DNA from: Bacteroidota bacterium
GTDB lineage: Bacteria > Bacteroidota > Ignavibacteria > SZUA-365
Direction of reading: 5' to 3'
DNA length: 36,752 bases
Assembly (NCBI GenBank): GCA_018224345.1
Contig: JAGTUW010000033.1
Coordinates: 1 to 36,752, forward strand
Below, piece after piece: positions 1 to 36,752 of this stretch. Numbering within the stretch: position 1 is the stretch's first letter; the number at the start of each line of letters is the position of its first letter. A model generated the notes under the pieces. The model was not told the DNA's origin. It saw only the letters and a program-made list of their open reading frames with translations, and did not search any database. A program made the translations under genes and the position numbers.

Positions 1-33
1 CTGCGGCCCCGCTGCGGCCCCGCTGCGGGGCGC
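1..33. repeat. GC-rich short tandem repeat, 11-bp unit CTGCGGCCCCG (2 perfect copies plus 1 diverged), truncated by window edge
   Basis: Direct reading: ctgcggccccg|ctgcggccccg|ctgcggggcgc; includes the perfect hairpin gccccg-ctg-cggggc (17-31). Confidence 0.7.
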
Positions 34-55
34 CATTTCTGCCGGGGACTGTCTT

Positions 56-2356
56 TTATTCCCTGCCGAGACGGAGTTGAATAATGGCTTCCGCGGTCAG
101 AATGTAATCCGCCGCGGTGGCAAGCGAGGGGATGCCGCCATGCCAGTTTCCGGAGACGGGGTCGACCAGTTCAGGCAGCAGGCCGTTATGCCGCGATGCC
201 TCGCGCGTGACCGCGGCAAACAACGCCTCGGCGCGAAGGCCGTCGCCCGCAGCGGCATAGGCGCGGGCCAGACGCAGCGCAATCTGTGGACGCGCCTGAC
301 GCGACCGCCAGTCTCCACCGGGGTCGGAACGATACAGGTCCACCGTGTCAGTGATGGAAAACCCACTCTCTATCATGTCAAAAACGAATCGCGCATTCTC
401 ACTTGACGGATCAATCATACCGAGCCACAGAGCGTCGCAGAGCAGAGGATGAAAGACACCCAACTCGAGGGGAGAGAGTTCCTCGGCATGCTCCTTGCTG
501 CGCGCATCGCTGATCAATTCGAGCACCGCCAGGCGTGCACGTTCCGCGGCGTCGGCGTAGAGAAAAGACCTGGTAGCATCTCCGAGTACTGCGGCATGGT
601 CGGATGCGATCATAAGTGCGCGACCAGCGAACAGTGTGGCATGTACACCGGGATATCGGGACAATCCCTCGCCCCACGGACCATCGTCCTGCATGAGAAG
701 ACCGGCGTCATCAAGTCGGTACATCAGCACATCAGCGACACGCTTGCTCAACTGCGGGAAAAACGAGGCGACAAGGCTGCTGTCGGCGGTATGCGCATCA
801 TCTCCTTGGTGCCGCCGGCGTTGCTGTTTGCGCAGCGCTTCGACGGCAAGAATGTAACGCGCCATGCCCTCATAACGGAGAATGGCTTGATCCCGGTCCT
901 CCCAGCGCCACTCATTCGCCGAACCGTCATAGTATGACGGTGTGACCAGGTAAGGATGACCGACGCCGAATTCTTCACCATATACATCGTACAGCGTAAA
1001 TACACCGTGTTCCGCGCGGTGGATGAATTCAAGGGCTGCGGTGGCGGCATCTGTAAGTCCGCATTCCGCCAGGGCTTCGGCCGCGAGCAGATGCACTGCC
1101 GGTTCGCATATCGCATTACTGCCGGGTTGCAGGGCGGAGACGAGCTGACCTTTTCCCAACCCCTGTTCCTGCACCTGTAACTGCAGCAATGCGATTCGTG
1201 ATTGATGATAGACCTGACGCTCAGCGGGCGAGAGCAGATCTGGAAGATACTGTGCTTCGGAAAGACGAAGACGCCATGCTGCGATTTCAGCTTCCAGCGC
1301 GTAGGCGTCTTCCCCGGCCGCAAGAAATTCTTCCATATCACGATCGACCAGTTCCGTACAGCAGGAATGATAGGCCAGAATATGATACGTGCTGCGCTGG
1401 CCATTTGCCTCGTTGCTGAATTCCTCATAGCGCCAATACGGCAGGTCCATAACAAAATGCAGTCCCGACCGTGTCGTGGCATTCTCAGGCTGCCGGACGG
1501 CGACAACCAGGATGCGGGCCTCTGTCGAAAGCGGGTGATACCAGTATGCGGCGACATCACCGTCACGCGCATGCAGTACCCCGGTGCCATCGAGATAATG
1601 CACTGTGTCGGGACGCAAAGCGCGCTCCTCCACGCCGTCATCGAGCATGACGACAAGATCGGAGAGCACCGTCCCGGTACGCAATTCAGCGGACAGCCGG
1701 TCATACAACCTCGGGCGGCACCAGTTCAATATGGCGCTGTCTGGTTGCCAGGCCGATGCCATCACACCGTTGGATATGAACATCGGGGGCGTCAGAGGCG
1801 GAGCGTCCACTATCTCATCGAGCACGCGGTGCATGGAGTCGGGACGAATAATCCGGATGATATTGCCCGTCATACCACCAGCATTCCCGGCATCATAGAC
1901 CCGGATCGCGAGCAGATTGTGTTCCTCACGCAGAAAACGCGGCAGGGGATAGACACGCAGAGATTGCATTTCGGAGCGGAAGTCAGGCGGAAAACTGCCG
2001 GTTTTTCCCACCATTACTCCATTGAGAAAGGTTTCGTCAGCATCGTCGATACCGCTGATGACAAGGAGAAGCGAATCGTTACGGAGTTCCGCGGGAATAC
2101 GAAAGCGTATGCGATACCATGCGAAGCCATCGAGCAGGGGAAAGCCGTTCTGCTCCCATGCACCCGGTATGGTCACGAAATTCCAATGTTCCCGTTCGTC
2201 GATGTACTTGCTGCGCCAGACATCGTCGTCGCCGGGACGAAATGCGGCAATGCCGCGAAGATCGATGGACGTGCTGTCCTGTCCCGCAGCCGAAAAGATA
2301 ACACCAGCGATAAGAACAAAGAGGGAAGACAGCGTCCGTGTGAGAATGTGTTTCAT
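56..2356 (-). CDS. Secreted protein with N-terminal GH2-like sugar-binding jelly-roll and C-terminal alpha-helical (glycosidase toroid-like) region
   Basis: 766-aa ORF; signal peptide MKHILTRTLSSLFVLIAGVIFSAAG; 'WNFVTIPGAWEQNGF..FAWYRIRFRIP..LLLVISGIDDADETFLNGVMVGKTG' resembles GH2 sugar-binding domains; starts 1 bp after the upstream PNP stop. Confidence 0.75.
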   Translation of the reverse strand: MKHILTRTLSSLFVLIAGVIFSAAGQDSTSIDLRGIAAFRPGDDDVWRSKYIDEREHWNFVTIPGAWEQNGFPLLDGFAWYRIRFRIPAELRNDSLLLVISGIDDADETFLNGVMVGKTGSFPPDFRSEMQSLRVYPLPRFLREEHNLLAIRVYDAGNAGGMTGNIIRIIRPDSMHRVLDEIVDAPPLTPPMFISNGVMASAWQPDSAILNWCRPRLYDRLSAELRTGTVLSDLVVMLDDGVEERALRPDTVHYLDGTGVLHARDGDVAAYWYHPLSTEARILVVAVRQPENATTRSGLHFVMDLPYWRYEEFSNEANGQRSTYHILAYHSCCTELVDRDMEEFLAAGEDAYALEAEIAAWRLRLSEAQYLPDLLSPAERQVYHQSRIALLQLQVQEQGLGKGQLVSALQPGSNAICEPAVHLLAAEALAECGLTDAATAALEFIHRAEHGVFTLYDVYGEEFGVGHPYLVTPSYYDGSANEWRWEDRDQAILRYEGMARYILAVEALRKQQRRRHQGDDAHTADSSLVASFFPQLSKRVADVLMYRLDDAGLLMQDDGPWGEGLSRYPGVHATLFAGRALMIASDHAAVLGDATRSFLYADAAERARLAVLELISDARSKEHAEELSPLELGVFHPLLCDALWLGMIDPSSENARFVFDMIESGFSITDTVDLYRSDPGGDWRSRQARPQIALRLARAYAAAGDGLRAEALFAAVTREASRHNGLLPELVDPVSGNWHGGIPSLATAADYILTAEAIIQLRLGRE

Positions 2357-2357
2357 G

Positions 2358-3194
2358 TCACATCCGTCGCAGAAAGGAATGAAGCAGGAGCTGCAGCCGC
2401 TCCGAAGTGCGGTTCGCGATCTGCGTCACTTCCTCGTGCGTTACCTGTTGTGGAACAGTGCGGGCCACATTCGTTATGCATGAAAGCGCGAGCACCGGTA
2501 ACGCGGATCTGATCGCGGTCAGGATTTCGGGAGCGGTGGACATCCCGACCGCCTGCGCACCTGCGAGGCGAAAAAAAGAGATTTCGGCGCGGGTTTCGTA
2601 CGTGGGTCCGGAACAGTATCCGTACGTCCCCTCCCGCAACATGACACGGGCCTCGGACGCCGCATCACGCATCCGTGCAAGCAATGCCTGGTCGAACAGT
2701 GGACGCGGCAGAGCGGGGGCGGACGAGGTGGCTGACGCGAGGGCGCGTCCCATCCAGCGAGCCGCTGGAAGAACAAGAAGGTCGGTGATCAGCATGAGAT
2801 CACCGGCGGAGAACGAGGGATCGAGACCGCCCGCGGCATTCGTCACCAGCAGCAGCCGTGCGTGGCAGGCGGCTGCGATGGATGCAGGCAACACCGTCTC
2901 CGCGTGTCCATGGCCTTCATAACCATGGACCCGACCCTCGAAGAGCAGCAAACGCAGTCCGTGCGACCGGGCCAGCAGCAGTCGCCCGGGGTGTCCCGGA
3001 ACCGTGCTCCGCGGATATCCGGGGAGTTCGTCGGCAGAAATAACTGCGATAATGTCAACCGAGTCAGCGAAAACGCCGAGTCCGGAACCGAGTATCACAG
3101 CTACATCTACCGGACCGCCGATCAACGTGCGGATAGCCGAGAGGAGTTCCGCGGACAGATATGGAGGGGCTGCATGTCTGGCCGGGCTGATCAT
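2358..3194 (-). CDS. Purine nucleoside phosphorylase (trimeric PNP family)
   Basis: 278-aa ORF with VAVILGSGLGVFAD, VPGHPGRLLLARSHGLRLLLFEGRVHGYEGH, LLVTNAAGGLDPSFSAGDLMLITD, YGYCSGPTYETRAEISFFRLAGAQAVGMSTAPE. Confidence 0.93.
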   Translation of the reverse strand: MISPARHAAPPYLSAELLSAIRTLIGGPVDVAVILGSGLGVFADSVDIIAVISADELPGYPRSTVPGHPGRLLLARSHGLRLLLFEGRVHGYEGHGHAETVLPASIAAACHARLLLVTNAAGGLDPSFSAGDLMLITDLLVLPAARWMGRALASATSSAPALPRPLFDQALLARMRDAASEARVMLREGTYGYCSGPTYETRAEISFFRLAGAQAVGMSTAPEILTAIRSALPVLALSCITNVARTVPQQVTHEEVTQIANRTSERLQLLLHSFLRRM

Positions 3195-3381
3195 GAAATG
3201 ACAATCACTCCCGCGATGGTCGCTGTTATCCTGACCTCGTCTGTCCTGATGGGCGATACGGGCAGGCCGTTATGTAAAATATTCCTGCAGTGATCAGGAG
3301 CAAGCGGTCCGATACTCCACATCGCTATTGCGATATAAGCACAATTGGCAGGGCCGCACACTGTGGATGTCGTTGTGGTCG

Positions 3382-3999
3382 TCACGGTTTTTCCGTTCTC
3401 CGGACTTCGTCAAGGTTGGTAGTCCAGCAATTGCGGCAACGGGCCTCATAGGTATCTTCCGCGCCGACAAGCACACGTTCCTCGCGACGCGCGATACGTT
3501 GCGTCCGGTTGGCGGGGTTTCCGCAGACCATGCAGATCGCCAGTGTCTTGGTGATGTATTCCGCAACGGCCAGCAACTGCGGCATTGGTTCGAAGGGTTG
3601 CCCCAGGTAATCCTGGTCGAGCCCTGCGACAATGATACGGTGTCCCCGGTCGGCCAGGTCCTCACAGATCCTGATGAGCCCGATATCATAAAACTGTGCT
3701 TCATCGATACCGATAACATCGACACCACCGACGTTATCGAGTATCTGACTCGTGTGTGACACGGTAATGGAGGGAAGGGAAACACCGCTGTGTGAGACGA
3801 TACGGTTATCGGAATAGCGCGTGTCGATCAGGGGCTTGAATATCGCTACACGCTGCCTCGCGATCTGAGCGCGCCGCAGCCGGCGAATAAGTTCTTCCGT
3901 TTTGCCGCTGAACATACTGCCACAAATGACTTCAATCCAGCCGGTGGCATCGGGGAGATTTTTTACCGGAATGTGATCAACCATACTGATACCGATCAA
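3382..3999 (-). CDS. tdk: Thymidine kinase (type II); start may be 3984 (MVDHIPV)
   Basis: [75 protein letters not shown], Zn-binding cysteines [18 protein letters not shown]. Confidence 0.95.
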
Positions 4000-4048
4000 T
4001 GTTGTCGAACGTCAACGCCTGCCGGTCGAGGCAGATTCGCGAGCCTGT

Positions 4049-4162
4049 GTCACTTGTGTTGTGCTGGCCGTCACTTGTGTTGTGCTGGCCGTCACTTGTG
4101 TTGTGCTGGCCGTCACTTGTGTTGTGCTGGCCGTCACTTGTGTTGTGCTGGCCGTCACTTGT
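4049..4162. repeat. Tandem repeat: 5 perfect copies of 21-bp GTCACTTGTGTTGTGCTGGCC plus a 9-bp partial copy
   Basis: Units read directly at 4049, 4070, 4091, 4112, 4133 and partial at 4154; lies between divergent tdk and histidine kinase genes. Confidence 0.97.
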
Positions 4163-4361
4163 CAGAGGCGCAGTGACGTATTGGCGGAAAAGTACGGGGA
4201 TTTTCTCTGTGAAAGAAATTTCGATCCAGGCAGGCGAGACAACAATGCACCGGAGAACGTACGGTGTCAGGGAAACTGACACTGCAAAAATCAATATATG
4301 ACCGATCTTGATGCGCATGCAAAGTATTCGGATATTGCCATAGCACATTTTTGCATCCATC

Positions 4362-7160
4362 GTGAGCCAGACCCCATTGCAAATTCGTATCAGTCTGAGC
4401 GTTCTGCTGCTTCTGTTTATGATCTCTCCACCATTGCAAGGAGAGTCTGAAGGTCCATTTGTACAACAACTGAACGCGGCAAGGGAGTCGATGCGGCAGA
4501 ATGCTGATTCCGCAGTGGTACTGGCGCGCCGGGCCCTGCGTATGGCCGACAATGACGAGGACCGTGCCAATGCACGGGAAATGTACGCACAGGCTCTGTG
4601 GCAGACGGGTGATTTCACCGCTGCACAGGTGGAATATGGCATCCTTCTGGGATACGCTGTCGAACAGGGCGATGCACAGCTTCGCGGGCGCGTGCTCAAC
4701 GGTATAGGCGGTATCGAACGATTGTTCGAGAATTACGATCTTTCCATCACACACCATGCCGAGGCCTACCGGTTATTCGATTCCCTTGGCAATCAGCTCG
4801 GAGCGGCACAGGCGATGCATGATCTCGGTGTGACACTGCATGTTATGGACCGTGGCGAGGAGGCGATGGAGATTCATCGCCGTGCCCTGGAATTGCGGAA
4901 AGAGGAGGGCAATAAACCCGGGATCGCCGAATCACATAACAGTATCGGTACGCTGTATCGTCATGCCGGCAACATCGATTCGGCTCTCTATCACTACCGC
5001 GAGGCACTGGCATTGCGCAAGCAATTCGGTGTGCTCAGCCTGGATGTGGCAGCGACGGTCAATAATATCGGGAATGTCTATCGCAGCGCGGGTGATCCGG
5101 CTCGTGCGCTGGAGTTTTACCGGGAGTCACTGAATATCTCCCGGAGTCTCGGATCCGACGGCATGATTGCAGTGACTCTGAAAAACATGGGGGCGGCATT
5201 CGGCCTGCTTCGGGATTTCCCAAGCGCGCGCGAAGTGCTTGATGAGGCGTTGTCGCTGGCCAAACGCATCCGCTTCGGCCGTGTATTGACCGAAGCCCTC
5301 GAAGAGAGGTCTCGCATTGAAGAATCCGCCGGGCGCCCCATCGAGGCGCTCGCCTACCTGCGACAGCTTCAGTCGGCGAGGGATTCGCTTTCCCGCATGG
5401 TCAACGACGCACGCCTGCGACAGGCGGAGACAAGGCTCTCGGAGATAAAAGAGAAACTCGAATTGGAGAAAGCCGGTGAGCGTGGCGGGGATTTCCTCGT
5501 CTTTCTGATCGTCATCATCGCTCTGCTCATCGTCATCGTCGTCATCGCGCTTTCCGCGTTGCGTATGCGCGGACGCGGCAACCGGGCGCTTTCGGAAAAG
5601 AATGCGGAAATCAGAAAAATCAATGCAGAACTTCAACGGCTCAACGCAGACCTGGCGCGTTCGGAAGAAAAATACCGTCTGCTTTTTGAACGCTTGCCCG
5701 TGGGAGTATTTCTCTATGACGGGAATCTGCGCATGCTTCAGGTCAACAATGCTTTTGCCGATATTATCGGAAGTCCGCGAACAGCACTTGAGGATTTCGA
5801 CCTCTCCATGCTCCGTGATCGCCGCATCCTGCCCGCACTCCAGGCTGCATTCAACGGTAACGGGGGCGCGTATGAAGGCGAGTATCGCGCATTGACAAAT
5901 GAAAATATCCTGCAGATATCATTGCGAACCGCACCCGTGCAATACCGCGATATGCCGCTCGCCTGTGGGATCGGCTTTGTGCTCGATATATCGAACTGGA
6001 AACGCGTCGAAGCTGACCTGATCGAATCACGTGAAATCGCAGTTCACGCCGACCGCCTGAAAAACGCCTTTCTGACAAATATTTCCCATGAAATCCGTAC
6101 ACCACTGAACATCATCATGGGGTATTTCGGTATCCTGCATCAGGATCTGCGCGAACGCATCAGCGAGGAAGAGGAAGAGTATTTCAGAAAAGTAGAGTTC
6201 GCTGTCCGTCGTCTGCTGCGGACTGTGGATCAGATACTGTCCCTCTCGATTCTTGAGTCGGGAAGCTACACAATTAATCCCGAACAGTGTACCCTGCATC
6301 AACTCGTAAAGGAACTGTATGAGGAAATTGCACCCCTCGCTTCCGACAAGGGAGTGGCCGTCCATTTCGAGAGCACGTGCAGGGAAGCTTATATATATAT
6401 TGACAAATACTCCGTTAGCCAGGCCTTGCGTAATCTCCTTGACAACGCCGTCAAGTTCACCGATGAAGGAGTCATCGATCTGGCACTCGATTGCAATGAC
6501 TCGTTTCTCTCCTTCATCCTGCGCGACACCGGTATCGGGATGTCCGAGGAGTATGTCCGTCGCCTCTACGACGCATTCTCGCAGGAGGACGACGGGTATG
6601 CGCGATCTTATGAAGGGCTGGGTCTCGGCCTGCGCCTGACCAAACGCTATCTTGACGTGAACAAAGGAAGTATACAGGTGGAGAGCAGGAAAGGTGAAGG
6701 CACGACGTTTACCGTGACCTTTCCGGTAACACACCATTTCCCGCGTTCCGAAGACACTGCTCCCGAGCAGGAGAGCCCCACGGTGACACTGGATCGTCGG
6801 TACACACTGTTGATAGTCGAAGACGATCACGAGACTCAGAAATTTCTGCAACTGATTCTCGCCGGCAGCTTCGATCTCTATTTCTCTGAATCAGCCGAGG
6901 ATGCCTGGCGTGAACTGCATCAGAACCAGGTGGATCTCGTACTGATGGATATCTCGTTGCGTGGCGACGAGGATGGTCTGCAACTGACCGGACGCATAAG
7001 AGAACACCCGCAATTCCGGGATCTCCCCATTATCGCTGTGACGGCACATGCCTTTGCCGATGATCGCCGCCGTAGCCTCGAAGCCGGATGCAACGAGTAT
7101 CTCCCGAAGCCCTTCCGGGTTCATCAGCTTCGGGAACTCGTCGCACGTTTCCTGCACTGA
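4362..7160 (+). CDS. Hybrid sensor histidine kinase: signal peptide, TPR repeats, TM, PAS, HisKA, HATPase_c, receiver (GTG start)
   Basis: TPR-like 'IAESHNSIGTLYRHAGNIDSALYHYREALALRK', TM 'FLVFLIVIIALLIVIVVIAL', H-box 'FLTNISHEIRTPLN', N-box 'LRNLLDNAVKFTDEG', G-box 'DTGIGMS..GLGLGLRLTKR', receiver 'LLIVEDDHETQ..LVLMDISLRGDEDG..VTAHAF..EYLPKPF'. Confidence 0.93.
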   Translation: MSQTPLQIRISLSVLLLLFMISPPLQGESEGPFVQQLNAARESMRQNADSAVVLARRALRMADNDEDRANAREMYAQALWQTGDFTAAQVEYGILLGYAVEQGDAQLRGRVLNGIGGIERLFENYDLSITHHAEAYRLFDSLGNQLGAAQAMHDLGVTLHVMDRGEEAMEIHRRALELRKEEGNKPGIAESHNSIGTLYRHAGNIDSALYHYREALALRKQFGVLSLDVAATVNNIGNVYRSAGDPARALEFYRESLNISRSLGSDGMIAVTLKNMGAAFGLLRDFPSAREVLDEALSLAKRIRFGRVLTEALEERSRIEESAGRPIEALAYLRQLQSARDSLSRMVNDARLRQAETRLSEIKEKLELEKAGERGGDFLVFLIVIIALLIVIVVIALSALRMRGRGNRALSEKNAEIRKINAELQRLNADLARSEEKYRLLFERLPVGVFLYDGNLRMLQVNNAFADIIGSPRTALEDFDLSMLRDRRILPALQAAFNGNGGAYEGEYRALTNENILQISLRTAPVQYRDMPLACGIGFVLDISNWKRVEADLIESREIAVHADRLKNAFLTNISHEIRTPLNIIMGYFGILHQDLRERISEEEEEYFRKVEFAVRRLLRTVDQILSLSILESGSYTINPEQCTLHQLVKELYEEIAPLASDKGVAVHFESTCREAYIYIDKYSVSQALRNLLDNAVKFTDEGVIDLALDCNDSFLSFILRDTGIGMSEEYVRRLYDAFSQEDDGYARSYEGLGLGLRLTKRYLDVNKGSIQVESRKGEGTTFTVTFPVTHHFPRSEDTAPEQESPTVTLDRRYTLLIVEDDHETQKFLQLILAGSFDLYFSESAEDAWRELHQNQVDLVLMDISLRGDEDGLQLTGRIREHPQFRDLPIIAVTAHAFADDRRRSLEAGCNEYLPKPFRVHQLRELVARFLH

Positions 7161-7326
7161 GGATATCCCGGGCACAGATGCCCCCCTGTCCTGACCATAG
7201 CTGCGGGCAGTGCCCCTTCGCTCAGCAAATGGTGGCGATGGAAAAAGCAGGGGAATCGATTTTGATCTTTTTCGTTTTTTGCATTCTATAAGGAAATCCG
7301 TGTCCACAAATCGTATTAGGTGATCG

Positions 7327-8301
7327 ATGGATGGTACGAATATAGACAGGAGAACATTCCTTCAACGCAGTGGCAAGGCGATAGGGTTTTCCGCCGTCGC
7401 GATCGCTGGGGGCGTATTGCTTCACGAGCCGGTGCGGCAGCCGTTCCATCGTGAAGCCGAACAAGTGATACAGCGTGATCTGCGCATACCCGGTATGACC
7501 GGCCGGCTTGTCACGGTGCGCGGGGACGACCCGGCACGCATGACGGCCGCGGCCCTCGCCTCTCTCGGTGGAATTTCTACATTTATTTCGGAAGGGGATG
7601 TTGTCGTCGTCAAACCGAATGTGGGGTGGGACCGCAGGCCGGAACAGGCGGCGAACACCAATCCCGACGTTGTCGGGGAGGTGGTACGGCAATGCGTCGA
7701 AGCCGGCGCAGCGCGTGTGCTCGTCACCGATGTGACCTGCAACGATGCGACCCGTTGTTTCAATCGCAGCGGTATCGCCGCCGCGGCCCGTGAAGCCGGT
7801 GCGGATGTGGAACTCGCACGCGATGCACATTTCAGGGAAGTGAATATGGGCGGTGCGATGCTTGGTACACAGCTTGTGTACGATGCTTACCTCGAGGCGG
7901 ATAAATGTATCAATATCCCGATCGCCAAGCATCATGGGCTGACCCGCGTGACACTCGGCATGAAAAATCTCTATGGCATCATCGGTGGCAATCGCGCCCG
8001 CCTCCATCAGGATATTAACAACAGTATTGCGGATCTCGGGAATTTTCTGCAACCGACGCTCGTGATTGTCGATGCCTGGCGTATATTGCTGCGGAATGGA
8101 CCACAGGGCGGGAGCCTTGCCGACGTCGAGGAGCGACGCATGCTCGTTGCATCCACCGATCAGGTGGCAATTGATGCCTGGGCGGGTGAGGAGTTTTTCG
8201 GCCTGCGTGCAGAAGAAATGGGCTGGCTGGGTCTGGCCGAGGCACGTGGCCTGGGTACGGCGGATTACGCCAGCCTGCCGTTTGAAGAGCTGACAGTCTG
8301 A
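7327..8301 (+). CDS. Tat-exported DUF362 domain-containing protein
   Basis: N-terminal twin-arginine signal 'DRRTFLQRSGKAIGFSAVAIAGG'; DUF362-like 'DVVVVKPNVGWDRRPEQAANTNPDVVGEVVRQCVEAGAARVLVTDVT..KCINIPIAKHHGLTRVTLGMKNLYGII'. Confidence 0.88.
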   Translation: MDGTNIDRRTFLQRSGKAIGFSAVAIAGGVLLHEPVRQPFHREAEQVIQRDLRIPGMTGRLVTVRGDDPARMTAAALASLGGISTFISEGDVVVVKPNVGWDRRPEQAANTNPDVVGEVVRQCVEAGAARVLVTDVTCNDATRCFNRSGIAAAAREAGADVELARDAHFREVNMGGAMLGTQLVYDAYLEADKCINIPIAKHHGLTRVTLGMKNLYGIIGGNRARLHQDINNSIADLGNFLQPTLVIVDAWRILLRNGPQGGSLADVEERRMLVASTDQVAIDAWAGEEFFGLRAEEMGWLGLAEARGLGTADYASLPFEELTV

Positions 8302-8321
8302 TCGCAAAGAGAGTATTCCGT

Positions 8322-10001
8322 ATGGCGACCTCAGAAAACCGCTTTCGATATCTGCGCAACGCGCGAAGGGTTTCCCAGGGACTGTTCTTTCTCCTGTTCA
8401 TGGTGCTGTTACTGCAGACCAATATCGATGCGCTGGATTCGCCGGATGAATTGCCGCAGATATCCGCACCGGTGGATTTCTTTCTCGAAATCAATCCCCT
8501 CATTGCCGTGACGACTGTGTTGTCCACACACACACTGTATCGCAATCTGATACTGGCTGTCGTTCTTATTGTCGCCACATTGTTCCTCGGAAGGTTTTTC
8601 TGTGGGTGGGTGTGTCCGATGGGGAGTATCAATCACGCCCTCGCCGCGATCAAGTCGCGACGCATGAAGGGTCGTCATCGTATCGGGCAGAATGCATGGA
8701 AACCATATCAGCGATGGAAATACGGTATACTCGTTGTAATGCTGGGTGCCGCGCTGGCAGGTTCTGCACTGGCAGGACTGCTTGATCCTATCTCTCTGCT
8801 GACCCGTTCGATGGCGCTTCTCGTACTGCCCGCCTACAATGTGTTGACGCAGGATGTCTACAGCTGGAGTCTGCACGCACAGCTCGGCGCATTCGACTTT
8901 CTGCTGACACCTGTTTCCTGGGTGACCTATGCCACGTTGATACGGGCCGAGCAGGTCGTGTTTCATCACACATTTCTGATACTGTTGTTGTTCGTCGGTA
9001 TTCTTGTCGCCAATCGCTTCATCACGCGTTTCTGGTGTCGCGGACTTTGTCCCCTGGGCGCATTGCTCGGCGTGTTCTCCAAGGTATCCATCGTCAGCCT
9101 CGAAAAACGCACGGCGCTGTGTACGGACTGCAACCGTTGCGCATTGCATTGTCAGGGAGGAGACAATCCGAAGCCGGGTGATACCTGGCATAAAACCGAA
9201 TGTCATCTTTGCATGAATTGCGTGGCAAGCTGCCCCGAGGCGGGAATCGCCTTCCGCTTTTTCCCGCAACGCGAGCAGACCACAACAGCGGTCAACATTT
9301 CCCGTCGCGCCGTGCTCGCCTCGGCGGGGGCGGGGATGCTGGCGATTCCTGTTCTCCGCACCGCAACGCATCCTGATCGTCCTTCAGATCCGACACTCGT
9401 CAGACCACCGGGGTCCCTGCATGAACGGGAGTTCCTCACTCGCTGCATCCGATGTGGAGAATGCATGAATGTCTGCCCCAACAACGCCTTGCACCCGACG
9501 TTCATGCAGGCGGGCGCCGAGGGGATATGGTCGCCCATGCTGATTCCCCGTATCGGGTATTGTGAACCCACCTGTGTGCTGTGTTCGCAGGTCTGTCCTA
9601 CCGGGGCGATTGATGAAATTACTGAGGAAGAAAAGGCCTGGGTGCCGACTGCCGGCAAGCAGGAAACCGACGGACCGCCAATTCGCATCGGAATTGCGTT
9701 CTATGACACCGGGCGCTGCCTCCCGTACGCCATGGCAAGGGAGTGCATTGTCTGTGAAGAATGGTGTCCGACGACTCCCAAATCAATTTATTTCGAAGAA
9801 GTGGAGCAGCGTGATCGAGACGGAAACTACATGTATCTGAAGCTTCCGCGCGTGGATCCCGGGATTTGTGTGGGATGCGGTGCCTGCACCTTTGCCTGTC
9901 CGGTGAAAGGTGCGCCCGCAATTTATGTCACTCCTGTCGGCGAGACGCGCAATCCGCAGAATAGGATTCTTCTGGAAGATCAATCACCCGGGAGGCAATG
10001 A
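8322..10001 (+). CDS. Membrane polyferredoxin, NapH-NapG/MauM-like fusion with six predicted [4Fe-4S] sites
   Basis: TM segments with FFCGWVCPMGS and WCRGLCPLGAL (NapH/CcoG-like); CTDCNRCALHC, CHLCMNCVASCP, CIRCGECMNVCP, CEPTCVLCSQVCP, CIVCEEWCP, CVGCGACTFACP; internal SRRAVLASAGAGMLAIPVL. Confidence 0.88.
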   Translation: MATSENRFRYLRNARRVSQGLFFLLFMVLLLQTNIDALDSPDELPQISAPVDFFLEINPLIAVTTVLSTHTLYRNLILAVVLIVATLFLGRFFCGWVCPMGSINHALAAIKSRRMKGRHRIGQNAWKPYQRWKYGILVVMLGAALAGSALAGLLDPISLLTRSMALLVLPAYNVLTQDVYSWSLHAQLGAFDFLLTPVSWVTYATLIRAEQVVFHHTFLILLLFVGILVANRFITRFWCRGLCPLGALLGVFSKVSIVSLEKRTALCTDCNRCALHCQGGDNPKPGDTWHKTECHLCMNCVASCPEAGIAFRFFPQREQTTTAVNISRRAVLASAGAGMLAIPVLRTATHPDRPSDPTLVRPPGSLHEREFLTRCIRCGECMNVCPNNALHPTFMQAGAEGIWSPMLIPRIGYCEPTCVLCSQVCPTGAIDEITEEEKAWVPTAGKQETDGPPIRIGIAFYDTGRCLPYAMARECIVCEEWCPTTPKSIYFEEVEQRDRDGNYMYLKLPRVDPGICVGCGACTFACPVKGAPAIYVTPVGETRNPQNRILLEDQSPGRQ

Positions 10002-12118
10002 TGAGACAGAAGGCAGGGCAGAAGAGGCTACGGAAGGAATTGCGATTGTTCGATGTGTTTGCCATCGCTACGGGTGCCACGTTGAGTGCGGGGTTTTTTA
10101 TTTTGCCGGGGATTGCGGCTGCACAGGCCGGACCAGCGATGATACTCAGCTACCTGATCGCGGCGATTCCGCTGATCCCCGCGATGTTCTGTACGGTAGA
10201 ACTTGCCACGGCAATGCCACGCGCAGGTGGCGCATACTACTTTCTGGACAGGACACTCGGTCCTGTCACGGGAGTCATCGGTGGGCTGGGATCCTGGTTG
10301 TCGATGATACTCAAAGTGGCATTCGCACTTGTCGGTATGGGCGCCTACATCGCGTTGTTCTTTCCACAGTTGCCGATTATTCCGGTTGGCGTTTCCTTCG
10401 CGATTGCCATTGCATTGCTCAACATGTTCGGTACGGGGAAGAGTGGACGTCTGCAGGTGCTGATGGTGCTCGGTCTGCTGCTGATACTGCTCCTGTTTAT
10501 CGGTGATGGCGTCATGCATGTTCAGGCGGATTACTTCGAAGGCTTTTTCGATGCAGGGACCGCGAACATTCTTTCCACTGCCGGTCTCGTGTACATCAGT
10601 TATGCCGGTGTCACGAAGGTGACCAGTCTCTCGGAGGAAATCGAGAATCCTGAACGCAACCTGCCGCGCGGGATTTTTCTCGCACTGGGTACCGCGCTGA
10701 TCATGTACGCACTCGGGACGTTGGTGATGGTCGGTGTCCTCCCCATGAAGGAACTTGCCGGGAGTCTGACACCGGCAGCAGCGGCGGCGGAACGCATATT
10801 CGGCCGTCCCGGAATCATCATTATTTCCATCGCTGCATTGGCGAGTTTTGTTTCCGTGGCCAATGCCGGGATGCTCAGCGCATCACGTTTTCCGTTGGCT
10901 ATGGCACGAGATCACCTGCTTCCACGTGTTTTCTATCGACTCGGAGCGCACGGCACTCCTGTTGTATCGATTCTGACAACACTGGGTATCACCGTGCTGA
11001 TCATTGTCTTTCTCAAACCCGTCGGTATAGCAAAGCTTGCGAGCTCGTTTCAACTTCTGATGTTCGCCCTGATATCACTTGCGGTCATTGTCATGCGTGA
11101 GAGTCATATCGCTTCCTATGACCCTGGCTACAAGACACCCTGGTATCCGTGGACCCCGTTGATCGGTATTTTTACACCCATCGTACTGGTTGTGAAAATG
11201 GGATTACCGGCGATTCTTTTCACCGTGGTACTCATCGCCAGTGGTATCGTCTGGTATGCCTTCTATGCCAGGGGCAAGACGGCGCGGACAGGAGCGATTT
11301 TTCATGTGTTCGAACGTCTCGGACGCCTCCGGTATCGTGGGCTTGACTCCGAATTGCGTGGCATACTCAAGGAAAAAGGACTGCGTGAAGACGATCCTTT
11401 CGATCAGATCGTCGCACGCAGTATGGTTATCGATATCAAGGAGTCGGTGGAATTCGAGGATGTCGTCGGTCGTGTCTCCCTCTGGCTCTCTCATGTGATC
11501 CCGCATACATCCCGCGAGATCGCACGGCAGTTTCTCGAAGGCACACGTATCGGAGCCACACCGGTCACACACGGGGTCGCCCTCCCGCATTTGCGTGTGG
11601 CCGGACTCACCGAAGCGGAGATGATACTGGTGCGCGCGCGCCAGGGGGTGCACATCGCGTTCAACAACCCGCTTACCGGACATGATGAGGAGGAGAACGT
11701 CAGCGCAACGTTTTTCCTTATAAGTCCGGAAAATGATCCCGGTCAGCATCTCCGGATTCTGGCGCAGATTGCCGGGAGGGTGGACGATGACAACTTCATC
11801 CGGATCTGGGAATCCGCCGAATCCGAACAGGAACTCAAGGAAGCGCTCCTGCACGATGAACGTTCGGTCGCACTCAGTGTCCGGCGGAACGATGCAACTG
11901 TGGTGTTGATGAATCACTCCCTTCGGGATATCGATCTGCCGGAAGGCTGTCTGGTTACATGGCTGCGCCGGGGTGAACAAGTGATCGTCCCCCGCGGCAG
12001 TACCGTCATCCATGAAGACGACCGCCTGACCATTATCGGTGACCCGCAGGCGATCCGCCATGTCCGTGAAACCTATCTGCAAGGAAAGAGAGGGAAACAC
12101 CGGCGTCCAAAACAATAA
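9998..12118 (+). CDS. APC-family amino acid permease with C-terminal PTS EIIA-like and TrkA_C-like domains
   Basis: Start 'LRLFDVFAIATGATLSAGFFILPGIAAAQAGPAMILSYLIAAI'; multiple TMs; EIIA-like 'EGTRIGATPVTHGVALPHLRV'; C-terminal 'LPEGCLVTWLRRGEQVIVPRGSTVIHEDDRLTIIGDPQAI' (RCK C-domain type). Confidence 0.88.
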   Translation: MMRQKAGQKRLRKELRLFDVFAIATGATLSAGFFILPGIAAAQAGPAMILSYLIAAIPLIPAMFCTVELATAMPRAGGAYYFLDRTLGPVTGVIGGLGSWLSMILKVAFALVGMGAYIALFFPQLPIIPVGVSFAIAIALLNMFGTGKSGRLQVLMVLGLLLILLLFIGDGVMHVQADYFEGFFDAGTANILSTAGLVYISYAGVTKVTSLSEEIENPERNLPRGIFLALGTALIMYALGTLVMVGVLPMKELAGSLTPAAAAAERIFGRPGIIIISIAALASFVSVANAGMLSASRFPLAMARDHLLPRVFYRLGAHGTPVVSILTTLGITVLIIVFLKPVGIAKLASSFQLLMFALISLAVIVMRESHIASYDPGYKTPWYPWTPLIGIFTPIVLVVKMGLPAILFTVVLIASGIVWYAFYARGKTARTGAIFHVFERLGRLRYRGLDSELRGILKEKGLREDDPFDQIVARSMVIDIKESVEFEDVVGRVSLWLSHVIPHTSREIARQFLEGTRIGATPVTHGVALPHLRVAGLTEAEMILVRARQGVHIAFNNPLTGHDEEENVSATFFLISPENDPGQHLRILAQIAGRVDDDNFIRIWESAESEQELKEALLHDERSVALSVRRNDATVVLMNHSLRDIDLPEGCLVTWLRRGEQVIVPRGSTVIHEDDRLTIIGDPQAIRHVRETYLQGKRGKHRRPKQ

Positions 12119-12230
12119 CATCCTCTCCGTTTCAATATAAAAAACAGCCCGGTACTGCACGGCGTCTTGAGGCAGCTGTTCTTCCCGGTTTATCCCACAG
12201 TATTTGCCACAACAGACAGGAGCACAACTC

Positions 12231-13043
12231 ATGAACAACTTTCTGGCGTATCTCGAACAAACAGTGCGCCTCTACGCGATGGATATCGTCCTTGCCATCG
12301 TCATTGTCATTCTCGGACGCTGGGTGGCGAAGGCGGTGGTAAAGCTTGTTGAACGCATCATGACGAAGCGGGAGATTGACCCTATGCTGGGGCGTTTTGC
12401 CGGCAGTCTGGTGTTCGCTCTGCTCATGGCCGTGGTCATCATTGCTGCGCTCGGCCAGCTCGGGATTGAAACCACCTCCCTGGTCGCTATCGTCGGTGCG
12501 GCGGGACTGGCCATTGGCCTGGCGCTGCAGGGCTCACTCGCGAATCTTGCCGCGGGGGTGATGCTGATTGTGTTTCGTCCATTCAAGGCAGGAGAATACG
12601 TCGAAGCGGGCGGTGTCTCAGGTACCGTCAATACGATTTCCATTTTCCACACCACACTGATAACACCCGACAACAAACGTGTGATTCTGCCGAACGCCCA
12701 GATCACATCGGACAGCATCACCAACTACACGGCCGAGGACAGACGGCGCATCGACATGGTATTCGGTATCGGCTACGGTGACGATATCAAACGGGCCAAG
12801 GAAGTGATCGATGCAGTCCTGTCTGAAGATGAGCGCATTCTCAAGGACCCTGCTCCCACGGTTGGCATCATGGAGCTTGGATCCAGCAGTGTCGACTTTG
12901 TCGTCCGCCCCTGGGTACGCACTTCAGATTACTGGAGCGTATTTTTCAGTCTCAATGAACAGATGAAATTGCGTTTCGACGCTGAAGGCATCAGTATTCC
13001 CTTCCCGCAACGCGACGTACATCTCTATCAACATACAGGTTGA
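12231..13043 (+). CDS. Small-conductance mechanosensitive channel, MscS family
   Basis: 'LGQLGIETTSLVAIVGAAGLAIGLALQGSLANLAAGVMLIVFRPFKAGEYVEAGGVSGTVNTISIFHTTLITPDNKRVILPNAQI'; ATG at 12231 preceded by an AGGAG-like SD (ORF track opens at 12204). Confidence 0.94.
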   Translation: MNNFLAYLEQTVRLYAMDIVLAIVIVILGRWVAKAVVKLVERIMTKREIDPMLGRFAGSLVFALLMAVVIIAALGQLGIETTSLVAIVGAAGLAIGLALQGSLANLAAGVMLIVFRPFKAGEYVEAGGVSGTVNTISIFHTTLITPDNKRVILPNAQITSDSITNYTAEDRRRIDMVFGIGYGDDIKRAKEVIDAVLSEDERILKDPAPTVGIMELGSSSVDFVVRPWVRTSDYWSVFFSLNEQMKLRFDAEGISIPFPQRDVHLYQHTG

Positions 13044-13116
13044 ATCCACTACGCAATTTGCGTATGTTTTTTATGAAGCCATCATTGTGCTCTTACCAAT
13101 ATCCACGGAGGATTCC

Positions 13117-13707
13117 ATGGCCTTTCAGCTCCCTGAATTGCCTTTTTCAAAGGACGCGCTCACACCGTTTCTCAGTCCGGAAACCTTTGATTATCATCAC
13201 GGCAAGCATCATGCCGCGTATGTAAACAATGCGAACGGCCTGGTTGCGGACACACCGTATGACAACATGACACTTGAAGCCGTCATTCGTACCGCCGCCG
13301 CAGAGAAGGCGACAGGATTGTTCAACAATGCCGCGCAGATCTGGAACCATACGTTTTTCTGGAATTGTATGTCGCCATCGGGTGGTGGCGCTCCCGGAGG
13401 ACGGATCGGTGAACTGATCACACGTGATTTCGGAACATTCGATGCATTCAAAAAACAATTCACAAAAGCTGCAGTCACGCTGTTCGGTTCCGGATGGGCC
13501 TGGTTGACTGTCGATGAGAGTGGCAGTCTCGAACTTCTGCAATTGTCGAATGCGGACACCCCGATTGTGCACAACAAGACCGCGTTGCTGACTATCGATG
13601 TCTGGGAACATGCCTATTACATTGACTATCGCAATGCACGTCCCAAATTTGTTGAAGGCTTCTGGGATGTCGTCAACTGGCAGCATGTCAATGACATTCT
13701 CGGCTGA
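13117..13707 (+). CDS. sodB: Superoxide dismutase (Fe/Mn family, Fe-type motif)
   Basis: MAFQLPELPFSKDALTPFLSPETFDYHHGKHHAAYVNNAN, NAAQIWNHTFFWNCMSP, FGSGWAWLT, DVWEHAYYIDYRNARPKFVEGFWDVVNWQHVN; SD GGAGGA just upstream of 13117. Confidence 0.95.
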   Translation: MAFQLPELPFSKDALTPFLSPETFDYHHGKHHAAYVNNANGLVADTPYDNMTLEAVIRTAAAEKATGLFNNAAQIWNHTFFWNCMSPSGGGAPGGRIGELITRDFGTFDAFKKQFTKAAVTLFGSGWAWLTVDESGSLELLQLSNADTPIVHNKTALLTIDVWEHAYYIDYRNARPKFVEGFWDVVNWQHVNDILG

Positions 13708-13711
13708 GCTG

Positions 13712-13733
13712 TTGTTGCGACAGTCCGCAACAA
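13712..13733 (+). terminator. Putative intrinsic terminator of sodB
   Basis: Perfect 8-bp stem TTGTTGCG-ACAGTC-CGCAACAA followed by TTTGTCT, immediately 3' of the sodB stop. Confidence 0.55.
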
Positions 13734-13943
13734 TTTGTCTCTGACCCTTTGCCCAGGACCCTGGATGTGGGCGCTGTCACTCAGGAAAACCCCGCTACGC
13801 CCCTGTCTCCGGTCCCACCGGTCGGTTCAGGTGCCCAAGTATGTGGCAGAAAGGGCAGATCATCAGCACGCACGGAGTTCTGTACGCACAGGTGCGTATT
13901 GGCTGTGCGCGGTCATGCTGTCCAGTGATATACGCAGAGGTTG

Positions 13944-14873
13944 TTATTTCCTCAATTTCAGTCTGTAGGCGGCACCCAGGCCGATAAAGAAGTCGCTGTG
14001 GGCAATGGAGGAATAGGCGGGTTGTAATGAAGTCGCGCCGGGTTGTCCTATACCGAAGCCGAGCAGGGCATCGATGATCAGATCCTCGTCGAGGGCGAAG
14101 GCGAGGCCGGCATTGACAATGTGCAGCACCGGATCATGCGCATGGATGTGCATACCGTATTCGAAGAAGAGATTCATCCGTGTATCGAGATCGAGGGCGA
14201 GCATCGCGGAGGCATAACCCATGGGAGTGGGTGTGAAACCGTCCCATGAGAGTCCGCCGCAATAACCGAGAGACAGATCGGCAGCGGGAGTGTGGGAAAA
14301 GCTCATCGCGATATCCGGTGCAGGCTGGGCGATATCGAACCAGGATGAGGCCGATGAAGGCAGCGCCACTGAAACAAGGAAGGCCGATTCCGGAAACCAG
14401 CCGCGTTCAGACGAAAGTTTTGTCTTGATTCCGACTGAGAATACGTTCAGTCCGGAAGCTTCATCTTCCTCAACAGTCCCGGATCTTCGACCGCGCGCGA
14501 AATACTCTGGATCATAGCGCCAGGAATTTACCATATACATCCCTGCAAGGCGCAGTTCTACACCTTCCCGGATTCCAAGACGCAACATCATCGCAGGTAC
14601 CTGCCAGACCATATTATTGAACACCTCACCACCGTCGAACGTCCCTTCCACGCGCGCAGGCGTAAACGACGCGCGATCCATTGACAGACCTCCCTCGATA
14701 TGCAGATACCCTGCCCCGGCCACCCCGGTGCTCCAGGTCTGCCCGGGACGTTCCGGGACGAACATGCTCTGCTGTGCCGCAAGCGGAAATGTGAAGCTGT
14801 ACATGGAAAGGGCGAGCATGATACAAAAAACGCAGCGCTGGTGGATTCGGGTCATCGGAATGTAAGGTCGCAT
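13944..14873 (-). CDS. Putative outer-membrane protein ('phenol MetA deg'/transporter-like beta-barrel family)
   Basis: 334-aa ORF (13944..14948), likely start 14873 (MRPYIPM) or 14855, giving a signal peptide ending LAAQQ; pattern 'FSVGIKTKLSSERGWFPESAFLVSVALPSSASSWFDIAQPAPDIAMSFSHTPAADLSLGYCGGLSWDG..ALDLDTRMNLFFEYG'. Confidence 0.7.
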   Translation of the reverse strand: MRPYIPMTRIHQRCVFCIMLALSMYSFTFPLAAQQSMFVPERPGQTWSTGVAGAGYLHIEGGLSMDRASFTPARVEGTFDGGEVFNNMVWQVPAMMLRLGIREGVELRLAGMYMVNSWRYDPEYFARGRRSGTVEEDEASGLNVFSVGIKTKLSSERGWFPESAFLVSVALPSSASSWFDIAQPAPDIAMSFSHTPAADLSLGYCGGLSWDGFTPTPMGYASAMLALDLDTRMNLFFEYGMHIHAHDPVLHIVNAGLAFALDEDLIIDALLGFGIGQPGATSLQPAYSSIAHSDFFIGLGAAYRLKLRK

Positions 14874-14922
14874 ATCTGTTCCAGAAAAATGGAATTGAAC
14901 AATGTGCAAGAAATAATCAAAG

Positions 14923-14967
14923 GAAAAAACCATTGAAGAAAAAAACACTTAAGAAAAAACCACAAAA
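14923..14967. repeat. Degenerate A-rich 15-bp tandem repeat, 3 copies
   Basis: gaaaaaaccattgaa / gaaaaaaacacttaa / gaaaaaaccacaaaa, read directly. Confidence 0.6.
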
Positions 14968-15090
14968 TCACTAAATCACGAATAAAGAGCACGAAAAGGG
15001 TTGCAGAGCGCTCCTTATTCCATAATAAGCGCTCGAGAAACTTTTTGTGTCTTGCTGTCTTCGTGCCTTCGTGTCCAAAAAGCGGACAGC
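14957..15090. repeat. Imperfect inverted intergenic element: CAC(G/T)AA-rich arms flanking a central hairpin
   Basis: Left arm aaccacaaaatcactaaatcacgaataaagagcacgaaaagg; hairpin gagcgctccttattccataataagcgctc (15006-15034); right arm, read as reverse complement, ggacacgaaggcacgaagacagcaagacacaaaaag. Confidence 0.5.
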
Positions 15091-15101
15091 GCAGATTGTT
15101 C

Positions 15102-15131
15102 ACCCACACTGACCCACACTGGACCCACACT
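15102..15131. repeat. Short direct repeats ACCCACACT(G/GG) x3
   Basis: acccacactg acccacactgg acccacact upstream of the PHP gene start at 15199. Confidence 0.6.
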
Positions 15132-15198
15132 TTCCACCTTGTATTTTCACGTGTACAGTGCTACATTTTCTTTTTGTACACGATGCGGCTTTTCGCAT

Positions 15199-16263
15199 AT
15201 GCACGAATATATCGGCGCGGTTCACATACATTCACGATACTCGGACGGGACGGGGGATATCCCCGATATCGTGCATGCCGCTGCGGAAGTGGGTTTGGAT
15301 TTCCTCATGCTCAGCGACCACAATACTCTGCGTCCGAAACAGGATGGCTGGGAGGGCTGGCGTGAGAATGTCATGCTTCTGATCGGCTACGAGATCAATG
15401 ACCGCGAAGACAAAAATCACTATCTCGCGTTCGGACTCGATAAATCAGTCGGTGTGCGAATCACCGCGCAGGAGTATGTGCGGCGGGTGCGTGAGCAGGG
15501 AGGCATCGGTTTCATCGCGCATCCGGACGAGCAGCGGAACAGCATGCCCGAACATCCGCCCTATCCCTGGCTCGCATGGGATGCGACAGAGTACGATGGT
15601 ATTGAAATCTGGAATCATATGAGTGAATGGATGGAGGGTCTCACCGATGAAAACAAATTCCAGCGTTTCATCCACCCGCTGAAATCCATTACCGCGCCAC
15701 CGGACATCACCTTACGTCGCTGGGACGAACTCGCGCGCTCGCGACGTGTCGTCGGTATCGGCGGCACCGACGCGCACGCGCACAAGGCTGACGTCATGGG
15801 TTTCTTCGATGTCGAAGTCTTTCCCTATAAAGTCATGTTCAAGTCCGTGCGTACACATGTCCTTCTCGACGAACCGCTTCGCACAGGCGATGATGCATTG
15901 TTCGAAACGGATAAATGGCGGTTCTATGACGCATTGCGCGCAGGCAGATGCTTTGTCGCCAATGCAAATCATGGCGAAGCACGCGGATTTTCCTTTTATG
16001 GCACTTCGGCAGAGGAGACGCTGTTGCCGGGAGACTTTGCAGTCTATCCGGGAGAAGGTCGTATCGCATTGCATGTGGAACTCCCGGTCAAAGCCCGTCT
16101 TCGGGTACTCTGCAATGGAAGCGTGGAAAAGGAACTCGTTACTGATGAATACTCTTTTGGTGCATCCGCCCCCGGCGCATGGCGCGTCGAAGCCTGGCTC
16201 AATGACAGGGGCTGGATTTTCTCCAACCATATACGACTCGGCTTCGCTGACGGTACCTGCTGA
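15199..16263 (+). CDS. PHP-domain metal-dependent phosphoesterase (CehA/McbA-like)
   Basis: 'MHEYIGAVHIHSRYSDGTGDIPDIVHAAAEVGLDFLMLSDHNT', 'IGFIAHPDE', 'VVGIGGTDAHAHK' metal-ligand motifs; ORF opens at 15001 but homologous sequence begins at 15199. Confidence 0.88.
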   Translation: MHEYIGAVHIHSRYSDGTGDIPDIVHAAAEVGLDFLMLSDHNTLRPKQDGWEGWRENVMLLIGYEINDREDKNHYLAFGLDKSVGVRITAQEYVRRVREQGGIGFIAHPDEQRNSMPEHPPYPWLAWDATEYDGIEIWNHMSEWMEGLTDENKFQRFIHPLKSITAPPDITLRRWDELARSRRVVGIGGTDAHAHKADVMGFFDVEVFPYKVMFKSVRTHVLLDEPLRTGDDALFETDKWRFYDALRAGRCFVANANHGEARGFSFYGTSAEETLLPGDFAVYPGEGRIALHVELPVKARLRVLCNGSVEKELVTDEYSFGASAPGAWRVEAWLNDRGWIFSNHIRLGFADGTC

Positions 16264-16277
16264 TCAGCACAACGGCT

Positions 16278-17813
16278 ATGGCCGGCAATACTATGACAAA
16301 CAATCGCCTTCTCAATTCCCGCCTCATCACTGATGAGGAAATCGACAAACCCAGATCGAACTGTGGTATCATCGGTGTCTACGGCAATCCGGACGCATCG
16401 ACACTGACCTACTACGGCCTGCACTCACTGCAGCACCGCGGGCAGGAAGCCTCCGGTATCGTCTCCTGCCAGCGAAGCAATGGAAACACACCTGCGTCCC
16501 GCCTGCGTGTGTTTAAAGCGCCGGGGCTGGTCACCGAGGTGTTTTCCGATCAGGACACGCTCGAAAAACTGCTGGTCGGCGATGTCGCCATCGGACACAA
16601 CCGGTATTCCACCACAGGGTCTGACAATCTGGAGAATATCCAACCTTTCATGGTCAACTACCGAGACGGCCAACTGGCGGTGGCGCACAACGGGAACCTG
16701 ACCAACACACGTTCGCTGCGGCAGAAGCTGGAGAAGGAGGGCACCATATTTCAGACCTCCACCGACACGGAAGTTATTCTTCATCTGACCGCACGCAGCA
16801 AGGCAGAGACACCGGAAGATCGTATCATGGATGCACTCAACACCGTGCAGGGTGCCTACTCTCTGGTCATGCTGCACGGTGAAACACTGATCGCCGCCCG
16901 CGATCCGCACGGTTTCCGTCCCCTGTGCATCGGCCGTCTCGGAGAAACCTGGATTATTGCATCGGAAACCTGTGCGCTCGATATCATGCAGGCAGAGTAC
17001 GTCCGGGATATCGAACCGGGAGAGGTGCTGTTTTTTGACCATCGCATGGATATGTCAGGACAGCCGGTACAGCGCCGGTTGCACTATGAACCTGAAAAGT
17101 ATCATCACTGTATCTTCGAGTTCATTTATTTTTCGAGACCGGATTCAAAAATATTCGGGGAAAACGTGGACAAGATCCGCCGCCGGCTCGGAAAAGCTCT
17201 GGCGGAGGAAGCTCCTGTGCAGGCCAGGGATGACGAACCGGTGTTCGTCATGGCTGTACCAGACAGTTCGAATACTGCTGCTGTCGGCTTTGTGCGTCGC
17301 GCAGGCAAGGATGGCTCGGATACACGTCTTGAGATCGGATTGATCCGTAATCACTATATCGGACGGACGTTCATTCAGCCGGGACAGGAAAAGCGCGAAG
17401 TGAAAGTGCGCATGAAATTCAATACGGTCAAGGGTGTGATCGAGGGCCGGAATGTCGTCATTATAGATGACAGTATCGTCCGGGGCACGACCAGTCGTCT
17501 GCTCATCAACCTTATTCGTGAGGCCAACCCCGCGGAATTGCATGTCCGTATCAGTTCGCCCCCCATCATTCGGCCCTGTCCCTACGGCATGGATTTTCCC
17601 AGCCGCGAGGAATTGATCGCACAGCAGCATCATGAGGATGTCGAAAGCATCTGCCAGGAGATCGGCGCTGATTCATTGGCCTATCTCTCGATCGATAAAA
17701 TGCTGGGCACCGTCGACCATGATGGGAAACGGGGCTATTGTACGGGTTGCTTTACCGGTGACTATCCAGTTCCCATCGAAGAGAACATGCGAAAGGAGGA
17801 TCTCGAAGATTGA
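16278..17813 (+). CDS. purF: Amidophosphoribosyltransferase (glutamine PRPP amidotransferase)
   Basis: 'SNCGIIGVYG..YYGLHSLQHRGQEASGIV', 'IGHNRYSTTG', 'VAHNGNLTN', 'SSTDTEVILHL' class (FQTSTDTEVILHL), 'VIIDDSIVRGTTSRLLINLIREANPAELHVRISSPPIIRPCPYGMDFPSREELIA'. Confidence 0.97.
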   Translation: MAGNTMTNNRLLNSRLITDEEIDKPRSNCGIIGVYGNPDASTLTYYGLHSLQHRGQEASGIVSCQRSNGNTPASRLRVFKAPGLVTEVFSDQDTLEKLLVGDVAIGHNRYSTTGSDNLENIQPFMVNYRDGQLAVAHNGNLTNTRSLRQKLEKEGTIFQTSTDTEVILHLTARSKAETPEDRIMDALNTVQGAYSLVMLHGETLIAARDPHGFRPLCIGRLGETWIIASETCALDIMQAEYVRDIEPGEVLFFDHRMDMSGQPVQRRLHYEPEKYHHCIFEFIYFSRPDSKIFGENVDKIRRRLGKALAEEAPVQARDDEPVFVMAVPDSSNTAAVGFVRRAGKDGSDTRLEIGLIRNHYIGRTFIQPGQEKREVKVRMKFNTVKGVIEGRNVVIIDDSIVRGTTSRLLINLIREANPAELHVRISSPPIIRPCPYGMDFPSREELIAQQHHEDVESICQEIGADSLAYLSIDKMLGTVDHDGKRGYCTGCFTGDYPVPIEENMRKEDLED

Positions 17814-20800
17814 GACAGCTCCGTCCCCGCATACTTCGGAAGCTGACATCGGTGCGCACCGCTCTGCTTTTTCTTTCTCCGTTCTTTCTGTTCTCACAGT
17901 ATGCGATCGCACAGCATGCCACCACGTCCGATACGTCGTCACCGGCGCAAAGGCGTGTCTTCGTCAAGGTATTCCATGACCAGCGTGCGGTGGAGGGCCT
18001 CACTGGTTTACGCTTTGCGTCCGCAGGTCTCCATGCAGTGCTCGATCGCTATGGCTGTGCCACGCCGCAACCGATGTTTGATAACAACGGGTTGGCCAAG
18101 GCCGGCATGGACGAGGAGCATCCGCTGGCCGATCTGTATCTGCTGACGCCCCGGCAGGGGACGGACCTTGAATATTTCGTTGAGGAATTATCCCGCCTTC
18201 CCGAGGTACGCTATGCCGAACGCGAAGGAATACTGCGGCTGCATTCGCTTCCTTCGGATTCGGCATGGGACAGCCAGTGGGGCATGCATCGCATCGGGAT
18301 CGTGGAGGCCTGGAACGCGACGCGCGGGAACTCCGACATCGTCCTTGCCGTGATTGACACGGGTATAGATTTCGATCATCCGGATCTCCGGACGCAACAC
18401 TGGATCAATACTGCCGAGGACATCAACGGGAACGGGCGTTTCGATCCCTGGCCCGCGGATGAAATCCGTGACGGTATCAGCGGGGATCTCGACGGTATCG
18501 ACAACGATGGCAACGGCTTTATAGACGATGTGCTCGGCTATGATTTTGTTGATCAGCCTCATCCCGGCAATGCCGCGGGGGGGGATTACCGCGATCCCGA
18601 TCCGCTTCCCCTCGATGAGATGGGACATGGGACAAGCGTTTCGGGTATTATCGCTGCTGCCACCGACAACGGCATCGGTATTGCAGGAGTCGCGCCGGAC
18701 TGTCGCATCATGACGCTTCGTGCCTTTGACGCACGCGGCTTCGGGGCGGAAGGCGATGTCGCACGTGCGCTTGCCTATGCGGTATCGAACGGTGCGCGTG
18801 TCGTCAATATGAGTTTCGGTGACGTGGTATATTCCCGCGTTCTGCGTGACGTTATCCGGTGGTCGTATGCGCGTGGAGTGGTGATGGTCTCTTCCGCAGG
18901 GAATTCACAGTCCGCCGCTCTGCACTATCCGAGCGCGTATGACGAAACGATATCCGTCTCCGCTCTGGCCTCCAATGACATTATCGCTGGCTACTCGAAT
19001 TACGGACAGACGGTCGACATCGCGGCGCCGGGCTCGGATATTCTCACAACGGATCTTGAAGGCAGATACACGCCGTTTTACGGTACTTCCGCCGCGGCAC
19101 CCTTTGTCTCCGGTGTTGCCGCACTGCTACTCTCACGCCATCCGCATTTCGGGCCGGAGGAAGTCCGTGGTATTCTTATCGCTTCCGCAGAAGATCTCGG
19201 GCCACAGGGCTGGGACGAGCGTTATGGCGCAGGCTTGCTGCGTGCCGACAGAGCTGTGGCGCTCGACAACCCCTCCGTCGTCCGCATTACCGCGCCTGGT
19301 ACCGACTTCGCTACCGATGCCGTAAGCATACGGATTCACGGGACTGCAGCCTCGCCGATCATGCGTGGCTTTACGCTCCAATACGGCGTTGGGGCCAATC
19401 CCTCCCGCTGGTTCCCTTTGAGCGACCCGGTAAACCGGCAGGTGATCGATGAGGAACTGGCGGTCTGGGACATCCAATTCCTGCCTGACAGCAGCTACAC
19501 GATCCGACTCGCGGCGGAAAGCGAGAAGGGCATAACGCTCGAAGATCGTGTCGTCATTCACATCGACAGAACACCGCCACGTATTCTCGGTGCACTGTTG
19601 GTCCCTGCGGTCGAGGCCAGCTCATACGGCATCTCCGCCGGCTTCACGACCGATGACCCCACACTGGGCAAGCTCTGGTTTCGCGAACAGGGATCCACCG
19701 CACCATTTCAGTGGGTGTCGGCGGAAGGGCAGTCGGAAAACAATCTCTTTATCGGACGCAGTCATCATATTTATCTGGGCCCGCAGTATTTCACGCCCGG
19801 AAGGACCTATGAATACTACCTCTCGGCCGAAAACGCCGTCGGCCTCGAGACCATTCTGCGCGAGGAGGACGGCCGGAATTTCACCTTCACCGTTCCACCA
19901 CCGATCAGCGCATTCGGCTTCAATCAAAAACCCTGGTCATTACCTCTCGGACGACTTGCGCGTATGACACCGGATCTCAATGGGAACGGTGTTCCGGAAT
20001 TATTGATGAACAATATCCGTGAGGACAATGATTTTCAGGCCTGGGAGTTCAACGGGCTTGGTTTCACGCGTGTCGGCGACGGTGCCCAGGGGAAGGAATT
20101 CCCCCGTGGAAGTGGCGATCTCGACGGTGACGGCTATCCGGAACTGCTGACTTCCTTTGTGCGTGACGGCTTTCTTTATCGCGGGAAAGCCGATGGCTTC
20201 CCCTCGCAGCGTATCTGGGCCGACACCGTTGACGGCAGCTTCTGGTCGGTCGATATCGCCGATGTCACCGGCGACGGTCAGCTCGAACTGCTTGCAATCA
20301 TCGATGATTCGACCTTCGGGGTGTTTGAGTGGACTGGCAGCACGGTCACGGAGAAAGCGCGTATCGTCAATCCGACGTCACCCGGCAGTGAACCGTACAA
20401 CAGCTTCAATGCATCGCGCGCGGCCACCGGCGACTTCAATGGCAACGGACGGCCGAATATTCTGCTGGGCGATCGTGATGCTGATTTCTTCATCGTCGAA
20501 TACGACGGTGCGAACTTCGATGTGATCTGGGGGTCGGAAAATGATTTTATCGAGGGGGGGGACTTTGTCGCTGCCGGAGATTTCACAGGAGATGGTCGTG
20601 ATGAGTTCGCGCTCGGCTTCCGGACGGCGGGCGACGATGTCGTGCCTTTCTGGGTGTTCGGTATCTTCCGTCTCGACGCGAACAACCGGCTCGAAGCGCT
20701 GTGGAATGTGCAATTTCACGGCGTATCCGAAAGTGCGCAGTACGGTGCGTTCACGCGCATCCGCAACAGTCTGACGGCGGCGAATATCGACGACGACCCC

Positions 20801-22168
20801 GAGCTGGAGTTGATTATTTCTTCGTTTCCGGAGATGTATGTTGTTGATTTCAATAGCGTCACGCGGGAGTATGACATCATCTGGCAATACCCGCTGGTCA
20901 ACACCGACGCGGTTGCGGTGGCTGATTTCGATGGCAACGGTATTCCGGTCATCGCATTCGCAACTCCGGACAGTGTGATATTTTTTGAGCGTGATCTTCC
21001 GTATAGCGGTCCGGAGCCACCACGTTCATTGGATGTGCATTATATCGACAGCCGGAGCACGCGCATTTCATGGACCACGGGTGTGCCTGCGCCTGAGTAC
21101 CGGCTCTACAAAGGTGAAGACCCGGGGAATATGGAATTGATGGGGACATTCGCCGCGCCGATACAGTTGACCGACCCGACGCTGCTTCCGGGTACGACGT
21201 TGATGTATGCGATCAGTGCCTATGATGAACAGAGGAGTCCGCCGGAAAGCCCAAGAGTGTTTTCCCGACTTTTCCGGCCCCACGAAACAGCGCGTATTGA
21301 CAGTATCGTATTCGTCGGTGGGGGGCAGTTACGTTTGACGGTGTCACAGAGCATGGGCACGGGCATTCCTTCTCCCTCACATTTTCGTCTCGAGGGACGT
21401 ACCGAGCCCGTCAGCGTGCTTCTCCTCGATGAGTACACCCTGCTGCTGAGTTTCGGATCGCTGAACGACGGCGACTATGGACTTTCACTGAGCGGATTGC
21501 GTGACGGGGAGGGGATTCCTTTCGCGGACGCGACGTACGGTCCTTTTGAAGTTCGCAATACCGTACGCGACGAATGTTATATTGCACGTGTCGAGTATCA
21601 TCCGCCCCGCAGCTTCGATGTCTGGTTCAGCGCGCCGGTGGATGCGACGACAGCCGGGAACCCGGCGCATTACGAATTCCTCCCCGACGGCACGGTGGAA
21701 ACAGCCGAACCGGATCCCGGGCAACCCGCGCTTGTGCGTATCACCGTCAGCGATGATGCACGCATCGGCGCACTGGGCAGGGAGTACGTTCTCAAGGTCC
21801 GTCATGTCCGCTGCATCTCGGGATCCATCATTGGTAATGGCGCTGGCAGCACTGTGGGTGTGATTCTGAACCGGCAGACCCTCGATGACGTATTTGTGTA
21901 CCCGAATCCGCTCAAACCGGTGCACGGACAGCATGTCGTCACCTTTGCGAATCTGACTCCCCGTGCGACTATCCGGATCTACACATTGTCAGGTCTTTTT
22001 ATTGCGGAGGTGGCGGAGAGCGATGGAAACGGAGGTGTGGAATGGGATACGCGCAACGAGCATGGGACACACATCCCTGCGGGTGTTTACCTCTTCCATG
22101 CAACCGGCAGTAATGCGGAAGGGAAGGAAGTTGAAGCGAAACTTGGTAAATTTGCCATCATCAGGTAA
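17810..22168 (+). CDS. Secreted S8-family (subtilisin-like) protease with FG-GAP/VCBS repeats, fibronectin-like modules and T9SS type A sorting domain (TTG start)
   Basis: Catalytic motifs VLAVIDTGIDFDHPDL, MGHGTSVSGIIAA, FYGTSAAAPFVSGVAALLLS; at least six D-x-(N/D)-G-(N/D)-G-type repeats between ~19970 and ~20945; C-terminal 'VFVYPNPLKP..ATIRIYTLSGLFIAEV..WDTRNEHGTHIPAGVYLFHATG'; AGGAGG about 10 nt upstream of TTG. Confidence 0.92.
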   Translation: MRQLRPRILRKLTSVRTALLFLSPFFLFSQYAIAQHATTSDTSSPAQRRVFVKVFHDQRAVEGLTGLRFASAGLHAVLDRYGCATPQPMFDNNGLAKAGMDEEHPLADLYLLTPRQGTDLEYFVEELSRLPEVRYAEREGILRLHSLPSDSAWDSQWGMHRIGIVEAWNATRGNSDIVLAVIDTGIDFDHPDLRTQHWINTAEDINGNGRFDPWPADEIRDGISGDLDGIDNDGNGFIDDVLGYDFVDQPHPGNAAGGDYRDPDPLPLDEMGHGTSVSGIIAAATDNGIGIAGVAPDCRIMTLRAFDARGFGAEGDVARALAYAVSNGARVVNMSFGDVVYSRVLRDVIRWSYARGVVMVSSAGNSQSAALHYPSAYDETISVSALASNDIIAGYSNYGQTVDIAAPGSDILTTDLEGRYTPFYGTSAAAPFVSGVAALLLSRHPHFGPEEVRGILIASAEDLGPQGWDERYGAGLLRADRAVALDNPSVVRITAPGTDFATDAVSIRIHGTAASPIMRGFTLQYGVGANPSRWFPLSDPVNRQVIDEELAVWDIQFLPDSSYTIRLAAESEKGITLEDRVVIHIDRTPPRILGALLVPAVEASSYGISAGFTTDDPTLGKLWFREQGSTAPFQWVSAEGQSENNLFIGRSHHIYLGPQYFTPGRTYEYYLSAENAVGLETILREEDGRNFTFTVPPPISAFGFNQKPWSLPLGRLARMTPDLNGNGVPELLMNNIREDNDFQAWEFNGLGFTRVGDGAQGKEFPRGSGDLDGDGYPELLTSFVRDGFLYRGKADGFPSQRIWADTVDGSFWSVDIADVTGDGQLELLAIIDDSTFGVFEWTGSTVTEKARIVNPTSPGSEPYNSFNASRAATGDFNGNGRPNILLGDRDADFFIVEYDGANFDVIWGSENDFIEGGDFVAAGDFTGDGRDEFALGFRTAGDDVVPFWVFGIFRLDANNRLEALWNVQFHGVSESAQYGAFTRIRNSLTAANIDDDPELELIISSFPEMYVVDFNSVTREYDIIWQYPLVNTDAVAVADFDGNGIPVIAFATPDSVIFFERDLPYSGPEPPRSLDVHYIDSRSTRISWTTGVPAPEYRLYKGEDPGNMELMGTFAAPIQLTDPTLLPGTTLMYAISAYDEQRSPPESPRVFSRLFRPHETARIDSIVFVGGGQLRLTVSQSMGTGIPSPSHFRLEGRTEPVSVLLLDEYTLLLSFGSLNDGDYGLSLSGLRDGEGIPFADATYGPFEVRNTVRDECYIARVEYHPPRSFDVWFSAPVDATTAGNPAHYEFLPDGTVETAEPDPGQPALVRITVSDDARIGALGREYVLKVRHVRCISGSIIGNGAGSTVGVILNRQTLDDVFVYPNPLKPVHGQHVVTFANLTPRATIRIYTLSGLFIAEVAESDGNGGVEWDTRNEHGTHIPAGVYLFHATGSNAEGKEVEAKLGKFAIIR

Positions 22169-22171
22169 GCC

Positions 22172-22759
22172 ATGAGCAGGAAGAAAAAAAACGACCCCCG
22201 AAAGGAGAATGAGAGTCTGACGACTCCGTCCAACCTCCTCAGCATAGTGCGCATGTTGCTGGTGCTTCCGCTCGTGATCCTTTTCGATGATCCACGCGGG
22301 AATCAGCTGCTGATTGCCGGGCTTGGATTTTTTGCCTATCTGACGGATCTGGCGGATGGCTGGCTTGCGCGCAACTTCGGCGGCGAATCCAAACTCGGCC
22401 GCCTGCTCGATCCCCTGGCTGACAAGGTATTCATTTCCGCCGTCGTCCTGCTGATGATCGTCACACGCATGATTCCATTGTGGTTCGGTATCATTGTGAT
22501 AGCCCGGGATGTTCTGATTTTTCTCGGCGGATTGTATCTGCGCAAGCGCACCGGCGTCATCGTGCAAAGCAATATGCTTGGCAAGGCCGCTGTGGTCGGT
22601 ATCGGTGTGGTGCTCGTCATCGCTCTTTTCAGCGATGGAGGGACGAATGTTGTCCTTACATTGTTTATGACAGTGACCCTCGGCCTGATCGTCGCGTCGC
22701 TCTACGTTTATGCCGAACGGTTTTTCAAAATTCTCAAACAACATCGTGGTACCCGCTGA
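22172..22759 (+). CDS. pgsA: CDP-diacylglycerol--glycerol-3-phosphate 3-phosphatidyltransferase (CDP-alcohol phosphatidyltransferase)
   Basis: 'TTPSNLLSIVRMLLVLPLV' and the signature 'DLADGWLARNFGGESKLGRLLDPLADKVF'. Confidence 0.92.
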   Translation: MSRKKKNDPRKENESLTTPSNLLSIVRMLLVLPLVILFDDPRGNQLLIAGLGFFAYLTDLADGWLARNFGGESKLGRLLDPLADKVFISAVVLLMIVTRMIPLWFGIIVIARDVLIFLGGLYLRKRTGVIVQSNMLGKAAVVGIGVVLVIALFSDGGTNVVLTLFMTVTLGLIVASLYVYAERFFKILKQHRGTR

Positions 22760-22798
22760 CGAGCGCGGGTCATTTCACGTACCAATACTGAAATACCT

Positions 22799-23791
22799 AT
22801 GGGCTTTCTCGACAAACTCAAATTCAACAGACTCAAAGATGGTCTCAGTAAGACACGTGACACGGTCATGGCAAGTGTGTCCCGTGTTATCAAGGCCAAA
22901 CGAAAAATCGACGACGAATTGCTCGACGAACTCGAGGAGATACTCATTCTCGGTGACGTTGGTGTGGCGACAACGGCCCACATCATCGATCGGCTTCGTG
23001 AGCGAGTCAAACGGGAACGGTACGAGAATGCCGACGAGCTGCATCGTCTGTTGCGCGAGGAGGTCTCCGCGCTGTTTCGGCATCACCAGGTCAGCACGAA
23101 TGGCATCGCCATCGAATTGCCCGAAGGAATCTCGCCCTATGTCATCATGGTCGTCGGCGTCAACGGTGTCGGAAAGACGACGACTATCGGCAAACTTGCC
23201 TATAACTACCGCAGTTCCGGAAAGCAGGTGATCATCGGTGCAGCCGATACCTTCCGTGCCGCCGCCAATGAGCAGCTTGAAGTCTGGGCACGGCGCGCCG
23301 GTGTGGATATCATACAACAGGCGCATGGGTCCGACCCTGCCGCCGTCGCCTTCGACACCCTGCAAGCCGCGATATCACGCGAGGCAGATGTCGTTATCAT
23401 CGACACCGCAGGGCGGCTGCACACAAAAGCAAACCTCATGGAGGAACTCAAGAAAATCAAACGCGTCATGAACAAGATTCTTCCCGATGCCCCGCATGAC
23501 GTACTGCTCGTGCTCGATGCGACCACGGGACAGAACGCCATTCAACAGGCGAAACAGTTTACCGACGCCGTCGGCGTCAACGGTCTGGTCGTCACCAAAC
23601 TCGACGGCACCGCCAAGGGCGGAGTGGTGATCGGGATCAGCAGTGAACTGTCCATGCCCGTCAAATATATCGGCGTCGGCGAACAGATAGACGACCTGCA
23701 GGTCTTCGATGATGATTCCTTCGTCCGGGCTCTTTTCGGCGGGCTCCGTACCGAGGATGAAATCACTGTCGAGGATGACGAAGGCCGGTAA
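22799..23791 (+). CDS. ftsY: Signal recognition particle receptor FtsY
   Basis: NG-domain GTPase motifs 'VVGVNGVGKTTTIGKLAYNY', 'AADTFRAAANEQLEVWARRAG', 'VIIDTAGRLHTKANLMEEL', 'TKLDGTAKGGVVIGI', 'YIGVGEQIDDLQVFD'. Confidence 0.97.
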   Translation: MGFLDKLKFNRLKDGLSKTRDTVMASVSRVIKAKRKIDDELLDELEEILILGDVGVATTAHIIDRLRERVKRERYENADELHRLLREEVSALFRHHQVSTNGIAIELPEGISPYVIMVVGVNGVGKTTTIGKLAYNYRSSGKQVIIGAADTFRAAANEQLEVWARRAGVDIIQQAHGSDPAAVAFDTLQAAISREADVVIIDTAGRLHTKANLMEELKKIKRVMNKILPDAPHDVLLVLDATTGQNAIQQAKQFTDAVGVNGLVVTKLDGTAKGGVVIGISSELSMPVKYIGVGEQIDDLQVFDDDSFVRALFGGLRTEDEITVEDDEGR

Positions 23792-23799
23792 ATGGAGGT

Positions 23800-24000
23800 A
23801 TGGTCATGTTTCTGCCAAGACATCGTCCCAGGCGTTTTGACTACAATCCGCGCTACTACGATCCATCGAAGGATGAACAGAATCGCCGCCGGCGTCAGTT
23901 CAAATTCGAGAGCAACGTGCGCCGAGGCGGGCACCGACCGTTGATCGTTCTGCTCGTTCTGTTTATTCTCGTGTATTTTCTCTACCAATTTATGATGTGA
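23800..24000 (+). CDS. Small single-pass membrane protein of unknown function (F-x-Y-x-PRYYD motif)
   Basis: 66-aa ORF with GGAGG SD, basic N-terminus 'RRFDYNPRYYDPSKDEQNRRRRQFKFE' and C-terminal TM 'PLIVLLVLFILVYFLYQFMM', tightly packed between ftsY and mutL. Confidence 0.8.
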   Translation: MVMFLPRHRPRRFDYNPRYYDPSKDEQNRRRRQFKFESNVRRGGHRPLIVLLVLFILVYFLYQFMM

Positions 24001-24003
24001 ATC

Positions 24004-25980
24004 ATGTCCGACGATACTTCCACATCCCTGATACGGAAACTGCCGCTGCATCTCGCCAATCAGATCGCTGCGGGGGAGGTCGTCCAGCGTCCTGAATCCG
24101 TAGTGAAGGAACTGGTGGAAAACGCCATCGATGCCGGGGCGGAACATGTCACGGTGAATATCAGCAATGCCGGGAAGACGCTCATTCAGGTGATCGACGA
24201 TGGTTCGGGCATGAGCGAAGAAGACGCCCTGCTGGCTCTCGAGCGCCATGCCACAAGCAAGTTGCGCAGCCTCGAGGATCTTGAACGCATCATGACCTTC
24301 GGGTTTCGCGGTGAGGCACTGCCGTCGATCGCTTCCGTAGCCAAAGTGGAACTGCGCACACGCAACGCAGAGGAAGACATCGCCACGTTTCTTCGCATCG
24401 AGGGAGGCAACATCGAGGAACGGGGGAAAGTAGAGGGAGCGAGAGGCACGTCAATCAGCGTGAAGAATCTGTTTCACAACACGCCCGCACGACGTCAGTT
24501 TCTCAAGACCAACGCAACGGAATACAAGCATATCGCCGACTCGATTCAACGGTTTGTGCTGTCGTATCCGCATGTGCATATCACCTTCATTTCCGACGGA
24601 ACGACGGTATATGATGCTCTGCCGGGCGATCTCCCTGCACGCGTTGCCTATCTGTTCGGTGATCGCGTCGCCGAATCACTGCTGCCTGTTCGCGAGGAGA
24701 CCGATCTGATTACCGTGACCGGATATATCGGGCGTCCGAGTTTCGCAAGGAAATCGCGTGGCGAACAATTCCTTTTCGTCAACGGCCGCTATGTCATCAG
24801 CCGCTACCTTAACCACGCCGTGGTCAGTGCCTACGACCAGATGATCGATCAGGGTGCGTTCCCGATGTATCTTCTTTTCCTGAATATCGATCCGAAACAG
24901 ATTGATGTGAATGTTCATCCGTCGAAGCTCGAAGTAAAATTCTCAAACGACAGGAATATTTACACCATTCTCAATGCAGTGGTCCGGCAGAGTCTCTATC
25001 ACCATGACCTGACCCCGAGTATCTCCTTCCGTGACAGTGATCAGGCGCAGGACGTCACGCGGGACAGAGCAGGCGACGTCCCCGGTATGGATGCTGACAC
25101 ACAACGTTCCGGCTACCCGCAGCAGGGGTCCGGTGGTGGAGAGCGTGATTTCTCACGAACCCGTTTTTCCGATGCGCATGAACGGGGTGACCGGCCGGAG
25201 GAAAAATACGATTCCTTCTCCTCGCTCCGCCGCGGGATGGACGATCGTCCGGCCGCCGGAGGTCACATGGACCCCCGGCAGATCGATGATCTCTTCCGTT
25301 CCCTTGACATAGACGCGGGGCAGGGCAGCGGAACGAGCCGGAACGATACCGGTGGGGGAACTGATGAGACGGACACCGTGATTCTTCCCAGCGAAAAGCC
25401 GGTATCGGATATTCAGTTTCTCTGGCAATTGCACAACAAGTATATATTTACACCGATCAAGTCCGGTTTGATGATTGTCGATCAGCATGTGGCGCATGAA
25501 CGGATTCTGTACGAGAAGGGATTGGCCGCGCTGGAGGACAATGCCTCCTTCGCCCAGCAAATGCTCTTCGCGCACCGCTTCCGGATGTCGGCGGGGGATT
25601 TCGCCCTGATCAGCGAGTTGAATTCGGAACTGCAGCGGCTGGGCTTCACACTGCGGCTTTCCGCTCCGGATTCGGTTGCAGTCGAGGCAGTGCCGCAGGA
25701 TGTCCGTCCCGGAATGGAAGAACACATATTGGAGGAGATGCTCGAACAGTTCAAAGAGTATCAGCATGCCGGCATAACCGACAGGCGTCATAATGTTGCG
25801 GCATCCTACGGGTGTCGCGCCGCCATCAAGGCGGGCGATAAACTCAATGCTGCCGAGATGCAGCATCTGATCGATCAACTCTTTGCGACATCCAACCCCT
25901 ATGTTTGTCCCCACGGCCGGCCTATTGTCATCAAACTCTCACTCGACGAACTCGACCGGCGCTTCGGACGCAGCAGCTGA
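24004..25980 (+). CDS. mutL: DNA mismatch repair protein MutL
   Basis: '[37 protein letters not shown]', '[23 protein letters not shown]', '[16 protein letters not shown]', '[10 protein letters not shown]'; C-terminal [12 protein letters not shown] and VCPHGRP motifs. Confidence 0.97.
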
Positions 25981-26063
25981 TAAGTGCACGCGCGTCACGG
26001 AGGACTGCGAGGGGACAGAATAAAATTCACGTATTCCAGTTTCAGACCAAGCCCGGTATCCCC

Positions 26064-29000
26064 ATGGAAAGCACAGCATACACATCGAAGCACAATATCC
26101 GTCTCGTTACAGCCGCATCGCTCTTCGACGGGCATGATGCGAGCATCAACATCATGCGCCGCATTCTGCAGGCCGGCGGGGCGGAGATCATCCATCTCGG
26201 ACACAACCGCTCCGTTGCCGAGATTGTCGATGCCGCGATCCAGGAGGATGTACAGGGGATTGCCATCTCTTCGTATCAGGGCGGACATATGGAATACCTC
26301 AAGTACATGAAGGATTTGCTCGTGCAACGGGGTGCAGCGCATATCCGGTTGTTTGCGGGCGGGGGTGGTGTCATTGTTCCGGAAGAAATTGCGGAACTGC
26401 ATGCCTACGGAATCGATCGTGTGTTCTCTCCCGAGGATGGCCGCGAGCTCGGTCTGCAGGGAATGATCAACGTCGTTCTCGAGACCTGTGATTTTGCAGC
26501 GGGGCAGGATGAGAGGCTGCGTATCGAGGAAGAACACATGTTCATCGACGGAAAACCGTTGAGTACATCGAACGGTGTGTTGCTGCGTGACAGGAAGCTC
26601 CTCGCTGTCGCCCTGACAGCACTCGAACACCATGACGAGGTGGAGGTCCCGCTTCCGGATGAGCGCGTTGTACCCGTCCTGGGCATCACCGGCACCGGTG
26701 GCGCAGGGAAAAGTTCACTGACCGATGAAATCGTGCGGCGCTTTCTGCAGTCTTTTTCCGATATGCATATCGCCATACTCTCGGTCGATCCTTCGAAGCG
26801 ACGGACTGGCGGAGCGTTACTCGGTGACCGGATCAGGATGAATGCGATTGCGGCGACCGAGCCGGAAGGACATCCGCGGGTCTTCATGCGGAGTTTCGCG
26901 ACCCGGGCAGCCAACACCGCGACATCGCGGGCACTGCACCGTGCCATCGATCTGTGCAAAACCGCAGGCTACGATCTCGTGATTGTAGAAACCGCCGGGA
27001 TAGGGCAGAGCGATTCGGAAATTGTGGATCTCGTCGACGTGAGCATGTACGTGATGACACCGGAATACGGTGCGCAGACACAGCTAGAGAAAATCGACAT
27101 GCTCGATCTTGCGGATATTGTCGTGCTCAACAAGTACGAGAAGCGCGGGGCCGAGGATGCCTTGCGGGACATACGCAAACAGTACAAGCGCAATCGAACA
27201 ATCTTCGATGTCGCTGATGACGAGCTTCCGGTGTATCCGACCATTGCCAGCCAATTCAACGACGTCGGTACACATCACCTGTTCTGGAATATCGTGCGGA
27301 CCCTCGGTGCTCAGACCGGTGTCACATGGACAACGGAATTCGGACGCGAACGTCTGCTGCCGGACAAGGCGGCGGTGATCCCACCGGAACGCGCGCGTTA
27401 CCTTTCGGAAATCGCCGATTCTGTGCAGGACTATAAAACGTGGGTGGAGGAACAGGCGGAGTTCGCTCGACGGTGGGGACAGCTCGAAGGTGCGCGGGTC
27501 GCACTGGTCGAAGCCACAGACCGGAGGGAGTTGAATATTTCCGGCGCTGGCGGGGTCGTGGAAATTTCATCGATCGAAGTGCGGCAGGATCTGTTCAATC
27601 TGCTCGATACTCAGATTGAATATTTCCGTGCGAACATAGCAGCGGAGAATCTCGCCCTGCTCGATCAATGGGAGGATGCACGTGAAGCATACGCGAAGGA
27701 GACGCTGACGACGCGTACCCGCGACCGCGAGATCGTGACCACGTTGCACCACACGACGCTCTCGGGGACGCGCGTACCCAAGGTCTCCCTGCCCCGCTAC
27801 CGGGATCGGGGAGATATCCTGCGATGGATTCTGCTCGAGAATGTCCCGGGCAGCTATCCCTACACTGCGGGCGTGTTTCCATTCAAGCGGGAGAATGAGG
27901 ATCCGACGCGCATGTTTGCCGGGGAAGGGACTCCCGAACGTACCAACCGGCGCTTTCATTATGTCAGTGAAGGACTCCCCGCCGCACGTCTTTCCACGGC
28001 CTTCGACTCGGTCACGCTCTACGGCGAGGACCCTGATGAGCGTCCGGACATCTACGGAAAAATCGGCAATGCCGGTGTAAGTATCTGTACGCTCGACGAC
28101 ATGAAGAAGCTTTACTGCGGGTTCGATCTGACTGCGCCGACGACATCAGTTTCCATGACCATCAACGGGCCTGCGCCGATGATACTCGCCATGTTCATGA
28201 ATACCGCCATCGATCAGGAAGTCGAAAAGTGGCTGGTACGCAACGGTGTGTTCGAGCAGGCGCAACAGGCCATCGATGCTCACTATGCCTCGTTGAACAT
28301 TTCGCGTCCGGTGTATACCGGTATCGGGGATGTTGCCGGCATGTTGCGCGAACTCAATAATCCAGCGCTGCTTGAGGAAGGCCAGGTCCACCGTTATTTC
28401 GGCCTCGGAACTCTGGGTGTGTCGGGGGATTTCTTCGTCGGGAACGGTATCCTCCCGGAAGAGGAGTACGCGCGTATACGCAGTGAAGCGATGTCCGTCG
28501 TCCGCGGTACCGTCCAGGCCGACATTCTCAAGGAAGACCAGGCACAGAACACATGCATATTTTCTACCGAATTTGCATTGCGCATGATGGGCGATATTCA
28601 GGAAAACTTCGTGCGCAACCGTGTCCGCAATTACTATTCCGTTTCCATCAGCGGGTATCACATCGCCGAGGCAGGCGCCAATCCGATATCCCAACTGGCT
28701 TTCACGCTCGCGAACGGCTTCACCTATGCGGAGTATTACCTCTCACGCGGTATGCACATAGATGAATTCGCTCCGAATCTCTCTTATTTTTTCTCGAACG
28801 GAGTCGACGCCGAGTATGCAGTGATAGGACGCGTTGCACGCCGCATATGGTCGGTTGCCATGAAGCGGCTTTATGGGGGAAATGACCGCTCACAGAAACT
28901 CAAATACCATATACAGACCAGCGGACGCAGTCTGCACGCGATGGAAATCGATTTCAACGACATCCGTACAACGTTGCAGGCCTTGTACGCCATCTATGAC

Positions 29001-29609
29001 AACTGCAATTCATTGCATACCAATGCGTATGACGAAGCGATTACCACGCCGACCGAGGAAAGTGTACGGCGCGCCCTGGCCATACAGATGATTATCAACA
29101 AGGAGCTCGGTCTCGCCAGAAACGAAAATCCTCTGCAGGGGGCTTTCATTATCGAGGAACTGACCGATCTCGTCGAAGAAGCCGTGCTCCTGGAATTCCG
29201 TCGCATCTCGGATCGCGGTGGTGTGCTCGGCGCGATGGAGACGATGTATCAGCGGGGGAAAATTCAGGAGGAATCAATGCTGTATGAGCACAGGAAACAT
29301 TCCGGTGAACTCCCCATCGTCGGCGTCAATATGTTCCTGCGCAAACGGAATCCCGGCGATGCGGAAATGCAGCCACCTGAACTGATGCGTTCCACCGAGG
29401 CCGAAAAGCTGCAGCAGATCGAAAACCTGCGTGCTTTCCAGCAGCGTAATGCCACCGCTTCCCCCGAGGCAATCTCATCAGTGCAGCACGCCGCACAGGA
29501 GCATCGCAATGTCTTCGATGCGTTGCTCGAATGTGTCAAAGTCGCTTCGCTCGGACAAATATCCACCGGCCTCTATGATGTCGGAGGACAGTACAGGAGA
29601 AATATGTGA
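26064..29609 (+). CDS. icmF: Fused isobutyryl-CoA mutase IcmF (B12-binding domain + MeaB-type GTPase + mutase large subunit)
   Basis: 1181 aa from ATG 26064; N-terminal B12 domain '[31 protein letters not shown]'; GTPase '[22 protein letters not shown]', '[21 protein letters not shown]'; mutase '[13 protein letters not shown]', 'AQNTCIF', '[14 protein letters not shown]', '[44 protein letters not shown]'. Confidence 0.95.
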
Positions 29610-29687
29610 TATGGGTGGACACGAACACAGAAATCTCCCGTCCACCAGCCGTTGTGCGGTGTACCGGATGAAGACGGAGCGCCCGCG

Positions 29688-30539
29688 ATGAATCTATCGA
29701 CGCGACAGAAAATACGTATCGCAAACATGCTCTACCGGTCGCTCCGTTTTTTTGGCGTTCGTCGTCATCGCAGCAAGGTCATCGATGGCATTACATACGA
29801 ACTGGATCTTGCCGAGGGGATTGATCTGTCTCTCTTTCTTTTCGGGTCCTTTCAGAAGCATGTCCTTCCTGACGTCGTCCCTGTGGATGTACCAGTCACG
29901 ATCCTCGATGTCGGTGCGAATGCCGGAGTGATGAGTCTGCAATATGCGCGGAAATTTCCGCTTGCGACAATACATGCATTCGAACCGTCGGATTACGCGA
30001 ACGAGCGTTTCGATCGGAATCTGCACGTGAACCCCGGACTGGCCTCGCGGATACACCGCGTAAAGACATTTGTCTCCGATACCGTCGATGTGAGCGAGTC
30101 CTATGTCAGCTATTCGAGTTGGCGTATCGATTCCCTCCGGGGAGAGCGGCACCCTGTGCATCTCGGTAGTTCGCATGCTACGGTCGACCGCTATCTGACC
30201 ATCGACGCCTACTGCGAGACTGAGGGGATTGACGACGTCGCGTTCATCAAAATCGATACTGACGGCTACGAATACGAAGTGCTGCGCGGCGCCGCAAGCA
30301 CGATCTCGATACAGCGCCCTGCCGTGGTTTTCGAACTGGCCACCTATATACTTGAGGAGCGGGGTATTGCATGGCCGGAACTGATTGCGCCACTCACTGC
30401 GCATGGGTATGTCTTCTCGGACTCACGGACCGGCAGACGGATTGACGACCGCCTCCTCGACGTACCCGTTCCCCGCGCCGGCTCCATCGATGTTCTTGCC
30501 CTGCCACCCGAAGCGTCCGCGGGCCGTCGCACGGGGTAG
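29688..30539 (+). CDS. FkbM-family SAM-dependent methyltransferase
   Basis: 'VPVTILDVGANAGVMSLQYARKFPLATIHAFEPSDYANERFDRNL' and 'IDDVAFIKIDTDGYEYEVLRGAASTI'; ATG at 29688 preferred over ORF start 29652. Confidence 0.85.
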   Translation: MNLSTRQKIRIANMLYRSLRFFGVRRHRSKVIDGITYELDLAEGIDLSLFLFGSFQKHVLPDVVPVDVPVTILDVGANAGVMSLQYARKFPLATIHAFEPSDYANERFDRNLHVNPGLASRIHRVKTFVSDTVDVSESYVSYSSWRIDSLRGERHPVHLGSSHATVDRYLTIDAYCETEGIDDVAFIKIDTDGYEYEVLRGAASTISIQRPAVVFELATYILEERGIAWPELIAPLTAHGYVFSDSRTGRRIDDRLLDVPVPRAGSIDVLALPPEASAGRRTG

Positions 30540-30601
30540 ATCCCGGGCGGGGCACGGGACAATCCTCCCCGGAGAGTAATAAGGAAACGCAGAGGATGAC
30601 G

Positions 30602-31681
30602 CTATCGGAGTGTATGTTCGCGCGCACGTCGTTCCAGTGCGTTGGAGATGACCATCTGACGGAGTGCACGCAGGCGTCGGGCAAGTGGTGAACCTTCTGC
30701 TTCAGTGTCACTGAGCTGCTCGAATACCTCCGATCCGGAGAGAAAGAATCCATCACTGGTATCTGGCAGAATGAAGGGGAGATACAGCATTGTTGCCGCC
30801 CTGGCGAGACTGTTGCCGGGCCGGGAGAGAACAGGAATCCAGGGCATACCGTCGGCTGCGTAGGTATCGACATCACGCATTGCAAAAAACAGCTTTGTTT
30901 CACTTCCCGCTTCATTTCTGTATGCAGCAAACAAGGTGTCATTGACTGCTGCTCCGGGCGCATTCTGCCGGTCAGGCGCAGACAGTATACCGCCATCGAG
31001 CTGCCGGATATACATCATCGGGGTGTGTCCCCTGCCCAGTCGTGCCTCCAGCGCTCCGGAGAAGACCCCACGGATATCTTCAAGCAGTTGCAGCCAGTCT
31101 GTGGCCGACACGGCCGGGTTTCCGAACAGCCCGTCGAGCAACAGTGCGTCTGCGCCGCATTCCCGCGCGATTGCCGCGATGTCGAGGAGCATGTCGCGAT
31201 ACTGCTGGAGAAAGCTGCTCGTGATCTTCACCGGGGGTTGATCATGCATTGTGCTGCCGTCCCAGTACACAGGGGAAAGGCTGACACCGAGGCCTGCAGC
31301 ACGCGCCTGCCTCACGATATCCTGCACACGGATGAAATCGAAGCCATCGTATTCGAGGCGGCGGGGGGAGGGTATCCACAGCGGCAGGCGGATGAGAATC
31401 CAGTTCACGCCATTCGCATGTAATTGTACACAGGCGGCAGCATTCACGCGATTGCGCAGCTCCTCGATCGGCAACACGGGGAGGGCGAGTCCTCTTCTCA
31501 TGCTGATATTTTTTCCTGTATCCAGTGAAACGGCAGCCGGAATCGTCTCTTGTTCCTGCGGAGAGAACCAGCCGGCCTGCCCTGCAAACCACAGCAGGGC
31601 AGCGACCATCACCGCAGCGATAAACCATGTCGCGGCGCGTTCTTTTGCCGGACGAAGCTCATTCTCCAGCATTGGTGACAA
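30602..31681 (-). CDS. Membrane-anchored TIM-barrel glycosidase-like protein (GH113-like, tentative)
   Basis: 359-aa ORF; TM 'WFIAAVMVAALLWFAGQAGWF'; 'MRRGLALPV..LHANGVNWILIRLPLWIPSPRR..IVRQARAAGLGVSLSPVYWD' resembles the start of glycosidase TIM barrels; overlaps the mfd stop by 23 bp. Confidence 0.6.
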   Translation of the reverse strand: MSPMLENELRPAKERAATWFIAAVMVAALLWFAGQAGWFSPQEQETIPAAVSLDTGKNISMRRGLALPVLPIEELRNRVNAAACVQLHANGVNWILIRLPLWIPSPRRLEYDGFDFIRVQDIVRQARAAGLGVSLSPVYWDGSTMHDQPPVKITSSFLQQYRDMLLDIAAIARECGADALLLDGLFGNPAVSATDWLQLLEDIRGVFSGALEARLGRGHTPMMYIRQLDGGILSAPDRQNAPGAAVNDTLFAAYRNEAGSETKLFFAMRDVDTYAADGMPWIPVLSRPGNSLARAATMLYLPFILPDTSDGFFLSGSEVFEQLSDTEAEGSPLARRLRALRQMVISNALERRAREHTLR

Positions 31682-34600
31682 CCTCCTCCATCTCCAGCAT
31701 CAATGTACGCACTTCTTCGGGGGATTTGATATTGTTGACGAGAATGCGGACCTGCTTGTTGTCCTGCTCCATTTTCACGCGTTCGCGGTTCGTGAGCACC
31801 CAGGCCATAAGGGTTTGAAAATGGCGTTCGTAGAATACTTCGTCATCGGGCGGGGGCATAGCGATGTTCAGGCGAGTCTGCTCAAGTGTTACACGGGCGA
31901 GCCGGATACGTGCGGCGATCAGACGAACGCGTACGGAATACAGCAGATCCTGTGCTTCGCGGGGAAGCACGCCGAAACGATCCGTGAGCTCGGCTGCGAT
32001 CTCATCGATTTCTTCGTCGGTCTCGCAATTATAGAGTCGTTTGTACAGGTCGAAGCGCTCGGTTGCGTTCCGCACGTAGCCGTGCGGCAGATAGGAGTCG
32101 AGACCGAGTTCCATGACCACATCGGCACGAGGACGCAACGGCCGTTCCTCATCGGGAAACAGGCCGGCGAATTCCTCCGCCTTCAACTCCTGTACTGCTT
32201 CATCGAGTGTGGCCATGTAGAGATCGAAGCCGATCTCACTGATAAAGCCGCTTTGTTCGGCGCCAAGCAGATTCCCGGCGCCGCGGATTTCCATATCACG
32301 CATCGCAAGCTGGAATCCCGTCCCGAGTTCGGAAAACTCCTCGATGGCCTGCAGCCGCTTGAGTGCTTCGCGCGTGAATTTCACACGGGGAGAGAACAGC
32401 AGATAGGCATAGGCCTGCACATTCGACCGGCCCACGCGGCCGCGCAGTTGATACAGTTCGGCCAGCCCGAAATGATGCGCCTTGTTGATGAAAATTGTGT
32501 TCGCATTCGGGATATCAAGGCCGCTTTCTATAATTTTTGTGGCGACCAGCACATCGATCTTCTTCTCCATGAATCGCAGCATGACGCGTTCAAGTTCACT
32601 TCCCTTCATTTGTCCGTGTGCGACAGATATGCGCACACCGGGAAGATACCCGCGGAGGGTGTCGGCAAGTTCCTCGAGATCCTGAACACGGTCGTTGACA
32701 AAAAAGATCTGTCCGCCACGTTCGAGTTCGCGTTCGACTCCCTCGACGATGGCCTCGCGTTCGAATTGAAGGATATGTGTCTCGATCGGGAGCCTGTTTT
32801 TCGGTGGTGTTTCTATTATGGAAAGATCGCGGGCTCCGAGCAGGGAGAAATTGAGCGTACGAGGAATCGGGGTTGCGGTCATGGTGAGCGTGTCGACGTT
32901 ACTCCGGAGTTGCCTCAGTTTTTCCTTGGCGGTCACACCGAAACGATGCTCCTCGTCGATAATGAGCAGGCCGAGATTTCTGAAATCGATATCCTTGCTG
33001 AGCAGGCGATGCGTTCCGATGAGAATATCGATGGAAGCGCGGGACAGTTTCGCTATGACATCTTTCTGTTCCCTGGTCGATTTGAAGCGGGAGATCGATT
33101 CCACCACCACAGAGTAGCGGTGCAGGCGATCATGGAAGGTGTGGTAATGCTGTTGAGCGAGAATGGTTGTGGGGACGAGCACGGCAACCTGCTTTCCGTC
33201 GAGTACTGCCTTGAACGCCGCACGCACAGCCACTTCCGTTTTCCCATAGCCGACATCTCCACAGACCAGCCGGTCCATCGGCACCGGTTGCTCCATGTCG
33301 CGTTTGACGTCCACCGTCGCTTTCGCCTGATCCGGTGTATCTTCGTAAAGAAATGACGCCTCCATTTCCTTTTGCCAGCTCGTGTCGGACGAGAACGCAT
33401 GTCCTTCGGACAGCTTGCGTTGAGCATAGAGTTGTATCAGGTCGCGGGCGATGTCTTTGAGTCGCTTCCTGGTTTTTGCGCGCATGCGCTCCCAGGCACC
33501 GCTGCCGAGCCTGGAGAGTCGTGGCAGTTGTCCTTCTTCCGAACTGTACTTCTGTAACTTGTTGATGTAGTTCAGATTCACGTACAGCGTGTCTTCTTCA
33601 GCGTACACGAGTTTCGCTGTTTCCTGCAACCCGCCATTGACGGTGATGGTTTCGAAACCGAGGAATTTCCCTATTCCCTTGTCCGCATGGACCACGTAAT
33701 CACCGATGCGGAGTTGTTTCATATCACGGAGTGACAGTCCCTTGATGCCCCTGGCCGTCCGTTTTTGAATATGGCGCCGATTGAAGATCTGATGTTCGGT
33801 AAGCACAGCCAGCCCGAGAGACGGCAGGATAAAGCCTTCGGTAAGAGGGCAGTAATGCAGATGGTACGCGGCCGACTCAGGTGGTAGCGGGTCATCGTCA
33901 GCGACCTCTACGGCACTGTGCAGCAGTTCTTCGAGACGCTGCATTTGCTCGACCGAGTCGGCAACGAGATGCACTGCCATTCCGCGCTCAGTGAGTTGCG
34001 CGATCGTCTCCCGCAGTTGGCGGATAGAGCCGTTCATCGAAGGCTGGGATTCGCTCGCCCCCTCCACTGTTGCGCCGCACTGTTGCGGGACAACGGAATA
34101 CATCAGCGAGGGGAAGCGTGCTTTCAGCGCTATGGGTAATTCCGCCTGATCCGATTCCGCCACGCGTTGTATGATTTCATCCATACCGTCAAAAACCAGC
34201 ATTGCGCGGGTATCGAAAAAATCGTCCATACGGCTACGTGTCAGCGATTCATCATCGAGGAAGAGGGAAGTGACGAAGGCGACGGTGTCGAGTTGATGAA
34301 GAGAGCGTTGCGACAGCGGATCAAACTCACGAATCGACTCGATATCGTCACCGAAAAATTCAAGACGGAGAGGATTGTCGAAGCCGACGGGAAAGATGTC
34401 GACGATGCCACCGCGCAGCGCAAATTCTCCGGTCGTGGAAACGAAATCCGCCTGTTCGAAGCCGCCGAAGGACAGTCGTTTGATAAGTTCAAGCTGGGGA
34501 ATGCACGGTCCCGGCTTCAGATGCACCGATTGTGCGCGTATATCCTTCACAGAGGGAAATTCTCTTGTGACGGTACGGATGTCGGTTACCACAAAGCGGT

Positions 34601-34979
34601 GTGGTGTGTCGGTCAGTGAGCGTAGTGCGTCAGCGTTTTCGGCAAAGGTGCTCGTGATGTTGCGGATTGTTTTCTGCATGCGCGAATATCGTTCACCGAT
34701 ATAGAGCACATCTTCGTCACCGAGAAGCAGAGAAAGATCACTCCACCGCTCCTGGGCGTTCTGGGCGTCAGGTGCAATCAGTACGAACTGCCTGTCCCCC
34801 CGTGTGAACAATTCCGCGAGCAGAATACTTTTCAATGACCCGTGCATCCCGCGCAATTGTACACAGGCGCCGGTGCCGGGCAAGGCCTTCGACAGTGTTT
34901 CGAGCAACGCTGAAGAGGAGATCGGAGAGAGAAAATCCAGTTGTGGCGTCGTTTCGGCGCGGGTGCTGACCGCGGTCAT
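31659..34979 (-). CDS. mfd: Transcription-repair coupling factor
   Basis: 'FSLRGGIVDIFP'-type motif (FALRGGIVDIFPVGFDNPLRLEFFGDDIESIREFDP), RID 'LRIGDYVVHADKGIGKFLGFETI', helicase motifs 'MDRLVCGDVGYGKTEVAVRAAFKAV', 'LLIIDEEHRFGV', 'TLTMTATPIPRTL', 'QLRGRVGRSNVQAYAYLL'. Confidence 0.97.
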   Translation of the reverse strand: MTAVSTRAETTPQLDFLSPISSSALLETLSKALPGTGACVQLRGMHGSLKSILLAELFTRGDRQFVLIAPDAQNAQERWSDLSLLLGDEDVLYIGERYSRMQKTIRNITSTFAENADALRSLTDTPHRFVVTDIRTVTREFPSVKDIRAQSVHLKPGPCIPQLELIKRLSFGGFEQADFVSTTGEFALRGGIVDIFPVGFDNPLRLEFFGDDIESIREFDPLSQRSLHQLDTVAFVTSLFLDDESLTRSRMDDFFDTRAMLVFDGMDEIIQRVAESDQAELPIALKARFPSLMYSVVPQQCGATVEGASESQPSMNGSIRQLRETIAQLTERGMAVHLVADSVEQMQRLEELLHSAVEVADDDPLPPESAAYHLHYCPLTEGFILPSLGLAVLTEHQIFNRRHIQKRTARGIKGLSLRDMKQLRIGDYVVHADKGIGKFLGFETITVNGGLQETAKLVYAEEDTLYVNLNYINKLQKYSSEEGQLPRLSRLGSGAWERMRAKTRKRLKDIARDLIQLYAQRKLSEGHAFSSDTSWQKEMEASFLYEDTPDQAKATVDVKRDMEQPVPMDRLVCGDVGYGKTEVAVRAAFKAVLDGKQVAVLVPTTILAQQHYHTFHDRLHRYSVVVESISRFKSTREQKDVIAKLSRASIDILIGTHRLLSKDIDFRNLGLLIIDEEHRFGVTAKEKLRQLRSNVDTLTMTATPIPRTLNFSLLGARDLSIIETPPKNRLPIETHILQFEREAIVEGVERELERGGQIFFVNDRVQDLEELADTLRGYLPGVRISVAHGQMKGSELERVMLRFMEKKIDVLVATKIIESGLDIPNANTIFINKAHHFGLAELYQLRGRVGRSNVQAYAYLLFSPRVKFTREALKRLQAIEEFSELGTGFQLAMRDMEIRGAGNLLGAEQSGFISEIGFDLYMATLDEAVQELKAEEFAGLFPDEERPLRPRADVVMELGLDSYLPHGYVRNATERFDLYKRLYNCETDEEIDEIAAELTDRFGVLPREAQDLLYSVRVRLIAARIRLARVTLEQTRLNIAMPPPDDEVFYERHFQTLMAWVLTNRERVKMEQDNKQVRILVNNIKSPEEVRTLMLEMEEVVTNAGE

Positions 34980-35302
34980 ACGTCGGATGCCTCCGATGCT
35001 TCTGGACAGAGACTGCGCAGATACGCGAAATCATAAATGCCCGTATGATGGCCATCGGCCCAGATCAACTGCAGGGCATAATGTCCCTGCTGCTTGATTT
35101 CGCTGATCGTCATCGCGTCGGCGGTGTACAATGGGATGTAAAATGGGCCCTTTGATTTTGCTTCCGTCGTGCAGACGGCGCAGGGACATTTCTTCCGCAG
35201 CAGGCTGAGGGGATAGTGACAGCTGAGGCCGTCGGTCCACGTAATGAGCAGAAGTTTCCCGTCTTCCGAGCGGCGGATACGGACTGGTACGGGTTGTGAC
35301 AT
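34976..35302 (-). CDS. DUF971 domain-containing protein
   Basis: 108 aa; 'KLLLITWTDGLSCHYPLSLLRKKCPCAVC' and 'GHYALQLIWADGHHTGIYDFAYLRSLC'; stop overlaps the mfd start by 4 bp. Confidence 0.85.
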   Translation of the reverse strand: MSQPVPVRIRRSEDGKLLLITWTDGLSCHYPLSLLRKKCPCAVCTTEAKSKGPFYIPLYTADAMTISEIKQQGHYALQLIWADGHHTGIYDFAYLRSLCPEASEASDV

Positions 35303-35372
35303 GGTGCATATTCCATTGAATAATCTGGTCTATTACAAAAGATACGAATTCTTTGGACGTCGATCACGTTTA

Positions 35373-35394
35373 CTGCGGTCTCGCATGACCGCAG
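35373..35394. promoter_or_regulatory. Perfect inverted repeat in the DUF971/pyrF divergent intergenic region
   Basis: CTGCGGTC-TCGCAT-GACCGCAG (8-bp arms, 6-nt loop), followed by CCCTGTTTTTG. Confidence 0.45.
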
Positions 35395-35529
35395 CCCTGT
35401 TTTTGCCATTTTCTCTGCAGCTCCATGAATACCTGTTACATCAGAGGCGGTTTGAAAAAGCATTGCCTTTGATGCGGTTTCAGGCTATTTTTACATCTTA
35501 TATTGTCTTTCGCACATCCGGTTGGATTC

Positions 35530-36345
35530 ATGCATTTTTACGAAAAACTAGACGCCGCAACAAACGCAGCCGACAGTCTGCTGTGTGTCGGTCTCGATAC
35601 CGACCCCACCAAGCTGCCGGCACATCTCGGGACCGGCACTGATGCCATCATCCTCTTCAACCGCGCCATCGTCGAGGCGACAGCCGACCTGGTACAGAGC
35701 TACAAACTCAATCTGGCTTTCTATGAATCCATGGGGGCGGAAGGATATGAGGTCATTCGCGCGACGCTCGATGCCATTCCCGGGCATATCGTCACTATCG
35801 GCGATGCGAAACGGGGCGATATCGGCAATACCTCGTCGATGTATGCAAAAGCGATGTTCGAGGACTTCGGTTTTGATGCGACCACGGTGGCACCGTATAT
35901 GGGACGCGATTCCGTCGAACCGTTCCTGCGATATGGGAAACATGGCGTCTTCGTTCTTGCTCTGACATCGAACAAGGGATCAAAGGATTTTCAATATCTG
36001 AATGTCGACGGTGATCCATTGTACAAACATGTCGTCCGCACGCTTCTCGGCTGGAATTCGGAAAATAATCTCGGGCTGGTCGTCGGCGCGACGCATCCTT
36101 CGGAACTGGAAGAAATTCGCGCCATGGCAGGCGATGTGCCTCTGCTGATTCCCGGACTCGGGGCCCAGGGCGGCAATGTGGAATTGAGTGTTCGCGCCGG
36201 TTGCACTTCCGATGGAATGCGCGCGGTGTTCAATTCCAGTCGTGGTATCCTCTATGCATCCACCGGAGAGGATTTTGCCGAACACGCCCGTGCCGAAGCA
36301 TTGAAACTGAAGGAACAAATCAATTCCTGTCGCGGCCGGTCGTGA
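35530..36345 (+). CDS. pyrF: Orotidine 5'-phosphate decarboxylase (type 2)
   Basis: 'DSLLCVGLDTDPTKLP', 'LNLAFYESMGAEGYEVI', 'TIGDAKRGDIGNTSSMYAKAMF', 'LALTSNKGSKDFQ', 'LIPGLGAQGG'; ATG at 35530. Confidence 0.95.
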   Translation: MHFYEKLDAATNAADSLLCVGLDTDPTKLPAHLGTGTDAIILFNRAIVEATADLVQSYKLNLAFYESMGAEGYEVIRATLDAIPGHIVTIGDAKRGDIGNTSSMYAKAMFEDFGFDATTVAPYMGRDSVEPFLRYGKHGVFVLALTSNKGSKDFQYLNVDGDPLYKHVVRTLLGWNSENNLGLVVGATHPSELEEIRAMAGDVPLLIPGLGAQGGNVELSVRAGCTSDGMRAVFNSSRGILYASTGEDFAEHARAEALKLKEQINSCRGRS

Positions 36346-36752
36346 TGCGCATTGCATATTTCGATACTGTTTCAGGTATCAGTGGCGATATGACGCTCGC
36401 CGCCTGCGTGTCCGCCGGCGTTCCCTTCGACACTCTCGAGCGCGAACTCCGTAAACTCCCCCTCGATGGCTACCGGTTGACCATGCGCACGGTCACGAGA
36501 TCGATGATCAGTGCCGTCAAAATCGATGTGATACTTGATTCACAGCAGGCAGAGCGCAAGCAGCACACAAAAGATCCGCATATCCCGGATGTCGGTGAGC
36601 AGGACGAACATACACACACGCACAAAGGGCACACGCACGAGGGGCACACGCACGAGGGGCACACGCACGAGGGGCACACGCACGAGGGGCACACGCACGA
36701 GGGGCACACGCACGAGGGGCACACGCACGAGGGGCACACGCACGAGGGGCAC
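36345..36752 (+). CDS. larC: LarC (nickel pincer cofactor biosynthesis, DUF111), N-terminal part; runs off the window
   Basis: Own translation from ATG 36345 (overlapping pyrF TGA): MRIAYFDTVSGISGDMTLAACVSAGVPFDTLERELRKLPLDGYRLTMRTVTRSMISAVKIDVILDSQQAERKQHTKDPHIPDVGEQDEHTHTHKGHTHEGHTHE...; not in the ORF track because no stop lies in the window. Confidence 0.88.
   Translation, partial: MRIAYFDTVSGISGDMTLAACVSAGVPFDTLERELRKLPLDGYRLTMRTVTRSMISAVKIDVILDSQQAERKQHTKDPHIPDVGEQDEHTHTHKGHTHEGHTHEGHTHEGHTHEGHTHEGHTHEGHTHEGHTHEGH
36627..36752. repeat. Perfect 15-bp tandem repeat GGGCACACGCACGAG (8 full copies plus partial, truncated), encoding (GHTHE)n within larC
   Basis: Units at 36627, 36642, 36657, 36672, 36687, 36702, 36717, 36732 and partial at 36747. 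Confidence 0.97.

Follow-up and report, generated by a model that had tools for sequence, protein, structure and literature searches.

NapGH is an established type of quinol dehydrogenase (PMC5449189 and references therein). A polyferredoxin family was named a NapH-NapG fusion by Tooke et al. (2017; PMC5449189); its 28-cysteine pattern was counted as seven [4Fe-4S] clusters. For one member, the transmembrane part was shown to insert by both Sec and Tat, and reporters attached to it were exported in a Tat-dependent manner. A partial search of the literature yielded no report of dual Sec/Tat polyferredoxins having a DUF362 partner.

The DUF362 family (PF04015) has, to our knowledge, no established function, and none was found described in the part of the literature that was covered. 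No solved DUF362 relative was found in the PDB by sequence search. DUF362 and LarA_N are placed in one Pfam clan (PMC11770544), and examples of DUF362 domains that have 4Fe-4S motifs nested in them are on record (PMC7955657). The fused polyferredoxin was already known; what is added here is its DUF362 partner and the predicted LarA fold of that partner.

Genomic context

The window, i.e. the whole stretch of DNA analysed, comprises 36,752 nucleotides from a Bacteroidota genome of 3.5 Mb with a completeness of about 97%, the nearest relatives of which are Bacteroidetes MAG20 and an uncultured Ignavibacteria bacterium. Two neighbouring genes on the + strand, both with ATG starts and separated by 20 bp, encode a DUF362 protein of 324 amino acids (7327..8301) and a polytopic NapH-NapG-like polyferredoxin of 559 amino acids with 28 near-invariant cysteines (8322..10001); both open reading frames agree with the first-pass annotation. 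A TPR-PAS hybrid sensor kinase (4362-7160) lies directly upstream of the pair. It is syntenic across the family (loci L197-L204 and L212) and a role as regulator is possible. Elsewhere in the window, a subtilisin-like protease whose C-terminal part weakly matches the type IX secretion protein PorZ (17810-22168) and IcmF, a fused isobutyryl-CoA mutase (25905-29609), were identified. The start of larC, for nickel insertion in the nickel-pincer nucleotide (NPN) cofactor, was located at 36354-36752, where it runs off the contig end; the break falls inside a His-rich GHTHE repeat, and the remainder is probably on contig C2 (10656-11609).

Downstream of the pair an APC permease with C-terminal PTS-EIIA and TrkA_C domains (Pfam) is encoded on the + strand at 9998..12118. 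Its ATG (9998) overlaps the TGA of the polyferredoxin gene (9999-10001) as ATGA, as had been noted; the single operon suggested on that basis did not extend to a conserved unit. Throughout the genus of the window the genes keep the order sensor kinase, DUF362, polyferredoxin, permease, MscS, and within that genus alone is the permease directly 3' of the polyferredoxin. In sister genera it is shifted by about 1.1-1.6 kb, in one case (L201) with a phosphofructokinase-like ORF in between; it was not found nearby in three more distant family members, and it is absent from most other loci of the pair. The permease was consequently rejected as a conserved operon member, and is a local neighbour.

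The polyferredoxin

The protein matched the NapG, NapH and MauM/NapG models of NCBIfam with E values of 6e-28 to 1e-18, all under the curated cut-offs; the equivalog scores were 97.8 bits for NapG (cut-off 269) and 74.7 bits for NapH (cut-off 234). Based on the napH and NapG matches, the fused architecture proposed earlier was borne out, with both halves in one 559-residue chain. The NapH-like half (8322..9251, + strand) was delimited by the NCBIfam napH match, hydropathy and cysteine conservation, and contains membrane helices, the CX3CP motifs C94/C98 and C239/C243, and two cytoplasmic four-cysteine groups within C267-C304. The NapG-like half (9408..9935, + strand; NCBIfam NapG E 5.6e-28, conservation) contains four four-cysteine groups, C375-385, C414-425, C466-482 and C516-526, which are predicted to be periplasmic. 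Six CxxCxxC-type clusters had been counted at first. The six classical four-cysteine groups stand, while the two CX3CP motifs had been missed, which brings the total to 28 cysteines. All 28 follow the expected order, and none is kept in fewer than 86 of the 89 homologues.

Five transmembrane helices are a feature of the family of Tooke et al. (2017); in the window protein, hydropathy peaks were located at about residues 17-40, 65-101, 132-175, 206-239 and 330-348. The last transmembrane helix is weakly hydrophobic (hydropathy 1.51 at residues 330-348) and is preceded by an internal twin arginine, SRR, at residues 327-329; the two elements together, SRRAVLASAGAGMLAIP, occupy 9297..9368 on the + strand. 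R329 is kept in 89/89 polyferredoxins and position 328 is R in 74 and K in 15. The predicted layout of the clusters is thus two to three on the cytoplasmic side and four beyond the membrane, behind the internal Tat signal. The structure model of this protein was poor (pLDDT 55) and was left unused.

The closest described protein is the dual Sec/Tat polyferredoxin Q1NSB0 of deltaproteobacterium MLMS-1 (PMC5449189), which has the same fused NapH-NapG layout. As in the family of Q1NSB0, the cysteines of the window protein suffice for seven [4Fe-4S] clusters, three on the cytoplasmic and four on the external side, and a twin arginine stands directly ahead of the final helix, whose hydrophobicity is low; the phyla in which the two occur overlap. 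The fused polyferredoxin, at first seen as new, therefore belongs to a family already described by Tooke et al. (2017; PMC5449189). With NapGH (and MauMN) it has in common the NapH-like and NapG-like parts with their cluster motifs, but it is a single polypeptide scoring far under the NapG and NapH equivalog cut-offs, and has DUF362 rather than nap or mau genes alongside. None of the window genes scanned was a nap or mau catalytic gene, in line with the initial reading, and the molybdopterin-family proteins of the genome sit on other contigs. Since no such catalytic gene is nearby, the conduit has DUF362 as its one constant partner. At two loci in other genomes, a second NapH-like polyferredoxin adjoining an Rrf2-type regulator was observed close to the pair.

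Conservation of the gene pair

The polyferredoxin, searched against 297 genomes of the phylum (E<=1e-30), gave 28 matches. In 27 of the 28 genomes a DUF362 gene is immediately 5' of the polyferredoxin gene on the same strand, with gaps of mostly -4 to +14 bp; L055 is the sole locus without one. In the reverse direction, a polyferredoxin was found directly beside DUF362 in 73 of its 80 closest GTDB homologues, which were picked as nearest relatives and represent the subfamily and not all DUF362 proteins. This figure joins two tallies: a stricter envelope rule by itself gave 62, to which were added one pair cut off by a contig end and ten proteins of Myxococcota type that carry N-terminal extensions, with adjacency taken from the ORF map. 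For the remaining seven, the polyferredoxin is at most 2.4 kb away in three and absent in four, the latter being loci of Acidobacteriota type with no polyferredoxin in reach. The homologues come from Bacteroidota, Acidobacteriota, Nitrospirota, Myxococcota, Deltaproteobacteria, Aminicenantes, Zixiibacteriota and others, and many of the relatives in these counts are incomplete metagenome assemblies.

Random placement cannot explain adjacency in 27/28 and 73/80 genomes, and the check on gene-neighbourhood co-occurrence that had been proposed for this pair was strongly passed. At three Acidobacteriota loci, two of them with the genes directly adjacent, the order is polyferredoxin-DUF362, which argues for functional coupling over inheritance alone. 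No further gene was common to all neighbourhoods of the pair among the loci of the phylum; as the other neighbours vary, the pair itself is the conserved unit. The two proteins show correlated pairwise distances (r=0.89, 0/2000 permutations), a value confounded by the species history common to both. No fusion of DUF362 with the polyferredoxin (Rosetta-stone evidence) was found among the loci examined, and none of the other six DUF362 genes of the genome has a polyferredoxin beside it. Taken together, the genomic data support the partnership well, as judged from sequence.

Several other genes recur at these loci. An aldo/keto reductase, Tat-exported in most cases, was observed near the pair at six loci and is accompanied by DUF6599 proteins at several of them; that of L080 has a weak Fer4 match as well. 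Membrane-fused spermidine-synthase-like proteins are encoded near DUF362 genes at five Acidobacteriota loci, three of which have no polyferredoxin.

The DUF362 protein

The window protein is a member of PF04015 by the curated profile (E 7e-49, 167 bits against a gathering score of 24), and this was its sole Pfam match; Lar_N (PF09861) was not matched. Its N-terminus, MDGTNIDRRTFLQRSGKAIG, is a twin-arginine signal, with the signal region DRRTFLQRSGKAIGFSAVAIAGGVLLHE at 7345..7428 (+ strand) assigned from the sequence. The twin-arginine character ascribed to it earlier was confirmed by the motif NIDRRTFLQ, and a gene for TatC lies in another part of the genome; together with the internal SRR of the polyferredoxin, Tat signals are thus carried by both DUF362 and the NapG-like part. 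Of the 80 closest homologues, 79 carry an RR-type motif and the remaining one is truncated at a contig end. The window subgroup differs from other DUF362 proteins in its predicted Tat export and its pairing with a membrane polyferredoxin. A second exported DUF362 set was observed on contig C119 of the same genome (1383-4805). It comprises a DUF6599-like lipoprotein and two DUF362 proteins, one bearing a type IX secretion tail and the other a paralogue exported by Tat (37% identical). In two related genomes the set is found no more than about 10 kb from the DUF362-polyferredoxin pair.

The AlphaFold2 model of the protein was confident (pLDDT 85.6). In Foldseek all 19 PDB matches at E<=0.001 were members of the LarA (lactate racemase) superfamily, recent single-histidine LarA-like enzymes included, with a best E of 2e-7. 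The TM-scores against LarA structures were modest (0.37-0.47 by query length), so the match is at superfamily level only. A LarA fold is therefore predicted for the DUF362 protein of the pair, as for the LarA superfamily (DUF2088, Lar_N), with which it shares Pfam clan CL0471.

The near-invariant polar residues are K96, N98, W101, D135, K201, H203, K213, N214, D236 and D249. K201, H203, K213 and N214 are shared by all 104 sequences compared, and H227 by 84 of them; these five residues define a putative LarA-like active-site stretch at 7891..8010 (+ strand), based on conservation and hhalign. In a single weak hhalign comparison (E 0.016), H203 was paired with LarA His174 and K213 with Lys184, and H227 fell near His200; the expected register was obtained from the cropped core alone and not from uncropped comparisons. 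In LarA, Lys184 anchors the cofactor and His200 is a nickel ligand (PMC11770544, PMC9283937). The protein thus appears, from its sequence, to keep equivalents of His174, Lys184 and His200. Unlike LarA, it shows no evident counterparts of Arg75 and His108 in the weak profile alignment, has no Lar_N match, is predicted to be Tat-exported, is paired with a polyferredoxin and is independent of LarC. A conserved cysteine pair was considered as redox centre and rejected, C138 being C in just 69/104 sequences and C144 in 76/104.

Proposed function and alternatives

Conserved pairing, export signals, cluster layout, predicted fold and the invariant Lys/His site lead us to propose that the pair forms a unit at the periplasmic face of the inner membrane in which the polyferredoxin, as an electron conduit coupled to quinone, serves a LarA-fold oxidoreductase of the periplasm, a reading to which we assign a probability of roughly one half. 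The NapH-like half would take electrons from menaquinol or a cytoplasmic donor, or return them, and the NapG-like half would carry them across the membrane; the conduit part is supported by the precedent of NapGH. The exported DUF362 protein would be either the oxidoreductase at the end of the chain or the subunit of it that binds the substrate. It would act at the LarA-like pocket, and its cofactor would be inserted prior to export through Tat. A small hydroxy- or keto-type molecule may be the substrate, a guess by analogy with LarA hydride chemistry and the weakest step of the proposal. LarA chemistry is redox-neutral overall, which counts against an oxidoreductase of this fold, and five orphan cases (the four Acidobacteriota-type DUF362 loci and the polyferredoxin of L055) count against the pairing.

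The DUF362 protein could instead dock on the polyferredoxin as a subunit without catalytic activity, in a structural or substrate-binding role, the true reductase or oxidase being encoded elsewhere in the genome and differing between organisms. What surrounds the pair varies from locus to locus, conduits of the NapGH type can serve enzymes whose genes lie in other places, and the Tat-exported aldo/keto reductase and a DUF6599 protein, each near the pair in six loci, would suit such an arrangement. The near-invariant polar site, however, seems from its sequence to resemble an active or cofactor site more than a docking surface, and we consider a docking subunit unlikely. A role in assembly, repair or quality control of the periplasmic Fe-S clusters would fit the fact that DUF362 is paired strictly one to one with a protein whose many clusters are oxygen-sensitive. 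Yet Tat substrates gain their clusters in the cytoplasm before export, whereas DUF362 is itself exported, and the other DUF362 proteins of the same genome have no polyferredoxin nearby; such a role is quite improbable. Adjacency alone is linkage and not contact, and the two could be independent envelope redox proteins of one stress or anaerobic regulon. We give this little credence, as the tight gaps, the survival of the pair in swapped order and its spread over many phyla exceed what shared regulation usually preserves.

The cofactor

Use of NPN by DUF362 would require LarC in the same genomes. Among 28 high-quality module-bearing genomes of the phylum LarC was present in 10 and missing from 18, including two single-contig genomes; the canonical nickel-pincer nucleotide thus cannot be the general cofactor of DUF362. 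LarC is enriched with the module across the phylum (10/28 vs 10/269, Fisher p 1e-6). A single class holds nearly all of the module-bearing genomes. Within it the association is not robust (p 0.02-0.25 for class sizes of 80-60 in the sample, which were assumed), and shared ancestry or lifestyle is the likelier cause. That DUF362 uses NPN like LarA, with the polyferredoxin supplying electrons, is very improbable on these counts and with no counterpart of Arg75, notwithstanding the predicted LarA fold, the Lys/His equivalents, the phylum-wide enrichment, and the LarC and Lar_N protein encoded in the genome itself.

The oxidoreductase proposal may accordingly be narrowed to a periplasmic LarA-fold oxidoreductase with a non-NPN cofactor of its own, wired to the quinone pool through a dedicated polyferredoxin. 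We put this narrower form forward tentatively, as possible but rather doubtful.

Significance

The pair gives a constant protein partner to the functionally orphan dual Sec/Tat polyferredoxins, and a predicted fold and candidate active site to the orphan domain DUF362. Both orphans are joined in one testable hypothesis, that of an electron conduit with a periplasmic LarA-fold enzyme, and the pair is found in many phyla, cultured relatives such as Polyangium included. If the narrower form were true, the lactate racemase superfamily would gain, in the DUF362 proteins of these pairs, its first branch that is exported and carries out net redox chemistry, one with a wide distribution among anaerobes and uncultured phyla.
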